A stretch of 64,000 nucleotides of DNA from Thermoleophilia bacterium SCSIO 60948 (GTDB lineage Bacteria; Actinomycetota; Thermoleophilia; Solirubrobacterales; 70-9), in contig CP053031.1 of assembly GCA_021496505.1 (NCBI GenBank), positions 868,001 to 932,000 of the forward strand. Reading direction: 5' to 3'. The notes beneath the pieces were generated by a model. It did not search any database. It was given only the letters and a program-made list of their open reading frames with translations, and was not told the origin of the DNA. The position numbers were made by a program, and so were the translations under genes. The stretch's first letter is position 1, and each line of letters starts with the position of its first letter. Positions 1 through 64,000 of this stretch are shown here, in pieces.

Positions 1-770
1 GCTCGCTCGACGGGCCGGAGCGCTGGCGCCGCTCGGCGTCGATCGGGATCGCGGCGCTCGGCGCGGATCAGGCGCCGGAGGAGTTGCTCGTCGCGGCGCG
101 CGAGGCGCTCGAAGAGGCCCAGTCGCTCGGTGGCGCGACGTTTTCGGTCTGGAGCGGCGGGCGCGAGGCGCCGGCGGCGATCGCGATGCACGGCGAGCTC
201 GTGGCGACGCTCGAGTCCGCGCTCGGCGACGCCGAGCGCTCGGTCGACGGCCTGACGGTCGCGTCGCTGGCGACGATGCTGGCCGAGAAGATCGGCCTCG
301 GACCCGACGCCGTCTCGCACATCGCGACGGCCGCCCGCCTACACGACATCGGCAAGTCCGCGGTCCCGGCCGAGATCCTCGCCAAGCCCGGGCCGCTCGA
401 CGCGACCGAATGGGCGATCGTCCGCCAGCATCCGATCGTCGGCGAGCGCCTGATCGCGTCGATGCCGGGCATGGCCACCGTCGCGCGGATCGTCAGGCAC
501 TCACACGAGCGCTGGGACGGCGGCGGCTACCCGGATGCCCTGTCGGGCGGCGAGATCCCGTTCGGCTCGAGGATCGTGCTCGTCGCCGATGCCTTCCTCG
601 CGATGCGCTCCGAGCTGCCCTACTCGCCGGCGCGCTCGGAGGCCGAGGCCACGCGCGAGCTCGTCGCCGGAGCCGAGCGGCAGTTCGACCCGCGGGTCGT
701 CGAGACCCTCGTCGGGATCCTCTACGGAATGGCGCAGAGCGGGCGCGCGGCGCCCGCGACCGCCGGCTAG
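1..770 (+). CDS. GGDEF/HD-GYP c-di-GMP signalling protein, 5' end cut off
   Basis: The frame is open from the left edge, so the gene starts outside the window; about 255 C-terminal residues are present. The first 40 residues (ASIGIAAL, then an LLVAAREALEEAQ helix) look like the end of a GGDEF domain. A linker leads to an HD-GYP domain: the HD pair lies in LHDIGK (bases 342-356) and the GYP in HERWDGGGYPD (GYP at 525-533), with HPIVGE between them. HD-GYP proteins hydrolyse cyclic di-GMP using a metal centre built on these residues. Whether the GGDEF half is catalytic cannot be judged because its signature lies outside the window. The TAG stop overlaps the stop codon of the convergent gene on the minus strand within CTAG (767-770). 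The HD-GYP family is secure; upstream sensory domains are unknown. Confidence 0.85.
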   Translation, partial: SLDGPERWRRSASIGIAALGADQAPEELLVAAREALEEAQSLGGATFSVWSGGREAPAAIAMHGELVATLESALGDAERSVDGLTVASLATMLAEKIGLGPDAVSHIATAARLHDIGKSAVPAEILAKPGPLDATEWAIVRQHPIVGERLIASMPGMATVARIVRHSHERWDGGGYPDALSGGEIPFGSRIVLVADAFLAMRSELPYSPARSEAEATRELVAGAERQFDPRVVETLVGILYGMAQSGRAAPATAG

Positions 771-1393
771 TTCCCGCCGACGTCGGGCGTCCCGCGGCCG
801 CCGGAGTCGGTCGGCTGCGAGCGCAGGTCGGAGATCTGGTCGCGGAGCTCGTCGATGTCGTCCTGGGCCACCTCGAGCTCGCTCTGTGCGGTTCGCGCGT
901 CCGATTGCGAGGAGGCGAGCTGGGACTCGAGCTCGTCGATCCGGCTCGACAGCTCATCGATGTCCTCGTTCGAGACATCGGCCGCCTGCTGTCCAATCAG
1001 GTCGAGCTGGTCGCGGATCGCCGACACGTCGCTGCGGGTCGCACTGTCCTCCTGGAGCCCGAGCGCGAGCACGATCGCGACCGCGGCGGCGGCCAGGGCC
1101 AGGACGCAGGCGGCGCCGAGGGCGTAGGTGCGGATGCCGAGCCGGCGGCGGAGCGTCGCGACCTCGGCCGCGAGGCGTTCGGCCTCGCTCGGCAGCGGCT
1201 CGACGGGCGGCGCGACGGGATCACCGGCCGCGCCGGCCGCGCCCTCGGGTGCCGGCTCGCCGGGCTTGGGCCCCGCGGCCGGGTCGGGCTTCACACCGGC
1301 CTCGCCGGGGCCTGTCGCGCCCGGGTCGGCCGCCGCAGGCTCGCCCGCGGCAGGATCGGCCGGCTTCGGACCTGGTTTGCGGCGACCGAACAC
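767..1393 (-). CDS. Single-pass membrane protein with Pro/Ala-rich N-terminus and coiled coil
   Basis: About 208 residues with no family I recognise. The order is a low-complexity Pro/Ala/Gly-rich cytoplasmic segment (residues about 1-70), a short helix (EAERLAAEVATLRRRLG), one transmembrane segment (ALGAACVLALAAAAVAIVL), then a strongly predicted coiled coil (DELSSRIDELESQLASSQ and on) ending in a Gly-rich tail. The GTG at 1393-1391 sits five bases after the rhodanese stop, so I take it as the start; longer open frame upstream overlaps the rhodanese gene and is unlikely. Co-transcription with the rhodanese gene is inferred from that spacing. It could be an envelope scaffold; no enzymatic motif is visible. 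Confidence 0.7.
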   Translation of the reverse strand: MFGRRKPGPKPADPAAGEPAAADPGATGPGEAGVKPDPAAGPKPGEPAPEGAAGAAGDPVAPPVEPLPSEAERLAAEVATLRRRLGIRTYALGAACVLALAAAAVAIVLALGLQEDSATRSDVSAIRDQLDLIGQQAADVSNEDIDELSSRIDELESQLASSQSDARTAQSELEVAQDDIDELRDQISDLRSQPTDSGGRGTPDVGGN

Positions 1394-1398
1394 GGAGC

Positions 1399-1761
1399 TC
1401 AGCGGGGGGCGGGGAGGGGCGAGACGACCTCGCCGTTCTCGGGCTCGAGCGGCAGGCCGTCCGCGGCCCACGCGGTGATGCCCCCGTCGAGGTTGCGGGC
1501 GTCGTAGCCGGCCTCGCGGAAGGCCTGGACCGCCAGCGACGAGCGGCTGCCCGACTTGCAGGCGAAGATCACCGTGCGCTCGCTCGGCAGCTCGCCGGCG
1601 CGACCCGACAGCTCGTTCATCTCGATGTGGGTCGACCCGGGTATCCGGCCGGCGTCCCACTCCTCGGGCTGGCGCACGTCCACGATCAGGGCCTCGCCCG
1701 ATTCGACGAGCTCACGGGCCTGCTCGGGCCCGACGTCGGTCTGCGCTGATGCGTCATTCAC
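1399..1761 (-). CDS. Single-domain rhodanese-like sulfurtransferase
   Basis: A 120-residue protein made of one rhodanese domain. LIVDVRQPEEWDAGRIPGS gives the N-terminal signature, and the active-site loop is CKSGSRS with the catalytic Cys at residue 68, followed by the usual LDGGITAW near the end. Such small rhodaneses carry persulfide sulfur on the loop cysteine and act in sulfur transfer or cyanide/thiosulfate chemistry; the acceptor cannot be read from the sequence. No signal peptide, so cytoplasmic. It is the first gene of a two-gene unit with the coiled-coil membrane protein downstream and is divergent from the thiolase gene at 1845. Confidence 0.9.
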   Translation of the reverse strand: MNDASAQTDVGPEQARELVESGEALIVDVRQPEEWDAGRIPGSTHIEMNELSGRAGELPSERTVIFACKSGSRSSLAVQAFREAGYDARNLDGGITAWAADGLPLEPENGEVVSPLPAPR

Positions 1762-1844
1762 GGCGCAATCAATACCATCCCGCGTCGCCGCCAGGGGCGG
1801 CCTTCCCTCCAGTTCTCGCCACCTTCTTCCAAAGGAGCCCCTTC

Positions 1845-3005
1845 ATGCCCGAAGCCGTGATCGTCGACGCCGCCCGGACCCCGATCGGCCGCGCCTTCAA
1901 GGGGTCGCTGGCCCAGCAGCGCCCCGACGAGACGGGAGCCTTCATCGTCGACTCGCTGCTCGCCCGCAACGAGGCGATCGCGCCCGACACCGTCGAGGAG
2001 GTCTTCTGCGGCGTCGGCATGCCCCAGGGCCTTCAGGGCTTCAACCTCGCGCGGATCATCGCGCTGCTCTCCGAGCGCCTGCCCGAGACGACCAACGGCG
2101 TGACGATCTCGCGCTACTGCGCATCGAGCCTCGACGCGATCCGCCACGCCGCCAACGCCGTCAAGGCCGGGCAGGGGCACACATACGTCGCCGCCGGCGT
2201 CGAGTTCGTGAGCCGCTTCAACGAGCGCTCCGAGGTCGCCGGTGTCGCCGATCAGAACCCGAACCTCCAGGGAGGCGAAGGGCATCCGAACGCCTACATC
2301 CAGATGGGCGAGACGGCCGTCAACGTGGCGAAGCGCTACGACGTCAAGCGCGAGGACATGGACCGCTACGCCCAGCGCTCGCAGGAGCTCGCGGTCGCCT
2401 CGCAGGAGTCGGGCTTCTTCGACCGCGAGATCGTCGCGGTCCAGACCGACAACGGCGAGGTCGCCAAGGACGACGGCCCGCGCGCCAGCTCGACCTACGA
2501 GAAGCTCGCCTCGCTCGACGAGGCCTTCGACGGCGGCGGCGGCGTGACCGCCGGCAACTCGTGCCCGCTCAACGACGGCGCCGCGGCGGTCATCGTCATG
2601 TCCGACGAGCGCGCGAAGGAGCTCGGCCTCACACCCAAGGCCCGGATCATCACCGCCGCGACGCACGGCAACGAGCCCGAGTACATGGGCGTCGCCCCGA
2701 TCGGCGCGATCGGCAAGGTCCTCGACCGGGCGGGGATGACGATCGGCGACGTCGACGTCGTCGAGCTCAACGAGGCGTTCGCCGCCCAGGTCATCCCGAT
2801 CATGGACGAGTGCGGGATCGAGCTCGACAAGCTGAACACGCACGGCGGCTCGATCGCCCTCGGCCACCCGTTCGGGATGACCGGCGCCCGGATCATGACC
2901 ACGCTTCTGAACGTCATGGAGTCCGATGACCACCAGGTCGGCCTCGAGACGATGTGCGTCGCCGGTGGACAGGGTGAGGCGATGCTCGTCGAGCGGCTGA
3001 GCTAG
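1845..3005 (+). CDS. Thiolase (acetyl-CoA acyltransferase)
   Basis: A 386-residue thiolase, the normal family length. The acyl-accepting Cys is Cys92 (ISRYCASSLD); the other active-site elements are NEAFAAQ, His341 in GGSIALGHPFG and Cys371 in CVAGGQGEAM. It cleaves 3-ketoacyl-CoA to acetyl-CoA and a shortened acyl-CoA, or condenses acyl-CoAs in the reverse direction. The sequence style (SRYCASSLDAI) is nearer to the FadA/steroid-type degradative thiolases than to PhaA, but chain-length preference is inference. The ATG is set by AAGGAG about nine bases upstream. It stands alone between divergent rhodanese and downstream lipoprotein genes. A second thiolase is at 55670. Confidence 0.93.
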   Translation: MPEAVIVDAARTPIGRAFKGSLAQQRPDETGAFIVDSLLARNEAIAPDTVEEVFCGVGMPQGLQGFNLARIIALLSERLPETTNGVTISRYCASSLDAIRHAANAVKAGQGHTYVAAGVEFVSRFNERSEVAGVADQNPNLQGGEGHPNAYIQMGETAVNVAKRYDVKREDMDRYAQRSQELAVASQESGFFDREIVAVQTDNGEVAKDDGPRASSTYEKLASLDEAFDGGGGVTAGNSCPLNDGAAAVIVMSDERAKELGLTPKARIITAATHGNEPEYMGVAPIGAIGKVLDRAGMTIGDVDVVELNEAFAAQVIPIMDECGIELDKLNTHGGSIALGHPFGMTGARIMTTLLNVMESDDHQVGLETMCVAGGQGEAMLVERLS

Positions 3006-3042
3006 GCGAGCGAGCGAGAGAACGAGACCGGGGGTTTCCGAG

Positions 3043-3567
3043 ATGGCGATGCGGGCGACTCACATGCGCACTCGGGGAGGTGCTTTGCTCGCGGCCGTCG
3101 CGGCGCTGGCGCTGATCGGCGCCGGCTGCGGCGGCGACGAGCCCGAGACGACGTCGACGCCGACCACGACGTCGACCGGCGCGACCGGCCTGACGGGCGC
3201 GACGGGCAGCACCGGGGATGCCGGAGCGAGCGACGTCGCGAGCATCGACTCCGCCTCGCAGCTGGTCGAGTGCCTCGACGGCGAGGGGCTCGAGGCGGCC
3301 GAGGCGGGTCCCGTGCTCGGGCTCGAGGACTACGAGGTCGTGGACCTTTCGCTCGGCGACTCCGACCAGGCCGCCGTCTTCGTGATCCTCGACTCGCCCG
3401 AGGCGGCGAAGAAGGACGTCGAGGAGATCGGGACCCTCGCCGGGGTCGCGTTCCCCGAGGCGCGCGGCAACGTCGTCTTCGGCTTCGACGCGACGGCCGA
3501 CGAGACCCCGGAGGACGAGGCGGCGGTCGACGCCTGCCTGCCGCCGGGGTCGGGCGGCGGCGCCTAG
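3043..3567 (+). CDS. Small Thr-rich lipoprotein of unknown function
   Basis: A 174-residue predicted lipoprotein. Basic start, hydrophobic stretch (ALLAAVAALALIGAGC) and lipobox Cys at residue 29 when the first ATG is used; two further in-frame ATGs (3049, 3064) are possible starts and the last would still leave a complete signal peptide. After the Cys comes a Thr/Ser/Gly linker with repeated TGATG-like steps, then an acidic globular domain of about 110 residues containing two cysteines. The protein should be anchored on the outer face of the membrane. No family is recognised. Confidence 0.75.
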   Translation: MAMRATHMRTRGGALLAAVAALALIGAGCGGDEPETTSTPTTTSTGATGLTGATGSTGDAGASDVASIDSASQLVECLDGEGLEAAEAGPVLGLEDYEVVDLSLGDSDQAAVFVILDSPEAAKKDVEEIGTLAGVAFPEARGNVVFGFDATADETPEDEAAVDACLPPGSGGGA

Positions 3568-3648
3568 CGGCGCCGGGCGGCCGGTCCGCGCGCGAGGCTC
3601 TCGGCGGATGTCCGCGGAGCCTCGGGCGCTGAGCCCTCCGGGCGGGCC

Positions 3649-4242
3649 ATGGACCTGACCTCGACACTCGTCGCGATCGGCTGGGCGAGCGGCGTCAACG
3701 CCTACGCCTCGGTCGCGCTGCTCGGCCTGCTCGGTCGCGCCGGCGTCGGCGAGGTCCCGGCGGCGCTCGAATCCGACCCGGTGATCGCCCTCGCCGCGGT
3801 GATGTTCGTGGTCGAGTTCATCACCGACAAGATCCCGCTTCTCGACAGCGCCTGGGACGTCCTGCACACCGCGGTCCGGCCGGCCGTCGCGAGCGCGGTC
3901 GGTGCCTCGTTCGGCGCCGAGGCCGACCTGTCGGGGCTCGATGAGGCGCTCGCCGCCGGCGGCACGGGCGGCACCGCGCTGCTCAGTCACGGCGTCAAGG
4001 CCGGGATCAGGCTCGGGGTCAACTCGTCGCCCGAGCCGTTCTCGAACATCCTCGTGAGCCTCGTCGAGGACGGGCTCGTGGCCGCCGTGATCGCGCTCGC
4101 TCTCGCCGATCCGCTGATCGCGGGCCTGTTGGCGCTGCTGCTCCTGATCGTCGGGATCAGCATCGTCATCGTCCTCTCGAAGCTCGCGCGGGGAGGGCTG
4201 GCGCGGCTGCGGGCGTGGCGCGAGAGGGCGCGGGCGCCATGA
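3649..4242 (+). CDS. DUF4126-type integral membrane protein
   Basis: A 197-residue hydrophobic protein. The opening (LVAIGWASGVNAYASVALLGLLGR) and the later VEFITDKIPLLDSAWDVLHT motif are characteristic of the DUF4126 family as I know it; function is not established. About four membrane segments are visible, the last two near the C-terminus (IALALADPLIAGLLALL and LIVGISIVIVL), followed by a short Arg-rich cytoplasmic tail. Its TGA overlaps the ATG of the CapA-like gene (ATGA at 4239-4242), so the two are probably translationally coupled. Confidence 0.8.
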   Translation: MDLTSTLVAIGWASGVNAYASVALLGLLGRAGVGEVPAALESDPVIALAAVMFVVEFITDKIPLLDSAWDVLHTAVRPAVASAVGASFGAEADLSGLDEALAAGGTGGTALLSHGVKAGIRLGVNSSPEPFSNILVSLVEDGLVAAVIALALADPLIAGLLALLLLIVGISIVIVLSKLARGGLARLRAWRERARAP

Positions 4243-5447
4243 GCCGCCGCACGACACCCGCGGCTCGGACCGCTGCCGTTCTGGCTCTGGTACTGGGTTT
4301 CGGCGGTTGCTCGGATGAGCAGCCGCCGGCGGAGAACGACGAAGCGACGACTGGGTCGGCGCAGGTCTCCACGGACTCGGCAACGGAGTCCTCGCGGGCG
4401 CCCGAGCCGCGCCGGCCCCGAGTCCGCCGCATCTCGATGACGTTCAGCGGCGACGTCCTGATCCACGAGCCTGTCTGGGAGCGAGCGCTCGCGTTCGGAG
4501 GCGGCGAGCGCTACGCCTTCGAGCCGATGCTCGCGCCGCTTCGCGACGCCATCGCGGGTGCGGACGTGTCGATCTGCCACCTCGAGACGCCGCTCGTCGC
4601 GGGAGAGCCGAGCGGCTACCCGCTGTTCGCGACGCCGCCCGCACTCGCCGACGCGCTGGCGAGGACGGGGTGGGACGCCTGCTCGACGGCGTCGAACCAC
4701 TCGCTCGACCAGGGGGTGGAGGGGATCGCCTCGACGACGCGCGAGCTCGACCGCGCGGGCATCGCCAATGCGGGCACCTCCGCGGTGCCCGGCGAGCGCT
4801 CGGGTGCCGCGATCATCCGCAGCCGCGGGCAGCGGATCGCCCTGCTCTCCTACACGACCGACACGAACGGCCTCCCGGTCACCGAGCCGAGCTCCGTCGA
4901 TATCGCCGAGGCGGACCGGATCCTCGCCGACGCGCGCCGGGCGCGGGCGGCGGGCGCCGACGCGGTGATCGTGAACGTCCACTGGGGGAGCGGCGACGTG
5001 CCCGAGTACGTCGGCGAGCCGAACGCCGCGCAGCGCGAGCTGGCCGACCGGCTGCTGTCCTCCGGCGCGGTGACGGCGCTCGTCGCCCAGGGGCCGCACG
5101 TCGTCCAGCCGGTTGAGCTGCGCGACGGGCGTGCCGTCGTCTTCAGCACGGGCAACCTGATCTCGAACCAGGGCGCCGACAGCGGGCTTCCCGAGGCGAG
5201 CCGGGACGGCGCCGTCGTCCGGCTGCGGCTCAGTTTTCAGGCCGGTGAGAGGGCCCGGGTCACGTCCGCGGGCTGGCTTCCCGTCGTGACGACGCGGCCC
5301 GACTACGTCGTTGCGCCCGCGACCGCGGAGGGCATCCGGGCGGTCGACGAACTCGATCCGGCGACGGCCGCGGCTTCGTACGAGCGGACCCGCTCGGTGC
5401 TCGAGCCGAGCGAGGGCGTGAGCGAGCTCGGCTCGCCGCCGCGCTGA
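4239..5447 (+). CDS. CapA-family lipoprotein (poly-gamma-glutamate capsule-like metallophosphatase fold)
   Basis: 402 residues from the ATG at 4239, which overlaps the stop of the upstream gene. A lipoprotein signal ends at LVLGFGGC. After an acidic linker the CapA domain runs to the C-terminus: FSGDVLIH, a CHLETPL block, ASNHSLDQGVEGI, HWGSGDVPEY, QGPHVVQPVE and FSTGNLISNQG are the conserved metal-binding and structural blocks of this metallophosphoesterase-like family. CapA proteins are linked to poly-gamma-glutamate or related wall-polymer export, but no capB/capC is present here, so that role should not be assumed. Probably a surface-exposed enzyme acting on a cell-wall component. Confidence 0.88.
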   Translation: MSRRTTPAARTAAVLALVLGFGGCSDEQPPAENDEATTGSAQVSTDSATESSRAPEPRRPRVRRISMTFSGDVLIHEPVWERALAFGGGERYAFEPMLAPLRDAIAGADVSICHLETPLVAGEPSGYPLFATPPALADALARTGWDACSTASNHSLDQGVEGIASTTRELDRAGIANAGTSAVPGERSGAAIIRSRGQRIALLSYTTDTNGLPVTEPSSVDIAEADRILADARRARAAGADAVIVNVHWGSGDVPEYVGEPNAAQRELADRLLSSGAVTALVAQGPHVVQPVELRDGRAVVFSTGNLISNQGADSGLPEASRDGAVVRLRLSFQAGERARVTSAGWLPVVTTRPDYVVAPATAEGIRAVDELDPATAAASYERTRSVLEPSEGVSELGSPPR

Positions 5448-5453
5448 GCGCGG

Positions 5454-6689
5454 TTAGGCGAGGGGCCCGAGCTCGTCGGCGATCAGCCGTGCCAGCGCGA
5501 GCGAGGAGGTGGCGGCGGGGGAGGGCGCGTTGCGGACGACGAGGGCGTGCTCCGAGCGCTCGGTCGCGAAGTCATCGACGAGCTCGCCGCCGCGTCCCAG
5601 CGCCTGACCGCGCACACCGGCCGGCCCCGGCACGAACTGCGCGCGTCGGAGCGCAGGGATCAGGCGACGCGCTGCTCGCACGAGCAGCGCCGGCGCGAGT
5701 GCCTGCGAGAGCTCTCGCGCCGCGGCGCGGCGCTGGGTGAGCGCGAGCCGCGCGGTGCCCGGCCAGCGCAGGGTCGAGGCGACGCTCGCCGGATCGACCC
5801 GCGTCACGCGGTAGGCGTCGGGTGCGGTGGCGAGCAGCGCCGTCGGGCCGAGCAGGATGCGGCCGTCGATGCCCTTCGTGAGGTGGGCCCCGAGGAACGG
5901 CAGCGCCGGGTCGGGGACGGGGTAGACGTTGCCGCGCACGAGCGCGGCGTGCTCGGTGCGGAGCTCGAGGTAGGCACCGCGGAACGGGACCAGGCGCAGG
6001 TCGCCCGCGAGCCCCAGCGAGCGCGCGATCGGCTCTCCGAAGGCCCCCGCGCAGACGACCAGCCTCCGCGCCTCGAGCCGTCGTCCCGACCGCAGCGCGA
6101 GCGAGACGCCGGCTGCGCTCTCGACGGCCTCGACCACCTCGGACCCGGGCTCGACGCGCCCACCCGCCGCCTCGAGCTCGGCGCGGAAGCTGCGCGCGAC
6201 GGCGGCGAAGTCGGTGACCGCCGTGTGCGGCGAGTGGAGCGCCGCCGCTCCGCTCGCCGCCGGCTCGATCGCGACGATGTCGCCTCGCTCGTCGATCCGC
6301 TCGAGGTCGCGGACGCCGTTGGCCCGGGCCCGCTCCTCGAGCGCGTCGAGTCGCGGCAGCTCGTGCTCGTCGGCGGCGATGATCAGCTTGCCGTTCTCCT
6401 CGACCGCGATCCCACGCTCGCGGCAGAACCCGATCAGCTCGCGGGAGCCCTCGACGCAGAGCCGCGCCTTCAGCGAGCCCGGCTCGTAGTAGACCCCGGC
6501 GTGGATCACGCCCGAGTTGTGCGAGCTCTGGTGGCGCGCGATCTCGTGTTCACGCTCGAGCACGACGACCTCGGCGCCGGGCGCGCGGAGCGCGAGCTCG
6601 CGCGCGACGGCGACGCCGACGATCCCGCCGCCGACCACGGCGACGTCGCAGCCCTCGCCTCGCCCGGCTGTCGATCCGAACCCGCTCAC
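5454..6689 (-). CDS. lhgO: L-2-hydroxyglutarate oxidase-like FAD enzyme
   Basis: 411 residues from the GTG at 6689. The N-terminal dinucleotide-binding motif is VAVVGGGIVGVAVAREL, followed by the LhgO-type blocks HQSSHNSGVIHAGVYY (FAD contact), SLKARLCVEGS and ENGKLIIA, with substrate-domain residues in PFRGAYLEL and HLTKGIDGRILLGP. The family oxidises L-2-hydroxyglutarate to 2-oxoglutarate, passing electrons to oxygen or the quinone pool. It is cytoplasmic or membrane-peripheral. The gene is divergent from the DNA ligase gene with only 28 bases between start codons; a longer start inside the ligase gene is possible but unlikely. Confidence 0.88.
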   Translation of the reverse strand: MSGFGSTAGRGEGCDVAVVGGGIVGVAVARELALRAPGAEVVVLEREHEIARHQSSHNSGVIHAGVYYEPGSLKARLCVEGSRELIGFCRERGIAVEENGKLIIAADEHELPRLDALEERARANGVRDLERIDERGDIVAIEPAASGAAALHSPHTAVTDFAAVARSFRAELEAAGGRVEPGSEVVEAVESAAGVSLALRSGRRLEARRLVVCAGAFGEPIARSLGLAGDLRLVPFRGAYLELRTEHAALVRGNVYPVPDPALPFLGAHLTKGIDGRILLGPTALLATAPDAYRVTRVDPASVASTLRWPGTARLALTQRRAAARELSQALAPALLVRAARRLIPALRRAQFVPGPAGVRGQALGRGGELVDDFATERSEHALVVRNAPSPAATSSLALARLIADELGPLA

Positions 6690-6700
6690 GCTTCGGCGAA

Positions 6701-6706
6701 TACGAT
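6701..6706 (+). promoter_or_regulatory. Probable -10 box of the DNA ligase gene (TACGAT)
   Basis: TACGAT lies 11 bases before the ligase ATG, leaving room for an untranslated leader of only a few bases. No purine-rich ribosome-binding site is present between the box and the ATG, which fits a leaderless or nearly leaderless mRNA. Confidence 0.5.
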
Positions 6707-6717
6707 CACAGGCGACG

Positions 6718-7677
6718 ATGGCGCTGCCCGTGACCAACCCCGTCTCGCCCCAGCTCGCGCTGTCCAGAAAGACCCTGCCCGAGGGCGACGGGTGGGCCTA
6801 TGAGCCGAAGTACGACGGTTTCCGAGGGCTCGCGTTCGTCGACGACGGCGAGCTCTTCCTGCAGTCGCGAAACGGCAAGCCGCTGCACCGCTACTTCCCC
6901 GAGCTCGAGTTCCCGTCCGGACGCTACGTGCTCGACGGCGAACTGCTGATCCTCGGCGACGACGGCGCCGAGATCTTCGATGCGCTTCAGAACCGGATCC
7001 ATCCCGCCGAGTCGCGGATCGAGCGGCTCTCGAAGGAGACGCCCGCCATCTTCCGCGCCTTCGACGTGCTCGCGATCGACGACGAGTCGCTGCTCGAGCT
7101 GCCGTTCGAGGCTCGCCGCGAGCGCCTCGAGTCGCTCGTCGAGGGCTTCGGGGCTGCGGCCGGGAGCGTCGAGCTCGTGCCGCTCGTGAACGAGCCCGCC
7201 GACGCCGAGGGCTGGCTCGAGACGGGCGAGGGTGTGATCGCGAAGAAGCTCGCGTCGCCCTATCTCCAGGGCGAGCGCAAGGCGATGGTGAAGATCAAGC
7301 GCCTGCGGACCGCCGACTGCGTCGTGGTCGGCTGGCGCCCCGGCAAGGAGGAGCGCACGGTCGGGGCGCTGATCCTCGGCCTCTACGACGACGGCGAGCT
7401 CCGGGTCGTCGGCCACACGTCGGGCCTGACCGCGAAGCGAAAGCGCGAGCTCGTCGACGAGCTCGCGCCGTATGAGAGCGGTGAGCGCGGCTCGGGTGAC
7501 CCGAGTCGCTGGTCGGGCGGCCGCGACCTCGAGTGGGTCAGCCTGCGTCCCGAGCTCGTGATCGAGATCAGCTTCGACCACGTCGCCGCGGGGCGCATCC
7601 GCCACGGCGCCAAGCTGCTGCGCTGGCGCGAGGACAAGGACCCGCGCGACTGCCTCTTCGACCAGCTCGACGCCTAG
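6718..7677 (+). CDS. ligC: ATP-dependent DNA ligase, LigC-like
   Basis: A 319-residue adenylation plus OB-fold ligase. Motif I is EPKYDGFRG with the AMP-accepting Lys31. Motif III-like VLDGELLI, motif IV EGVIAKK and motif V MVKIKR follow in the right order, and the C-terminal OB domain ends with RHGAKLLRWRED. It has neither polymerase nor nuclease domains, so it matches the short actinobacterial LigC group rather than LigD. These enzymes seal nicks in repair; the essential NAD-dependent LigA is expected elsewhere. The ATG at 6718 follows directly on a -10 box. The substrate role (base excision or end-joining backup) is inferred from the family. Confidence 0.9.
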   Translation: MALPVTNPVSPQLALSRKTLPEGDGWAYEPKYDGFRGLAFVDDGELFLQSRNGKPLHRYFPELEFPSGRYVLDGELLILGDDGAEIFDALQNRIHPAESRIERLSKETPAIFRAFDVLAIDDESLLELPFEARRERLESLVEGFGAAAGSVELVPLVNEPADAEGWLETGEGVIAKKLASPYLQGERKAMVKIKRLRTADCVVVGWRPGKEERTVGALILGLYDDGELRVVGHTSGLTAKRKRELVDELAPYESGERGSGDPSRWSGGRDLEWVSLRPELVIEISFDHVAAGRIRHGAKLLRWREDKDPRDCLFDQLDA

Positions 7678-8253
7678 CTAGCGACCGATGAGCCGCTCGA
7701 GCGCGGCGACCATCGCGGTGTCGGGCTGGCCGGGATGGACGATGCGGTCCATCAGCATCCCGTCGAGCATCGATGCGAGCGCCCGTGCGTCGGCCGGCGG
7801 ATCATCGGATCCGAGTGCGACGGCGATCGGCTCGCACATCCGCCAGAAGACCTCGGCGGCCGCCGTCATCCGGCTTCCGATCCGCGGGTCGCGTCCGCCG
7901 GCGATCTCGAGCTCGAGCCTGGCGAGCTGGTGGTTGCGCGAGCCGTCGATGTAGGCGGCGAACGCGGCGGCGACCGCGGCGGCGTCCGGGCGCTCGCCCG
8001 AGGCGAAGGTCTGCTCGAGCCCCGCGGCGATCGCCCCGGTCTGAGCCTCGCTGGCCGCGCACAGACGGTCGACCACCGCGTCGATGAGGCCCTCGCGGCT
8101 GCCGAACCAGTAGGTGACCGATCCGTGCGGGACGCGGGCGGCGGTCTCGACCGAGCGATGGGTGATTGCGGCGACCCCGCCGTCGGCGAGCAGTTCGATC
8201 GCCTGCTCGAGCAGCGCCTCTCGCCGCTCCGCTGTTCGCGGGCCTGCCTCCAT
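7678..8253 (-). CDS. TetR-family repressor, probable regulator of the adjacent MFS exporter
   Basis: A 191-residue TetR protein. The N-terminal helix-turn-helix is clear: ALLEQAIELLADGGVAAIT, then HRSVETAARVPHGSVTYWFGSREGLI, with the YWF-type end of the recognition helix. The C-terminal ligand-binding part is of the TetR_C_6-like class with little specific signature. It is divergent from the EmrB/QacA exporter at 8357, and the shared intergenic region carries two palindromic sites, a standard repressor-exporter arrangement. A GATAAT box eight bases before its ATG suggests a leaderless mRNA. The inducing ligand is unknown. Confidence 0.9.
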   Translation of the reverse strand: MEAGPRTAERREALLEQAIELLADGGVAAITHRSVETAARVPHGSVTYWFGSREGLIDAVVDRLCAASEAQTGAIAAGLEQTFASGERPDAAAVAAAFAAYIDGSRNHQLARLELEIAGGRDPRIGSRMTAAAEVFWRMCEPIAVALGSDDPPADARALASMLDGMLMDRIVHPGQPDTAMVAALERLIGR

Positions 8254-8261
8254 CCGTGCCG

Positions 8262-8267
8262 ATTATC
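8262..8267 (-). promoter_or_regulatory. Probable -10 box of the tetR gene (GATAAT)
   Basis: Reading the minus strand, GATAAT lies eight bases before the repressor ATG. It is close to the TATAAT consensus and leaves essentially no 5' leader. Confidence 0.5.
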
Positions 8268-8297
8268 GCTGATCTCTTGACATCGCCGAGGTCCTCA

Positions 8298-8333
8298 TCT
8301 ACAAGTGTAGAAACTCCTTCTACGACTGTAGAA
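8298..8333. promoter_or_regulatory. Two-site TetR operator between tetR and the MFS exporter
   Basis: Two copies of a palindrome lie in the 103-bp gap between the divergent genes. Site 1 is TCTACAAGTGTAGA (8298-8311), perfect with six-base arms; site 2 is TCTACGACTGTAGA (8319-8332), with one arm mismatch. Their centres are 21 bp apart, two helical turns, so two dimers would bind one face of the DNA. The arrays lie where the exporter promoter must be, so occupancy should block exporter transcription and probably tetR itself. Confidence 0.8.
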
Positions 8334-8356
8334 ATACCTCGACCCACGGAGCTCGC

Positions 8357-9835
8357 ATGTCCGCCTCGACCAACAGCAGCCCAACCGCCGGCGCCGGGCG
8401 GGTCGGCGCCGCCGGCGCCGCGCTCGTCCTGCTGATCGCCTGCGTCGCGCAGTTCATGCTCGTCCTCGACGACACGATCGTGAACGTCGCGCTGCCGAGT
8501 ATCGGCGGTGACCTCGCGCTCGAGGAGGCGTCGCTCTCCTGGGTCGTCAACGCCTACCTGCTGACCTTCGGCGGCTTCCTGCTGATCGGGGGGAGGCTCG
8601 CCGACCGCTTCGGCGCCAAGCGCCTGTTCCTGCTCAGCCTCGGAGGCTTCGCGCTCGCCTCCGCGGTCTGCGGCGCGGCGCCCTCGAGCGGCGTCCTGAT
8701 CGGCGCCCGCGCCGCCCAGGGGGTCACCGCCGCACTGCTCTCCCCGGCGGCGCTCGCGCTGCTCCTCACCGCCAGCCCCGAGGGGCCCCAGCGCCGTCGC
8801 GCGCTCGGAATCTGGGCCGGACTGCTCGGCGCCGGTGCGGTCAGCGGCCTGCTCGTCGGCGGCGCTCTGGTCGAGTTCGCCGACTGGCGTTGGATCTTCC
8901 TCGTCAACCTGCCGGTGGCCGCGGCCGCGCTGCTCGTCGCCCGCCGCGTCCTGCCGGCCGACGATCCGAGCCGCGCTCGCAGCGCCCCGAACATCGCCGG
9001 AGCGACGCTGGCCACGCTGGCGCTGCTGACCTTCGTGTTCACGGTCGTCGAGACCGACGGCGCGGGGTGGGGATCGGCGCGGACTCTGGCCGGGTTCGGC
9101 GTAGCGCTCGCGCTCGCCGTCGCGTTCGTGATCTCCGAGCGGCGCTCGGACTCACCGCTCGTGCCGCCGGAGCTGCTGCGTCGCCGGCGCGCGATCTCGG
9201 CCGACGGCGTCGTCTTCCTCGCCGCCGGCGGGCTGCTCGCGATGTTCTTCTTCCAGACGCTCTACATGCAGCGCGTCCTCGGCTACTCGGCGCTCGAGAC
9301 CGGAGCCGCGTTCCTGCCGTTCTCGCTCTCGATGGGCGCCGTTTCCGCGATCGCGGGCCGGCTCGGTGAGCTCGACCCACGGATCCCGATCGTCGGTGGC
9401 CTGGCGCTGACCGGTGGAGCGCTCTGGCTGATGTCCGGTCTCGACCCGGCGAGCGCCTACCTCGGGGCCGTCCTGCCGACGCTCGCGCTCGCCGGCGCCG
9501 GTCTCGGGCTTGCGCTCGTCCCGGTGATCGGACTCGCGACGGGTGACGCCGAGGAGCGCGACGGCGGGCTCGCCTCGGGACTGATGACGAGCTGCCAGCA
9601 GATCGGTGGCGCGGTCGGGATCGCGGTGATGACGACGATCGCCACCTCCCAGACCGAGTCGGCGCTCGGTGACGGCGCGGCCGTCGGCCAGGCTCTGAGC
9701 GACGGCTTCTCGCTCGCGTTCCGCTTCGAGGCCGGCGTGATGGCCCTCGGCGTGATCGCGGCGATCGTCCTGCTCGGCCCGCGCCGCGGTGAGCGCTCGA
9801 GAGGTCGTGAGGTGGCTGCCTCGCCGGCCGCCTAG
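8357..9835 (+). CDS. MFS multidrug exporter, DHA2 (EmrB/QacA) type
   Basis: A 492-residue, probably 14-helix transporter. Motif A of the family is GGRLADRFGAKRLF after helix 2; VLDDTIVNVALPSIGGDL in helix 1 is the DHA2 hallmark with the acidic Asp pair, and LLGAGAVSGLLVGGALVEF is the motif C antiporter region. It should export small toxic compounds in exchange for protons across the cytoplasmic membrane. ATG at 8357 is preceded by CACGGAG. Control by the divergent TetR protein is inferred from the operator pair. A strong hairpin follows its stop codon at 9844-9878. Confidence 0.93.
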   Translation: MSASTNSSPTAGAGRVGAAGAALVLLIACVAQFMLVLDDTIVNVALPSIGGDLALEEASLSWVVNAYLLTFGGFLLIGGRLADRFGAKRLFLLSLGGFALASAVCGAAPSSGVLIGARAAQGVTAALLSPAALALLLTASPEGPQRRRALGIWAGLLGAGAVSGLLVGGALVEFADWRWIFLVNLPVAAAALLVARRVLPADDPSRARSAPNIAGATLATLALLTFVFTVVETDGAGWGSARTLAGFGVALALAVAFVISERRSDSPLVPPELLRRRRAISADGVVFLAAGGLLAMFFFQTLYMQRVLGYSALETGAAFLPFSLSMGAVSAIAGRLGELDPRIPIVGGLALTGGALWLMSGLDPASAYLGAVLPTLALAGAGLGLALVPVIGLATGDAEERDGGLASGLMTSCQQIGGAVGIAVMTTIATSQTESALGDGAAVGQALSDGFSLAFRFEAGVMALGVIAAIVLLGPRRGERSRGREVAASPAA

Positions 9836-9843
9836 GCCGCGAC

Positions 9844-9878
9844 GCGGTGGGCGTCGCGCGGCAGGCGACGCCCACCGC
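9844..9878 (+). terminator. 14-bp perfect stem-loop between the exporter and ATP-grasp genes
   Basis: GCGGTGGGCGTCGC (9844-9857) is exactly complementary to GCGACGCCCACCGC (9865-9878), with a seven-base loop GCGGCAG. It begins eight bases after the exporter stop and ends 19 bases before the ATP-grasp ATG. There is no U-tract, so it is not a classic intrinsic terminator; it may end exporter transcription or protect the 3' end, or act on translation of the next gene. Confidence 0.6.
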
Positions 9879-9897
9879 ACGGCGAAGAAGGGCAGCC

Positions 9898-11112
9898 ATG
9901 AAAGTCCTCGTCACGAGCTCCCGGATGCCGTTCACGCTCGCCCTGATCCGCAAGCTGGCCTCGGCCGGCCACGAGGTCTGGGCCGCCGACGACTACGAGC
10001 TCGCGCCGGGCTCCCACACCCGCTACGCCGCCGGCCACTATGTGACCGCCTCGCCTCGCGATGACACGGAGGCGTTCGTCTCCGACGTCGAGCGGATCTG
10101 CGGCGAGCGCGAGATCGACGTCCTCGTGCCGTCGTTCGAGGAGACCTTCTACCTGGCGACGCGCTACGAGCGTCTCAGCGAGGCGACGAGCCTGTTCATG
10201 AGCCCGTTCCAGGTGCTGGCCCGGCTCCACGACAAGGCGAGCTTCCAGGACCTCGTCACGGGGCTCGGCCTGCCGACCCCCGCGACACACGTCGCGACCT
10301 CCGACGCCGAGCTCCGCGAGCTCTGCGAGTCGATCCCGCGCTACTTCGCCCGAGCCGCGTTCTCGCGCGGCGGCGTCAGCCTGCTGACGAACACCGGGCC
10401 GCTCGCCGGCGCGGTCGCGATCGAGGATTGCCACCCGACACCCGAGGGTCCCTGGCTCGTCCAGGAGTTCGTCGACGGCCCGACGGTCTGCACCTACTCG
10501 GCGGCCCACGAGGGCCGCGTGACCGCGCACTGCATGTACCGGATCCCGCGTCAGTGGAAGCACTCGACCGGGATCCAGTTCGAGTCGATGGACGGCACCG
10601 AGTCGCTTCGGATCATCGAGAAGATCGTCGCCGAGCTCGGCTACACGGGCCACATCTCATTCGATTTCGTCGTCACCCCGGACTCGGGCCTGACGCTTAT
10701 CGAGTGCAATCCACGGGTCACCGACGGCGTCCTCATACTCGGCTCGAAGGAGCTCGCCGAGGCGATCCTCGAGCCGAAGCCCGGTGAGATCGAGACCGTC
10801 CCGGAGGGGGCGATGATCCAGCTCGACCTCGCGGTCCTCGGCGATGCCTTCGCCGACCACTTCCGCCACCTGCCGGCCTCGTTCGCCGAGCTGTCTCGGA
10901 TCCACGACGCCGGCCACGGCTGGCACGACCCGATGCCGAACCTCTACTCGGCGCTCGCGCTCGCCCACCACGAGCGCGCCAGCCTCGCCGAGCATCAGAA
11001 GCTCTTCGTCGCGATGGCCGGCGACATCTCCTGGGACGGTCAGCCGATCGACGGCATGAACGACGCCGACAAGGCGTTCATGGCCTCGCTCGAGCGCTCG
11101 ACCACCGCCTGA
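9898..11112 (+). CDS. ATP-grasp ligase/carboxylate-amine ligase-like protein
   Basis: 404 residues from the ATG at 9898. The N-terminal half opens with a Rossmann-like MKVLVTSSRMPFTLALIRKLASAGHEV, the pre-ATP-grasp fold. The ATP-grasp core follows: HDKASFQDLVTGLGLPTPAT, LVQEFVDGPTVCTYSAAHEG, and the metal-binding end FDFVVTPDSGLTLIECNPR with the conserved Glu and Asn. The family joins a carboxylate to an amine or thiol through an acyl-phosphate. The C-terminal 110 residues are specific to this protein. No peptide or amino-acid pathway genes lie next to it, so the substrate is unknown. Its 3' end overlaps the convergent VanZ gene by 35 bp. Confidence 0.85.
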   Translation: MKVLVTSSRMPFTLALIRKLASAGHEVWAADDYELAPGSHTRYAAGHYVTASPRDDTEAFVSDVERICGEREIDVLVPSFEETFYLATRYERLSEATSLFMSPFQVLARLHDKASFQDLVTGLGLPTPATHVATSDAELRELCESIPRYFARAAFSRGGVSLLTNTGPLAGAVAIEDCHPTPEGPWLVQEFVDGPTVCTYSAAHEGRVTAHCMYRIPRQWKHSTGIQFESMDGTESLRIIEKIVAELGYTGHISFDFVVTPDSGLTLIECNPRVTDGVLILGSKELAEAILEPKPGEIETVPEGAMIQLDLAVLGDAFADHFRHLPASFAELSRIHDAGHGWHDPMPNLYSALALAHHERASLAEHQKLFVAMAGDISWDGQPIDGMNDADKAFMASLERSTTA

Positions 11113-11437
11113 GGGCCAGCGCGGCGACGACCACACCGGCCGAGTCGATCGCGACGTCGAGCGCCGACCCGGTGCGCCCGGTGACGTAGCTCTGGTGGAG
11201 CTCGTCGGACATCGCGTAGAGGACGGCGATCGCGGCGGCGAGCGCGAGGGCGGTCCCGGACTCGAGCCGCGTGGTCAGCGTCCAGTACCAGAGCCCGCAG
11301 AGGGCGCCGAAGATCGTCGCGTGGCCGAGCTTGCGGAGGATGAAGTCGAGCGTGCCGAGCCCGGTGTCGAGATCGGACTGGGACGAGAGGAAGAAGATCA
11401 GCCCCATCAGCCCCAGCGGGGCGAGCGCGCGGATCAA
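11078..11437 (-). CDS. VanZ-like membrane protein
   Basis: About 119 residues with four hydrophobic helices; SSQSDLD, KLGHATIFGALCGLWYW and YAMSDELHQSYVTGRTGSALDVAIDSAG are the VanZ-family blocks, the last with the typical DE..Q...GR..s..D pattern. Function in the family is poorly defined (low-level teicoplanin resistance in one case). The likely start is TTG at 11437, overlapping the TGA of pyruvate kinase, which points to translational coupling. The C-terminal 12 codons overlap the convergent ATP-grasp gene. Confidence 0.8.
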   Translation of the reverse strand: MIRALAPLGLMGLIFFLSSQSDLDTGLGTLDFILRKLGHATIFGALCGLWYWTLTTRLESGTALALAAAIAVLYAMSDELHQSYVTGRTGSALDVAIDSAGVVVAALALRRWSSARARP

Positions 11438-12852
11438 GGGACCCGGTGGACCTCGAACAGATTCGTGCCGAGCTGCTGGGCCGGCAGGCCGGCGGTGATC
11501 GCGATCAGGTCGCCGGAGCGCGCGACGCCGGTCTCGGCGGCGAGTCGCGCGCAGTCGCCGAGCAGCTGCGTGATCCCGTCCCATTCCTCCGACAGCGCGC
11601 ACTCGACGCCGAACAGCAGGTTCAGGCGCCGCACGGTCTCGATCCGCGGGCTGACCGCGAGTACCGGGACGCTCGGGCGGTGGGCCGAAACGAGCCGCGC
11701 GGTACGTCCGCTGCGCGTCGGCACGACGAGCGCCTTGAGCCCGAGGGTGTAGGTCGAGCCGACGGCCGCGCGGGCGACCGAGCTCGCGACGTCCCCGGCC
11801 TCCTCCTGGACGCGGTGGAAGACCCAGTCGCCGTAGGGGAGGTCCTGCTCGACCTCGCGCGCGATCGCGACCATCGTCTCGACCGCCTCGATCGCGTATT
11901 CGCCGACGGCCGTCTCCTCGGAGAGCATGATCGCGTCGGTCCCCTGCCAGATCGCGTTGGCGACATCGGAGACCTCGGCCCGGGTCGGCCGCGGTGAGGT
12001 CACCATCGAGGCGAGCATCTGGGTCGCCGTGATCGACGGCTTCGACCAGCGCCCGGCGAGTGAGATCAGCCGCTTCTGGGCCACCGGGACCTGGTGGATC
12101 GGCAGCTCGATCCCCAGGTCGCCGCGCGCGACCATGATCCCCGAGACCGCCGCGCGGACGATCGACTCTGCGCGTTCGGCGGCCTGCGGCTTCTCGATCT
12201 TCGCGATCAGCGGGATGTCCGAGCCGGCGATCCGGATCCGGCGGCTGACCGGCTCGAGGTCCTCGGCCCGGCGCACGAACGAGACCGCGAGCAGGTCGAT
12301 CTTCTGCTCGATCGCGAAGTCGACCCACGCGAGGTCCTCGTGGCCGGCCGACGGAAGCGGCACCTCGACGCCAGGGAGGTTGAGCCCCTGGTGGGAGGAG
12401 ACCACGCCGCCCGCCTCTACGACGGTGTCGACGGTCGTGTCGGAGGTCTCCTCGACCCGCAGCCGGATGCGGCCGTCGGCGAGGTAGATCTCGTCGCCCT
12501 TCGAGACCGCCTCGGGTAGGCCGTCCCACGTGATCGGCAGCTCGTCGTCCGCGCAGTCGCCGACGACGAGCCGGACCGGGTTGCCGCGGTGGAGGTCGAT
12601 CGAGTCGCCCGCGATGTCGCCGAGGCGGAGCTTCGGGCCGGGCAGGTCGCCGAGCAGGCCGATCTCCTTGCCCGTCTGCTCGGCCGCCTTGCGCGCGTTG
12701 GCGATGTTCTCGCCGTGCTCGGCCTGGGTGCCGTGCGAGAAGTTGAGCCGGAAGATGTCGGCTCCGGCCTCGATCAGGGCGACCATCTGCTCGAACGAGC
12801 GCGTCGCCGGCCCGATGGTCGTGACGATCTTCGTACGGCGACGTTCTCCCAT
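11434..12852 (-). CDS. pyk: Pyruvate kinase
   Basis: 472 residues, the normal length. RRTKIVTTIGPAT and FRLNFSHGT begin the barrel; the catalytic signature is LLAVSFVRRAED then IPLIAKIEKPQA with the catalytic Lys in IEKPQA, followed by MVARGDLGIELPIHQVP and ITATQMLASM. The C-terminal domain has VPTRSGRTARLVSAHRP. It converts phosphoenolpyruvate and ADP to pyruvate and ATP in glycolysis. ATG at 12852 is preferred; an in-frame TTG three codons upstream is possible. It is followed closely by the VanZ gene and preceded by the P-type ATPase gene on the same strand with only ten bases between. Confidence 0.95.
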   Translation of the reverse strand: MGERRRTKIVTTIGPATRSFEQMVALIEAGADIFRLNFSHGTQAEHGENIANARKAAEQTGKEIGLLGDLPGPKLRLGDIAGDSIDLHRGNPVRLVVGDCADDELPITWDGLPEAVSKGDEIYLADGRIRLRVEETSDTTVDTVVEAGGVVSSHQGLNLPGVEVPLPSAGHEDLAWVDFAIEQKIDLLAVSFVRRAEDLEPVSRRIRIAGSDIPLIAKIEKPQAAERAESIVRAAVSGIMVARGDLGIELPIHQVPVAQKRLISLAGRWSKPSITATQMLASMVTSPRPTRAEVSDVANAIWQGTDAIMLSEETAVGEYAIEAVETMVAIAREVEQDLPYGDWVFHRVQEEAGDVASSVARAAVGSTYTLGLKALVVPTRSGRTARLVSAHRPSVPVLAVSPRIETVRRLNLLFGVECALSEEWDGITQLLGDCARLAAETGVARSGDLIAITAGLPAQQLGTNLFEVHRVP

Positions 12853-12862
12853 CGGGCTCAAC

Positions 12863-15364
12863 CTACGGATCCGAGCGGCCCTCCGCCATCCGCTCGGTCG
12901 TCGCCGCCGACCCGTTGCCCGCCGAGCGGGGCCCGCCCGATGCCGGCCTGTGGGTCGGTTCGGGCACGGTCGAGGCGGGCCGCTCCTCCTCCGCGGGCAC
13001 CTCGAGCCGCTCGACGAACGGCAGCCGCCAGCCGAGCGCGGCGAGGACGAGGCCGCCGGCGGCGGTCGCGAGGGCGAGGAACCACTGGCCGCCGCTGAGG
13101 ATCTCTAGCTCGAAGAAGTGGCGTACCGGCTCGATCGCGAGGATGCCGGCGTAGAGCGCGCCGAGCCCCATCACGAGGGCGAGCATGTAGCTCTGGATCG
13201 TGATGTGCTCGCGTCCGGGACCGCGCTCGAGCAGGAGGATGAACGCGAGCCCGACGACGACGAGCGTCGTCGTCGCCGCGGTCCGGCCCTCCTCGATGCT
13301 GCCGCCGAAGAGACCGTCGACGAGCCAGAACGACGCCAGCGAGGCGATCGCCGACGCGATCCCGGCCGGGAAGGCGAACGCCGACAACGAGCGCAGCAGC
13401 CGGCCGCGATAGAGCGGTCCCTCGCTCGGCAGGATCGCGAGCAGGAACGAGGGGATTCCGATGGTCAGCAGGGCGGCGACCGTCAGGTGGCGCGGGAGGA
13501 AGGGGAAAGTCAGTCCGAGGATGGCGGTCAACGCGATCAGCACGCCGGCGTAGACGGACTTCGTCAGGTAGAGACGGCCGAGGCGATGGATGTTGCGGGC
13601 GATCCGCCGTCCCTCGGCGACGGCCCTGGGGAGCATCGAGAACGCATCGGAGAGCAGGACGATGTCCGCGATCCCCTTGGTGATCTGGGCGCCCGAGCCC
13701 ATCGCGACGGCGAGCTTGGCGCTCTTCAGCGCCGGGACGTCGTTCACGCCGTCGCCGATCATCGCCGTGAATCGGCCGCGGTCCGACAGCGCCGCGACGA
13801 GCGTCTTCTTCTGCTCCGGCGTGATCCGGCAGAACACCGTGTTGTTCTCGGCCGCGCGGGCGAGCTCGTGGCGCTCGGTCGGCAGACGCGATCCCTCGAT
13901 CACCCCGGCGCCGGGCGGGATCCCGACGGCCGCCGCGACGGCGGTCACCGTCTCGCGCGCGTCGCCGGAGATCAGCTTGAGGTCGACCGCCTGCGAGCGC
14001 ATGAACTCGACGGTTTCGAGCGCGTCGGGGCGCAGGCGCTCGGACAGCACGACGAGGGCGATCGGCTCGAGGCTCGGCGCCGGCTCGCTCGCGGGGTCGT
14101 CGGGCAGCCGCTCGGCGCGGCCGAACGCGACGACGCGGCGCCCGGCGTGGGTGTGCTCGCGAAGCGAGGCGGCGAGCTCACCGGGGAGGACGAGCGCGCC
14201 CGCCTCGGCGAGCACGTCGGGTGCTCCGAGCACGTAGGTACGTGGGTCCGGGCCGCCGAGCGTCATCCCGCTCCACTTCCACCGCGAGGAGAACGGCACC
14301 TCGGCGACGACGGGCTCGGCCGGCGCCGGGTGGCGCTCGGCGATCACCCCGAGGGTCCGGTTGCGCTCACCGGCCGAGGCGGCGAAGCGCGCCAGCGCCC
14401 GCTCTGCCGAGCCGTTCGGCGCGCCGTCGGGGGCGACGATCGCGACCAGGTCGAGTGAGCCGTCGGTCAGCGTGCCGGTCTTGTCGACGCAGATCGTGTC
14501 GACGGACGCCAGCGCCTCCGTCGCGGCGATCTGCTGGACCAAGGTCTCGCGCCGCGCCAGGCGCTGGGCTGCGAGCGCGAACGTGACGGACATCAGCAGG
14601 ACGAGGCCCTCCGGGACCAGGGTGACGAGGCCCGCGGTGGCGGTCTGGGCCGCCTCGACGAACGGAACCGAGCGCGCGTTGAACGAGAACAGGACGAGCG
14701 CCGCGAGCGGGACGAGCACGATCACGGTCGCGAGCAGGATCCGGTTGATCTCCTGCTGGAGCGGCGAGGGCGGATGGCGGAACTCGCGCGCCTCGCCGGC
14801 CAGGCGCTCGGCGTAGGAGTCCTCGCGTACCGCGTCGAGCTCGTAGGTGCCCGAGCCCGACACGCAGAACGAGCCCGACATCATCCGGTCGCCCGGAGCC
14901 TTGGCGATGCCGTCGGCCTCGCCGGTCAGCAGCGACTCGTCCATCTGCAGGCCGCGCGAGCTTCGCACCGGGCCGTCGGCGATCAGCTGATCGCCGGGCT
15001 CGACACGGACGATGTCGCCCGGCACGACCTCCTCGGCTCGCAGCTCGACGTCGCGGCCGTCGCGGATCACCCGAGCCCGGGGAGCGACGAGCAGCGCGAG
15101 CTCGTCGAGGGTCCGCTTGGCCTTGAGCTCGGAGCGGATCCCGATCGCGGAGTTGACCATCGCGATGAAGCCGAAGATCGCGTCGGCCCAGAGCTGGAGC
15201 GACAGGATCAGGATGAAGAAGACGCCGATGATCGCGTTGAAGGGCGTCACGACGTTGGCGACGACGATCGAGGCGACCGAGCGGCTCGACGGCGGCTCGC
15301 GCTCGCCGAGCTCTGAGAGGCGCCTCGCCGCCTCGGCGCTCGTCAGTCCCGTCGGGGCGTCCAC
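12863..15364 (-). CDS. P-type cation-transporting ATPase, CtpE-like
   Basis: 833 residues from the GTG at 15364 (an in-frame GTG at 15415 would add 17 residues but leaves no promoter space against the divergent gene at 15421). Actuator TGEA is in DESLLTGEADGIA, the phosphorylated Asp in DKTGTLTDG (Asp294), and the hinge in MIGDGVNDVPALKSAKLAVAMGSG. Membrane helix 4 carries VPEGLVLL in place of the CPC of heavy-metal pumps, as in the actinobacterial CtpE group for which calcium transport has been proposed. No N-terminal metal-binding domain. Likely a Ca2+ or other divalent/monovalent cation pump in the cytoplasmic membrane; the ion is inference. Confidence 0.92.
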   Translation of the reverse strand: MDAPTGLTSAEAARRLSELGEREPPSSRSVASIVVANVVTPFNAIIGVFFILILSLQLWADAIFGFIAMVNSAIGIRSELKAKRTLDELALLVAPRARVIRDGRDVELRAEEVVPGDIVRVEPGDQLIADGPVRSSRGLQMDESLLTGEADGIAKAPGDRMMSGSFCVSGSGTYELDAVREDSYAERLAGEAREFRHPPSPLQQEINRILLATVIVLVPLAALVLFSFNARSVPFVEAAQTATAGLVTLVPEGLVLLMSVTFALAAQRLARRETLVQQIAATEALASVDTICVDKTGTLTDGSLDLVAIVAPDGAPNGSAERALARFAASAGERNRTLGVIAERHPAPAEPVVAEVPFSSRWKWSGMTLGGPDPRTYVLGAPDVLAEAGALVLPGELAASLREHTHAGRRVVAFGRAERLPDDPASEPAPSLEPIALVVLSERLRPDALETVEFMRSQAVDLKLISGDARETVTAVAAAVGIPPGAGVIEGSRLPTERHELARAAENNTVFCRITPEQKKTLVAALSDRGRFTAMIGDGVNDVPALKSAKLAVAMGSGAQITKGIADIVLLSDAFSMLPRAVAEGRRIARNIHRLGRLYLTKSVYAGVLIALTAILGLTFPFLPRHLTVAALLTIGIPSFLLAILPSEGPLYRGRLLRSLSAFAFPAGIASAIASLASFWLVDGLFGGSIEEGRTAATTTLVVVGLAFILLLERGPGREHITIQSYMLALVMGLGALYAGILAIEPVRHFFELEILSGGQWFLALATAAGGLVLAALGWRLPFVERLEVPAEEERPASTVPEPTHRPASGGPRSAGNGSAATTERMAEGRSDP

Positions 15365-15403
15365 CGCGCCTATCTTGGCCGAACGGGCTCCGGCTTCCCG
15401 GTG

Positions 15404-15409
15404 TAGTGT
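15404..15409 (+). promoter_or_regulatory. Probable -10 box of the F420-type oxidoreductase gene (TAGTGT)
   Basis: TAGTGT is 11 bases before the ATG at 15421, with no Shine-Dalgarno-like sequence between, suggesting a very short or absent leader. Confidence 0.4.
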
Positions 15410-15420
15410 CGCCACCGGTC

Positions 15421-16512
15421 ATGGGGATCGAGCTCGGCATCTACCTCGGCTACTGGGGCATCGGGCCGCGAGGCGAGGAGGCACTCGAACTGGTGCGCCA
15501 CGCCGAGGGGCGCGGCTTCGACTCCGTCTGGGTCGCGGAGAGCTACGGCTCGGACTGCGTCTCCGTGCTGTCGTGGATCGCGGCGCAGACCGATCAGATC
15601 AAGCTCGGCGCGGCGATCATGCAGGTCCCCGCGCGTCCACCTGCGGCCGCGGCGATGGCCGGGGTGACGATCGACTGGCTGTCGGGCGGGCGCTTCCTGT
15701 TCGGGTTCGGACCCTCGGGTCCGCAGGTCTCCGAGGGCTGGTACGGCGTGCCCTACGCGAAGGCGTGGGGGCGGACCCGCGAGTACATCGAGGTGGTGCG
15801 CGAGATCGTCGCTCGTAGGGGACCCCTCGACCACCAGGGCGAGCACTACCGGCTGCCGCTGCCCGGCGCGGAGGACGGCGGCCCGGAGGGATCGATCGGC
15901 CAGGGCAAGGCGCTGAAGCTGAACTTCCACCCCGAGCGCGACCGGATCCCCGTGTTCGTCGGTGCGATCGGGCGCAAGTCGGTCGAGATGACGGCCGAGA
16001 TCGGGGACGGCTGGATCCCGATCTTCTTCTCGGTCGAGGCGTTCAACGACGCCTGGGGCGAGCACCTCGAGCGCGGCTTCGAGAAGGGCGGGCGCTCACG
16101 CTCGGATCTCGAGGTCTCGCCGTCGCTGTCGGTCGCGATCGACGGCGATCTCGACCAGGCCCGCGCGATGGTCAAGGCGAGCCTGCTCCTCTACTTCGGC
16201 GGCATGGGCTCGCGCAAGACGAACTTCTACGTCGACCTCGCGCACCGCTTCGGCTACGGCTCGGTCGCCGACCGCGTCCAGGAGTTGTTCCTCGACGGCA
16301 AGCGAGACAAGGCCTACGAGGCGCTGCCCGACGAGATCGTCGACGCGGTCTCGCTCGTCGGCACCGACGCCGAGGTGACCGATCGGGTCAATCGGTTCAT
16401 GGACGCCGGTATCGACCGGCTGATCGTGACGCCGGCCCACCTCGACGCGGACCAGCGCCGGCACACGATCGACCGCCTCGCCGAGATCGCCGAGATCGCC
16501 GGGACCGCCTGA
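15421..16512 (+). CDS. LLM-class F420-dependent oxidoreductase
   Basis: 363 residues of the bacterial luciferase-like TIM barrel. GIYLGYWG at the N-terminus, ALELVRHAEGRGFDSVWVAE, TDQIKLGAAIMQVPARPPAAAAMAGVTIDWLSGGRFLFGFG and IPVFVGAIGRKSVEMTAEIGDGWIP are the conserved blocks, as in F420-dependent glucose-6-phosphate dehydrogenase and methylene-tetrahydromethanopterin reductase relatives. It should carry a hydride between a substrate and coenzyme F420, or FMN. The substrate cannot be read. Single gene, divergent from the P-type ATPase gene. Confidence 0.85.
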   Translation: MGIELGIYLGYWGIGPRGEEALELVRHAEGRGFDSVWVAESYGSDCVSVLSWIAAQTDQIKLGAAIMQVPARPPAAAAMAGVTIDWLSGGRFLFGFGPSGPQVSEGWYGVPYAKAWGRTREYIEVVREIVARRGPLDHQGEHYRLPLPGAEDGGPEGSIGQGKALKLNFHPERDRIPVFVGAIGRKSVEMTAEIGDGWIPIFFSVEAFNDAWGEHLERGFEKGGRSRSDLEVSPSLSVAIDGDLDQARAMVKASLLLYFGGMGSRKTNFYVDLAHRFGYGSVADRVQELFLDGKRDKAYEALPDEIVDAVSLVGTDAEVTDRVNRFMDAGIDRLIVTPAHLDADQRRHTIDRLAEIAEIAGTA

Positions 16513-16619
16513 CCGCCCGGCGCCGCGAGCGGCTTTCGGACCCCACTCACGCAGCCCCAGCCGATCGTCGGCTAGGCTCCCCGCCGCTTTAACCGGAGTT
16601 GAGGCGACCCCCAAGACTT

Positions 16620-17864
16620 ATGAAGCTCGGAATACCCAAGGAATCGCTCGAAGGCGAACGGCGCGTCGCGCTGACGCCCGACGTCGTGACATCGCTCGTC
16701 GGCAAGGACGTCGAGGTCGTGGTCGAGTCCGGCGCCGGTGAGAACGCCGGCCACCTCGACCCGGCCTACGAGGAGGCGGGAGCGAAGGTCGGTTCGGCCG
16801 AGGACGCCTGGGGCGCCGACGTCGTCGCGCGGGTCGCCGTTCCGACCACGGACGAGATCTCGAAGCTCCACTCGGGCCAGGTTCTGATCGGACACCTCGC
16901 GCCGCTGACCTCCGGCGAGACCACCAAGGCGCTCGCCGACGCCGGCGTCACCGCCCTGGCGATGGAGTCGGTGCCGCGGATCACCCGGGCCCAGGCGATG
17001 GACGCGCTGTCCTCGCAGGCCAACGTCGCCGGATACGCCGCGGCGCTGCTCGCAGCGCGCGAGGCCGGCCGCTTCTTCCCGATGATGACCACCGCGGCGG
17101 GCACGGTTAAGCCGGCCCGCGTGATGGTGCTCGGCGCCGGCGTCGCCGGCCTCCAGGCGATCGCGACGGCGCGCCGGCTCGGCGCCGTCGTCGCCGGATT
17201 CGACGTCCGCCGCGCGGCCTGGGAGCAGATCGCGAGCCTCGGCGGCAAGCCGCTCGAGCTCGACTTCCTCGAGGACCTCGAGGACGAGAACGGCTACGCG
17301 CGCCCTCCGACCGAGGAGGAGAACGAGAAGATCCGCGAGGCGCTCGCCGATGCGGCGGGCAAGCAGGACGTGATCATCACGACCGCGCAGATCCCGGGCC
17401 GACCGGCGCCCAAGCTGATCACCGCCGAGGCCGTCGCCAACATGGCTCCCGGCTCGGTCATCGTCGACCTCGCCGGCGAGTCCGGTGGCAACTGCGAGCT
17501 GACGAAGGCGGGGGAGACCGTCACCTCCGACAACGGCGTCAGGGTGATCTCACCCAGCAACCTCGCGAGCACGATGGCCACGCACGCCTCGCAGCTCTAC
17601 GCGAAGAACATCGAGAACCTGCTCGATCTGCTCCTGACCGACGAGGGTGAGCTCGAGATCGACATGGGCGACGAGGTCGTCAAGGGCGCGACGATCACCC
17701 ACGACGGCCGGATCACGAACGATCGCGCCCGCTCGGTCGCCGGCGTCGAGGACGATGCGCCGGCGGAGCCGACGCCGGCCGAGCCGGCCCAGGCCTCCGG
17801 CGGCACCGCCTCGCCCGAGGCTGCCGAGTCCGACGCCGCCGAAGACTCGGAGGAAAAGAACTGA
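16620..17864 (+). CDS. pntAA: NAD(P) transhydrogenase, alpha-1 subunit (NAD-binding)
   Basis: 414 residues. KLGIPKESLEGERRVALTPD and the nucleotide motif VMVLGAGVAGLQAIATARRLGAVVAGFD belong to the alanine dehydrogenase/PntA family domain dI; the RQD-type loop is absent in exact form but SSQANVAGYAA is present. The acidic Ala/Pro/Glu-rich C-terminus (about 40 residues) replaces the membrane helices that single-chain PntA has, and these are supplied by the next gene. With pntAB and pntB it forms the proton-pumping enzyme that reduces NADP+ with NADH. A TAGGCT box at 16573-16578 is a possible -10. Its TGA overlaps the pntAB ATG by one base. Confidence 0.93.
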   Translation: MKLGIPKESLEGERRVALTPDVVTSLVGKDVEVVVESGAGENAGHLDPAYEEAGAKVGSAEDAWGADVVARVAVPTTDEISKLHSGQVLIGHLAPLTSGETTKALADAGVTALAMESVPRITRAQAMDALSSQANVAGYAAALLAAREAGRFFPMMTTAAGTVKPARVMVLGAGVAGLQAIATARRLGAVVAGFDVRRAAWEQIASLGGKPLELDFLEDLEDENGYARPPTEEENEKIREALADAAGKQDVIITTAQIPGRPAPKLITAEAVANMAPGSVIVDLAGESGGNCELTKAGETVTSDNGVRVISPSNLASTMATHASQLYAKNIENLLDLLLTDEGELEIDMGDEVVKGATITHDGRITNDRARSVAGVEDDAPAEPTPAEPAQASGGTASPEAAESDAAEDSEEKN

Positions 17865-18172
17865 TGGACCTGACGACCGAGCTGATCATCTTCGTCCTCG
17901 CGGCCTTCGTCGGCTTCGAGGTGATCTCGAAGGTTCCGACGACGCTGCACACGCCGTTGATGAGCCAGACGAACGCGATCCACGGGATCGTGATGCTCGG
18001 CGGGCTGATCGTGATCGGCTACTCCGACACGCTGCTCGACGACATCCTCGGCGTTATCGCGATCGCCTTCGGTGCGATCAACATCGTCGGCGGCTTCCTC
18101 GTCACCGACCGGATGCTCGGCATGTTCACCCGTAAGCGCAAGCCCGCCGCGGGCGCCGACGAGAAGGCCTGA
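17864..18172 (+). CDS. pntAB: NAD(P) transhydrogenase, alpha-2 membrane subunit
   Basis: A 102-residue protein with three membrane helices (LIIFVLAAFVGFEVI, IHGIVMLGGLIVIGY, ILGVIAIAFGAINIVGGFLV) and the conserved KVPTTLHTPLMSQTNAIHG loop of the PntA membrane domain dII. It begins within the stop codon of pntAA (TGATG) and ends six bases before the GTG of pntB, so the three are one operon. Confidence 0.95.
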   Translation: MDLTTELIIFVLAAFVGFEVISKVPTTLHTPLMSQTNAIHGIVMLGGLIVIGYSDTLLDDILGVIAIAFGAINIVGGFLVTDRMLGMFTRKRKPAAGADEKA

Positions 18173-18177
18173 TCGCA

Positions 18178-19605
18178 GTGAGCAACGTCTTGCCGAGCGC
18201 CGTACTCACCTACGACGGGGACCTCTCGCGGATCCTCTACATGGTCGCCGTCGTCCTGTTCATCTACGGGATCAAGCAGGGCACCCACCCGACGACGGCC
18301 AAGCGCGGCAACCTGATCGCGGCCGGCGGTATGGCGATCGCGGTCGTCACGACCCTGCTGCTCGACGGGATCGGCAACTTCGGCCTGATCGCCCTCGGCA
18401 TCGTGATCGGCAGCGTCGTCGGAGTCGTCGCGTCCTACCGCGTCCAGATGACCGAGATGCCGCAGATGGTGGCGCTCTACAACGGCGTCGGCGGCGGCGC
18501 GGTCGCCCTGATCGCCTGGTCGGAGTTCCGTCACGCCCTCGACGCCCCGTCGGGCTTCGACCTGCCGCTCGAGGAGTTCATCCCCGTCCTCTTCTCGATG
18601 GTGATCGGCTCGGTCTCGTTCTGGGGCTCGAACATCGCCTTCGCCAAGCTCCAGGGGCTCATCGGCGGCTCGCCGGTCAAGCTGCCGGGCCAGTCGTTCG
18701 TCTCGCTGCTGCTCCTCGTCGCGATCCTCGCCGGCTGCATCGCCCTCGCCGCCTCGGACGCGCCTTCCGAGCTGATCTTCGTACTCGTCCTCGTCGCCGC
18801 CGGAATCCTCGGCAACCTCGTCGTTCTGCCGATCGGCGGCGCCGACATGCCGGTCGTGATCTCGCTGCTGAACGCGTTCACCGGGCTCGCGGCCGCGGCG
18901 GCGGGCTTCGCGCTCAACAACGTCGCGCTGATCGTCGCCGGCACGATCGTCGGCTCCTCGGGCACGATCCTGACGCTCGAGATGGCGACGGCGATGAACC
19001 GCTCGGTCGCGAACATCCTGTTCGCCGGGATGGGCGCGGCGCCGGCCGGACCCGCCGGGCCGGGGGAGGAGCGACCGCACACCTCGATCGGCGCCCAGGA
19101 CGCGGCGATCAAGCTCGGCTACGCCGACCGCGTCGTGATCGTCCCGGGCTACGGCCTCGCCGTCGCGCAGGCCCAGCACGCCGTCAAGGAGATGGCCGAC
19201 GAGCTCGAGAAGAAGGGCGTCAACGTCGAGTACGCGATCCATCCGGTCGCCGGGCGAATGCCGGGGCACATGAATGTCCTCCTCGCCGAGGCCGACGTCG
19301 ACTACGAGAAGCTGCGCGAGATGGACGACATCAACCCGGAGATGCCGACGACGGACGTCGCGGTGGTCATCGGAGCCAACGACGTCACGAACCCCGCGGC
19401 CAAGAACGATCCCGACTCGCCGATCGCCGGCATGCCGATCATCGAGGTCTCCGAGGCCCAGGAGGTCATCGTCATCAAGCGCTCGCTCTCGCCGGGCTTC
19501 GCGGGCATCGACAACGACCTCTTCTACGAGGAGAACACGTCGATGGTCTTCGAGGACGCGAAGAAGGCAGCCGCCGACATCGCCGCCGAGGTGACGAAGC
19601 TCTAG
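18178..19605 (+). CDS. pntB: NAD(P) transhydrogenase, beta subunit (NADP-binding, proton channel)
   Basis: 475 residues from a GTG. About nine membrane helices fill the first 280 residues, including MVALYNGVGGGAVALIAW and the NAFTGLAAAAAGFALNN segment that lines the proton path. The NADP-binding dIII follows: RVVIVPGYGLAVAQAQHAVKEMADEL, HPVAGRMPGHMNVLLAEA, and GANDVTNPAAKNDPDSPIAGMP. Length and order match PntB. It acts with PntAA/PntAB in the cytoplasmic membrane to make NADPH. A GC-rich hairpin follows the stop. Confidence 0.96.
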   Translation: MSNVLPSAVLTYDGDLSRILYMVAVVLFIYGIKQGTHPTTAKRGNLIAAGGMAIAVVTTLLLDGIGNFGLIALGIVIGSVVGVVASYRVQMTEMPQMVALYNGVGGGAVALIAWSEFRHALDAPSGFDLPLEEFIPVLFSMVIGSVSFWGSNIAFAKLQGLIGGSPVKLPGQSFVSLLLLVAILAGCIALAASDAPSELIFVLVLVAAGILGNLVVLPIGGADMPVVISLLNAFTGLAAAAAGFALNNVALIVAGTIVGSSGTILTLEMATAMNRSVANILFAGMGAAPAGPAGPGEERPHTSIGAQDAAIKLGYADRVVIVPGYGLAVAQAQHAVKEMADELEKKGVNVEYAIHPVAGRMPGHMNVLLAEADVDYEKLREMDDINPEMPTTDVAVVIGANDVTNPAAKNDPDSPIAGMPIIEVSEAQEVIVIKRSLSPGFAGIDNDLFYEENTSMVFEDAKKAAADIAAEVTKL

Positions 19606-19619
19606 GCGCCGCCGCGTGG

Positions 19620-19635
19620 CGCCCCGGTCGGGGCG
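19620..19635 (+). terminator. Hairpin after pntB
   Basis: CGCCCC, loop GGTC, GGGGCG, beginning 15 bases after the pntB stop. It is a plausible factor-assisted termination hairpin but has no T-tract. Confidence 0.4.
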
Positions 19636-19769
19636 TCGCGGTTGCATCGGGTGGCGTTCCGTTCGAGGCGTCGGTGGTGGGTGCGGCAGGTGGTCTGGTT
19701 GCACCGAGGGGAGGACCCTGGGTGCGCTGGGGTGGGTTCGGGCGGTCCGTGACGAGGCATCGTCGGAAA

Positions 19770-19788
19770 GGTGCCCCTATAGGGCACC
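19770..19788. promoter_or_regulatory. Perfect palindrome GGTGCCC-CTATA-GGGCACC
   Basis: Seven-base arms around CTATA in the middle of the gene-free interval. It could be a bidirectional terminator for the convergent genes or a protein-binding site; nothing in the flanks decides between these. Confidence 0.4.
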
Positions 19789-20012
19789 GGGGTGACTTTG
19801 CCTCGCTCCCGAGACGTCTTCGGCGGGACGTTGGTCGAATCCGGTCGCTCTGCAACCACGTGCGGCCAATGCTCCCTCCGCGCGGCTTCGAACCCGCACG
19901 GAACCCGCGCGAAGCATCGCGGGAGACAGACCAGCTCCCGACCCAACCCAGCTCCTGTCCTCCTACGCGACTTGGCCACCCCGCCGGCGGACGACCACCG
20001 CCAAACCGAGCC

Positions 20013-20498
20013 CTACCCCGGCCCCACCCCGAACTCGCGCTCGAAGTAGAACATCCGCCCCTCTGAGTCCGGCCCCTCGCGGTTGGTGAAGCCGTGGTGG
20101 CCGTAGAAGCGCTGGGTGTCGACGTCGGACTCGTCGACTCCGATCTCGAAGAAGCCGACCCCGCGCTCGCGCCCGGCCTCGATCGCCAGCTCGAGCAGCC
20201 GCGAGCCGATGCCGTGGTCGCGCCGCTCCGGGACGACGTAGAGCTCCTCGAGCATCGCGGCGCGACCGTCGAGGAACGACGTCGAGCGCGGGATCAGGAT
20301 CCCGAAGCCGAGGCCGCGCCCGTCCGCGTCGCGGGCCAGCGGGACTATGGCCTCATCGCGCTCGAGCAGCGACGCGACTCGCCGACCGAGGACGTCGGCG
20401 GGCTCGGTCGGCGACTCGAACTCGTGCGCGAAGTCCTCCAGCATCCGCCCGACCAGCGGCGCGTCGGGAACCGCCGCGAGCCGTACCTCGACGTCCAA
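20013..20498 (-). CDS. GNAT-family N-acetyltransferase
   Basis: 161 residues. The acetyl-CoA loop is LEELYVVPERRDHGIGSRLLELAI with the Q/RxxGxG/A pattern (RRDHGIG), and the end has DTQRFYGHHGFTNR, the usual FYxxxGF element of the family. Cytoplasmic transferase with unknown acceptor. The start is TTG at 20498, seven bases after the LapA-like gene stop, so the two are probably one transcript. Confidence 0.85.
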   Translation of the reverse strand: MDVEVRLAAVPDAPLVGRMLEDFAHEFESPTEPADVLGRRVASLLERDEAIVPLARDADGRGLGFGILIPRSTSFLDGRAAMLEELYVVPERRDHGIGSRLLELAIEAGRERGVGFFEIGVDESDVDTQRFYGHHGFTNREGPDSEGRMFYFEREFGVGPG

Positions 20499-20505
20499 GG
20501 CGGTC

Positions 20506-20721
20506 TCAATCGCGCCGGCGTACCCGCGGTACGAGCCAGCCGATCAGCGCGCCCAGAACCCCGGCGATGACGAGCGCGATGACGAGCGGGGTCTGCGTCG
20601 TCGTGAACAGGAAGTCGACCGTGACCTCCTGGAAGTTCTGGATGACGAAGACGACCAGCAGTACCAGGGCCGCGATGCCGACCCAGAACTGCGCGCCGCG
20701 AGATCCACCTTGATTGCTCAT
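20506..20721 (-). CDS. LapA/DUF1049-like small membrane protein
   Basis: 71 residues from the ATG at 20721. Two membrane helices (FWVGIAALVLLVVFVIQNF and LVIALVIAGVLGALIGWLV) with the QNFQEVTVDFLF motif between them, the usual LapA/YciS pattern. In E. coli the homologous LapA works in lipopolysaccharide assembly; in a Gram-positive its role is unknown. A GTG four codons upstream lies inside the -10 box and is therefore rejected as start. Confidence 0.85.
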   Translation of the reverse strand: MSNQGGSRGAQFWVGIAALVLLVVFVIQNFQEVTVDFLFTTTQTPLVIALVIAGVLGALIGWLVPRVRRRD

Positions 20722-20729
20722 GCGATCCG

Positions 20730-20735
20730 ACACTA
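20730..20735 (-). promoter_or_regulatory. Probable -10 box of the LapA-like gene (TAGTGT)
   Basis: TAGTGT on the minus strand lies eight bases before the ATG, consistent with a leaderless mRNA. Same box sequence as upstream of the gene at 15421. Confidence 0.45.
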
Positions 20736-20788
20736 CATCGGAGCTCGGCGCGCGTCACGTGCGCGGCGGGCGCGTCTAGCTTCGATCG

Positions 20789-21796
20789 ATGCCGAGCGAC
20801 GAGCGTGGGCAGGCGAGCGTCGAGTGGACCGCCCTGACGACTGTCCTCGCGCTCGCACTCGCGGCGGTTCTGGCGCTCGCCGGGCCGCGACTGCCCGGTG
20901 AGGCGCTCGCCCGCGAGGTCCTCTCGAAGATCGCCTGCGCCGCGAGTCTCGCGTCGGACTGCGCTCGAGGCGAGATCGACCCGTTGACCGCGGCCTACGG
21001 AGCGGAGGTCGGGCCGCTGGTCGGCGCCGTGGCACCGCGGATCTCCTATGAGGCCGGGATGCGGGCGCTGCCGGTCGACCCCCGAAGCTGCCGTTCCACG
21101 GACTGCTCGGACGCGACCCGGCTCGGCGCCGTCTCGGCTTCCGACGCCGGCGAGCCGGTCACCGCGTTCGTCCGGGTCATCGACTGTCGCGGGGCTTCGC
21201 CCGCCGACCGCCTGCTCGCGCGAGCAGGCCTCGACGCATACCGGCCTCACCGCGCGGTGCCGCAGGATCTGGGCTCGGCGGTCGAGCAGAGCGGTGTTCC
21301 GTGCGTCGCGGACGAGGCGGGCAACCTCTACATCCAGTTCTGGTTCTTCTACCCCTACTCGAACACCCATCTGCCGGGCGAGTGGATGGGCGAGGCCTTC
21401 GGGGCGGGGGAGGTCGGCGGGCACGTCGACGACTGGGAGACCTACCAGGTGAAGATCACGCCCGAGGGTCGTTTCGCACGGGCGAGCTCGCATCAGGGCT
21501 TCAACTACGCGCCCGACGCTCGCGGCCTGCTGAGCGACGCCGGCGTCGCGCCGCGTGAGGGGTGGGGTCCGGACGTCGGCAGCCTCCACGTCAGCGCGGG
21601 GAGCCACGCGGGGCACGCAGCGGTCGATCCGATCGACCGCCACGGCGGGCCCGAGCGCTGGACGGACGCGGGCGATCTCAGGCTGATCCCGCTCGAGCCG
21701 ATCGTCGACGATCTCGGACGCCTCGACTTCGTGGTCAAGCCGCCCTGGCAGCGCGACCTCTGGCTCGAGACCGAGCTCGATCGGACCGGCTACTGA
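20789..21796 (+). CDS. Prepilin-like N-terminus fused to a Vps62-like secreted domain
   Basis: 335 residues. The N-terminus reads DERGQASVEWTALTTVLALALAAVLALAG: a short basic/polar leader, Gly just before QASVEW and one hydrophobic helix, which is the class III (Flp/TadE) prepilin signature with Glu at +5. The rest is a soluble domain with eight cysteines in the first 100 residues and, from about residue 175, NLYIQFWFFYPYSN, HVDDWETYQVKITPEG and ASSHQGF, which resemble the Vps62-family W-E-H pattern. The C-terminal end has HAAVDPIDRHGG. Processing would place the domain outside the membrane, perhaps on a pilus. The domain relation is a motif-level guess; no prepilin peptidase or tad genes are in the window. 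Confidence 0.65.
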   Translation: MPSDERGQASVEWTALTTVLALALAAVLALAGPRLPGEALAREVLSKIACAASLASDCARGEIDPLTAAYGAEVGPLVGAVAPRISYEAGMRALPVDPRSCRSTDCSDATRLGAVSASDAGEPVTAFVRVIDCRGASPADRLLARAGLDAYRPHRAVPQDLGSAVEQSGVPCVADEAGNLYIQFWFFYPYSNTHLPGEWMGEAFGAGEVGGHVDDWETYQVKITPEGRFARASSHQGFNYAPDARGLLSDAGVAPREGWGPDVGSLHVSAGSHAGHAAVDPIDRHGGPERWTDAGDLRLIPLEPIVDDLGRLDFVVKPPWQRDLWLETELDRTGY

Positions 21797-23079
21797 GCCG
21801 CGTCGCTCGCCCTCGGCGCGAAGGCACCGCGAGGCCGCCCGGGATCGGCCGGCGCGCCCTCGAGTCCGGGCTCGCGGCGCGGATGGCGCTCCCACCACCG
21901 CGCGTAGCGGCCGGCGAGCGGCGCCGCGGTGAGACCGTGGGCGAGGACGGAGAGGCCGACCGTCAGGTAGACGACGGTGAGGATCGTCTCCTGCGCGGGC
22001 AGGTTCGACTCCTCGAGCACGATCAGGGCGAAGACGATCGAGGCCAGGCCGCGAGGTCCGAACCAGCCGAGGAAGGCGACCGTCGGCGCGCGCGCGTGAC
22101 TTCCGAGCATGGCGATCGCCACCGGGAGCATCCTCACGAGCGTCAGGCTGGCGAGGGCGTAGAGCGCGATCTCGAGGCTGACGGCCCCGAGCGCCGGCTC
22201 GAGCAGGATGGCGCCGAAGAGCAGGAACGTGACGCCGCTCAGGATGTCTCCGGCCTCCTCGCTCAGCCGCCCGACGTCCTCGGGGTCGCGGCGGAGCACC
22301 GCCCGGAACGCCATGCCGCCGACGAACGCGGCGATGAAGCCGGAGCCTCCGAACGGGTCCGCGAGGCCGTAGGCGAGCGCGGCCGCGGCGAGCGGCACGA
22401 CCTGTCGCCAACCCCCGGTGATCAGCCCGCGTCGACTCGCCCAGAGCAGCAGGGCTGCCGCCAGTGCCCCGGCCACGAGGCCCGCGAGGATTCCGAACCC
22501 GATCTCCTCGGCGAGCAGCGTGGCGGCGCTCCGTCCCTCGGCGATCCCGGATTCGATGTCGGCGGCCGCCACGGCCGCGAACAGCAGCGGGACGCAGATC
22601 CCGTCGTTCAGGCCGCTCTCGACGTTGAGTCCCTGTCTGACTCGCGCCGGCACGCTGCGCTCCGTGACGACGGCCTGACCGAGGGCCGCGTCGGTCGGGG
22701 CAAGGATCACGCCGAGGATCAGCGCCTCCCCGAAGCTCATCGATTCGAACACGACGGCCGCGAGCAGCGTCCCGGCGATGATCGTGAGCGGCAGACCGAT
22801 CCCGAGCAGTCGCACGGGCACGCCGACCTGCGGTCGCAGCTGGCGCAGGTCGATCCTCGAGGCGTCGGAGAAGAGGACGATCGCGAGCGTCGCCTCGGCG
22901 AGCGCGCGAACCGTCGAGCTCGTCTCCTCGAGCTCGACGCCGCCGAGCAGCTCGGGCCCGACGAGCAGCCCGCCGGCGACGAACACCATCGCCGCGGTGA
23001 CCGGCGTCCCGGAGAGCAGGCGCGAGATCGCCGCCACCGCGAGCAGTGCGAGCGCGACGATGGCGAGCGAGAAATCCAT
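21790..23079 (-). CDS. Cation:proton antiporter, CPA1 type
   Basis: 429 residues with about 12-13 membrane helices. LAPTDAALGQAVV carries the CPA1 ion-binding TDA..., LNVESGLNDGICVPLLF is the NESxxNDx motif of NhaP/NHE relatives, and FLGWFGPRGLASIVFAL has the conserved GPRG in a late helix. It exchanges Na+ (or K+) for protons across the cytoplasmic membrane. The short C-terminus lacks a TrkA-C regulatory domain. Ends with a 7-bp overlap with the convergent prepilin-like gene. Confidence 0.92.
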   Translation of the reverse strand: MDFSLAIVALALLAVAAISRLLSGTPVTAAMVFVAGGLLVGPELLGGVELEETSSTVRALAEATLAIVLFSDASRIDLRQLRPQVGVPVRLLGIGLPLTIIAGTLLAAVVFESMSFGEALILGVILAPTDAALGQAVVTERSVPARVRQGLNVESGLNDGICVPLLFAAVAAADIESGIAEGRSAATLLAEEIGFGILAGLVAGALAAALLLWASRRGLITGGWRQVVPLAAAALAYGLADPFGGSGFIAAFVGGMAFRAVLRRDPEDVGRLSEEAGDILSGVTFLLFGAILLEPALGAVSLEIALYALASLTLVRMLPVAIAMLGSHARAPTVAFLGWFGPRGLASIVFALIVLEESNLPAQETILTVVYLTVGLSVLAHGLTAAPLAGRYARWWERHPRREPGLEGAPADPGRPRGAFAPRASDAAQ

Positions 23080-23196
23080 GCTTTCCGGGACCGAGGCGGG
23101 CGCCAGCCTACGCGCCTCGCGGCCCGGCGTCGAGCGCTCGTCGCCGAACCGCGAACCCGGCCGGCTCTCCTGCGGCCCGCGTCTGGTTCGTCGCGC

Positions 23197-23964
23197 CTAT
23201 TTCGGCGGCATCCGCAGCGCGCCGTCGAGGCGCACCGTCTCGCCGTTCAGCATCGGGTTGGCGACGATCGCTTCGGCGAGCTGCGCGTACTCGGCCGGGT
23301 CGCCGAGGCGGCGTGGGAACGGCACCCCCTCGCCGAGCGCCGTCCGGGCCTCCTCGGGCAGCAGTCCGAGCAGCGGGGTGTCGAACAGTCCCGGGGCGAT
23401 CGTGTTGACGCGGATGCCGAGGCCGGAGAGATCGCGCGCCGCCGGCAGCGTCATCGAGACCACGCCGCCCTTCGAGGCGGCATAGGCGATCTGCCCGATC
23501 TGACCGTCGTAGGCCGCGATCGACGCGGTCGAGACGCAGACGCCGCGCTCGCCGTCCTCGCCCGGCTCGTTCGAGGCCATGGCGGCCGCCGCGAGGCGCA
23601 GGACGTTGAACGACCCGATCAGGTTGACCTTGATGACGTTCGAGAAGATCTCGAGGTCGTGCGGGCCCTGGCGCGAGACGGTGCGCTGAGCCCAGCCGAT
23701 GCCCGCACAGCAGACGGAGACCCGCAGCCCGCCCTCGACGCCGGCCGCCTCGGCGACCGCCGCCTCGACCGAGTCCTCCTCGAGGACGTTGGCCTCGCGG
23801 AAGCCGGCCCGATCCCCGAGTTCCTCGGCGAGCGCGGCGCCCTTCTCCGCGTTGAGGTCCGCGATCAGGACCCGGGCGCCGCCCGCATGGAGCCGTCGCG
23901 CCGTCGCCTCGCCGAGCCCCGAGGCTCCACCCACCACCAGTGCCGATACGCCGTCGATCTTCAT
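23197..23964 (-). CDS. Short-chain dehydrogenase, HSD10/FabG-like
   Basis: 255 residues. Cofactor motif [18 protein letters not shown] with ADLNAE favouring NAD(H), the CAGIGWA block, the YAASKGG catalytic Tyr-Lys, a catalytic Ser in [11 protein letters not shown] and the [11 protein letters not shown] loop. The overall pattern, including the [15 protein letters not shown] end, is that of 3-hydroxyacyl-CoA dehydrogenase type 2 relatives that act on (branched) 3-hydroxyacyl-CoA. That activity would fit the thiolases and acyl-CoA dehydrogenase in the window. It stands alone, divergent from the EgtB-like gene. Confidence 0.85.
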
Positions 23965-24052
23965 CGCGGCGCGAGGCTAGCCGAATCGGGAACGAGACGT
24001 TTCCAGATCGACCGGCCAGAACCCCCGGACCGTCCGCGCCGCGGTCACACGA

Positions 24053-25303
24053 TTGCCACAGGGCGAGAAGCCGACGCGGTATCGTCGCCGCATCCCCTCG
24101 ACCCTGCTGGCAGACCCCAAGCAGCGGATCGCCGACCGCCTCGCCGAGGCGCGGGAGCGGACCCTGGCGCTGCTCGCGCCACTGACCGAGGAGCAGATGC
24201 AGCGGATCTACACGCCGCTGCTGAGCCCGCTGATCTGGGACCTCGGGCACATCGCCTCGTTCGAGGACCTCTGGCTGGTCCAGCGGATCGGCGGTCGGGA
24301 GCCTCTGCGCGGCGAGCTCGGCCGGCTCTACGACGCGATCGAGAACCCGCGCGCCGACCGTGGCGAGTTGCCGATCCTCTCCGGGGCGGAGCTCGACCGC
24401 TACCTGCGTGCCGTCCGCGAGCGGACGCTCGAGGTGCTCGAGGAGGTGGAGCTCGACGGCCCCGATCCGCTGTTGGCCGACGGCTTCGCCTACGAGCTGA
24501 TCCTGGCCCACGAGGCCCAGCACAACGAGACGATGCTGCAGCTGATCCAGATGACCGGGCACTACGAACCGGTCGACCGGGCGCCGCGCCCGCAGGCGCC
24601 GCCGCCCGGCGGTCCCGAGATGCTCGTGATCGAGCCGGGTGAGCACGAGATCGGCGCTCACGCCTACGGATTCGCATACGACAACGAGCGCGGCTGCCAC
24701 GTCCGCCACGTCGACGGCTTCGCTATCGACCGGCGGCCCGTCACCAACGCCGAGTTCGCCGAGTTCGTCGTCGCGACGAACGCCGAGCTGCCCCTCTACT
24801 GGTCGCGCGACGGTGCGGGTGGATGGGTTCGGACGACGATGGGGCGGACGATCGAGGTCGAGCCCGACGACCCGGTATGTCACATCGACGTCGCGCAGGC
24901 GGAGGCCTACGCCGCCTGGGCCGGCAAGCGACTGCCGACCGAGTTCGAATGGGAGGTCGCCGCCGCCGGCGCCGATCGCCGCCATGCCAACCTCGGCTGG
25001 CGCTCGTTCGGGACCCACCCCGTCGAGGCCCACCCGGAGGCCGCTTCGACGGCCGGCGCGCTCGGGATGCTGGGCGACGTCTGGGAGTGGACGGCGAGTG
25101 ACTTCGAGCCGTACCCGGGCTTCCGCGCCCATCCCTATCGCGAGTACTCCGAGGTCTTCTTCGGTCAGGGCCTCCGCGTCCTTCGCGGCGGGTCGTGGGC
25201 GAGCGGTCGCGACGTCACCCGCACGACGTTTCGCAACTGGGATCACCCGGAGCGGCGCCAGATCTTCGCCGGTCTGCGCTGTGCGCGCGACCTCGGTTCG
25301 TGA
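24053..25303 (+). CDS. egtB: EgtB-like ergothioneine biosynthesis protein (DinB + FGE-sulfatase)
   Basis: 416 residues if TTG at 24053 is used. The DinB-like domain (about 25-175) has the three iron-ligand histidines in HIASFED (His66) and HEAQHNE (His153, His157). The formylglycine-generating-enzyme domain follows: VDGFAIDRRPVTNAEFAEFV, CHIDVAQAEAYAAWAGKRLPTE, LGDVWEWTAS and LRVLRGGSW. EgtB couples hercynine to a thiol through a sulfoxide using O2. No egtA, egtC, egtD or egtE lies nearby. The start is uncertain: TATCGT at 24080-24085 looks like a -10, which would require a start further in; the first 20 residues may not be translated. Confidence 0.85.
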   Translation: MPQGEKPTRYRRRIPSTLLADPKQRIADRLAEARERTLALLAPLTEEQMQRIYTPLLSPLIWDLGHIASFEDLWLVQRIGGREPLRGELGRLYDAIENPRADRGELPILSGAELDRYLRAVRERTLEVLEEVELDGPDPLLADGFAYELILAHEAQHNETMLQLIQMTGHYEPVDRAPRPQAPPPGGPEMLVIEPGEHEIGAHAYGFAYDNERGCHVRHVDGFAIDRRPVTNAEFAEFVVATNAELPLYWSRDGAGGWVRTTMGRTIEVEPDDPVCHIDVAQAEAYAAWAGKRLPTEFEWEVAAAGADRRHANLGWRSFGTHPVEAHPEAASTAGALGMLGDVWEWTASDFEPYPGFRAHPYREYSEVFFGQGLRVLRGGSWASGRDVTRTTFRNWDHPERRQIFAGLRCARDLGS

Positions 25304-25340
25304 CGCCGCCGCTGGCCGCTCACCTGCGACGGCGGTCAGG

Positions 25341-25346
25341 TAGGCT
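25341..25346 (+). promoter_or_regulatory. Probable -10 box of the membrane protein / glpX operon (TAGGCT)
   Basis: TAGGCT lies nine bases before the ATG at 25356, with no ribosome-binding site between, so a leaderless start is likely. Confidence 0.45.
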
Positions 25347-25355
25347 CGCCGCGGG

Positions 25356-25847
25356 ATGGAGTTCGATCGGGCGGGCCGCCTTGAGTTGATCGGGATCGTC
25401 GCCGGGATCGTCCTGATCCTGGCGCTCATCTTCCTGCCGTGGTTCGAGCTCTCCGACGAGGAGACGCGGGTCGCCCAGGACGCCTGGATCTGCGGCACCG
25501 GTGAGTACACCTGCACCGGCTTCGAGACCTTCACGATCGTCCGCTGGCTGCTGATCGCGGGCGCGATCGCTCCGCTGATCCTCGCCTACGTCCTGATGCG
25601 ATCGCACAAGCTCTCGTGGGCGCCGGGCGAGATGACGATGGTCGTCGGCTTCGTCCTCGTCGTCCTGATCGCCTACAACGGTCTGATCGCCAAGCCGGTT
25701 CCCGACAACGGCGTCGAGTTCGGGACCTCGCTCGCGATCGGCTACTACATCGCGCTGCTGGCGGCGGTCGTGATCGGGGTCACCGGCTACCTCCGGTCGC
25801 TCGAGACCGGAGCCCGGCAGGGCAGGAAGGCACCGGGGACCGTATGA
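25356..25847 (+). CDS. Four-helix membrane protein of unknown function
   Basis: 163 residues. Helices at about 10-30 (LIGIVAGIVLILALIFLPWF), 65-82 (WLLIAGAIAPLILAYVLM), 93-112 (MTMVVGFVLVVLIAYNGL) and 128-147 (GYYIALLAAVVIGVTGYL). The external loop after helix 1 has two cysteines (WICGTGEYTCTGF) that could form a disulfide. The tail is short and basic. Its TGA overlaps the glpX ATG (ATGA at 25844-25847), so the two are translated together. No family recognised. Confidence 0.8.
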   Translation: MEFDRAGRLELIGIVAGIVLILALIFLPWFELSDEETRVAQDAWICGTGEYTCTGFETFTIVRWLLIAGAIAPLILAYVLMRSHKLSWAPGEMTMVVGFVLVVLIAYNGLIAKPVPDNGVEFGTSLAIGYYIALLAAVVIGVTGYLRSLETGARQGRKAPGTV

Positions 25848-26884
25848 GCGAAGAGACTGGATCGGAGCCCGAGAGCGTCCTCTCGCAGGACCCGCGCGAA
25901 ACCACGCGCCCGGACCGCAACCTCGCGCTGGAGCTCGTTCGCGTCACCGAAGCGGCGGCGCTCGCCTCGGCGCGCTGGAGCGGGCGCGGCGACAAGGAGG
26001 CAGCCGACCAGGCCGCCGTCGACGCGATGCGCCTGCTGCTCGACACGGTGCCGATGGACGGGACCGTCGTCATCGGCGAGGGCGAGAAGGACGAGGCGCC
26101 GATGCTGTTCAACGGCGAGCGGATCGGCGACGGCGAGACGCCGCAGGTCGACGTCGCCGTGGACCCGCTCGAGGGCACGACCCTCTGCGCGAAGGGCCAG
26201 CCCTCAGCGCTGTCGGTGATCGCACTGTCCGAGCGCGGGTCGATGTTCGACCCCGGTCCGTGCGTCTACATGGAGAAGCTCGTCGGCGGCCCGCTGATCG
26301 CCGACGTGCTGAGCCTCGACGACGAGCTCGAATCGGTGATCGAGAAGGTCGGCGAGCGCAAGGGATCGGGCACGGCGGACGTCACGGTGATGGTCCTCGA
26401 CCGCCCGCGCCACGAGGAGGGGATCCAGCGGATCCGCGACTTCGGCGCGCGCGTCCGGCTGATCAGCGACGGCGATGTCTCCGCCGCGATATTCGCCGCC
26501 CGTCCCGGGACGCAGGTCGACCTGCTCTGGGGGATCGGCGGGACCCCCGAGGGCGTCTTGTCGGCGGCGGCGATCAAGTGCCTCGGCGGCAGCATCATCG
26601 GGCGGCTGTGGCCGCGTGACGATGACGAGCGCAAGGCCGCGCTCGATGCCGGCTACGACCTCGACGAGATCCTCGACGCGGACCGCCTGATCGCCGGCGA
26701 GGACGTCTTCTTCGCCGCGACGGGCGTGACCGACGGTGACCTGCTCCAGGGCGTGCGCTACGCCGACGAGTACGCGATGACCGAGTCGCTCGTCATGCGC
26801 TCGAAGTCCGGCACGGTGCGAACGGTCGGCGCCCGCCACGACCGTCCGAAGCTGCGCGAGATCGTCGGCGAGCGCTACGGTTGA
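25844..26884 (+). CDS. glpX: Fructose-1,6-bisphosphatase, class II (GlpX)
   Basis: 346 residues. Metal-binding motifs GEGEKDEAPML and VDPLEGTTLCAKG, then DRPRHEEGIQRIRDFGARVRLISDGDVSAAI, LLWGIGGTPEGVLSAAAIKCLGG and FFAATGVTDGDLLQGVR are the GlpX signature blocks. It removes the 1-phosphate from fructose-1,6-bisphosphate, the committed step of gluconeogenesis; this class is the usual actinobacterial enzyme. Translationally coupled to the small membrane protein before it; a terminator hairpin follows. Confidence 0.95.
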   Translation: MSEETGSEPESVLSQDPRETTRPDRNLALELVRVTEAAALASARWSGRGDKEAADQAAVDAMRLLLDTVPMDGTVVIGEGEKDEAPMLFNGERIGDGETPQVDVAVDPLEGTTLCAKGQPSALSVIALSERGSMFDPGPCVYMEKLVGGPLIADVLSLDDELESVIEKVGERKGSGTADVTVMVLDRPRHEEGIQRIRDFGARVRLISDGDVSAAIFAARPGTQVDLLWGIGGTPEGVLSAAAIKCLGGSIIGRLWPRDDDERKAALDAGYDLDEILDADRLIAGEDVFFAATGVTDGDLLQGVRYADEYAMTESLVMRSKSGTVRTVGARHDRPKLREIVGERYG

Positions 26885-26890
26885 GCCTGG

Positions 26891-26924
26891 ACGCGGCGTG
26901 GAGGATAGATCCACGCCGTGTTTC
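26891..26924 (+). terminator. Intrinsic-type terminator after glpX
   Basis: ACGCGGCGTGGA (26891-26902) pairs with TCCACGCCGTGT (26910-26921) over 12 bp with one G-T pair, loop GGATAGA, followed by a short T-run. It starts six bases after the glpX stop. It separates glpX from the gene at 26954. Confidence 0.7.
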
Positions 26925-26953
26925 GCCTCCGTCGGCGGGTAGAGGTCGCTTCG

Positions 26954-27895
26954 ATGACGGACACTGAGACTTCGAACGGGATGACGGGCCGCGTGCTGAT
27001 CGCCGGCGCCACCGGCTACATCGGCGGCCTGCTCGCCCACCGTCTCGCGGGAGAGGGAAAGCGGCCGGTTCGCTGCATGGCCCGGGATCGCTCGAAGGCG
27101 ACCGGCCTCGAACGGGCCGGCTGCGAGGTCGTCGAGGCCGACGTGCTCGATCCGGACTCGCTCGGCCCGGCACTCGAGGGGGTCGAGGTGGCCTACTACC
27201 TCGTCCACTCGATGGGCCGCGGTGCCGAGGACGACGACTTCGCCGAGCGAGATCGCCGCGGCGCCGACAACTTCGGAGCCGCCGCGAAGGCGGCGGGCGT
27301 TTCGCAGATCGTCTACATGGGCGGCCTCGGCGACACGAGTGAGTCGAAACACCTGCAGAGCCGCGAGGAGACCGCGGAGCGTCTCCAGGCGAGCGGGATC
27401 CCGGTCACCTATTTCCGCGCCGCCGCCGTGATCGGCGCCGGCAGCGAGTCGTTTCGGACCGTGCTCTACCTGGTCAAGCGCTTGCCGGCGATGGTCACGC
27501 CGAAGTGGACGCAGACCCGCACGCAGCCGATCGGCGTCGCCGACGTGATCGACTACCTCGCTCGCGCGCCCGAGATCGACGAGGCGAAGGGCCGCGAGGT
27601 CCAGATCGGCGGCCCGGAGGTCACGACCTACGGCGGGATGATGGACGACCTCGCCGAGGCGATGGGCAAGCGAAAGCCGCTCAAGGTCACCGTGCCGCTG
27701 CTCTCGCCGACGCTGTCTTCGCACTGGATCGGGCTCGTCACGCCGGTCGATGCCGACGTCGCCAAGCCGCTGGTCCAGGGGCTGACGACGGAGACCGTCG
27801 TCAAGGACCCCGAGCCGATGAAGCTGTTCGGCGTCACACCGACGCCGCTCGATCGCGCGATGCGCGACGCGCTGTCGGAGGATCAGCCCGCCTGA
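26954..27895 (+). CDS. NAD(P)-binding atypical SDR (NmrA/YbjT-like)
   Basis: 313 residues from the ATG at 26954. The N-terminal cofactor motif is VLIAGATGYIGGLLAHRLAGEG and the later blocks are VEADVLDPDSLGPALEGVEVAYYLVHSMG, VYMGGLGD and RAAAVIGAGSESFRTVLYLVKRLP, as in the NAD(P)H-binding YbjT/complex-I assembly-like group that lacks the classical YxxxK. Its C-terminal half is similar to the DUF2867-preceding part of larger proteins, but DUF2867 itself is absent. Enzymatic role unknown. It ends in a 13-bp overlap with the convergent SRPBCC gene. Confidence 0.82.
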   Translation: MTDTETSNGMTGRVLIAGATGYIGGLLAHRLAGEGKRPVRCMARDRSKATGLERAGCEVVEADVLDPDSLGPALEGVEVAYYLVHSMGRGAEDDDFAERDRRGADNFGAAAKAAGVSQIVYMGGLGDTSESKHLQSREETAERLQASGIPVTYFRAAAVIGAGSESFRTVLYLVKRLPAMVTPKWTQTRTQPIGVADVIDYLARAPEIDEAKGREVQIGGPEVTTYGGMMDDLAEAMGKRKPLKVTVPLLSPTLSSHWIGLVTPVDADVAKPLVQGLTTETVVKDPEPMKLFGVTPTPLDRAMRDALSEDQPA

Positions 27896-28278
27896 GCGGC
27901 CGCGACCCGGGCGAGGTTGCGGTTGAGCGCCCAGACGGCCGGGGCGTAGGCACTCGCCAGGAGCTTGCCGACCGCTCCGCGCCCGCGCAGCACGATCACG
28001 GCGCGCGATCCCGTCTCCCCGCTCGCGGCGACGTGGTCGATGTCGAATGGCCCGACGCGCCAACTCCAGCCGCGGCCCGGATCGACGGAGGTGACCCGCG
28101 CCGGGACACCGATCAAGCCGAGCAGGCTGACCGTCCCGGTCGCGCCGGCCCGGACCTCGGGCCAGCCGAGCCCGTTGGCGCCGCGGATGTGCGGTGCCCA
28201 TTCGTGCCAGCGCGCCGGTCGCGAGATCAGTCGCCAGAGGTCGGCCTGCGGCGCGGCCGACGGGGCCTCGAAGCGCAT
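27883..28278 (-). CDS. SRPBCC (START/Bet v1-like) protein
   Basis: 131 residues. RFEAPSAAPQADLWRLISRPARWHEWAPHIRG is the usual N-terminus of polyketide cyclase/SRPBCC proteins, and WSWRVGPFDIDHV is the central strand block. These single-domain folds bind hydrophobic ligands. The start ATG lies inside the stop codon of the upstream gene (TGATG at 28276-28280), the last gene of the YihY operon. Function unknown. Confidence 0.75.
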   Translation of the reverse strand: MRFEAPSAAPQADLWRLISRPARWHEWAPHIRGANGLGWPEVRAGATGTVSLLGLIGVPARVTSVDPGRGWSWRVGPFDIDHVAASGETGSRAVIVLRGRGAVGKLLASAYAPAVWALNRNLARVAAAQAG

Positions 28279-28961
28279 CAGGCGCTGATCTCCTTCGGAC
28301 CGTCGGGATTGTCGGCGTCGGCGAGCGCTCCGACCGGTGAGGGCGGCAGGTCGAGGCGCGCGAGCGATCGCAGGAAGCCCTTCGTCACGAGGATGTGGAT
28401 CCGCAGCTGGGTCAGCGTGTAGATGAAGACGCCGATCCGGGCGAAGATCCCCGAGCCGCGGAGGAAGGGGTAGAAGTTGGTCACCTCGGCGCGCACGCGC
28501 ACCCGGCAGGTGTCGCCGGACCCCGGCCCGACCTTGCGGATGGTCAGGCGCAGGTAGCCGCGTCCGCGGCCGGAGCGCGCGACGAGCAGGCCGCGCTCGA
28601 TCCGCCACGTGACCTGCCCGAGACCATCGGTCACGTACTCGGGGCGCCGGAAGCGCAGGAGCGGTAGCCGCGGCGTCAGCAGGACGATCGTCCGCGAGCT
28701 CGGCCGATAGATGATCCGAAGCGCTCCGAGCGAGATCCGACGCAGCCAGCGCCAGTAGGAGTGGGCGAGGCGCTCGAGGTACTCCGGGTTCCACATCTCG
28801 GCGAGCAGCTCGACCGGGATGTCAGCCTCCGCCTCCTGGACCGAGGCGACGGGACCCCGCGGGGAGATCGGGTTCGACGTCGGGCTCGGCAGCAGCTCGA
28901 TGTCGAACTGCTTCGTCTGCTTGCGGCGCCGGCGCCTTGGACCTGTCAGGAGGGCTCCCAT
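28278..28961 (-). CDS. Conserved-looking envelope operon protein, unknown function
   Basis: 227 residues. A basic N-terminus (PRRRRRKQTKQ) precedes an amphipathic region AEMWNPEYLERLAHSYWRWLRRISLG, then a beta-rich section (VTWRIERGLLVA, GYLRLTIRKVG, CRVRVRAEVTNFYPFL) and the end helix IGVFIYTLTQLRIHILVTKGFLRSLARLDL. The beta part resembles a ligand-binding or SRPBCC-like fold, but I cannot name a family. It overlaps the YihY gene by 16 bp upstream and the SRPBCC gene by one base downstream, so all three are one operon and probably act at the membrane. Confidence 0.75.
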   Translation of the reverse strand: MGALLTGPRRRRRKQTKQFDIELLPSPTSNPISPRGPVASVQEAEADIPVELLAEMWNPEYLERLAHSYWRWLRRISLGALRIIYRPSSRTIVLLTPRLPLLRFRRPEYVTDGLGQVTWRIERGLLVARSGRGRGYLRLTIRKVGPGSGDTCRVRVRAEVTNFYPFLRGSGIFARIGVFIYTLTQLRIHILVTKGFLRSLARLDLPPSPVGALADADNPDGPKEISA

Positions 28962-29842
28962 CCGGGGATCTTCACCGTACCCGTGTCCTTGAGCTCGTAG
29001 CGCAGCGCGTTGATCACGCCGCCCGCCATCAGCGCCAGGCTGATCAGGTAGAACCACAGCAGCGCGATCAGGATGAAGCCGAGCGCTCCTCCGACGCGAT
29101 CGATCGCCGAGACCTCGCTCAGGTAGACCGGGAAGATCGCGTTGGCGAGTCCCATGACGAGGGTCACGAACAGGGCCCCTGGCCAGACCGCCTTCCAGGG
29201 CACATGCCCCTTCGGGACGAGGTAGAAGATCAGGCTGCAGATCACGAACGTGATCGCCAGCGTCGCGAGCAGGAACAGGACGTTGTCGAGCCACGAGATC
29301 GAGTCGAGGCCGAGCGGGAGATCGCTCGAGCCGCGCAGCAGCAGACCCTCGAGGATCGGGATCACGACGCTCGCGGCGAGGAAGGCGACGACGATGACGA
29401 GCATGACCAGCGCGAAGCGCTTCTGGGCGAGCCAGGAGCGGCATTCGACGTGGTAGATGCGGCAGAAGGCCGTGTCCATCGCGCCCCAGAACGACGTCCC
29501 GATCCAGATCGCACCGGCGGCCGCGAGGACCCCGATCGTGGCCGAGTTCGCCTGGATGCGGGTGAGCGTGCGGGCGAGCTCGTCCTGCTCGACGGCGGGG
29601 AAGATCCCCTGGAGATCGTTGAGGATCGCTCTCTCGACGTCCGGGTTGGAGAGAACCTGGCCGAAGATGAACAGCAGCAGCAGCGCGAACGGGAACAGCG
29701 CGAGGGCGAGGTTGTAGGCGACCATCGCCGCCAGCCCGGTGATGTTCTCCTCATACGCGCGGCGCCAGAAGGCGCTGATCCAGGTCGCACGCCGGCGCAG
29801 GAAGGAGCGCCTTCCGGGCGGAGCGCCCTCGGCGACGCTCAC
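28946..29842 (-). CDS. YihY/virulence factor BrkB family membrane protein
   Basis: 298 residues with six to seven membrane helices. The family blocks are ENITGLAAMVAYNLALALFPFALLLL, IGTSFWGAMDTAFCRIYHVECRSWLAQKRFAL, IFYLVPKGHVPWKAVWPGALFVTLVMGLANAIFPVYL and GALGFILIALLWFYLISLALMAGGVINA. The biochemical role of this family is not settled. GTG start overlaps the stop of the upstream gene (GTGA at 29839-29842). Part of a four-gene minus-strand operon. Confidence 0.9.
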   Translation of the reverse strand: MSVAEGAPPGRRSFLRRRATWISAFWRRAYEENITGLAAMVAYNLALALFPFALLLLFIFGQVLSNPDVERAILNDLQGIFPAVEQDELARTLTRIQANSATIGVLAAAGAIWIGTSFWGAMDTAFCRIYHVECRSWLAQKRFALVMLVIVVAFLAASVVIPILEGLLLRGSSDLPLGLDSISWLDNVLFLLATLAITFVICSLIFYLVPKGHVPWKAVWPGALFVTLVMGLANAIFPVYLSEVSAIDRVGGALGFILIALLWFYLISLALMAGGVINALRYELKDTGTVKIPGWEPS

Positions 29843-30264
29843 TTTCGTTCGACGGCGCCCCGTACCGCGCTCATCGCGCGGGTCGCGAGCTTCACACCGA
29901 GGGTCGCGGCCTCGGCCGCCGCGGTGACACCGGCCCAGGCAAGGCCCTCGACGCTGCCGCGCGGGTCATCGGCACCCTCGGCGCTCGTCGCGGGCGCCGG
30001 GGAGGTCCGGCTCGGCGCGGGCGGGTCGACGGCGGCTCGATCGGCCTCGGCGACGACGGGCGGATCGACCTTGGCCGGCTGCGTCGGCGAGGGCCGCCGC
30101 GGCGGCCGATTGCGCGAACGGTCGCGCAGCTCGCTCCGAGACCCCGGGCGGCTCCTCGGCAGCGCGGCGAACAGGTCGTCGCTCGGGCGCTCGCCGTCGG
30201 CTTGGTTGTCGTCGGGCTCGGCGGCCACGGTCTGCTCCTCGGAGGGCTTTGGCAAGCGCGGCAC
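29839..30264 (-). CDS. Pro-rich disordered protein with C-terminal amphipathic/hydrophobic helix
   Basis: About 141 residues from GTG at 30264; a longer open frame exists but crosses the rpoD promoter region. The first 110 residues are rich in Pro, Arg, Ser and Asp and look disordered. The last 30 (LAWAGVTAAAEAATLGVKLATRAMSAVRGAVE) form an Ala-rich helix that may lie on or in the membrane. A TACCCT box at 30286-30291 on this strand could be its -10. It is the first gene of the YihY operon. No family recognised. Confidence 0.6.
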   Translation of the reverse strand: MPRLPKPSEEQTVAAEPDDNQADGERPSDDLFAALPRSRPGSRSELRDRSRNRPPRRPSPTQPAKVDPPVVAEADRAAVDPPAPSRTSPAPATSAEGADDPRGSVEGLAWAGVTAAAEAATLGVKLATRAMSAVRGAVERK

Positions 30265-30414
30265 GATGCTGCGCCCCGCATGCTCAGGGTACCCGCCGAC
30301 GGATACTGAACCACCCCTGAGGTGTGGCGGGGGCGGTGCGCGTGAAGGACGCGGAGCGCTCAGGGCGAAATCCGGCGACTGCGGGTTCCCGTCGGGAAAC
30401 GGCGAGCGCCCTCC

Positions 30415-30420
30415 TATCCT
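30415..30420 (+). promoter_or_regulatory. Probable -10 box of rpoD (TATCCT)
   Basis: TATCCT sits 53 bases before the rpoD ATG. A 13-bp palindrome TTCCCG-T-CGGGAA (30386-30398) lies where the -35 region would be and could be a regulator site. Unlike many genes here, rpoD has a true leader with an AGCGGAGAGAG ribosome-binding site. Confidence 0.4.
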
Positions 30421-30473
30421 CGTCTGTGCCGTATCGAGGGTCAACGAGTCGAGAAAGCGGAGAGAGCGCGCGG

Positions 30474-31583
30474 ATGCTGATCGCTGAACTTCAGGAGCTC
30501 GAAGAGGTCAAGAACCTCCTCGCCAAGGGCCAGACCGAGGGTGTCATCAGCTACGGCGAGGTGGCGACCGCACTGTCCGAGGTCGATGTCGAAGAGGGCG
30601 ACATCGAGGAGCTCTACGGGTTCATCGAGGGTCGCGGCGTAGAGCTCGTCGACGACCCGGATCCCCACCAGACCGCCGCTCCGACCCAGGCCGAGCCGCC
30701 TGAGACCAAGCGCGGCGGGCGCCGGCGCAAGTCGAGCGCGATCGACCTCAAGCCGGACATGACGACGGACAGCCTGCAGCTGTTCCTCAAGGACATCGGC
30801 AAGGTCCGCCTGCTGACCGCCCAGGAGGAGGTCGACCTCGCCAAGCGGATCGAGCGCGGCGACCTCGATGCGAAGCAGAAGATGGTCGAGTCGAACCTCC
30901 GCCTCGTCGTCTCGATCGCCAAGAACTACCGCAACCAGGGACTTCCCTTCCTCGACCTGATCCAGGAGGGCACGCTCGGCCTCGTCCGCGCCGCGGAGAA
31001 GTTCGACTACCGCAAGGGCTTCAAGTTCTCGACCTACGCGACCTGGTGGATCCGCCAGGCGATCGCACGGGCGCTCGCCGACAAGGCGCGGACGATCCGG
31101 ATCCCGGTCCACGTCGTCGAGAAGCTGAACAAGATCGGTCGCGCCGAGCGCAAGCTCGTAACCGAGCTCGGCCGCGAGCCGACCCCGGAGGAGATCGCCG
31201 ACGTCACCGGCATCGACCCCGAGGAGGTCGACCAGATCAAGCGCTCCGCGCAGGCCCCGGTCTCGCTCGAGAAGCCGGTCGGCGACGAGGAGGAGTCGGA
31301 GTTCGGTCAGTTCATCGCCGACGAGAAGGCCGAATCCCCGTTCGACCGCGCCGCAGATCTCCTGACCAAGGAGGCGCTCCGCGAGGCGCTCGAGAACCTC
31401 TCCTACCGCGAGCGCCGCGTGCTCGAGCTGCGCTACGGGCTCGGCGGCGAGCATCCGCGGACGCTCGACGAGGTCGGTCGCACGTTCAACGTCACGCGCG
31501 AGCGGATCCGCCAGATCGAGAACCAGAGCCTGAAGAAGCTCCAGTCCCTCGCCGAAGCGCAGAAGCTTCGCGAGGTGGCCTGA
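30474..31583 (+). CDS. rpoD: Principal RNA polymerase sigma factor (sigma-70, RpoD/SigA)
   Basis: 369 residues from the ATG at 30474. Region 1.1-like N-terminus ([23 protein letters not shown]), a short charged linker, region 1.2 ([29 protein letters not shown]), regions 2.1-2.4 ([56 protein letters not shown]) and 3.0-4.2 to the [16 protein letters not shown] recognition helix. The intact 1.1 and the perfect region 2 mark it as the housekeeping factor rather than an alternative one. It directs core polymerase to -10/-35 promoters. The copy-1 intergenic repeat follows directly after its stop. Confidence 0.96.
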
Positions 31584-31680
31584 CGGGCGGACCGGGCGCC
31601 TGGCGGCGTCGTCGGTCGGTCGTGTGCGGAGCACACTTCCCTTCCCTGCCTCCTGGCCAGTCGCCCGCTCCGCCTCGTCA
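31584..31680 (+). repeat. Intergenic palindromic repeat, copy 1 (diverged)
   Basis: Centred on GTGTGCGGAGCACAC (31622-31636), six-base arms around GGA. The shared core with the other copies is about 40 bases: TCGGTCGGTC, the palindrome, then a pyrimidine-rich TTCCCTTCCCTGC. The outer parts of copies 2 and 3 are not conserved here. It fills the space between the rpoD stop and pilT. Confidence 0.7.
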
Positions 31681-31765
31681 GGGCGCGCTGACGCTGGACT
31701 GAGCGAGGCAGGATTTTCGTCCAGCGGTTTAAGCGGGCCCGCGGTTCGCCCGATGAGAGGGGCGT

Positions 31766-32959
31766 ATGGCGACCCCCTTCCAGATCGACGACGTCCTCCG
31801 GTTCCTCGTCGAGAACCACGGCTCGGACCTCCACATCAAGGTCCCGGCGCCGCCGATCGCGCGGATCGACGGCGAGCTGCAGCCGATTCCCGGCTACGAG
31901 GGCCTGCGGCCCGAGGACACGGAGGCTGCGCTCGAGCACCTGCTGCGCGCCACCGACTACGACCGCCTGCGGGCCGAGTTCGACGGGGTTGGCGAGGCCG
32001 ACTTCTCCTACGCCCTCAAGGGCATGTCGCGGTTTCGCGTCAACGCCTTCCGCCAGCGCGGGTCCGTCTCGATCGTCTGTCGCGCGATCCCCTACCAGGT
32101 GCGTACGGTCGACGACCTCGGGCTGCCCGACACGATCCGCAGGCTCGCCGACGAGCCGCGCGGCATCATCCTGCTGACGGGCACCACCGGCTCGGGCAAG
32201 TCGACGACGCTCGCGGCGATGATCGACCACATCAACTCGACCAAGCGCCACAACGTCGTGACGCTCGAGGACCCGATCGAATACCTGCACCGCGACAAGC
32301 TCTCGATCATCCAGCAGCGCGAGGTCGGCACCGACACGGAGAGCTTCGGCCGGGCGATGCGCCGCGTGCTGCGCCAGGACCCCGACGTGATCCTGATCGG
32401 CGAGATGCGAGACGAGGAGACGGTGCGCACCGCGCTGTCGGCCGCCGAGACCGGCCACCTCGTCCTCTCCACGCTGCACACGCTCGACGCGACGGAGACG
32501 ATCAACCGGATCATCGACTTCTTCCCGCCGCATCTCCAGCACCAGGCGCGGGTGATGCTCGCCTCCACGCTGCGGGGGGCCGTCTCGCAGCGGCTCGTCC
32601 CGCGGGCCGACGGCTCGGGCCGGGTCGCGGCGGCCGAGATCCTCGTCGTGACCGGCCGCGTCCAGGACCTGATCCTCAACCCGGACGAGACCGGCAAGAT
32701 CAGCGAGGTCATCGCCGAGGGCGAGTACTACGGCATGCAGACCTTCGACCAGGCACTGTTCAAGCTGGTCACCGAGGGCGCGGTGACCGAGCAGGTCGCG
32801 CTCCACACGGCGTCCAACCCACACGACTTCAAGCTCATGCTCCAGGCGCGGGGCCAGCGCGCGAGCGGCATCGAGCAGGTCATGGCGGGCGTCGGGTCGG
32901 AGGCCGAGTCCGATCGCGGGCGGGGCTCGGGGCTCGGTTCGAGCTACTTCAGTTCGTAA
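31766..32959 (+). CDS. pilT: Type IV pilus retraction ATPase PilT
   Basis: 397 residues. SDLHIKVPAPPIARIDGELQPI is the PilT N-terminal domain; Walker A GTTGSGKS is at 139-146, followed by the Asp box LEDPIEYLH, Walker B DPDVILIGEMRD with the AIRNLIRE-region counterpart, and the His box TGHLVLSTLHTLDA. Length and order fit PilT rather than PilB (no long N-terminal domain). PilT hexamers drive pilus retraction and twitching. No pilB, pilC or pilA is in the window, so the machine is encoded elsewhere or split. GAGAGGGG before the ATG sets the start. Confidence 0.92.
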   Translation: MATPFQIDDVLRFLVENHGSDLHIKVPAPPIARIDGELQPIPGYEGLRPEDTEAALEHLLRATDYDRLRAEFDGVGEADFSYALKGMSRFRVNAFRQRGSVSIVCRAIPYQVRTVDDLGLPDTIRRLADEPRGIILLTGTTGSGKSTTLAAMIDHINSTKRHNVVTLEDPIEYLHRDKLSIIQQREVGTDTESFGRAMRRVLRQDPDVILIGEMRDEETVRTALSAAETGHLVLSTLHTLDATETINRIIDFFPPHLQHQARVMLASTLRGAVSQRLVPRADGSGRVAAAEILVVTGRVQDLILNPDETGKISEVIAEGEYYGMQTFDQALFKLVTEGAVTEQVALHTASNPHDFKLMLQARGQRASGIEQVMAGVGSEAESDRGRGSGLGSSYFSS

Positions 32960-32962
32960 AGC

Positions 32963-32982
32963 TTTGGCTATATTTGGTGTAT
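32963..32982 (+). promoter_or_regulatory. AT-rich direct repeat before the HxlR gene
   Basis: TTTGGCTAT and TTTGGTGTAT, ten bases apart, in an unusually AT-rich patch 35 bases upstream of the regulator ATG. It may be the promoter or an autoregulatory site of the HxlR protein. Confidence 0.35.
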
Positions 32983-33016
32983 CCCGTGCGCCGAGGTGGC
33001 GTGACGCGGAGACACC

Positions 33017-33373
33017 ATGACCGACCCGACCTGCCCCGTCTGCCGTACGGCGGAGATCATCTCCGGCAAGTGGACGCTGCTCGTGATCCGCGACCTCGCC
33101 GACGGTGAGCAGCGCTTCTGCGAGCTCGAGCGGTCGCTCGAGGGGATCAGCCCGAGGACGCTCTCGCTGCGCCTCCGGGCGCTCGAGGAGCACGGGATCG
33201 TCCAGCGCCACACCTATCCCGAGGTCCCGCCGCGGGTCGAGTACGCGCTCACCTCGAAGGGCGAGGCGCTCGTGCCGCTGATCGACGCGATGCGCTCCTA
33301 CGGCAGCGACTGGCTCTGCAACGCCGCACCGGCGACCGAAGAGCGCGAGCGCGAAGCCGCGCTCGCCTCCTAG
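33017..33373 (+). CDS. HxlR-family transcriptional regulator
   Basis: 118 residues. CPVCRTAEIISGKWTLLVIRDLADGEQRFCELERSLEGISPRTLSLRLRALEEHGIVQRHTYPEVPPRVEYALTSKG in order is the whole HxlR winged helix: the N-terminal Cys of CPV, SGKWTLLVIRDL, and the recognition helix SPRTLSLRLRALEEHGI. The Cys near the N-terminus is used for redox or aldehyde sensing in some members. Its target is not obvious; the adjacent genes are pilT and the orphan protein at 33482. Confidence 0.9.
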   Translation: MTDPTCPVCRTAEIISGKWTLLVIRDLADGEQRFCELERSLEGISPRTLSLRLRALEEHGIVQRHTYPEVPPRVEYALTSKGEALVPLIDAMRSYGSDWLCNAAPATEEREREAALAS

Positions 33374-33481
33374 CCCCCGCCGCTTTCCCCGCGGTCGCAG
33401 ACCCCTGGCACGAGCGGGCGAGCGCCTGCAAGCGATCTTGCAAACCGAGGATCGGCGCGGCCTCCCCGGAAACCGTCGCCC

Positions 33482-35713
33482 ATGCGAGATCTGGTCGTAC
33501 GGCAGGCACTTGAGACGATGGCGCGCGAAGCGGCCGAGCTTCTGCGCGAGCTCGTCGCCGCCGGCGAGGAGATTCCCTATGACGTCAGGGGCTCCGAGGA
33601 CGGCCAGCCGATGGCCCGCTTTGAGCCGCTGACCGCCCGCTACGTCCGCGACCACGCCGAGCAGCTCCACGGCCTCGAGTCCTTCGGCGTCGCCTGCGCC
33701 ACCGTCGAGGCCGCCTCGATGGCGGGTCCCTACCTCGAGGAGATGGGGATCGCGGCGCCGAGCGAGTCGCGCCGCCGGGCCGAACTGGCCGGGATCGTCT
33801 TCCTCTGCCGCCTGTGGGCGGACTCGACCGACTTCTCGCTCGACCACGACCGCCTGTCGACCGCGCTCGACGAGGTCGAGCGCTCGGCCTCGCCGAGCGG
33901 CGAGGAGATCGACGTCGTCGTTCCGCTGCGCGGGCTCGTGATGAGCTCGGCGCGCCTCGACCTGCCGATGGCCTCGATCGTCCGCGCCGACACGGTCGAC
34001 GCCCCGGCCGACGCCTCGGCGATCGAGGGCATGGGCGCGTCGCCCTGGGAGCCGGTGTTTCTCGCGGTCGCCCGCGTCAGCCCGTACGAGGACGGCGAGG
34101 GCCCGGTCGATGTCGGCGCGCGCGCCGTCGAGTCGCTGCGCGGCCTCGTCACCACGCTTCGCCTCTTCGCACCCGGCAACGTCGCACTCGGGCCGCACGC
34201 CTGGATCCGCGCGGCCGGTGACCGCTGGCGGCGGATCTCGACCGGCAGCGGCCGGCCGCGCCGCGGCGGCTACAGGCTCGCCGACACCGACGTCTCGAAC
34301 CTGAAGGGCTTCGCCAGGGCGCTCGCGTCCCGCGGCACGGACTCCCGCGGTGGCGGCGTCTTCGGTCGTGCGATCTCGCGCTTCGAGGCCGGCCTCGAGC
34401 GACCGCTCGCTGTCGAGGGCCTGAGCGACCACCTGCTCGCGCTGCGCTTCGTCCTCGAGGGCGGCGGTCCCGCCCAGCTCGGCGTTCCGATGCGGGTCGC
34501 GGCGCTGTGCGCGGAGCCCGGCGAACGCGACGCCGTGCGCGCGACCGTCGAGCGCGCGACCGCGATCGAGCGCGAGCTGTGGAGCGGCGAGCGCTCCGAG
34601 GACGCGACGCCGGTCGAGATCGCAGCTGAGCTCGAGGAGCTCTGCCGCGCGATTCTCAAGGACGCGGTCTGCGGCCATCTCGGCACCGACCTGCGGGCGA
34701 CGGCTGACGAGATCCTGCTGGCCGACGGTCTGACCGCCGGCGAGGGCTCGGTCGAGGGCCGCGGCGAGACCGCCGAGTGGCAGCTCGGCGATGAGGAGCC
34801 GACGCCGCACCGCAGCCTCGCCGACAACCTCGACGCGGAGCTGCCCGACATCGAGGCCCAGTGGGCGTCCGTCGACGAGATCGAGGCGCGCGAGCGCCTC
34901 GAGCGCCTGATCGGCCTGTCCACCGACGACGCGGTCGCCGAGCAGGACGCGCCGGCCGCCGAGCCGCATCCGACCGAGGAGGCGAGCATCGTCGAGGCGG
35001 ACGACGCCGCCGAGCTGGCCGAGCGCGAGGCGATCGCAGAGCTGCCCACCGAGGCCTACACGATCCCGTTCGACGGCCCGCAGGACGAGCTCGGCTTCGA
35101 CGTCGACAGCGCGTTCGAGTTCCCGGAGTCCTCGGCTCCCAGCGTCGAGGCGATTCACGGGCCGGAGGCGGGCGCGAGCCCGTTCGAGGCCGAGACGGAG
35201 CCGGAGACCGAGGGCGAGTTGCGCGCGGCGTTCGACGCCGACGCCGAGATCGACGCCGAGGCCGGAGCCGGCGGCACCGAGGAGCCGGCGACGATCGATT
35301 TGTTTCGCGCCAGCCGCGAGCGCCTGACGGCCCTCGACCATCTCCACGAGCCCGATCCGGAGCCGACGGGTGCCGTCGAGCCGAGCGCCGAGGCCGATGT
35401 CACCGAGCAGGGCGAGATGGCTCCCGTGACCGAGCTCTGGTACGACCGCACTGCGCAGACCGAGGTCGAGGTCGACACGGAGCCTGAGCCTGAGCCCGAG
35501 CCCGAGCCCGAGCGGCTCGTCTACCCCGACCACGTCTCTGCGCTGTCGGAGCCGACGATCAGCCCGGCGCTGCACGACGGGTCGAGCCCGGTCTATGAGC
35601 TCATCGAGCGCACGCGTGCTGAGCGCCAGGAGCGAAACGACCGCGTCGCGGCGCTGTTTCCGCGGCCCGAGGAGTGCGACTGGAACGTCCGCGAGCTCGG
35701 CTACCGCCGCTAG
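33482..35713 (+). CDS. Large orphan protein: helical/mixed N-terminal domain and long acidic disordered tail
   Basis: 743 residues; I do not recognise a family. Residues about 1-430 are globular, beginning with a helical part (RQALETMAREAAELLRELVA) and including FGRAISRFEAGLERPLAVEGLSDHLLALRFVLEG and ELEELCRAILKDAVCGHLGTDLRATADEILLADGL. Residues about 440-690 are acidic and low complexity (ETEPETEGEL, EPEPEPEPEPE), like the tails of the ParA and FtsZ proteins 4 kb downstream. The last 35 residues are a conserved-looking helix (YELIERTRAERQERNDRVAALF). No membrane segment or signal peptide. Its stop is three bases from the convergent ArsA-like gene. Cytoplasmic scaffold is a guess. Confidence 0.7.
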   Translation: MRDLVVRQALETMAREAAELLRELVAAGEEIPYDVRGSEDGQPMARFEPLTARYVRDHAEQLHGLESFGVACATVEAASMAGPYLEEMGIAAPSESRRRAELAGIVFLCRLWADSTDFSLDHDRLSTALDEVERSASPSGEEIDVVVPLRGLVMSSARLDLPMASIVRADTVDAPADASAIEGMGASPWEPVFLAVARVSPYEDGEGPVDVGARAVESLRGLVTTLRLFAPGNVALGPHAWIRAAGDRWRRISTGSGRPRRGGYRLADTDVSNLKGFARALASRGTDSRGGGVFGRAISRFEAGLERPLAVEGLSDHLLALRFVLEGGGPAQLGVPMRVAALCAEPGERDAVRATVERATAIERELWSGERSEDATPVEIAAELEELCRAILKDAVCGHLGTDLRATADEILLADGLTAGEGSVEGRGETAEWQLGDEEPTPHRSLADNLDAELPDIEAQWASVDEIEARERLERLIGLSTDDAVAEQDAPAAEPHPTEEASIVEADDAAELAEREAIAELPTEAYTIPFDGPQDELGFDVDSAFEFPESSAPSVEAIHGPEAGASPFEAETEPETEGELRAAFDADAEIDAEAGAGGTEEPATIDLFRASRERLTALDHLHEPDPEPTGAVEPSAEADVTEQGEMAPVTELWYDRTAQTEVEVDTEPEPEPEPEPERLVYPDHVSALSEPTISPALHDGSSPVYELIERTRAERQERNDRVAALFPRPEECDWNVRELGYRR

Positions 35714-35716
35714 GCG

Positions 35717-36838
35717 TCAGCCCGGCCGCAGCGAACCGAGAAGCCGCGCGAGACCCTCGAGGTCGACGGGCGCGGTCGCCGAGCGGGGCCCGAGTACCAG
35801 CGGCCCGCCGAGCTCCGCTCGCGCCCGCTCGACGGCGTCGGCATGGCGCGCGGACTCGGCCGCGAGTCGTTCGAGCGTCGCTTGGAGCGCGGCGGCGAGA
35901 TCAGCCTCGGCGCCTGGGGTGGCCGCGGCGATCTCCGCGGCCAGCGACCTCGGGTCCGCGAAGCGCTCGAGCGCGACGCGGTTGAGCACCGCCCCGGCGT
36001 AGTTCAGTCCGTCCTCGTCGAGACGGCGCCGCAGCGCCGCCGTCTCGGCCGCCGGCTCAGGGTCCGGCGAGCTGACGAGGACGAAGCCCGTCGCGGGGTC
36101 GGCCAGCAGCGCGCGGACCTCGGCCGCGCGCTCGGCCATGCCGTCGACCATCACCGCGATCGCGTCGAAGAACTCGGCGAGGTCGCGCAGCAGGTCGACG
36201 CCGGTGATCCGTCGGAGCAGCGAGAACATCAGCGCCGCGCCGCGTCCCGCGATCCGGCCACCGGCGCCGGCCGAGCGCACGACGAGGCGCATCCCGCGGC
36301 CCTGGAACAGCTCGAGCAGACGCGTCGGCGCGGTGAGGAAGTCGGCGGCCTGCTGCGAGGGCGGGGTGTCAAGGACGAGGAAGTCGAACTCGTCGCGCTC
36401 GGCGAGCTCGTGCAGCGCCTCGATCGCCATGTACTCGTGCGAGCCCGCGAGGGCCTCCGAGATCCGCGCGTAGATCGGGTTGGCGAGGATCCGCTGCCGA
36501 GACGCATCGTCGGGCGCGTGGCGCTCGACCGTGCGGTCGAACGTCTGCTTCGCGTCGAGCGCCATCGCCCAGAGCTCGCCGGGGCCCTCGACGAGTCCGG
36601 CGCGACGCAGCGCCTCGGGGTCGACGCGGCGCGGCGCGCCACCGATCTCATCGAGGCCGAGTGCGTCGGCGAGCCGGCGGGCCGGGTCGATCGTCAGAAC
36701 CGCGGCGCTGGCGCCACCGCGCGCGAGCTGTGCCGCGATCGCCGCCGAGACCGTCGTCTTGCCGACACCACCCGGTCCCGCGACGACCAGGACCCGGCGC
36801 TCGGCCAGCAGCCGGTCGAGTGGAGAGGGGCCGCTCAA
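35717..36838 (-). CDS. ArsA/Get3-like ATPase, subunit without the signature lysine
   Basis: 373 residues. P-loop VVAGPGGVGKTTVSAAIA (GPGGVGKT, 21-28) followed by LTIDPARRLADALG, FDFLVLDTPPSQQAADFL and LVSSPDPEPAAE, as in the actinobacterial anion-transporting-ATPase-like family. The position normally held by the signature Lys of the deviant Walker A is Pro, so this chain lacks one of the two catalytic lysines typical of ArsA/Get3. It overlaps the second ATPase gene by four bases and probably forms a heterodimer with it. No arsB or arsenic genes are near, so an arsenite role is unlikely. Confidence 0.85.
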   Translation of the reverse strand: MSGPSPLDRLLAERRVLVVAGPGGVGKTTVSAAIAAQLARGGASAAVLTIDPARRLADALGLDEIGGAPRRVDPEALRRAGLVEGPGELWAMALDAKQTFDRTVERHAPDDASRQRILANPIYARISEALAGSHEYMAIEALHELAERDEFDFLVLDTPPSQQAADFLTAPTRLLELFQGRGMRLVVRSAGAGGRIAGRGAALMFSLLRRITGVDLLRDLAEFFDAIAVMVDGMAERAAEVRALLADPATGFVLVSSPDPEPAAETAALRRRLDEDGLNYAGAVLNRVALERFADPRSLAAEIAAATPGAEADLAAALQATLERLAAESARHADAVERARAELGGPLVLGPRSATAPVDLEGLARLLGSLRPG

Positions 36839-37767
36839 CCCGCCGTCCCCTCGACCCCGTCGATCTCCGCGAGCGCGCCGACCGCGGCCGGGTCCTCGGG
36901 TGGCTCCGACGCCAGGCCCAGTGCGTCGACGCGCGCCCGGGCGCCGCTTCGCAGCCGTTCGAGGTCGGCCGTCGCGAGCCGCGCCCGCTCGGCTGCCGCG
37001 AGAAGGGCGTCACGCGCGACCGCCGCGTCGCCGTCGGGGCTGAGCTCGGCTCCGAGGGGCCCGTGGCCGGCGGGTGCCGGCGCCGCGGGCTCGACCCGGT
37101 TGGCGACGATCGCAGCGACCTCGATCCCGAGGCCCTCGGCGAGCCGGCGCTCGAGCTCGAGCGTCTCGTTGACGACGAGCTCCTCCGGCGAGGCGACGAG
37201 CACGACGGAGGTTCGCTCCCGGTCCGCGACCAGGCGCCCGAGCTCGGCCGCCTGCGAGCCGAGCGGACCTCCGGCAGTCACCGCGGCGAAGGTTCGCGGG
37301 CTCTCGAGCAGCGCCAGGGCGTGCCCGCTGGACGGCGCATCCACCACGACGCGGTCGTAGCGGCTCGTCCCATCGCGCCCGTCGCGGGTCAGCTCCCAGA
37401 GCTTTCCGAGCGTGACGAGCTCGGCGAGCCCCGGCGTCGCGGCCGCGAGGTAGGCGAAGGCGCGGGAGCGAAACAGCAGGTCGCGGAGCGGCCGGACCCG
37501 CAGGGCCAGCAGGACGTAGTCGCGCATCGCCTGCTCGGAGGCGATCCGGATCCCGGTCAGGTTCGGAGCGAGCTCGAGCTCATCCGACGGCTCGGGCTCG
37601 CTGCCGAAGATCCGCGCCAGCGCGCGGGCCGGCGCGAGCTCACAGAGCGCGGTCCGCTGGCCCGCGGAGGCGAGCTCGAGCGCGATCCTCGTCGCGACCG
37701 TCGACTTGCCGACCCCGCCCTTGCCGGTGACGATGATGAGTCGGCTGTCGGCAGGGGCGATCGGCAC
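36835..37767 (-). CDS. ArsA/Get3-like ATPase, subunit with the signature lysine
   Basis: 310 residues from GTG at 37767. IIVTGKGGVGKSTVATRIA holds the complete deviant Walker A (GKGGVGKS, 15-22), then CELAPARALARIFG, YDRVVVDAPSSGHALALL and LVASPEELVVNETLELERRL. It is the first gene of the two-gene unit. Actinobacteria carry such pairs (the mycobacterial Rv3679/Rv3680 type) where one chain has the signature lysine and the other does not, as here. The operon is divergent from the ParA-FtsZ operon with 74 bases between start codons. Confidence 0.85.
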   Translation of the reverse strand: MPIAPADSRLIIVTGKGGVGKSTVATRIALELASAGQRTALCELAPARALARIFGSEPEPSDELELAPNLTGIRIASEQAMRDYVLLALRVRPLRDLLFRSRAFAYLAAATPGLAELVTLGKLWELTRDGRDGTSRYDRVVVDAPSSGHALALLESPRTFAAVTAGGPLGSQAAELGRLVADRERTSVVLVASPEELVVNETLELERRLAEGLGIEVAAIVANRVEPAAPAPAGHGPLGAELSPDGDAAVARDALLAAAERARLATADLERLRSGARARVDALGLASEPPEDPAAVGALAEIDGVEGTAG

Positions 37768-37841
37768 CGCGAGGGGAATATCGAGCTTTCTCTCGTCCCG
37801 GCGCAGGAAAGCCGCCGCGACGTGCGAATAAGCGCCAGGGT

Positions 37842-39284
37842 ATGGGTCTCTTCAACCGCCGATCGCGCAAGGCTGCAAACGAGGCCGAGGATCGCTCGGA
37901 TGAGCAACTCTCGCTGACCTCCGACGGACAGGCACCGAGCGAGGCCGAGTCTCCCTCCGGGGTCGGCGTCGAGCCGATCCCGCCGGAGCCCGAGCCGCAG
38001 TCGGTCGCCGAGGCGCCGGCCGACGAGCCCGCGCCCGCCGCAGTCCCTGACCCCGCGCCCGAGGCGCCGGTCGCCGAGACCGCCGAGCCGGCGATGCCCG
38101 ACGTCGCGGCCGACCCCAGCCCGCGGGCCGCGGCCACCTTGCCGTCCGAGACCGATCCCGAGCCGGCCACCGCCCAGCCGAGCGCGGAGGCCGACGGTCC
38201 CCGATCCGAGGCCGAAGACTGGTGGGGCGATTCCGAGGGCGCCGAGTGGTTCGGTCAGACGAACCGCGGCCGCGCGCGCGGCGCCGTCACGCGGCCCGAG
38301 CCGCTGGGCGAGGAGCTCGAGCGCAAGCTCGACGCGGGCGACGGCGGGATCTCGATCTCGCGCGGCGCGGACGAGCCTTCGATTGCGTCCGAAGATGCTG
38401 GTGCGACGGGCGGGGAACCGGCCGATGAGGAGCCCGCCGACGACCGGATCTCGGCGGCGCAGGCACTCTCGCCACGTCGCGAGCGCCGCTCGGAGGCCGC
38501 CGAGTCCGACGAGGGCCCGCTCGGCACGACCAAGGTCATCTCCTTCGCCAACCAGAAGGGCGGCGTCGCGAAGACGACGACGACGCTCAATCTCGCGGTC
38601 GCCTTCGCCGAGTCCGGCCACCGCGTCCTCGTCATCGACCTCGATCCGCAGGGCAACCTGACGATGAGCCAGGGGATCGACCCCGACCGCGTCGAGCGCT
38701 CGATGTACGATGTCCTCGTCCATCACGCTCCGATCCGCGAGGTGATCCACCAGCGCGAGATCGACATCGCCGTCGCCTCGATCGATCTCGCCGGCGCCGA
38801 GATCGCGATGTCGACCCAGATCGGCCGTGAGCGCTCGCTGGAGAAGGCGCTGAAGGAGATCGCCGGCGAGTACGACTTCGTCTGCATCGACACGCCGCCC
38901 AGTCTCGGCCTGCTGACGATCAACGCGCTGACCGCCTCCGACAAGGTGATCGTGCCGGTCCAGTGCGAGTATCTGTCGATGCGCGGCCTCGTTCAGCTCC
39001 AGAACACGCTCGAGATGATCCGCGAGAACCTCAACCCGCGGGTCGAGATCGAAGGCATCCTGCCGACGATGCTGGACTCGAGGACGGTCCACGCCAAGGA
39101 GGCGATCGAGATCCTCGAGGAGAACTTCGGCGAGCTCGTGTTCAAGTCGCGGATCCGCAAGGCGATCAAGTTCGCCGAGGCACCGGTTCGCGGCAGCAGC
39201 GTCCTGAAGTACGATCCGGCGGGTAACGCGGCCGGCTACTACAGGGCGCTGGCCAAGGAGGTTCTGACGGATGACGCGTCGTAA
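37842..39284 (+). CDS. ParA/MinD-superfamily ATPase with 228-residue disordered N-terminal extension
   Basis: 480 residues where plain ParA has about 260. Residues 1-228 are acidic and Pro/Ala/Glu-rich, broken by a basic start (NRRSRK) and an aromatic cluster (EDWWGD, EWFGQ at about 125-138). The ATPase follows: KVISFANQKGGVAKTTTTLNLA (deviant Walker A at 239), DLDPQGNLTMSQG, FVCIDTPPSLGLLTINAL and a C-terminal GSSVLKYDPAGNAAGYYRALAKE. No parB partner or parS-like site is visible. It overlaps the FtsZ-like gene by 14 bp and so is probably made together with it; positioning that FtsZ, as MipZ or PomZ do, is inference. Confidence 0.88.
   Translation: MGLFNRRSRKAANEAEDRSDEQLSLTSDGQAPSEAESPSGVGVEPIPPEPEPQSVAEAPADEPAPAAVPDPAPEAPVAETAEPAMPDVAADPSPRAAATLPSETDPEPATAQPSAEADGPRSEAEDWWGDSEGAEWFGQTNRGRARGAVTRPEPLGEELERKLDAGDGGISISRGADEPSIASEDAGATGGEPADEEPADDRISAAQALSPRRERRSEAAESDEGPLGTTKVISFANQKGGVAKTTTTLNLAVAFAESGHRVLVIDLDPQGNLTMSQGIDPDRVERSMYDVLVHHAPIREVIHQREIDIAVASIDLAGAEIAMSTQIGRERSLEKALKEIAGEYDFVCIDTPPSLGLLTINALTASDKVIVPVQCEYLSMRGLVQLQNTLEMIRENLNPRVEIEGILPTMLDSRTVHAKEAIEILEENFGELVFKSRIRKAIKFAEAPVRGSSVLKYDPAGNAAGYYRALAKEVLTDDAS
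39255..39261 (+). promoter_or_regulatory. Strong ribosome-binding site for the FtsZ-like gene inside the ParA gene
   Basis: AAGGAGG lies nine bases before the ATG at 39271, within the last codons of the ParA gene. This fixes the start of the extended FtsZ at 39271 instead of the ATG at 39295. Confidence 0.75.
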
Positions 39285-40785
39285 GCGGGCCAGCATGAGA
39301 GAGGGACCGCTCGCGGACCTGTTCCGGTCGACCGTCGATCCCGACGATCCGCCGGCCCCGCCGGAGGAGCTGCGCTCCGATCGCGACGCCGAGGCGCGCG
39401 CGGCGGACCCCGAGCCCGAGCCCGCGCCCGCGAGCCGTCCGGTCGACGAGCGCTTCGCCGACGAGCCCTTCGCGGATGAGCCGTTCGCCGACGAACCGGT
39501 CGTCGAGCGCGCGCCGACCGCGCCGCGTGACCCGGTCCCGGAGTTCTCCCCGCGCGCCGACACCGGCGGACGGACCCCGCCGGCCAAGGAGCGCCTCAGC
39601 CGCATCTTCAACGACGAGCCCGACGTCGAGGGCCCGGCCTACGGTCGCGACGAGCCGACCCGCTGGTCGGCTCCCTCAGATCCGCGCCCGCACACGCCGG
39701 TGATCCGCGTCGTCGGCGTCGGAGGCGCGGGGGTCAACGCCGTCAACCGCATGGTCGAGGCGCAGATCCCGGGAGTCGAGTTCTTCGCCGTCAACACCGA
39801 CCTGCAGTCGCTGCAGCAGTCGACGGCGGACGTCACCGTCCACCTCGGCAGCGGCGTCTCGCGCGGCCTCGGAGCCGGATCGGACCCGGAGCTCGGCTAC
39901 CGCGCCGCGTTCGGCGAGCAGGACAAGATCAAGCGGCTGCTCAAGGGCTCGGACCTCGTCTTCGTGACCGCCGGCGCGGGCGGTGGCACCGGCACGGGCG
40001 CCGGCCCCGTCATCGCGCGGCTCGCGCGTGACGTCGGCGCGCTCACGGTCGGCATCGTCACGCGGCCGTTCGCCTTCGAGGGCACGCGGCGCTCGAAGCA
40101 GGCCGAGGAGGGGATCGAGGCGCTCGCGGCCGAGGTCGACACCCTGATCGTCGTCCCGAACGAGCGCCTGCTGAGCGTCCTCGCCAAGACGACGACGATG
40201 CTCGAGGCCTTCGAGGTCGCCGACGACGTCCTGCGCCAGGGCGTCCAGGGGATCTCCGAGTTGATCACGCTCCCGGGCCTGATCAACCTCGACTTCGCCG
40301 ACGTTCGCACGACGATGCGAGACGCCGGCCACGCGCTGCTCGGCATCGGCATGGGGACGGGCGAGAATCGCGCGACCTCGGCCGCCGAGAAGGCCGTCTC
40401 CTCGCCGCTGCTCGAGACCTCAGTCGACGGAGCCCGCTCGATCCTGCTGTCGATCACGAGCGGCCCGGACCTCGGCCTGCTCGAGGCTTCCGAGGCCGCG
40501 AAGGTCGTCCAGAACGCCGCTCACCCCGAGGCCAACATCATCTTCGGCGCATCGATCGACGACTCGCTGACCGACCAGGTCTGGGTCACGGTGATCGCGA
40601 CCCGCTACGACGGCCGCGGCCGTCGCACGGACGGGAGCGGTGGGCGCGAGCTGCGCGCACCGGGCCCGGTCCAGACCTCGGGCCGACGCCCCGAGGAGCG
40701 CCGCCCCGGCTCGGCACCCGGTTTCGAGTCGCGGCCCGGTGATCTCGGGATCGAGGTGCCGGAGTTCGTACCCGGCAATCGTTGA
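39271..40785 (+). CDS. ftsZ: FtsZ with a 140-residue N-terminal extension
   Basis: 504 residues where FtsZ has 320-400. Residues 1-140 are acidic, Pro-rich and repetitive (RFADEPFADEPFADEP at 61-76). The GTPase core then follows complete: VVGVGGAGVNAVNRM, AVNTDLQSL, the signature GAGGGTGTGAGP (about 235-246), RPFAFEGTRR, and the synergy loop NLDFAD (339-344) needed for hydrolysis between subunits. The tail ends GIEVPEFVPGNR, like the FtsZ tail that binds FtsA/SepF. So it should be an active polymerising GTPase. No dcw genes (ftsW, murG, ftsQ) adjoin it. It may be the only FtsZ or a second copy; the window cannot tell. Confidence 0.9.
   Translation: MTRRKRASMREGPLADLFRSTVDPDDPPAPPEELRSDRDAEARAADPEPEPAPASRPVDERFADEPFADEPFADEPVVERAPTAPRDPVPEFSPRADTGGRTPPAKERLSRIFNDEPDVEGPAYGRDEPTRWSAPSDPRPHTPVIRVVGVGGAGVNAVNRMVEAQIPGVEFFAVNTDLQSLQQSTADVTVHLGSGVSRGLGAGSDPELGYRAAFGEQDKIKRLLKGSDLVFVTAGAGGGTGTGAGPVIARLARDVGALTVGIVTRPFAFEGTRRSKQAEEGIEALAAEVDTLIVVPNERLLSVLAKTTTMLEAFEVADDVLRQGVQGISELITLPGLINLDFADVRTTMRDAGHALLGIGMGTGENRATSAAEKAVSSPLLETSVDGARSILLSITSGPDLGLLEASEAAKVVQNAAHPEANIIFGASIDDSLTDQVWVTVIATRYDGRGRRTDGSGGRELRAPGPVQTSGRRPEERRPGSAPGFESRPGDLGIEVPEFVPGNR
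39454..39498 (+). repeat. Three tandem 15-bp units inside the FtsZ-like extension
   Basis: Units at 39454-39468, 39469-39483 and 39484-39498 each encode FADEP. The DNA copies differ at synonymous sites, so the repeat is under protein-level rather than DNA-level constraint, or is old. Confidence 0.75.
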
Positions 40786-40806
40786 TTGCCGGGTCCTCAC
40801 CGGCTT

Positions 40807-40915
40807 AGGGCGGGGCCTGCAAAGCGGCGCCACTCGGTGTCATCGGCTCGTCGTGTGCGGAGCACACGTCCTCGCCTGCTTCCCCCGATTGGCTTGCTTT
40901 TCGGCCCCGTTCGGT
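40807..40915 (+). repeat. Intergenic palindromic repeat, copy 2
   Basis: A 109-bp element that aligns without gaps to copy 3, about 80 percent identical by hand count. The left block is AGGGCGGGGCCTGCAAAGCG (40807-40826), the centre GTGTGCGGAGCACAC (40853-40867) and the right block GCTTGCTTTTCGGCC (about 40892-40906). It lies between the FtsZ-like gene and ggt. Confidence 0.85.
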
Positions 40916-40951
40916 TGACGAGCCGAACGCCCTGAGTTGATCGGTCCTCCC

Positions 40952-40957
40952 TAGAGT
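40952..40957 (+). promoter_or_regulatory. Probable -10 box of ggt (TAGAGT)
   Basis: TAGAGT is seven bases before the GTG at 40965, consistent with a leaderless mRNA. No -35 at proper spacing is obvious. Confidence 0.4.
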
Positions 40958-40964
40958 CGCTTCG

Positions 40965-42524
40965 GTGGGACGGGAGGGTCGAGGTGGGGTCGTCGCCGCT
41001 GGGCATCGGCTGACCGCCGAGGCGGGGGCGCGGGCGTTCGCGGAGGGCGGCAACGCCGTCGATGCCGCGCTCGCGGCGGTGATGGCCTCTTTCGCGTGCG
41101 AGAGCCCGCTGACCGCGCTCGGCGCCGGCGGACACATGCTCGTCCACGGCTTCGGCGACGACGTCGCGCTCGACTTCTTCGTCGAGGTGCCCGGTCGCGA
41201 CGCCGGCGAGCGCGCCGAGCTCGTCGAGGCCGAGATCTGGTTCAACGAGCGCGTCCCGCAGACCTTCCACGTCGGGGCCGCATCGTGCGCGGTGCCGGGG
41301 GTCCCCGCCGGCCTCGCACACGCCGCCTCGCGGTGGGCGTCGCTCCCGTTCGGCGTCCTCGCCGAGCCGGCCGTGGAGCTCGCCTCCCGCGGTGTCGAGA
41401 TGACCGCCGAGCAGGCGTACTTCCACGAGATCCTCGACCCGATCCTCTCGCTCGAGGCCGAGGGCGCCGCCTCCTACTCGCCCGCCGGCCGGCCGCTGCT
41501 CGCGGGTGAGCGACTGGCGATGCCCGACCTGGCCGACGGCCTGCGACTGCTCGCAGCGGAGGGCGCCGAGCCGTTCTACCGCGGCGAGACCGCGCGCCGG
41601 ATCGTCGACTTCGTCGCCGAGCGCGGCGGGATCATCGGGGCCGCGGACCTCGCCGCCTACCGCCCCGTCGAGCGCGAGCCGGTGCGGGTCGCATTCGCGG
41701 GGCGCGAGCTCGTGACCAACCCGCCGCCGTCCTCGGGCGGCGTCCTGATCGCGCTCGCGCTCGCCGCGCTCGAGCGCGCGGACCGGCGCGACGTCGAGTC
41801 GATCGTTCGGGCGATGGCCGCGATCCAGGCGCTCCGCGACGCCGACTTCGCCGCGCGGCTGGCCGTGCCGGGCTTCGCGGACGAGTTGCTGGCCGATGAC
41901 CACATCGCCCGGATCACCGCGTCCGCGGAGGCGGCGGGGCCGCTGCCGGGGTCGGCCCCCGGCGGCCGGCTCGGCTCGACGACGCACGTCACCGCCGTCG
42001 ACGTCGCAGGGCGTTGCGCGAGCGTGACGTGCTCGAACGGGAGCAGCTCGGGCATCGTCGTCCCCGGCACCGGCGTCCACCTCAACAACATGCTGGGCGA
42101 GCAGGACCTCAACCCGCTCGGCTTCCACCGTTTCGAACCCGGGGTTCGGATGCCCTCGATGATGTCGCCGAGCGTCGTCCTCGGCCCCGGCGGGCTCGAG
42201 CTCGGCCTCGGGAGCGGCGGATCGAACAGGATCCGCTCGGCGATCCTCCAGGTCGTCCTGCGCGCCACCCGCGAGTCGATGCCGCTCGAGGCGGCGATCG
42301 CCGCGCCGCGGGTCCACTTCGAGAACGGGGAGGTCCAGGCCGAGCCCGGCGCCGACCCCGCGGCGCTGGCCGCGCTCGAGGCGAGTGGGGCGACCGTCGA
42401 GCGCTGGGACGCGCCGAACGTCTTCTTCGGCGGCGTCCACGCGGTCGCGCGCGACGGTGAGGGGCGTCTCGAGGGTGCGGGCGACCCGCGCCGCGGCGGT
42501 GCCGTTGCGGCGGCCGGCTCCTAG
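40965..42524 (+). CDS. ggt: Gamma-glutamyltransferase-like Ntn hydrolase
   Basis: 519 residues from a GTG. The self-processing site is GSTTHVTAVD with the Thr nucleophile at 339, which after cleavage becomes the N-terminus of the small subunit. GGNAVDAALAA near the start, NPPPSSGGVL, LNNMLGEQDLNP and GSGGSNRIRSAILQVV complete the family pattern. These enzymes cleave gamma-glutamyl bonds of glutathione-like compounds and can transfer the glutamyl group. Unlike secreted GGTs there is no signal peptide, so this one should act in the cytoplasm. Ends with a 4-bp overlap (CTAG) with the convergent LON-domain gene. Confidence 0.9.
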   Translation: MGREGRGGVVAAGHRLTAEAGARAFAEGGNAVDAALAAVMASFACESPLTALGAGGHMLVHGFGDDVALDFFVEVPGRDAGERAELVEAEIWFNERVPQTFHVGAASCAVPGVPAGLAHAASRWASLPFGVLAEPAVELASRGVEMTAEQAYFHEILDPILSLEAEGAASYSPAGRPLLAGERLAMPDLADGLRLLAAEGAEPFYRGETARRIVDFVAERGGIIGAADLAAYRPVEREPVRVAFAGRELVTNPPPSSGGVLIALALAALERADRRDVESIVRAMAAIQALRDADFAARLAVPGFADELLADDHIARITASAEAAGPLPGSAPGGRLGSTTHVTAVDVAGRCASVTCSNGSSSGIVVPGTGVHLNNMLGEQDLNPLGFHRFEPGVRMPSMMSPSVVLGPGGLELGLGSGGSNRIRSAILQVVLRATRESMPLEAAIAAPRVHFENGEVQAEPGADPAALAALEASGATVERWDAPNVFFGGVHAVARDGEGRLEGAGDPRRGGAVAAAGS

Positions 42525-43165
42525 CCGACGACGACCTTGCCGTTCATCTTCGCTCGCTCGGCGACGTCGTCGGAGCGCTCGACGGCCTCGAGCAGCCCGC
42601 CCAGCGCGTCGGCCAGGACCCGCAGGCGCTCGGCCTCCGATCGCAGCTCGAGCAGCCGCTGCTTCGTCGCCGCGGGCAGCTCGATCCGGGCAGCGAGGCC
42701 GTAGGCGCTCGAATCGTCGAAGTCGTCGGGATCGGGCGGCTCGCCGGAGATCCGCTCGACGAGCGCGGCGAAGCGCTCCTGCACGGTCTCGGCCTCCTCG
42801 CTCGTGTCGACCGCGCCGTCCTCGTCGTCGGCCAGTGCCATCACGCGAGCCGCCGGATAGTCCGGGTGGCTGGTCCGCTCGAGGACGACGAACGGGGTCT
42901 CGCCGGTGACGATCACGTCGAGGCGGCCATCGTCGAAGCGCTCGAGCACCCGCGTGACCCGGGCGCTGCAGCCGACGCGACGTCCCTGGGAATCCTCACT
43001 TCGCAGCAGGACCCCGAGCGGCGCCTCGCGCTCGAGGCAGAACTCGAACATGCGCTTGTAGCGCTCCTCGAAGATGTGGAGCGGCACGAGCTCACCGGGC
43101 ACGATCGCGAGCGGCAGCTCGAAGATGGGCAGCTCGGAAGGAGCTCCTCCGGGATCGACCTCCAT
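42521..43165 (-). CDS. Stand-alone LON substrate-binding domain protein
   Basis: 214 residues. LPIFELPLAIVPGELVPLHIFEERYKRMFEFCLE is the N-terminal LON domain signature, followed by GVLLRSED, VGCSARVTRVLERFDDGRLDVIVTGETPFVV and a C-terminal helical region (ELRSEAERLRVLADALGG). There is no ATPase or protease part, so it is not Lon itself. Such proteins are thought to bind substrates or adapt proteolysis. A perfect TACAAT lies eight bases before its ATG. Confidence 0.88.
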   Translation of the reverse strand: MEVDPGGAPSELPIFELPLAIVPGELVPLHIFEERYKRMFEFCLEREAPLGVLLRSEDSQGRRVGCSARVTRVLERFDDGRLDVIVTGETPFVVLERTSHPDYPAARVMALADDEDGAVDTSEEAETVQERFAALVERISGEPPDPDDFDDSSAYGLAARIELPAATKQRLLELRSEAERLRVLADALGGLLEAVERSDDVAERAKMNGKVVVG

Positions 43166-43173
43166 CGCGCTGG

Positions 43174-43179
43174 ATTGTA
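43174..43179 (-). promoter_or_regulatory. -10 box of the LON-domain gene (TACAAT)
   Basis: TACAAT on the minus strand, eight bases before the ATG; the clearest leaderless promoter in the window. Confidence 0.6.
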
Positions 43180-43230
43180 GGTGGCGGCGAGGCTGGGCCG
43201 GAAGGGGCCCGGAGTTGAGAGAATCGCCGC

Positions 43231-44370
43231 GTGGCGGTGGATTTCGAAGCCGAGGGCCTGCTCGAGGGGCTCGACGGCGAAGCGCGCGAGGCGCGTGAGC
43301 GACTGCTGCGGGAGTTGAGCGAGGACGGCGCGGAGCTCGATGAGCTCCGCGAGGCGGTCGAGGAGGACCGGCTGATCCTGCTGCCCGCCGAGCGCGCGCT
43401 GCGTGGCCCGGGGCGCCGGCTCAACCGCCGCGAGGTCCAGGAGGAGACCGGCGGCTCGATGGAGTTCCTGACTCGTCTCTGGACGGCGATCGGGATGCCC
43501 GACCAGGGACCCGACGAGCCGGTCTACACGGATGCCGACGTCGATGCGGTCAAGCGCGCCCTCGAGTCGGTCGAGGCCGGCGTGCCCGAGGAGGGGATCC
43601 TCGAGATCACGCGTGTCGTGAGCGGCTCGATGTCGGCGCTCGCCGCCTCGATGCGCCGGATCGGGTTCGAGGCGTTCGCGGGCGATGGCGGCTCGGAGGA
43701 TGAGCTCGGCTCGCGCTTCGCATGGGCGATGGGCGATCTCGTCCCGGTCTTCACGCCGGTGCTCGAGTACGCGCTGACGCTGCACCTCCACCAGCAGGTC
43801 TCGAGCGACTATGTCGACGGCGACTCGCTTCGCTCGGGAGCCGGCGGGGGAGAGGGTGGCGAGGTCGCGGTCTGCTTCGCCGACATGGTCGGCTTCACCA
43901 AGCTGGGCGAGCAGCTCGAGGCGAGCGAGGTCGGAGCGCTGAGCCAGCGTCTCGCCGAGCTCGCACAGCAGGCGACGGGCAAGCGGGTGCGCGTGATCAA
44001 GATGATCGGCGACGCCGCGATGCTGACCGCGCCCGCCCCGCAGGAGCTGGTCGAGTCGGCGCTCGAGCTCGTCGACCTGGCCGAGCGCGAGGGCGAGGGC
44101 TTTCCGCAGCTGCGCGCGGGCGTCGCATGCGGCGAGGCGCTCGCGCGCGGTGGCGACCTCTACGGCCGCCCGGTCAACCTCGCGAGCAGGATCACCGGGG
44201 TCGCCCGGCCGGGAAGCGTCCTGTGCTCCGAGGCGGTGGGCGATGCCCTCGAGGCCGACGAGCGCTTCGAGCTCTCGTTCGCGCGCAAGCGCGAGCTCAA
44301 GGGCTTCAAGCAGGGTCAGAAGCTGTTCCGGGTCCGCCGCGCCGGGGCGGACGGTGGCGACGGCGACTAG
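43231..44370 (+). CDS. Class III adenylate cyclase, Rv1264-like with N-terminal regulatory domain
   Basis: 379 residues from a GTG. The first 200 residues are a helical regulatory region (EVQEETGGSMEFLTRLWTAIGMP, GSMSALAASMRRIGFEA) like that of the mycobacterial Rv1264 group, where it senses pH. The catalytic domain is complete: metal-binding Asp218 (CFADMVGFTKLGEQ) and Asp261 (KMIGDAAML), the ATP-selecting Lys257 and Asp309, and transition-state Asn316 and Arg320 (GRPVNLASRITG). It makes cAMP from ATP as a homodimer in the cytoplasm. The pH role is inferred from similarity. The stop overlaps the convergent methyltransferase by 4 bp. Confidence 0.9.
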   Translation: MAVDFEAEGLLEGLDGEAREARERLLRELSEDGAELDELREAVEEDRLILLPAERALRGPGRRLNRREVQEETGGSMEFLTRLWTAIGMPDQGPDEPVYTDADVDAVKRALESVEAGVPEEGILEITRVVSGSMSALAASMRRIGFEAFAGDGGSEDELGSRFAWAMGDLVPVFTPVLEYALTLHLHQQVSSDYVDGDSLRSGAGGGEGGEVAVCFADMVGFTKLGEQLEASEVGALSQRLAELAQQATGKRVRVIKMIGDAAMLTAPAPQELVESALELVDLAEREGEGFPQLRAGVACGEALARGGDLYGRPVNLASRITGVARPGSVLCSEAVGDALEADERFELSFARKRELKGFKQGQKLFRVRRAGADGGDGD

Positions 44371-45281
44371 GCGCCGCGCCGGGCCGAGCAGATCAGGTTG
44401 TAGAAGAGCTCCGGCGGCAGCCGCGGCTCGAGCAACGCGGTGTCGAGCCGCTGCAGGACGATGTAGGAGCGGAAGGCGAAGCGCCGCCAGCCGTAGGGGA
44501 TCTGGTCCTTCTCGGCCGTCGATTCGATCGTCCGCATGAACCAGCCGTGCTGGTTGGCCAGGAGCTCCTCGCCGCGGACCCGCGGCCGGTCGAACCCGGC
44601 TCCGGCGAGCATCGAGCGCAGTGCGGAGGGCGCGAAGGCGTGGACGTCGACCATCCACTCGTCCATGTCGCCGTAACCGCCGGCCACGACCTCGTCGCGG
44701 TGCGCGTCGATCCCCAGTGCGCGGCGCCAGAGCGGCGCCGCCAGCATCGCGGCGCGCTTCGGCGCCGCGGCGAACCGATCGCCGTAGAGCGAGGGCTCGC
44801 CGCAGAAGGCGACCGCGCCGCCGGGCCGCAGGACCCGGTGGAACTCGGCGAACGCGGCTTCGAGGTCGGGGATGTGGTGCAGGACGGCGTGGCCGAAGAC
44901 GAGGTCGAAGCTGCCGTCCTCGAACGGCAGCCGCTCGGCGTCGGCCGCCGCGGTTCGGACCTCGAGGCCGAGCCGCTCGGCGGTGGCCTCCAGCGCGCTC
45001 AGCATCCCCGGCGAGATGTCCGTGGCGGTCGCCGACGAGATCGCGCCGGTCTGCAGCAGGTTGAGTGAGAAGTAGCCGGTCCCGGCGCCGATCTCGAGCG
45101 CGTCGCCGAGCCCGACGGGCTCGCGCCCGAGCGCCTTTCGCATCTTTCCGGCGACCTGCGCCTGGCCGATCTCGCCGTAGTCGATGCCCCACTTGGCGTC
45201 GTATTCGGCGGCGGCGGCGTCGTGGTAGCGGGTGTTGACCTCGCGGATCGCCTCGGGTGTCGCGGTCGGATCGGCCGGCAT
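44367..45281 (-). CDS. SAM-dependent methyltransferase, class I
   Basis: 304 residues from the ATG at 45281. An ATG at 45293 is also in frame but sits inside the likely -10 box. Motif I is ALEIGAGTGYFSLNLL, motif II GSFDLVFGHAVLHHIPDLE and post-II VLRPGGAVAFCGEP, a Rossmann methyltransferase. The C-terminal 130 residues (WMVDVHAFAPSALRSML, NQHGWFMRTIES) are distinctive. Substrate unknown. It is divergent from the second methyltransferase at 45395 and may belong with that sugar-methylation block, where mycobacteria also have two methyltransferases. Confidence 0.85.
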   Translation of the reverse strand: MPADPTATPEAIREVNTRYHDAAAAEYDAKWGIDYGEIGQAQVAGKMRKALGREPVGLGDALEIGAGTGYFSLNLLQTGAISSATATDISPGMLSALEATAERLGLEVRTAAADAERLPFEDGSFDLVFGHAVLHHIPDLEAAFAEFHRVLRPGGAVAFCGEPSLYGDRFAAAPKRAAMLAAPLWRRALGIDAHRDEVVAGGYGDMDEWMVDVHAFAPSALRSMLAGAGFDRPRVRGEELLANQHGWFMRTIESTAEKDQIPYGWRRFAFRSYIVLQRLDTALLEPRLPPELFYNLICSARRGA

Positions 45282-45291
45282 TCGGCCGAGC

Positions 45292-45297
45292 ATGGTA
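45292..45297 (-). promoter_or_regulatory. Probable -10 box of the methyltransferase gene (TACCAT)
   Basis: TACCAT on the minus strand, ten bases before the ATG at 45281 and overlapping the alternative ATG at 45293, which argues for the downstream start. Confidence 0.4.
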
Positions 45298-45394
45298 GGA
45301 CGCTGCGCCGCGCGACGTGGCGCACTGTCACCTCGGCGAAGCGGTTAGCGTGGCGGATTCGCCCCGCGGACTCGGCGCTCGGCGACACCTCCCG

Positions 45395-46159
45395 ATGACC
45401 ACCCGTCACGTTCAGCGCGACCAGCCGCCCGGCGTGCCGCCGCTCGAGTTGACCGGCGAGCGAACCCTCCCCGACGTGCCGGAGGAGAACTACTGGTACC
45501 GCCGCCACGTCGCCGTCTACGAGTGGATCGCCGATCGCGTCGCCGGTCTACGGGTCGCGGATCTGGCCTGCGGAGAGGGCTACGGCTCAGCGATCCTCGC
45601 CCGCACCGCCGCGAGCGTCGTCGGTGTCGACGCCAACCCCGAGGCGCACGAGCACGCGCGGCTTCGCTACCGCGCCCCGAACCTCGAGTTCCGCCGCGCG
45701 CTCGTCGAGGACTTCGCCGAGCCATGCGACGCGATCGTCTTCCTGCAGACGATCGAGCACGTCGCGGACCCCGGAGCGCTGCTTCGCGGGTTCGCCGCGG
45801 TCGCGCCGACGTCCTATGTCTCGACCCCCAATCGACTGACCCTCGCGCCGCCCGGCGCGGAGAAGTCCGGCAACCCGTGGCACGTCCAGGAGTGGACGCC
45901 GGCGGAGTACGACGCGCTCGTCGCCCCCGCCTTCTCCTCGCACCGGATGCTCGGCCTCCACCATGCGCGAAAGCTCCGCGTCCACGAGCTGGCGATCAGA
46001 TTCGGCTGGGACCGCGTGCACCCGGCGCTCGGGATCACGAAGCCCTTCTACGAGCGCTTCGTGCCCGCGATCTCGGCCCGCGACTTCGTCCTGCGCGAGG
46101 CGGCGGAGCCGAGTGCCCACGACGGGGCCCTGGACCTGCTCGCGATCGGCCTTGCCTGA
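45395..46159 (+). CDS. SAM-dependent methyltransferase, Rv3030-like
   Basis: 254 residues from the ATG at 45395. LELTGERTLPDVPEENYWYRRHVAVYEWIADRV is a typical N-terminus of sugar-related methyltransferases, motif I is VADLACGEGYGSAILA, and later IVFLQTIEHVADPGALL. The order methyltransferase, GH57, GT4 on one strand equals Rv3030-Rv3031-Rv3032 of M. tuberculosis, which serve methylglucose lipopolysaccharide synthesis, so sugar O-methylation is the best guess. The GH57 gene starts eight bases before this stop codon. The start could be further upstream (GTG 45350) but that lies at the likely -10. Confidence 0.8.
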   Translation: MTTRHVQRDQPPGVPPLELTGERTLPDVPEENYWYRRHVAVYEWIADRVAGLRVADLACGEGYGSAILARTAASVVGVDANPEAHEHARLRYRAPNLEFRRALVEDFAEPCDAIVFLQTIEHVADPGALLRGFAAVAPTSYVSTPNRLTLAPPGAEKSGNPWHVQEWTPAEYDALVAPAFSSHRMLGLHHARKLRVHELAIRFGWDRVHPALGITKPFYERFVPAISARDFVLREAAEPSAHDGALDLLAIGLA

Positions 46160-47573
46160 GCCCGAGCGGGGCAGCGCCGGCTCGCTGGCCGTCGTCCTCC
46201 ACTCGCACATGCCCTACGTCGAGGGCTTCGGCACCTACCCGTTCGGGGAGGAGTGGCTGTTCGACGCCTACCTGCGCTCCTACGCGCCGCTGCTCGAGAT
46301 CGCCAGCGGCGTGACCCTGACGGTGACTCCGGTCCTCGCCGACCAGCTCGAGGCCGACGGGGTCGCCGAGCGGATGCTCGCCTTCGCCGAGGACCTGCGC
46401 CTCGGGATGGCGCTCACGGAGGCGGAACTCGTCGAGCCCGCACTGGCCCCGGGCTGCCACTCCGAGGCCGACAGATACCGGCGCTCGGTCGAGCTGATCC
46501 GCTCCGCCGGAGGCGACCTCCTGGCGCCGTTTCGCGACCGTGAGGCGAGCGGCGACATCGCGCTGATGACCTCGGCGGCGACCCATGCCGTGCTGCCCCT
46601 CCTCGCCACCGAGGCCGGCCGGCGGGCGCAGATCGACGCGGGCGCGCGCTCACATCGCCGGCGCTTCGGCGAGCCCGCCGGCTTCTGGCTTCCCGAGTGC
46701 GCCTACGAGCCCGGCATCGAGGCGCTGCTCGCGGATTCGGGGATGAGCTGCTTCTGCGTCGATGCCAGCGGCTGGACCGAGCCGGGCGAGCGCACCGCCC
46801 CGATCGCCACCGGCGCCGGGCCGCGCGCTCTGCCGATCGACTGGGACCTCGTATCGCGCCTCTGGTCTCTCGACGGTTATCCGTCGGACCCGCGCCATCG
46901 CGACTTCCATCGCAAGACGCATCGCGGCGCGCGCGCCTGGTCGATCGGCGACACGGGCTACGACCCCGAGGCCGCCGAGCGGCGTGCCCGCGAGCAGGCG
47001 GTCGACCTGCTCGAGGCCGTCGCCGCCAGGCTCCGCGCGCTCGCGCCCGACGGCGACGGGCTGCTCTGCTTCGCCTGCGACACCGAGCTGCTCGGCCACT
47101 GGTGGTGGGAGGGTCCGGCCTGGCTCGACGAGCTCATCGCGCGAGCGCCCGAGTTCGGCGTCGACCTCGTCACCGTGCCCGAGGCGCTCGCCCGCCACCC
47201 GGCGGCCACGGGCCGGCCGATCGCCGCGTCGACCTGGGGCGAGGGCAAGGACCTGCGCACCTGGGACTCGCGGGCGGTGGCCGACCTCGCGACCGCTCTG
47301 CGCCGGCTCGAGCTGCGCGCGGTCGCCGAGCTCCGGGGCGAGGCGGGGCGTGAGCCGGACCGTGCCCTTCGGGTCGTGCGCGAGCTGTTCGCCGCCCAGG
47401 CGAGCGACTGGGCGTTCCTCGACGAGCGCCGCCAGGCCGGCGACTATCCCTACGGCCGTGCCGTCACCCACGCGGAGCGGATGCACGAGGCCATACACTC
47501 CGCGAGCCCGCCAGATCCGCGGGTCCGGAACCTCGCGCCTGACCTCCGTCCGTCGGCGCTGATCGAGCCGTGA
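46152..47573 (+). CDS. GH57 alpha-1,4-glucan branching enzyme-like glycoside hydrolase
   Basis: 473 residues from TTG at 46152. SLAVVLHSHMPYVEGFGTYPFGEEWLFDA opens the GH57 (beta/alpha)7 barrel. The nucleophile Glu182 is in GFWLPECAYEPG and the acid/base Asp310 in CFACDTELLGHWWWEG, followed by the family WGEGKDLRTW block; a C-terminal helical domain with SDWAFLDERRQAGDYPYGRA ends it. Members form alpha-1,6 branches in glucans. Overlap with the methyltransferase and the GT4 gene 52 bases downstream make one operon. Glycogen is an alternative product, but glgA/glgC-type genes are absent here. Confidence 0.9.
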   Translation: MPEPERGSAGSLAVVLHSHMPYVEGFGTYPFGEEWLFDAYLRSYAPLLEIASGVTLTVTPVLADQLEADGVAERMLAFAEDLRLGMALTEAELVEPALAPGCHSEADRYRRSVELIRSAGGDLLAPFRDREASGDIALMTSAATHAVLPLLATEAGRRAQIDAGARSHRRRFGEPAGFWLPECAYEPGIEALLADSGMSCFCVDASGWTEPGERTAPIATGAGPRALPIDWDLVSRLWSLDGYPSDPRHRDFHRKTHRGARAWSIGDTGYDPEAAERRAREQAVDLLEAVAARLRALAPDGDGLLCFACDTELLGHWWWEGPAWLDELIARAPEFGVDLVTVPEALARHPAATGRPIAASTWGEGKDLRTWDSRAVADLATALRRLELRAVAELRGEAGREPDRALRVVRELFAAQASDWAFLDERRQAGDYPYGRAVTHAERMHEAIHSASPPDPRVRNLAPDLRPSALIEP

Positions 47574-47625
47574 GCACCGCCATGACCCACCCGACCTACC
47601 GCCCGCGCGCCGGGCGCCTAAATCG

Positions 47626-48876
47626 ATGACCCGGGTCCTCCTGCTGAGCTGGGAGTACCCGCCGCTGATCGAGGGCGGACTCGCGCGCCACGTCCGCAAG
47701 CTGGCCGAGGGCCTCGCGCGCCGCGGCACCGAGGTCCACGTCCTGACGCGCGGCGGCGAGGAGTCCCCCCGCGAGCTCCGCGAGGGCGTCCAGATCCACC
47801 GGGTGCGTGAGCCCAATCGCCCGACCGAGCTCGGCGAGTTCGTCACCTGGGTCGAGCGGATGAACGCCGACATGCTCGCCGCCGGGGTCGAGCTCGGCGA
47901 CCGCTACGACTTCGACGTCGTCCACGGCCACGACTGGCTCGTCGCGACGGCCTGCCATCACCTCGCCAAGCGCTTCGACGCGCCGCTCGTGACGACGATC
48001 CACGCGACCGAGCACGGCCGCCACCAAGGCTGGGTCGACAAGCACCCGCAGTCGCACATCCACGGCGTCGAGCGCTGGATCACGAACCGCTCGGACCGCG
48101 TGATCGCGTGCTCCTTCTACATGCGCGAGCAGATCGCCGACATCTTCGGGATCGACGACTCTCGGATCGAGGTGATCCCGAACGGGATCGACCCCGACGA
48201 CCTGCCGGCGCCGCCGAGCGACGCGCTCGAGCGACTGCGGGCGGAGTTCGCGGCTCCCGACGAGCGACTGGTCCTGCTGATCGGCCGCCTCGTCTACGAG
48301 AAGGGCTTCCAGCTCGCGCTCGAGGCGATGCCGCGGCTCGTCGAGTCGGTTCCCGGCACGCGCTTCCTCGTCGCCGGGTCGGGCACCCACGAGGCCGAGC
48401 TGCGAAGTCAGGCCGAGAGCGCCGGACTGATGGACCACGGGACGTTCCTCGGCTGGATCGGCGACGACGTCCTGCACTCGCTCTACCGGATCGCGGACGT
48501 CTGCGTCGTGCCCTCGATCTACGAGCCGTTCGGCCTCGTCGCGCTCGAGGCGATGGCGTCGGGGTGCCCGTGCATAGTCTCCGACACGGGCGGGCTGCGC
48601 GAGGTCGTGCCGAACGACCGCGTCGGGCTGCGCTTCCAGTCGCGCGACCCGGACTCGCTCGGCCAGATGGTCGAGCGGGTGCTGACCGACGCCGAGCTTC
48701 GCGACCGGCTGACCGCCGAGGCCTCCGAACACGTCCTGAGCTTCGACTGGGCCGACGTCGCGGCGAAGACCGACGACGCCTACTCGGCGCTGCTCAAGGG
48801 GCGCTCCTCGAGCGTCGCCGGACCGACCGGATCCACCGGGTCGCTCCAGCGCAGCCGCTCCGGCGACGGCCGGTAG
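47626..48876 (+). CDS. GT4 glycosyltransferase, alpha-1,4-glucan synthase-like
   Basis: 416 residues. LLLSWEYPPLIEGGLARHVRKLAEGLARRG is the GT4 N-terminal nucleotide-fold, VVHGHDWLVATACHHLAKRFDAPLVTTIHATEHGR the acceptor side and EVIPNGIDPDDL, GRLVYEKGFQLALEAM, VPSIYEPFGLVALEAMASGCPCIVSDTGGLREVV the donor-binding half with the EX7E pattern. It is closest in style to the archaeal/actinobacterial glycogen synthases and Rv3032. It would use ADP- or UDP-glucose to extend an alpha-1,4-glucan. The last 97 bases overlap the convergent acyltransferase gene. Confidence 0.9.
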   Translation: MTRVLLLSWEYPPLIEGGLARHVRKLAEGLARRGTEVHVLTRGGEESPRELREGVQIHRVREPNRPTELGEFVTWVERMNADMLAAGVELGDRYDFDVVHGHDWLVATACHHLAKRFDAPLVTTIHATEHGRHQGWVDKHPQSHIHGVERWITNRSDRVIACSFYMREQIADIFGIDDSRIEVIPNGIDPDDLPAPPSDALERLRAEFAAPDERLVLLIGRLVYEKGFQLALEAMPRLVESVPGTRFLVAGSGTHEAELRSQAESAGLMDHGTFLGWIGDDVLHSLYRIADVCVVPSIYEPFGLVALEAMASGCPCIVSDTGGLREVVPNDRVGLRFQSRDPDSLGQMVERVLTDAELRDRLTAEASEHVLSFDWADVAAKTDDAYSALLKGRSSSVAGPTGSTGSLQRSRSGDGR

Positions 48877-49445
48877 CGGATCACCCGGGCCGGGATCCCG
48901 GCGACGACGGCGTTCGCCGGTACGTCGCGCGTGACGACGGCGCTCGTTCCGACGATCGCGTTGTCGCCGACGCTGACCCCGCGCAGGATGCAGGCGCCGT
49001 AGCCGATCCAGACGTTGGATCCGACGACGACGTCGCGTTTGTAGATGCCCTGTTGGCGGATCGGCCGCTCGACCTCGGTCACCCCGTGGTCGAAGTCGAT
49101 GAACATCGCCCGGTCGGCGATCACGCACTGCTCGCCGATCCGAACGCGCTGATAGGCAGAGATCGTGCACTCCTGGCCGAACACCGTCTTGGCCCCGATC
49201 TCGACGACGCCCTCGTGGCAGCGGATCTTCGTGCCGTGCCCGATCCAGCAGAAGCGGCCGAAGCGAACCTTCCCCTTGCGCCCGATCTGCAGCTTCATCC
49301 GCGGGCCGAAGAAGGCCGGCCCGTCGGTCTCGAAGCGCCGGCCGGCCGGCGTCAGCGCGCGCCGCCACGCCCAGCGCCAGGCCAGCAGCCAGTAGCGCGG
49401 GCCGAGCATCCGGTGGCGGGCGGCGAAGCGAAGCAGGGAAACCAA
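48780..49445 (-). CDS. Left-handed beta-helix (hexapeptide) acyltransferase
   Basis: 221 residues. The hexapeptide repeats run through VRFGRFCWIGHGTKIRC, VVEIGAKTVFGQECTISAYQRVRIGEQCVIADRAMFIDFDHG and VVVGSNVWIGYGACILRGVSVGDNAIVGTSAVVTRDVPANAVVAGIPARVIR, the last being the classical end of NodL/LacA-type O-acetyltransferases; the catalytic His is probably in IDFDHG. Convergent to the GT4 gene, as Rv3034c (acyl transferase of the methylglucose polymer locus) is near Rv3032. It would acetylate or acylate a sugar hydroxyl; the acyl group is unknown. Confidence 0.85.
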   Translation of the reverse strand: MVSLLRFAARHRMLGPRYWLLAWRWAWRRALTPAGRRFETDGPAFFGPRMKLQIGRKGKVRFGRFCWIGHGTKIRCHEGVVEIGAKTVFGQECTISAYQRVRIGEQCVIADRAMFIDFDHGVTEVERPIRQQGIYKRDVVVGSNVWIGYGACILRGVSVGDNAIVGTSAVVTRDVPANAVVAGIPARVIRYRPSPERLRWSDPVDPVGPATLEERPLSSAE

Positions 49446-49501
49446 GCGGCGGTGACCATAGAAGGCGCCGCGCGAACGGTGGTGGGCGCCGCGGATCGAA
49501 A

Positions 49502-49507
49502 TACACT
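49502..49507 (+). promoter_or_regulatory. Probable -10 box of meaB (TACACT)
   Basis: TACACT nine bases before the GTG at 49517, with no ribosome-binding site between; leaderless mRNA likely. Confidence 0.5.
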
Positions 49508-49516
49508 CGCCCGCCC

Positions 49517-50497
49517 GTGAGCTCGGCCGATGCCTCCCCCCAGACCACGAGCGACGGCGCGTCGCTCGCCAGCCGCGTCACCGACGGTCAGACCCGGGCG
49601 CTGGCGCGCGCGATCAGCCTCGTCGAGAACCGCGACCCTGCGGGCGACGAGCTGGTCCACGAGCTCTTCCCGCAGACCGGCAAGGCACGCGTCACCGGTC
49701 TGACCGGTCCCCCCGGCGTCGGCAAGTCGACGCTGATCGGCGCGATCTGCACGCGGCTTCGCGCCGACGAGCGCGACGTCGGCGTGCTCTCGATCGACCC
49801 GTCGAGCCCGTTCACCAACGGCGCCGTGCTCGGCGACCGGATCCGGCTCACCGAGCACTTCCTCGACCCGGGTGTCTTCATCCGCTCGATGGCGACCCGC
49901 GGCTCCCTCGGCGGTCTGGCCGAGGCCGCACTCCAGGCGGCGTTGTTGATGGACGCGGCCGGCAAGGACGACGTCCTGCTCGAGACCGTCGGGGTGGGCC
50001 AGGGCGAGATCGATGTCGTTGACCACGCCGACACCGTGATCCTCGCCCTGATGCCCGGTTCCGGAGACTCGGTCCAGGCGCTCAAGGCGGGCGTGATGGA
50101 GATCCCCGACGTGATCGTCGTCAACAAGTCCGACCACCCGCTCGCCGACACGATGGTGCGCGAGATCCGCTCGGTCCTCGCGCTCGGCCCGAAGCGCTCG
50201 TGGCGGGTCCCCGTCCTCAAGACAGAGGCCGCCAAGGGGGAGGGGATCGACAAGCTCGTCGACACGATCGGCGAGCACCGCGCCCACATCGAGGCCGAGG
50301 GCACGTTGTCGGAGCGCCGGGCTCGCAACCTGCGAGCCGAGGTGATCGGGATCTCGATCGCGCGAATGCGGCGCGACCTCGAGCGCCGGGCCGGCGAGGA
50401 CCCGGACTGGACCGCGACGCTCCAGCGCGTGGTCGCGCGCGAACTCGACCCCGCGAGCGCGGCGCGCGAGCTGCTCGAGAAGACCCTCGAGGACTAG
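49517..50497 (+). CDS. meaB: MeaB-type GTPase, methylmalonyl-CoA mutase chaperone
   Basis: 326 residues. Walker A is GLTGPPGVGKSTLIG, then the MeaB-specific LSIDPSSPFTNGAVLGDRIRL, ATRGSLGGLAEAA, the switch block LLETVGVGQGEIDVVDHADTVI and the base motif VVNKSDHPLAD. MeaB gates cofactor loading and protects the B12-dependent methylmalonyl-CoA mutase. The B12-binding subunit is at 60247, 11 kb away; the large subunit is not in the window. GTG start. Confidence 0.93.
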   Translation: MSSADASPQTTSDGASLASRVTDGQTRALARAISLVENRDPAGDELVHELFPQTGKARVTGLTGPPGVGKSTLIGAICTRLRADERDVGVLSIDPSSPFTNGAVLGDRIRLTEHFLDPGVFIRSMATRGSLGGLAEAALQAALLMDAAGKDDVLLETVGVGQGEIDVVDHADTVILALMPGSGDSVQALKAGVMEIPDVIVVNKSDHPLADTMVREIRSVLALGPKRSWRVPVLKTEAAKGEGIDKLVDTIGEHRAHIEAEGTLSERRARNLRAEVIGISIARMRRDLERRAGEDPDWTATLQRVVARELDPASAARELLEKTLED

Positions 50498-50509
50498 CGG
50501 CGAGCGGGA

Positions 50510-50713
50510 CTAGGCGGCGCGGCGCTCCCTCGCGTCCGAGATCCGCGTCCACGAGGTCTGCACGCTCAGCGCCTCGGCCAGTCGCAGCGCCCTCTGGGAG
50601 GGACGTCGCGGACTGCCGTCGCGGGCGCGCAACCTCGGGAGCGTGACCTCCCCGTCGAACTCATCACGGGCGCTGGCGATCTCCAGCCACCTCGAGTCGC
50701 GCTCATCTGTCAT
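50510..50713 (-). CDS. Small basic protein, hypothetical
   Basis: 67 residues with no recognised family. The ATG at 50713 has a good ribosome-binding site (GGGGAG, seven to eight bases upstream), and the frame shows the usual GC-third-position bias, which supports a real gene. It contains many Arg and Glu and a short helical stretch (SQRALRLAEALSVQ). Divergent/convergent context: it ends 13 bases from meaB on the other strand. Confidence 0.45.
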   Translation of the reverse strand: MTDERDSRWLEIASARDEFDGEVTLPRLRARDGSPRRPSQRALRLAEALSVQTSWTRISDARERRAA

Positions 50714-50849
50714 TCGGCTCTCCCCGGCGAAGGGTTGGTTGACCCAACTGACCGCAAGCTAAAGCCATTCGCGGACGACATCGTGCGCACCCGTACGAGA
50801 TAACGAGGAAAGTGCGCCTAAAACGCGGCGCGAAGCCGGCGGAACGAGA

Positions 50850-52004
50850 TCAGGCGCCGAGCTGGCGCGCGATCACCATCTGCTGGATCTCGTCGGTTCC
50901 CTCGCCGATCGTGAGGATCTTCGCGTCGCGATAGAAGCGACAGACCGGGTACTCCTCGATGTACCCGTAGCCGCCGTGGATCTGCACGGCCTCCTCGGAG
51001 GCGCGGACCGCGAGCCGGCCCGTCTTCAGCTTCGCCTGGGCGGCGGTCAGCGTGAACGGGCGCCCCTGGTCCTTCTCCCACGCGGCGCGGAGCGTCAGCA
51101 GCCGTGCCGCCTCGATCTCGGTCGCCATGTCGGCGAGCTTCGCCTGAATCTGGCCGTAGCGGCTGATCGGCTTGCCGAAGGCGTTGCGCTCGGCGGCGTA
51201 GGCGAGCGCCTCGTCGAGCGCGCCCTGGGCGAGTCCGACCCCCATCGCGGCGACACCGATCCGCCCGATGTCGAGAATCTGCATGAACTGGCGCATCCCC
51301 GCTCCGCGCGGCCCCAGCAGGTTGGCCTCGGGAACCCGCGCTCCGTCGAAGCTGAGCGGCCGCGTGTCCGAGGCGTTCCAGCCCATCTTCCGGTAGGGCT
51401 CGCCCTGCTCGTAGCCCGGGGTGCCGTTGGGGACGATCAGGTTCGAGATCTCCTTCGACCCCGAGCCGTTCTCGCCCCCGCCGGTCACGGCCGTGATCGC
51501 GACGTGGCCCGAGATCTCCGTGCCGGCGTTGGTGATGAACTGCTTCGCGCCGTCGATCACCCACTCGCCGTCGGTGAGCCGCGCCCGCGTGCGGACGTTG
51601 CCCGCGTCCGAGCCGGCGTCGGGCTCGGTCAGTCCGAACGCCCCGAGCTTGCGTCCGGCGCAGAGGTCGGGGAGGAGCTCCTCGCGCTGCTCGGCCGAGC
51701 CGAAGAGGTGGATCGGCTGCGTCCCGAGCGAGGTGTGGGCGCACATCGTGATCGCGACGCTCGAGTCGACCCGCGCGAGCTCCTCGACCGCGAGCGCGTA
51801 CTGGACCGAGGTCCCTCCGGCGCCGCCGACGTCCTCCGGGAACGGGATCCCCATCAGCCCGAGCTCGCCCAGCCGGGCGACGATCTCGGCCGGGAACCGC
51901 TTCTCGCGGTCGAGCTCCTCGGCCACCGGCCGGATCTCCTCTCGGGCGAGTGAGCGGACCGTGTCTCGAAGCAGGCGCTCCTCGTCACTCAAGTCGAAGT
52001 TCAT
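50850..52004 (-). CDS. Acyl-CoA dehydrogenase
   Basis: 384 residues from the ATG at 52004. FDLSDEERLLRDTVRSLAREEIRPVAEELDR opens the helical domain; GAFGLTEPDAGSD is FAD/substrate signature 1 and QIHGGYGYIEEYPVCRFYRDAKILTIGEGTDEIQQ signature 2, with the catalytic base Glu in IGEGTDE. It forms the trans-2 double bond in acyl-CoA and passes electrons to ETF, whose genes are at 60855-62624. The pattern is that of short/branched-chain enzymes, but chain length is not certain. A TACGCT box six bases before the ATG suggests a leaderless start. Confidence 0.93.
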   Translation of the reverse strand: MNFDLSDEERLLRDTVRSLAREEIRPVAEELDREKRFPAEIVARLGELGLMGIPFPEDVGGAGGTSVQYALAVEELARVDSSVAITMCAHTSLGTQPIHLFGSAEQREELLPDLCAGRKLGAFGLTEPDAGSDAGNVRTRARLTDGEWVIDGAKQFITNAGTEISGHVAITAVTGGGENGSGSKEISNLIVPNGTPGYEQGEPYRKMGWNASDTRPLSFDGARVPEANLLGPRGAGMRQFMQILDIGRIGVAAMGVGLAQGALDEALAYAAERNAFGKPISRYGQIQAKLADMATEIEAARLLTLRAAWEKDQGRPFTLTAAQAKLKTGRLAVRASEEAVQIHGGYGYIEEYPVCRFYRDAKILTIGEGTDEIQQMVIARQLGA

Positions 52005-52010
52005 CACCGC

Positions 52011-52016
52011 AGCGTA
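52011..52016 (-). promoter_or_regulatory. Probable -10 box of the acyl-CoA dehydrogenase gene (TACGCT)
   Basis: TACGCT on the minus strand, six bases before the ATG at 52004. Repeat copy 3 begins ten bases upstream, so the -35 region of this promoter lies inside the repeat. Confidence 0.45.
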
Positions 52017-52025
52017 TGGGTCTCG

Positions 52026-52134
52026 AGGGCGGGGCCTGCAAAGCGTCGCCTGAGCGGGTCATCGGTCGGTCGTGTGCAGAGCACACGTCCCTCCCTGCTT
52101 CCCCGCTCATGCTTGCTTTTCGGCCACGTTCGGT
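52026..52134 (+). repeat. Intergenic palindromic repeat, copy 3
   Basis: Left block AGGGCGGGGCCTGCAAAGCG (52026-52045), centre GTGTGCAGAGCACAC (52072-52086), right block GCTTGCTTTTCGGCC (52111-52125). Same spacing as copy 2 with no insertion or deletion. It lies between the acyl-CoA dehydrogenase start and the GGDEF-EAL stop. Confidence 0.85.
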
Positions 52135-52199
52135 GGATGACCGGCGCGGCCCGTTCGGTGGACGAGTTGCACAGCGGCTCGCGCCGCCGCCGCCTCGGA

Positions 52200-54071
52200 T
52201 CAGGCCGGGGCTCTGCCGCTTGCGAGCAGGGGGGTGATCTGGTCGAGCTCGGCGGGGCGGGCGAAGTGGTAGCCCTGGCCCTGCGAGCAGCCGAGCTCGG
52301 TGACGAACTCCGCCTGCGCCGCCGTCTCGACCCCCTCAGCGACGACGATCAACCCGAGGTCGCGGCCGAGGCTCGTGATCGACCTGGCGATCGCGCGCTG
52401 GCGCTCGTCGGTGAGGATCCTGGCGACGAACGAGCGGTCGATCTTGAGGATGTCGAGCGGGAACCGAGCGAGGTGGCGGAGCGAGGCGTTGCCGGTGCCG
52501 AAGTCGTCGACCGCGGTCTTGACCCCGAGCGCCTTGAGTTCCTCGAGGCGCCCCGTGACGAGGTCCTCGTCGAGGATGAACGCGGTCTCGGTCAGCTCGA
52601 AGATCAGGCTCGCCGGCTCGAGCCCGTTGCGCGCGAGCCCGCCGGCGATCGCATCGTCGAGCTCGGGGTCGGAGAGCTGGGCGGCCGAGAGATTGACGTG
52701 AAGCCTCAGACCGGGACTCAGCTCGCGCATCCTCGCCAGCTGCGAGCACGCCTCGGCGATCACCCAGCGGCCGAGCGGGAAGATCAGGCGGCCCTGCTCG
52801 GCGACGTCGATGAACGCATCGGGTCCGAGCACGCCGCGCTCGGGATCGCGCCAGCGGATCAGGGCCTCGCACGCAGGGATCGCGCGATCGGCGAGCGTCA
52901 CGACCGGCTGGTGGACGAGGAACAGCTCGTCGTCTCGGATCGCGACCGAGAGCCGTCGCTCGAGCGAGAGCCTCGCTCGCGTCCGATGAAGCGAAGCCGG
53001 GTCGTGGCGGTGCGATTGCGCCTTGCCGCGCCGCTTCGCGCGCCGCATCGCGGCCTCGGCGTCGCGCATCAGGTCGACCCCGAGCTCGCCGCCCGATGCG
53101 ATCCCGATGCTCGCCGACAGCAGCACCTCGTCGTCGCCGAGTTCGAACGGCTCCTCGAGCCGCGCGATCATCGCCGCCGCGAGGCTGTCGACGGAGGACG
53201 CGGCGAGGCCGTCGAGGATCGCGACGAAGACGTCGCCGCCGAAACGCGCCGTGGTCGCCTCGGGCGGGACGCAGGCGGCGATCCGCGCCGCCGCGGCGAC
53301 GAGCGCGCGATCGCCGCAGCTGCGCCCGAGCGCTTCGTTGACGTCACCGAAGCCGTCGAGGCCGATCGCGAGCACGCTGACCTCGCCGCCCTCGCTCTCG
53401 GCACCCGCGAGCGCGGCGACGAGCGACTTCTCGGCCATCAGGCGGCTGGCGAGACCCGTGAGCGGATCCGAGTGGGCGCGGTCGATCGCATCCTGGGCGA
53501 GCCGCGCGTTCGACAGCGCGAGGCTGGCGCATCCGGCGAGGACGAGCAGCACGGCCTCGTCGCTGTCGCGGTAGCGACCGGCCGACTCGCCGATCCGCCC
53601 GGTCGTCAGGCTCCCGACGACCTCACCGCGCTCGTGGAGCGGCGCGGCCATTGCGCGTGAGACGCCCGCGCTCTTGAACGACTCCATTCCGGGCACGGCG
53701 CTCGGGTAGTCGTCGATGCGCACGAGCCGGTTCTTCGTGATCGCCTGACCGCCGGCGCCGTCACCGATCGGGGAGCGCGAGTAGCCCGTGATCGAGTCCG
53801 GCAGGCCCGAGCTCGCGACGAGGATCGCCTGGTCGCGATCGGTCTCGTCGACCAGCCTCAGCCCGACGAGGTCGTCGCCGAGCAGCTCGCGCGTCGCCGC
53901 GGCGATCCGGTCGAGCAGGTCGTCGAGGCCGCCGCCGGCGATGATCCCCGATTGGATCGCCGCCACGTGCTCGGCGAGCCGTGGTCCGGACAGGGGCGGG
54001 CCGTGCCGCCGCGCGACCTCGTGGGAGCTCCCGGAGCCCCGGCGCAGAGCGGGGGACTGCTTCACAGCCAT
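52200..54071 (-). CDS. GAF-GGDEF-EAL protein with degenerate GGDEF
   Basis: 623 residues from the ATG at 54071. GAF domain about 30-190 (DDLLDRIAAATRELLGDDLVGLRL, RAMAAPLHERGEVVGSL), GGDEF-like about 195-345 with RFGGDVF at 278-282 where the catalytic Glu is Val, then EAL 370-620: ACEALIRWRD (402-404), HVNLSAAQL, ELTETAFI, VDDFGTGNASL, LKIDRSFV, VVAEGVET and QGYHFARP, all intact. So it should hydrolyse c-di-GMP, with the GGDEF as a possible GTP-sensing domain. Cytosolic, no membrane segment. It lies 41 bases after pepA on the same strand. Confidence 0.92.
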   Translation of the reverse strand: MAVKQSPALRRGSGSSHEVARRHGPPLSGPRLAEHVAAIQSGIIAGGGLDDLLDRIAAATRELLGDDLVGLRLVDETDRDQAILVASSGLPDSITGYSRSPIGDGAGGQAITKNRLVRIDDYPSAVPGMESFKSAGVSRAMAAPLHERGEVVGSLTTGRIGESAGRYRDSDEAVLLVLAGCASLALSNARLAQDAIDRAHSDPLTGLASRLMAEKSLVAALAGAESEGGEVSVLAIGLDGFGDVNEALGRSCGDRALVAAAARIAACVPPEATTARFGGDVFVAILDGLAASSVDSLAAAMIARLEEPFELGDDEVLLSASIGIASGGELGVDLMRDAEAAMRRAKRRGKAQSHRHDPASLHRTRARLSLERRLSVAIRDDELFLVHQPVVTLADRAIPACEALIRWRDPERGVLGPDAFIDVAEQGRLIFPLGRWVIAEACSQLARMRELSPGLRLHVNLSAAQLSDPELDDAIAGGLARNGLEPASLIFELTETAFILDEDLVTGRLEELKALGVKTAVDDFGTGNASLRHLARFPLDILKIDRSFVARILTDERQRAIARSITSLGRDLGLIVVAEGVETAAQAEFVTELGCSQGQGYHFARPAELDQITPLLASGRAPA

Positions 54072-54112
54072 GCCATCGACCCAGGCTCGGCCGCGCTTGA
54101 GTGGTCCGGACG

Positions 54113-55564
54113 TCAGCTGGCCGCGCGGGCCTGCCGCGCGGCGAGCGCGACCAGCAGCCGCGTGCCGAACCCGCTCGGGCCGGCTCCGAAGTACTCCCGG
54201 CCGGTGTCCCATGCGGTACCGGCGATGTCGAGATGCGACCAGGTCGCCCCCTCGACGAACTCCTCGAGGAACGAGCCGGCGTAGATCGTCAGCGCCTTGC
54301 GCTTGCGGGCGCTGTTGGTCAGATCGGCGACGGTGCCGCGCGTCAGCGCCTTGTACTCGGGGTGGAGCGGCAGCCTCCAGACGAGCTCGCCGGTCTCCTC
54401 GCCCGCCTCGCTCACGGCCGCCGCCCAGGCGTCGTCGTTGGAGATCAGACCGGCGTAGGTCGAGCCGAGGGCCGCGATCACTCCTCCGGTCAGCGTCGCG
54501 AGGTCGACGATCCTGTCGGCGCCGAGGTCACGGGCGCAGTAGGTCAGTGCGTCGGCGAGGATCAGACGACCCTCCGCGTCGGTGTTGTTGACCTCGACGG
54601 TCTTGCCGTTCATCTGCGTGATGACATCGCCGGGTCGCGTCGCCGTCCCGGAGGGCATGTTCTCGACGGCGGGCACGACGGCGACGACGTCGAGCGCGAT
54701 GTCGAGGTCGGCGATCGCGGCGAGCGACTCGAGCACCGCGGCGCCGCCCGACATGTCCATCTTCATCTCGTGCATCGACGCCGCGGGCTTCAGCGAGATA
54801 CCGCCGCTGTCGAACGTGACGGCCTTGCCGACGAGGCCGAGCGTCTCGCCGCCTCCGGCGCCGCGGTAGCGCAGCACGATCAGCCGCGGCTCGGCCGCTG
54901 ATCCCGCCGACACCGCCAGCATCCCGCCCATCGAGCGCGCTGCGATCTCATCGCGGCCGAGCGTCTCGACAGAGATCCGCTCGTCGCCGGCGGCGATCTG
55001 GTCGGCGCGCTCGGCGAGCCGGACCGGATCGAGGTGGTTGGCGGGCAGGTGCTGGAGCTCGCGCGCCCGGTTGGCGGCCTGCGCGGCCGCCCGTGTGCGC
55101 GCGATCAGCTCGCGGGCGGCGCCGTCAGGCTCGGCGCCGAGGCGCAGCTCGATCCGCTCGATCGCGGGCGGGGGCGGCGCGTCCGGATCCGAGGAGCGAA
55201 AGCGGTCGAGGCGCAGCTCGCCCAGGATCGTGCCCTCGAGCATCGCCGCGAGCTCGGCCGCTTCGGCCGCGCGGGCGAGCCCGAGCGAGATCGAGCGCGC
55301 CTCGACCCGCGCGGCCTGGCGCGCAACGAGCGCTCCTGCGACCCGCAGGTCCTCGATCCCGGGCGACTCGCCGAGACCGACGGCGAGAACACGCCGTCCG
55401 TCCGGGCGCAGCATCGTCAGAAAGCGCTTGCGCGGCCTGAAGTCGATCGCCCCCGGCGCCTCGGCGAGCTCGGCGGGCAGTCCGGTCGCGGAGTCGACGC
55501 CGACGACGACGAGGTCGGCGTCCGAGTCGGCCTGGTCGGCTCCGGTTGCGATCGCGACGTCCAA
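54113..55564 (-). CDS. pepA: Leucyl aminopeptidase (M17)
   Basis: 483 residues from TTG at 55564. The C-terminal catalytic domain has GLVGKAVTFDSGGISLKPAASMHEMKMDMSGGAAVL with metal-binding Lys and Asp, and the M17 signature VNNTDAEGRLILADAL. DLATLTGGVIAALG and HLDIAGTAWD complete it. The family removes N-terminal residues using two metals and forms hexamers. N-terminal 170 residues are the variable domain. Divergent from the thiolase at 55670. Confidence 0.93.
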   Translation of the reverse strand: MDVAIATGADQADSDADLVVVGVDSATGLPAELAEAPGAIDFRPRKRFLTMLRPDGRRVLAVGLGESPGIEDLRVAGALVARQAARVEARSISLGLARAAEAAELAAMLEGTILGELRLDRFRSSDPDAPPPPAIERIELRLGAEPDGAARELIARTRAAAQAANRARELQHLPANHLDPVRLAERADQIAAGDERISVETLGRDEIAARSMGGMLAVSAGSAAEPRLIVLRYRGAGGGETLGLVGKAVTFDSGGISLKPAASMHEMKMDMSGGAAVLESLAAIADLDIALDVVAVVPAVENMPSGTATRPGDVITQMNGKTVEVNNTDAEGRLILADALTYCARDLGADRIVDLATLTGGVIAALGSTYAGLISNDDAWAAAVSEAGEETGELVWRLPLHPEYKALTRGTVADLTNSARKRKALTIYAGSFLEEFVEGATWSHLDIAGTAWDTGREYFGAGPSGFGTRLLVALAARQARAAS

Positions 55565-55669
55565 GGCGCCCGAGTCTAGATGCGGGTGCGCTGGCCTCGG
55601 GGACGCAGATTAAGATTGGACCGCCCTCGGGCCGCCCCGGCTCGGACCCGACTTCTCAAGGAGACGCCC

Positions 55670-56851
55670 TTGTCCAAGACCGTGATCCTCGGCACCGCCC
55701 GGACGCCCTTCGGCAAGATGGGCGGCGGCCTCGCCTCGCTCGGCGCCGAGCAGCTCGGAGGGCGCGCGATCAGCGCCGCGCTCGAGCGCTCCGGAGTGGC
55801 GCCCGAGCAGGTCGAGCAGGTCGTCTACGGCCAGGTGCTCCAGGCCGGTCAGGGCCAGATCCCCTCGCGCCAGGCCCAGATCGAGGCCGGCATCCCGAAG
55901 GAGGTCTCCTCCGAGACGATCAACAAGGTCTGCGCATCCGGCATGCGAAGCCTCGGCCTGGCCGATCTGTCGATCCGCGCCGGGGAGGTCGAGGTCGCGG
56001 TCGCGGGCGGCATGGAGTCGATGTCGAACGCGCCCTACCTGCTCCCGAACGCCCGCTTCGGCTTCCGGATGGGCGACGTCACGGCCGTCGATGCGATGAC
56101 GCACGACGGGCTGACCAACCCGTTCACCGACAAGCAGATGATCAACGAGGCCAGCGAGGTGGCCGCCGAGCTCGAGCTGCCGCGCGCCGACATGGACCGC
56201 TGGGCCGCGCGCTCACACGCTCTCGCGGCCGAGGCCACCGACGCCGGCCGCCTCGCCGACGAGATCGTCTCCGTGACCGTCAAGTCACGCAAGGGTGAGA
56301 ACGAGGTCGCTGCCGACGAGGCGATCCGCCCCGACTCGACGCAGGAGAGCCTCGGCAAGCTGAAGCCGATCGGCGGCCCGGACGCCACCCACACAGCCGG
56401 CAACGCGCCGGGCGTCAACGACGGCGCCGCTGCGATCGTCGTCTCCTCGCGCGAGTGGGCCGAGAGCGAGGGCCGCGAGGTCCTCGCCGATATCCTCTCC
56501 TACGGCCGCGCCGCCGACGACTTCGCCTACCTGGCGCGCACCCCCGCGAAGGCCGCGGCGCAGGCGCTCGAGCGGATCGGTCGATCGGCCGACGAGATCG
56601 ACCTCTGGGAGATCAACGAGGCGTTCGCCTCGGTCGCGCTCAACTCGCTGCGGATGCTCGGCGTCGACGAGGACAAGGTCAACGTCAACGGCGGCGCGAT
56701 CGCGCTCGGCCATCCGATCGGTGCCTCCGGCGCGCGGATCGTCGGCTCGCTCGTCCACGAGCTTCGTCGCCGCGGCGGCGGCCTCGGCTGCGCGGCGATC
56801 TGCTCCGGCGGCGGCCAGGGCGACGCGATCATCGTCGAGGTCGCGGGTTAG
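55670..56851 (+). CDS. Thiolase (acetyl-CoA C-acetyltransferase)
   Basis: 393 residues from TTG at 55670, fixed by AAGGAG seven bases upstream. Nucleophile Cys88 in NKVCASGMRSL, NEAFASVA, GGAIALGHPIGASGAR and CSGGGQGDAI with the second Cys. GGMESMSNAPYLLP is typical of acetoacetyl-CoA thiolases (AtoB/PhaA type), in contrast to the thiolase at 1845. It condenses two acetyl-CoA or cleaves acetoacetyl-CoA. A 22-base gap leads to the amidase gene on the same strand. Confidence 0.93.
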   Translation: MSKTVILGTARTPFGKMGGGLASLGAEQLGGRAISAALERSGVAPEQVEQVVYGQVLQAGQGQIPSRQAQIEAGIPKEVSSETINKVCASGMRSLGLADLSIRAGEVEVAVAGGMESMSNAPYLLPNARFGFRMGDVTAVDAMTHDGLTNPFTDKQMINEASEVAAELELPRADMDRWAARSHALAAEATDAGRLADEIVSVTVKSRKGENEVAADEAIRPDSTQESLGKLKPIGGPDATHTAGNAPGVNDGAAAIVVSSREWAESEGREVLADILSYGRAADDFAYLARTPAKAAAQALERIGRSADEIDLWEINEAFASVALNSLRMLGVDEDKVNVNGGAIALGHPIGASGARIVGSLVHELRRRGGGLGCAAICSGGGQGDAIIVEVAG

Positions 56852-56873
56852 ACGCGGGTCGGGGCCGGACGTC

Positions 56874-58271
56874 GTGGACGAGCTCGAGCTCGCGTTCGCG
56901 GGGGCGGCCCGCCAGGCCGAGCTCCTCGCCGCGGGTGAGGTCAGCTCGCGCGAGCTGACCGAGCTCAGCCTGCGACGGATCGAGCGGATCGATCCACGGA
57001 TCAACGCGTTCGTCGCGCTGCGAGCCGAGCAGGCGCTCGAGGAGGCCGACGCCGCCGATCGGCGGATCGCAGACGGCGAGCGCGCCGCGCTGCTCGGTGT
57101 GCCGATCGCGGTCAAGGACGCGGTCGATCTCGCCGGGATGCCGACGGGCTTCGGCAGCCGGGCGTTCCCGGACCCGGTCGCGGCGGACGGCGACGAGGTT
57201 CGCCGGGTGCGCTCCGCCGGAGCGGTCATCGTCGGCAAGACGACGCTGCCCGAGCTCGCGATCTGTGCCTTCACGGAGTCACTCGCCACCGGCGCGACCC
57301 GCAACCCCTGGGATCCGTCGCGGACCTGCGGCGGCTCGAGCGGCGGCAGCGGCGCGGCTACAGCGGCCGGGTTGGTCGGGGTCGCCGGGGCCGCCGACGG
57401 CGCGGGCTCGACGCGGATCCCCGCCGCCTGTAACGGCCTCTTCGGGATCAAGCCGTCGAAGGGCCTGATCCCGGTCGAGCCCGCCGACCACTGGAGCGGG
57501 ATGTCCAACGGCGGCGGGCTCGGCCGCCGCGTCGCCGACGTCGCGCTCTACTGCGACACGATCGCCCACGGAGCGCCGGGCGACGCGGAGAGCTTCTCGG
57601 ATGCGATCTCCGACGACGCCTCCGCGCTCAGGATCGCGTTCACCACCTCCGCTCCGCGGACCCTCGTCTCGGCGCTCGTCACGGCCGAGGTCCGGCGCGC
57701 GGTCGAGGAGACCGCCGCGCTGCTCGAATCGCTCGGTCACGAGGTTCACGCCGAGGATCCGAGCTGGGGGCTCGCGGGCCAGAACCTCTCGACCCGCTAT
57801 CTCGGCGGCATCCGCGAGGAGACCGACCGCGTCGAGCGCAAGGACCTGCTCGAGCCACGGACGCGCGGTATCGCCCGCCTCGGCCGGCTCAGTCCCGGGT
57901 TCCTGGTCGCGCGCGCGGCCGCCGCGGCGAAGTCCGATGCCGCGCGCGTCGACCGGGTCTTCGAGCGCGCCGACGTCCTGCTCTGCCCGACGATCGGCGA
58001 GCCGCCGCCCGAGGTCGGACGCTGGGCCGAGAGCGGCGGCCTCTCGACGGTCCTCGGCATGGCTCATAGCTTCGGGCACACGGCCCACTGGAATCACATG
58101 GGCCACCCGGCCGCGTCCGTGCCGGCCGGATTCACCGCTGAGGGACTGCCGCTCGCGGTCCAGATCGTCGCGCCCCACGGCCACGACGGGCGCCTGATGG
58201 CGCTCGCGGCGCGGCTGGAGGCGGCGCGGCCGTGGGCGGATCGCCGCCCCGCGCTCGCCACCCACGGCTGA
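56874..58271 (+). CDS. Amidase-signature family hydrolase
   Basis: 465 residues from GTG. The Ser-cisSer-Lys triad is readable: Lys81 in IAVKDAVDLAG, Ser155 in GGSSGGSGAATAAGL and Ser179 in ADGAGSTRIPA. It acts on a carboxamide; GatA is unlikely because gatB and gatC are absent and the end lacks GatA features. Late LCPTIGEPPPE and GHPAASVPAGFTAEGLPLAVQIV are typical of the family. It may be co-transcribed with the thiolase 22 bases upstream. Substrate unknown. Confidence 0.9.
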   Translation: MDELELAFAGAARQAELLAAGEVSSRELTELSLRRIERIDPRINAFVALRAEQALEEADAADRRIADGERAALLGVPIAVKDAVDLAGMPTGFGSRAFPDPVAADGDEVRRVRSAGAVIVGKTTLPELAICAFTESLATGATRNPWDPSRTCGGSSGGSGAATAAGLVGVAGAADGAGSTRIPAACNGLFGIKPSKGLIPVEPADHWSGMSNGGGLGRRVADVALYCDTIAHGAPGDAESFSDAISDDASALRIAFTTSAPRTLVSALVTAEVRRAVEETAALLESLGHEVHAEDPSWGLAGQNLSTRYLGGIREETDRVERKDLLEPRTRGIARLGRLSPGFLVARAAAAAKSDAARVDRVFERADVLLCPTIGEPPPEVGRWAESGGLSTVLGMAHSFGHTAHWNHMGHPAASVPAGFTAEGLPLAVQIVAPHGHDGRLMALAARLEAARPWADRRPALATHG

Positions 58272-58333
58272 GCTCGGGCGGCGGCGCTCAAAAGCACCGC
58301 TTGGTGGAGCGGTTTACGCTGCCCGCCGGGATC

Positions 58334-59776
58334 ATGTCGCCTTTGCGCCAGAGCCTTGGGGCACGCTTCGTCGCCGCGCTGCTCGCCCTGGCGGTGATCG
58401 TCGCCGCGCTCGCGGTCGCTCTGCTCGGCGCGCTCTCCGAGCAACGTGAGGCGCTCGACTCGGCGGCGCGATACGAGCGCGCGCTGCTCGCGGTCGGCGA
58501 GGCGGAGGCGACGGCCGGGAGGTTCGTGGCGGTGTCGACCGCGGGTGGCGACGCGCTCGATGACGCGACCCGCGACCTCGTGGCGTCGGGCGATGCGATC
58601 GAGCGCGAGCTGCTCGAGGCCGGGGGTTCGCGGTCGATCGCAGCCGCGGGGGCCGATGACGTCCGCTTCTTGGCCGAGGGCGCCGGTGAGCCCGCCGAGC
58701 AGCTGCGGATCCGCTTCGGCGCCGCGGCGAGCGCCCTCGGTCTGGCCGCCGACCGCCTGGCGGCCGAGGCAGCGTCCGAGCGCGCCGAGGCCGATCGCCG
58801 GGCGTCGACCGCGACGCTCCTCGCGGCGGTCGGCGGAGCACTGCTCGTCGTCCTGCTCGGCGCGATGGCGCTCGTGCTGCGCCGCAGGGTCGTGCGACCG
58901 ATCGATGAGCTCTCGGATGTCGCGACGCGGATCGCCGGCGGCGAGCTCTCGCGGCGTGTGGCCGACCTGCGCGGCGGCGACGAGGTCGCCCGCATGCACC
59001 GCTCGTTCAACGCGATGGCCGCGAGCCTCGAGGTCGCGCTCGAGGACTCGCGCTCGACGGAGCGGATGCGCGAGGAGTTCTTCGCCGTCGTCTCGCACGA
59101 GCTCCGCACCCCACTGACGTCGATCGTGGGCTACGTCGAGCTGCTCGCCGACGACGCGAGCGGCGTCGAGACGCTGAGCGACGGGGAGCGGCGGCGGTTC
59201 ATCGAGATCGTCGACCGCAACTCGCGCCACCTCCTGCGGCTGGTCGGCGACCTGTTGCTGGCGGCGCAGATCGAGGAGGGGCGGATGGAGCTCGAGCTCC
59301 ATCCTGTCGACATCGCCGGCCTCGTTCGCGAGGCGATCGAGGAGGTGGCCCCGAGCGTCCGCGCCGGCGAGCTGACGCTCGCATCGGCGATCGAGGGGCC
59401 ATTCGACGTCGAGGCCGACGCCCCGCGGCTCAGCCTCGCCTTCCGCAATCTGCTCTCGAACGCGATCAAGTTCACGCCCGCGGGCGGCGAGGTCGGCGTC
59501 TCGACCTCGCTCGCGGGCGCCGTGCCGGTGCGCGGACACGGCAGAGAGGTCGCGATCGAGTTCTGGGACACGGGAGTCGGGATATCCGACGCCGAGCAGG
59601 CGCGGCTCTTCGAGCGCTTCTACCGCGCTCCGGGCGCGCGTCACGCCGAGGCGCCGGGCGTCGGACTCGGGCTCGTCATCACCCGCGCGATCATCGAGGC
59701 GCACGGTGGCCGGCTCGAGGTCGAGAGCGCCGAGGGGGGAGGGTCGACATTCAGGTGCCTTCTCCCTCTAGGGTAG
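58334..59776 (+). CDS. Membrane sensor histidine kinase
   Basis: 480 residues. TM1 about 12-32 (FVAALLALAVIVAALAVALLG), an external helical region about 35-155, TM2 about 162-182 (LLAAVGGALLVVLLGAMALVL), HAMP (RRRVVRPIDELSDVATRIAGGEL), then HisKA with His255 in FFAVVSHELRTPL and the ATPase domain: NLLSNAIKFTPAGG, DTGVGISDAEQARLFERFYR and GVGLGLVITRAIIEAHGG. It senses an outside or membrane signal and probably phosphorylates the receiver protein 7 bases downstream. Confidence 0.93.
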   Translation: MSPLRQSLGARFVAALLALAVIVAALAVALLGALSEQREALDSAARYERALLAVGEAEATAGRFVAVSTAGGDALDDATRDLVASGDAIERELLEAGGSRSIAAAGADDVRFLAEGAGEPAEQLRIRFGAAASALGLAADRLAAEAASERAEADRRASTATLLAAVGGALLVVLLGAMALVLRRRVVRPIDELSDVATRIAGGELSRRVADLRGGDEVARMHRSFNAMAASLEVALEDSRSTERMREEFFAVVSHELRTPLTSIVGYVELLADDASGVETLSDGERRRFIEIVDRNSRHLLRLVGDLLLAAQIEEGRMELELHPVDIAGLVREAIEEVAPSVRAGELTLASAIEGPFDVEADAPRLSLAFRNLLSNAIKFTPAGGEVGVSTSLAGAVPVRGHGREVAIEFWDTGVGISDAEQARLFERFYRAPGARHAEAPGVGLGLVITRAIIEAHGGRLEVESAEGGGSTFRCLLPLG

Positions 59777-59783
59777 GCGCGCA

Positions 59784-60206
59784 ATGGTGCACAAAGACGG
59801 CGTGTCGGGGGGAGACAACGACGTGGACGGCGGTGAACGGCTACTGGCTCTCGTGGCCGATGACGACGCCGATGTCCGAGAACTGGTGGCGTTCAGGCTC
59901 GAACGCGAGGGCTACGAGGTCCTGACCGCCGCCGACGGCGCGCAGGCGCTCGAGCTGACGAGCGCGCATGTGCCGGCGGTCGCCATCCTCGACGTGATGA
60001 TGCCGGGCCTCGACGGCTACGAGGTGACGCGCCGGATGCGGGCCGATCCGCGCCTCTCGGAGGTGCCCGTCGTGCTGCTGACGGCGAGTGTCCAGGAGGC
60101 CGCGGTGACCCGCGGCTTCGAGGCCGGAGCCGACGATTACGTCAAGAAGCCGTTCTCGCCCGCCGAGTTCATCGATCGACTGCGCCAGGTCGTCCGCCGC
60201 GACTAG
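59784..60206 (+). CDS. Single-domain response regulator
   Basis: 140 residues if ATG 59784 is used; a GTG at 59823 has a much better ribosome-binding site (GGGGGGAG) and would give 127 residues. Receiver only: acidic pair in ALVADDDADV, phosphoacceptor Asp70 in VAILDVMMPGLDGYE, Thr in LLTASV and Lys in DDYVKKPFSPAEF. No DNA-binding or output domain, so it signals by protein contact or as a phospho-relay. Partner kinase is the gene upstream. Confidence 0.9.
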   Translation: MVHKDGVSGGDNDVDGGERLLALVADDDADVRELVAFRLEREGYEVLTAADGAQALELTSAHVPAVAILDVMMPGLDGYEVTRRMRADPRLSEVPVVLLTASVQEAAVTRGFEAGADDYVKKPFSPAEFIDRLRQVVRRD

Positions 60207-60246
60207 GTCGCGCCCGCGGCGCGCCGACGGGTAATCTGAGCCCCGC

Positions 60247-60660
60247 ATGTCGGGCGAGCGAAAGATCCGCGTGGTCGTGGCCAAGCCGGGCCTCGACGGC
60301 CACGACCGCGGCGCGAAGATCATCGCGCGGGCGCTTCGCGACTCCGGTATGGAGGTCATCTACACCGGCCTCCATCAGACGGCCGAGCAGATCGTCGCCA
60401 CCGTGATCCAGGAGGACGCCGACGCCGTCGGCCTCTCGATCCTCTCCGGCGCGCACATGACGCTCGTCCCGAAGATCGTCGATCTGCTCTCCGAGCAGGG
60501 CGTCGACGATGTCGTGATCACCGTCGGGGGCACGATTCCCGCCGACGACATCCCCGAGCTCAAGCGCCTCGGCGTCTCCGAGGTCTTCACGCCGGGCGCC
60601 TCGACCGACGAGATCGTCGAGTTCGTCCGCGAGCGCGCCTCGGCGCGTTCGCACGCCTGA
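60247..60660 (+). CDS. B12-binding subunit of methylmalonyl-CoA-type mutase
   Basis: 137 residues. [41 protein letters not shown] has DxHxxG (Asp17, His19, Gly22), the lower cobalt ligand site of base-off B12 mutases; SILSGAHM and GGTIPADDI complete the cobalamin fold. It is the free C-terminal domain of a split mutase; the substrate-barrel partner is outside the window. Works with MeaB (49517). It sits 41 bases after the response regulator. Confidence 0.92.
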
Positions 60661-60741
60661 TTGACCCGCGCCGAGCCGGGAACCCGGGCTCCGGCGGTGA
60701 ACGTCTGTCACAGTTGCGGCTCCGCTCGCCCGGACGTTCGA

Positions 60742-60757
60742 TTGACTGGTCAGTCAA
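60742..60757. promoter_or_regulatory. Perfect 16-bp operator-like palindrome upstream of the etf operon
   Basis: TTGACTG-GT-CAGTCAA, seven-base arms. It is in the -35 area of the etf promoter (17 bases before TAATAT), so binding would block transcription. Size and symmetry are typical of TetR-family sites in fatty-acid genes; the protein is unknown. Confidence 0.75.
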
Positions 60758-60773
60758 CGAGTGGCGCGACCGC

Positions 60774-60779
60774 TAATAT
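60774..60779 (+). promoter_or_regulatory. -10 box of the etf operon (TAATAT)
   Basis: TAATAT 75 bases before the etfB GTG, the nearest to consensus in the window, immediately downstream of the operator. Confidence 0.6.
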
Positions 60780-60854
60780 GGCGCCGCCGCACCAACCACC
60801 GTGTGGGCTGACCGGGTGCGACCCTCACTCACCGCCCAAGGAGGCTTCCCCAAA

Positions 60855-61646
60855 GTGAAGATCTGTTGCCTCGTCAAGGAGGTGCCGGACGCCGCCGTTC
60901 AGAAGCGGATCGACCCGGACTCCAAGCGGCTCGACCGCTCCGGCGAGAAGAACCTGAACCCGTTCGACACCCATGGCATCGAGGCCGCGATGCAGATCCG
61001 CGAGGGCGGAGCGGTCGAGGTCGACGAGATCGTCGCCGTGACGATGGGCCCGTCGAGCGCCGTCCGCGCGCTGCACAAGGCCGTCGCGCTGGGTGCCGAC
61101 CGGTCCGTTCACCTCTCCGACGACGCGCTCGCCGGCTCCGACGTCTGCGCCACGGGCCTCGCGCTCGCCAAGGTGCTCGAGTCCGAGAGCCCCGACCTCG
61201 TCCTGCTCGGCCAGCAGTCCGATGACGGTGAGTGCTACGTCATGGGCGCGGTCATCGCCGATCACCTCAAGATGCCGTCGCTGACGCAGGTCATCAAGAT
61301 CGACGTCGACGGCGAGGCGATCAGCTGCGAGCGCCAGGCCGAGTACGGCTACGACACGGTCGAGATCGACCTGCCGGCCGTGATCTCCGTCGGCGACGCG
61401 ATCAACGAGCCGCGCTACCCGTCGCTCAAGGCGATCATGGGGGCGAAGAAGAAGCCGCTCGACACGAAGGCGATCGGCGACGTCGGCATCGAGGCCAACC
61501 AGGTCGGAGCCGAGGGCTCGAAGACCCAGGTGCTCGGCATGAACCCGCCGGAGGAGAAGGCGGGCGGCGAGATCATCGAGGACGAGGACACCAACGAGAC
61601 GGTCGAGAAGATCGTCGCCTGGCTCGACGAAAGGAAGCTGGTCTAG
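60855..61646 (+). CDS. etfB: Electron transfer flavoprotein, beta subunit
   Basis: 263 residues from GTG at 60855, with AAGGAGG ten bases upstream. KICCLVKEVPDAAVQKRID, NPFDTHGIEAAMQIRE, VTMGPSSAVRALHKAVALGADRSVHLSD and LVLLGQQSDDGECYVMG are the EtfB signature blocks; the AMP-binding part is intact. It takes electrons from acyl-CoA dehydrogenases, together with EtfA, for ETF:quinone oxidoreductase. Stop directly before the etfA ATG. Confidence 0.95.
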   Translation: MKICCLVKEVPDAAVQKRIDPDSKRLDRSGEKNLNPFDTHGIEAAMQIREGGAVEVDEIVAVTMGPSSAVRALHKAVALGADRSVHLSDDALAGSDVCATGLALAKVLESESPDLVLLGQQSDDGECYVMGAVIADHLKMPSLTQVIKIDVDGEAISCERQAEYGYDTVEIDLPAVISVGDAINEPRYPSLKAIMGAKKKPLDTKAIGDVGIEANQVGAEGSKTQVLGMNPPEEKAGGEIIEDEDTNETVEKIVAWLDERKLV

Positions 61647-62624
61647 ATGGCGGGCATTCTGGTCTACGCCCTGCACGACGGCGAGGGCAACTTCAACAAG
61701 AACGCGCTCGGCGCGATCTCCGAGGCCGCCAAGCTGGCCGGCGAGGTCGGCGGCGAGGCGGCGGCGGTCGTCGTCGGCTACGACGGCGACGACGCCGGCG
61801 AGAAGCTCGGTGCCTACGGCGCGGCGAAGGTCTACCGCGCCAAGGACGTCCCGGAGGGACTCGCGCAGCCGATCGTCGACGTGATGACCAAGGTCATCTC
61901 CGAGAACGGGTTCTCCTACGCCCTGTTCGGCGGCGGTCTGCTCGGCTTCGAGATCGGTGCCGGTCTGACCGCGCGGCTGAACGCGGGCGTGACGATGGAG
62001 GTCACCGACGTCGAGGCCCGCGACGGCAAGCTCGTCGCGCTGCGCCCGATCCTCCAGGACTCGGCGATCGTCGACGTCGCCTACGTCGGCGAGCCGGGGA
62101 TCATCATCGGCCGCCTGAACGCGTTCGATCCGGTCGAGTCGGGCTCCGGCGCGGCCGAGGTCATCGATCTCGACGTCGAGCTGTCGGAGTTCTCGACCAA
62201 GGCGCGCATGGTCACCCGCGGTGAGCAGCGCGGCGGCGACGTCAACATCGAGGACGCCGACGTGCTCGTCGGCGGCGGCCGCGGACTGGGCGAGAAGGAC
62301 AACTTCAAGCTCGCCGAGGAGCTCGCCGAGGCGATGGGCGGAGCCGTTGCGGCGACCCGTGCGGTCGTCGACGCCGGTTGGTACCCCTACGCGACGCAGA
62401 TCGGCCAGACGGGCAAGACCGTCGCGCCGAAGCTCTACCTCGCGGCCGGCATCTCCGGTGCGATCCAGCACAAGGTCGGGATGCAGAACTCCGAGAACAT
62501 CCTCGCGATCAACAAGGACCCGAACGCGCCCATCTTCGAGTTCTGCGACCTCGGCGTCGTCGGCGACCTGCACAAGATCGTCCCGAAGCTGACCGAGGCG
62601 ATCAAGGCCAAGAAGGGCGGCTGA
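61647..62624 (+). CDS. etfA: Electron transfer flavoprotein, alpha subunit
   Basis: 325 residues; ATG adjoins the etfB stop. The C-terminal FAD domain has ADVLVGGGRGLGEKDNFKLAEELAEAMGG, YPYATQIGQTGKTVAPKLYLAAGISGAIQHKVGMQNSENILAINKD and FCDLGVVGDLHKIVPKL, a complete EtfA signature with the QIGQTG FAD loop. It forms the EtfAB heterodimer that receives electrons from several dehydrogenases. Confidence 0.96.
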   Translation: MAGILVYALHDGEGNFNKNALGAISEAAKLAGEVGGEAAAVVVGYDGDDAGEKLGAYGAAKVYRAKDVPEGLAQPIVDVMTKVISENGFSYALFGGGLLGFEIGAGLTARLNAGVTMEVTDVEARDGKLVALRPILQDSAIVDVAYVGEPGIIIGRLNAFDPVESGSGAAEVIDLDVELSEFSTKARMVTRGEQRGGDVNIEDADVLVGGGRGLGEKDNFKLAEELAEAMGGAVAATRAVVDAGWYPYATQIGQTGKTVAPKLYLAAGISGAIQHKVGMQNSENILAINKDPNAPIFEFCDLGVVGDLHKIVPKLTEAIKAKKGG

Positions 62625-62631
62625 GCCGACC

Positions 62632-64000
62632 GTGGAAGTCATCCCCGAGCAGTTCCCGCCGCCGGTCGACGAGACCGGTGAGTTCATCGCCGCGCCGACC
62701 GATCCCGAGGACGAGCGGATCGAGGTCGGGGTCGCGATCGTCGGTGGCGGGACCGCCGGCCTGGCCTGCGCCAACCGGATCTTCCAGCGCCTGGAGACCG
62801 AACCCGAGCTGCTCGAGCAGCTCGGGGAGGTCCCGGTCGCGGTGATCGAGAAGGGCAAGGCCTGCGGAGCGCACACGCTGTCGGGGGCGAACATGAACCC
62901 GTCGGCGATGCGCGAGCTGTTCCCCGACCTCGACCCGGAGGACTGGCCGTTCTCCTACGGCGAGGTCACCAAGGACGCCGTCTATCTGATGACGAAGAAG
63001 GCGGCGCTTCCGCTCAAGCCGATGCCGCCGAACTTCCGCAACCACGGCAACTACGGCATCTCGGTGGCGAAGCTGTCGCGGTTCCTGGCCGAGAAGGCCG
63101 AGGAGGCGGGCGCCTACGTCCTCACGGAGACGGTCGCCGACAAGCTGCTCGTCTCCGACCGGATCGTCCGCGGCGTGCGCTCGGGCGACCGCGGCCGCGA
63201 CCGCGAGGGCAAGGAGATGGGCAACTTCGAGCCCGGCTCCGATCTGATCGCCAAGGCGACGGTGCTCGCCGAGGGCACGCTCGGCCACCTGACGCAGGCC
63301 GCCCGCGAGGAGTTCGACCTCGAGGGCGCGCTCCCGGTCCGCTGGGAGCTCGGCGTCAAGGAGGTCTGGGAGGTGCCCGAGCCGCTCGACCGCGTCATCC
63401 ACACGATGGGCTGGCCGCTTCGAAAGCGCGCCAAGTGGAACGAGTTCGGCGGCAGCTTCATCTACCCGATGGGCGAGGACAAGCTCTGTATCGGGATGGT
63501 CGTCGGCCTCGACTACACCGACGCGACGCTGTCGTGCCACGACCTGCTGCAGGAGTTCAAGACGCACCCGTTCATCCGCAAGCTGCTCAAGGGCGGCAAG
63601 CGCGTGGCGTGGGGCGCGAAGACGATCCCCTCGGGCGGCTACTGGTCGATGCCGCGCTCGCTCACGGTGCCGGGCATGCTGATGGTCGGCGACGCCGCGA
63701 ACATGGTCAACGTGCCGACGCTCAAGGGCGTCCACTACGGCATGCACGCCGGGATGTACGCGGCCGACGCGATCGTCGACGCGCTCAAGGCCGATCCCGA
63801 GTCGGTCAACTTCGACGCCTACCACGAGAAGGTCCACTCCTCGCAGATCGGCAAGGAGCTGTATGAGTCGCGCAACATGCGCGCGCCGTTCTCGCGCGGC
63901 TTCTTCGTCGGCGGCGCGATCGCCAGCGCGATGACCGTCACGAAGGGCAACTTCCCGGGCGGCAAGTGGTCCTATGAGGACGACACCGAGATCCCGATGG
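62632..64000 (+). CDS. ETF:quinone oxidoreductase, cut by window end
   Basis: 456 residues visible from GTG at 62632 to the last base; the frame is still open. N-terminal FAD motif VAIVGGGTAGLACANRIF, then VIEKGKACGAHTLSGANMNP, ISVAKLSRFLAEKAEEAG, VLAEGTLGHLTQAA, WPLRKRAKWNEFGGSFIYPMGEDKLCIGMVVGLDY and GMLMVGDAANMVNVPTLKGVHYGMHAGMYAADAI, all characteristic of ETF-QO/FixC-like enzymes. The iron-sulfur-binding C-terminus should lie just beyond the window. It passes electrons from reduced ETF to the quinone pool and closes the etfBA operon. Confidence 0.92.
   Translation, partial: MEVIPEQFPPPVDETGEFIAAPTDPEDERIEVGVAIVGGGTAGLACANRIFQRLETEPELLEQLGEVPVAVIEKGKACGAHTLSGANMNPSAMRELFPDLDPEDWPFSYGEVTKDAVYLMTKKAALPLKPMPPNFRNHGNYGISVAKLSRFLAEKAEEAGAYVLTETVADKLLVSDRIVRGVRSGDRGRDREGKEMGNFEPGSDLIAKATVLAEGTLGHLTQAAREEFDLEGALPVRWELGVKEVWEVPEPLDRVIHTMGWPLRKRAKWNEFGGSFIYPMGEDKLCIGMVVGLDYTDATLSCHDLLQEFKTHPFIRKLLKGGKRVAWGAKTIPSGGYWSMPRSLTVPGMLMVGDAANMVNVPTLKGVHYGMHAGMYAADAIVDALKADPESVNFDAYHEKVHSSQIGKELYESRNMRAPFSRGFFVGGAIASAMTVTKGNFPGGKWSYEDDTEIPM

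What the first reader, a model, noticed from the sequence alone, without database searches (positions are those of the whole stretch)
40807..40915. A 109-bp intergenic repeat family centred on GTGTGC(G/A)GAGCACAC
Copies 2 (40807-40915) and 3 (52026-52134) align gap-free at about 80 percent identity over 109 bases, including an identical 20-base left block and an identical 15-base right block. Copy 1 (centre 31622-31636) shares about 40 bases around the palindrome. All three are intergenic. Three copies in 64 kb suggest many in the genome. Candidates: a non-autonomous mobile element, a structured RNA, a nucleoid or chromosome-segregation site, or a transcription-control module. The orientation differs relative to the flanking genes, so it is not simply a one-way terminator.
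Basis: seen in the sequence. Interest (0 to 1): 0.7.

Follow-up and report, generated by a model that had tools for sequence, protein, structure and literature searches.

The report
Structured repeats at bacterial gene ends
The repeat is real: it belongs to a previously uncatalogued family of about 80-125-base hairpin elements, scattered in up to about 40 copies per genome in one class of soil bacteria, each sitting right at the end of a gene with the gene's stop codon often built into the base of the hairpin; what it does is not yet shown.

Summary
In detail: copies 2 and 3 match at 88/109 bases without gaps, and copy 1 shares the centre. The genome holds 29 copies. A covariance model finds the family in 29 of 41 relatives (0-42 copies each). 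It is essentially confined to class Thermoleophilia and has no Rfam match.

Each copy is a rod-shaped imperfect hairpin: a conserved apical core, strong compensatory changes, and outer arms that are often gene-specific. Copies lie at gene 3' ends (also tRNA 3' ends). In tandem gene pairs 109 of 128 point the same way as the genes; only 6 of 200 lie between divergent genes. The stop codon usually sits about 40 nt before the apical hairpin, inside the stem base. Window copies follow rpoD and ftsZ; the third lies between two other genes.

Folding energies and mismatch types favour the strand OPPOSITE the gene as the one that folds, though not uniformly. Copies come and go: the ftsZ junction is filled in four or five genomes and empty in eight, including a congener.

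REP/RAYT, attC, phage/plasmid origin, a canonical U-tract terminator and an sRNA gene are not supported. Best reading: a dispersed, non-autonomous 3'-boundary hairpin, ERIC/REP-like in habit but a distinct family. Mechanism unproven.

The parts
31581..31689 (.). Copy 1: full-length element; left arm begins at the rpoD stop codon (TGA 31581-31583), apical hairpin 31622-31636, right arm pairs back to the stop codon
   Evidence: Covariance-model hit G000:C1:899590-899669, E 2e-10; fold and rpoD context
40807..40915 (.). Copy 2: class-A element after ftsZ (stop TGA 40783-40785), apical hairpin 40853-40867
   Evidence: Hit G000:C1:908820-908900, E 1e-19; fold; ftsZ and gamma-glutamyltranspeptidase neighbours
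52026..52134 (.). Copy 3: class-A element between two minus-strand genes, the only copy in this genome anti-oriented to its tandem neighbours; apical hairpin 52072-52086
   Evidence: Hit G000:C1:920039-920119, E 8e-20; fold; context
30324..31583 (+). rpoD (primary-type sigma-70), host gene of copy 1
   Evidence: Pfam Sigma70_r1.1, r1.2, r2, r3, r4
39271..40785 (+). ftsZ, host gene of copy 2
   Evidence: Pfam Tubulin and FtsZ_C

Best explanation
A dispersed, non-autonomous, structured 3'-end element of Thermoleophilia. SHOWN by computation: each copy encodes a long imperfect rod with a conserved apical core; pairs in core and arms covary; copies abut gene 3' ends, usually with the stop codon in the stem base; copies differ between close relatives. 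INFERRED: as a single strand, most likely RNA, the rod is a boundary at the gene end that halts or protects, and the conserved internal loops of the apex bind a host factor. The strand opposite the gene folds better, so the main job is more likely to act on transcripts entering the gene from downstream (an antisense block) than as the gene's own terminator. Rough odds: 0.95 for family, structure and 3'-end position; 0.7 for the opposite strand; 0.35 for the boundary mechanism in that direction. The confidence given is for the mechanism.
For: Structure: 15 of 29 pairs change on both sides, no shuffle reaches the score and sliding destroys it; 89 cores pair in 97.7% of cells against 89.2% shuffled; pairs 23-61 and 31-52 switch between standard pairs. 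Position: 109:19 co-oriented in tandem pairs, 6 of 200 between divergent genes; stop codon mostly 39-44 nt before the apex with the helix reaching it; tRNA 3' ends at the same place. Host genes recur (rpoD, secA, gyrB, rpsG). Opposite strand: lower energy in 179/208 and 20/21, better z-scores in all three window copies, A.C over G.U mismatches on the gene strand in 67 elements against 25 and 44 species against 12, not seen in ordinary 3' hairpins (33 G.U, 30 A.C).
Against: No antisense promoter or any conserved flank. No U-tract beside the stem (3 of 194). The mismatch bias is absent in the three best-sampled genomes (19:20 in G000, G008, G023), weak in the core (19:10), and conserved GG/UU pairs favour the gene strand. 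Raw energies of window copies 2 and 3 are nearly equal on both strands. Sporadic presence shows it is dispensable.
Confidence: 0.35

Rival explanations
1. Gene-strand 3' UTR element: in the host mRNA the hairpin stops RNA polymerase or blocks 3' exonucleases, so it is a terminator or stabiliser of the host gene (the role proposed for REP and ERIC copies).
For: Co-orientation with the upstream gene (109:19), placement at stop codons and tRNA ends, very stable gene-strand folds too, conserved gene-strand G.U pairs, and a B12 riboswitch starting 128 nt downstream of one copy (L048), suggesting a new transcription unit begins there.
Against: No U-tract; the gene strand folds less well in 179/208; mismatches look like wobbles of the other strand; conserved UC/UC loops are not stabilising on this strand.
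Confidence: 0.3
2. Selfish non-autonomous repeat: the structure serves only its own mobility, and the 3'-end position reflects targeting or tolerance there.
For: 0-42 copies in relatives; presence and absence within genera at rpoD and ftsZ; near-identical cores with different flanks in one genome; multi-copy arm class in this genome.
Against: No mobiliser found: RAYT and reverse transcriptase absent from this genome, no recurrent transposase neighbour, no phage, plasmid or viral match. Gene-specific complementary arms and homologous copies in different genera (G018 and G021 at ftsZ) point to long retention under constraint.
Confidence: 0.25
3. Single-stranded DNA recombination or transposition site, like integron attC or IS200/IS605 ends, with the bottom strand active.
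For: Preference for the strand opposite the gene, hairpin with unpaired bases, location after the gene: all as in attC (PMC2727003 and PMC6393395 abstracts).
Against: No integron integrase above cut-off in any genome but G033; attC core sites RYYYAAC and GTTRRRY not enriched; no Y1 transposase in this genome; copies are solitary, not in arrays.
Confidence: 0.07
4. Independent small-RNA gene family or riboswitch.
For: Conserved covarying structure.
Against: No conserved promoter or terminator in the flanks; downstream gene orientation near random (109 to 91), so it is not a 5' leader; no Rfam family.
Confidence: 0.03

Closest known systems
ERIC sequences of enterobacteria
   Same: Intergenic imperfect palindromes of about 130 bp, multi-copy, transcribed, varying in copy number between relatives (established knowledge; reviewed in PMC2229807, found)
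   Different: No sequence relation looked for beyond Rfam and the E. coli-free searches made here; here the arms are often gene-specific, the stop codon is in the stem, and one strand folds better
REP/BIME repeats with RAYT transposases
   Same: Short palindromes at gene 3' ends
   Different: Longer, with a conserved multi-loop apex; no RAYT in this genome or in the high-copy genomes G008, G021 and G023
Integron attC sites
   Same: Sit after genes; structure conserved more than sequence; bottom strand preferred
   Different: No attC core sites, no integron integrase here, solitary copies after housekeeping genes
Intrinsic (Rho-independent) terminators
   Same: Stable GC-rich hairpin right after a gene
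   Different: Conserved 45-nt apex shared between loci; no U-tract (3 of 194)

Membership tests
REP/RAYT system | A Y1 (PF01797) RAYT transposase in the genome | tested here: not met
   No match in G000, G008, G021, G023; 7 of 41 genomes have any
Integron attC | Integron integrase (TIGR02249) in the genome | tested here: not met
   Only G033 passes the cut-off; other matches are general tyrosine recombinases
Integron attC | RYYYAAC and GTTRRRY core sites at the ends | tested here: not met
   3 and 4 of 209 against 4 and 2 in reversed controls
Integron attC | Bottom-strand folding preference | tested here: met
   179/208 and 20/21 lower energy on the opposite strand; an analogy only
Intrinsic terminator | Run of T directly after the stem on the gene strand | tested here: not met
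   TTTT within 12 nt in 3 of 194
Described RNA family (Rfam 15) | Match above the gathering score | tested here: not met
Dispersed intergenic palindromic repeats (the ERIC/REP-like kind) | Multi-copy, intergenic, inverted repeat, variable between relatives | tested here: met
ERIC family proper | Sequence homology to the ERIC consensus | not tested
   No direct comparison was made
mRNA-stability or termination element | Effect on RNA 3' ends or half-life | not testable with these tools
   Needs RNA-seq or Term-seq

The most novel reading that the evidence does not exclude
A strand-specific hairpin system on the strand opposite the gene, whose stem is built from the gene's own last codons and stop codon plus an inverted copy of them placed downstream. 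It would guard gene 3' ends against antisense transcription, and the inverted copy would point to an unknown fold-back route of insertion or maintenance.
Probability: 0.25. Interest if true: 0.85.

Novelty: new variant of a known kind. Interest (0 to 1): 0.6.

Why it matters
It adds an uncatalogued structured repeat family, spread over a class of poorly studied soil bacteria, at the 3' ends of core genes (rpoD, ftsZ, secA, gyrB, rpsG, tRNAs). Natural filled and empty sites at the ftsZ and rpoD junctions make two open questions directly testable: what marks gene ends in GC-rich genomes that lack U-tract terminators at these sites, and how short palindromic repeats acquire gene-specific arms.

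Tried and rejected
Rfam: nothing above threshold for the element. RAYT, reverse transcriptase and integron integrase as mobilisers. Phage, plasmid and viral collections: no match. Neighbour clustering for a mobiliser gene: mainly housekeeping genes recur. Replication-oriented DNA motif: 27/29 copies follow replication direction if the origin is near base 1 (p about 2e-4 against the sampled 63% gene bias), but gene orientation fits 28/29, and GC skew is too weak to map the origin. Antisense promoter: none found. The first, loose arm alignments did not separate arms from controls and were replaced by stricter scoring. Two literature searches on the host groups found nothing.

Full report
CHECK. 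Copies 2 and 3 are as described: 88/109 identical without gaps. Copy 1 is a full member with different arms. The 15-base centre is far above chance in the window and genome-wide (20 exact copies, 0 for the reversed pattern). The window is bases 868001-932000 of a 3.42-Mb single-contig genome.

FAMILY. A covariance model from 24 copies (R1) finds 29 copies in the genome at E<=1e-6 and at least one match in 29 of 41 relatives, with 0 to 42 copies each. Nearly all those listed are Solirubrobacterales, Thermoleophilaceae, Thermoleophilia or unclassified Actinomycetota MAGs; a few records labelled Frankiaceae, Acidobacteriaceae or Chlamydiae may be mis-binned contigs. In an even sample of the class 18 of 150 genomes match; across the phylum one marginal genome (E 7e-5) matches besides our own. 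No Rfam family matches.

ANATOMY (numbering of alignment A3, gene strand). The apex is GUCNUCGGUCGSUY-hairpin-NNCSCUCCCUGCNUCC. Pair 23-61 is C-G, A-U, G-C or G-U in different copies and pair 31-52 is C-G or G-C. Counted on 89 core sequences, 97.7% of cells pair against 89.2% in shuffles, and sliding the partner destroys it. On 24 full copies, 15 pairs change on both sides. The arms fall into classes: 19 copies in this genome share class-A arms (CUGCAAAGC...GCUUUUCG), and such arms recur in other families of the class. Other copies have arms unlike any other copy yet still complementary. Genome G008 also has a long-apex variant.

POSITION. With flanks called on both sides, 109 copies lie in tandem gene pairs co-oriented with them and 19 anti-oriented, 66 lie between convergent genes and only 6 of 200 between divergent genes. 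In 81 copies with a co-oriented stop codon nearby, the stop lies mostly 39-44 nt before the apical hairpin, and the helix usually reaches it or extends a few bases into the coding sequence. The same place is taken by tRNA 3' ends in L070 and L072 and, read by eye, in L079 and L161. Recurrent hosts include rpoD, secA, rpsG and gyrB (names other than those are read from C-terminal sequences by eye). No U-tract, promoter or other conserved flank was found. Gene calls come from a simple codon-composition script and are approximate.

WHICH STRAND. The opposite strand has the lower folding energy in 179 of 208 copies and in 20 of 21 further copies, mostly from distant families. The z-scores of the three window copies agree, although the raw energies of copies 2 and 3 are nearly equal on both strands. 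On the opposite strand the symmetric UC/UC loops read as tandem GA/GA, a stable RNA motif (established knowledge). Isolated mismatches in variable helices are A.C rather than G.U on the gene strand (67 elements against 25; 44 species against 12), that is G.U on the opposite strand, while ordinary 3' hairpins in the same loci show 33 G.U and 30 A.C. Caveats: in G000, G008 and G023 the bias is absent (19:20), the core alone gives 19:10, and conserved GG/UU pairs favour the gene strand. I lean to the opposite strand at about 0.7.

HISTORY. At rpoD five of the 30 fetched loci have a copy and a sixth (G012) a decayed one, while sister genomes have none. At ftsZ the next gene (ggt) usually follows after about 10-60 nt; G000, G019, G021 and G038 (weak match, E 2e-4) carry an element there and G018 a left half, while G001 (same genus as the window), G002, G008, G012, G015, G020, G023 and G024 are empty. 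In G021 the right arm contains CCTCTACCCAGG, the inverted copy of the last codons and stop (CCTGGGTAGAGG), which the empty junctions of the same genus lack. The G018 and G021 copies look homologous up to the stop codon, so loss as well as gain occurs. Compensated arms could also arise by quasi-palindrome template switching rather than selection; the A.C/G.U asymmetry argues against that as the sole cause but does not exclude it.

MECHANISM. I commit to a 3'-boundary hairpin that spreads without its own genes, with a factor-binding apex, folding mainly on the strand opposite the gene; the direction of action is inferred, not shown. REP/RAYT and attC are rejected as families on tested features, although attC is a good analogue for strand choice and position.

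NOVELTY. Dispersed palindromic repeats are a known kind. This family, its gene-specific stem that uses the stop codon, and its strand preference are not in the resources searched; two literature searches on the host groups returned nothing, which is weak evidence because only open papers are held.

Noticed in passing
window about 40945-40965 and L367: A TAGAGTCGC sequence just before the ggt gene is shared by the window genome and its congener G001 and may be a -10 promoter box, so ggt may have its own promoter downstream of the element.
   Followed up: no
L048 1710-1895 (G000:C1 about 1,209,850): A cobalamin riboswitch (Rfam RF00174, 51.6 bits) begins 128 nt after one copy of the element, so a new transcription unit seems to start there.
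   Followed up: no
L047 1501-1581 and 1589-1631 (G000:C1:1286865-1286995): Two copies in tandem; the second lacks its outer loop and arms.
   Followed up: partly
L271, L272, L275, L277, L278, L280-L283 (genome G008): A long variant in which the apical hairpin is extended by about 22 nt with an extra internal loop, together with CUGCAAACC...GGUUUUCG arms.
   Followed up: no
L234 and L254 (G011 and G023, downstream of rpoD): A different near-perfect palindrome (GAACATCCCGGCC...GGCCGGGATGTTCGA) just before the next gene (a secretion ATPase in the window), with or without the element beside it.
   Followed up: no
L070, L072, L079, L161: Copies abut the 3' ends of tRNA genes, and the stem pairs with the tRNA's own acceptor strand in L070 and L072.
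   Followed up: partly
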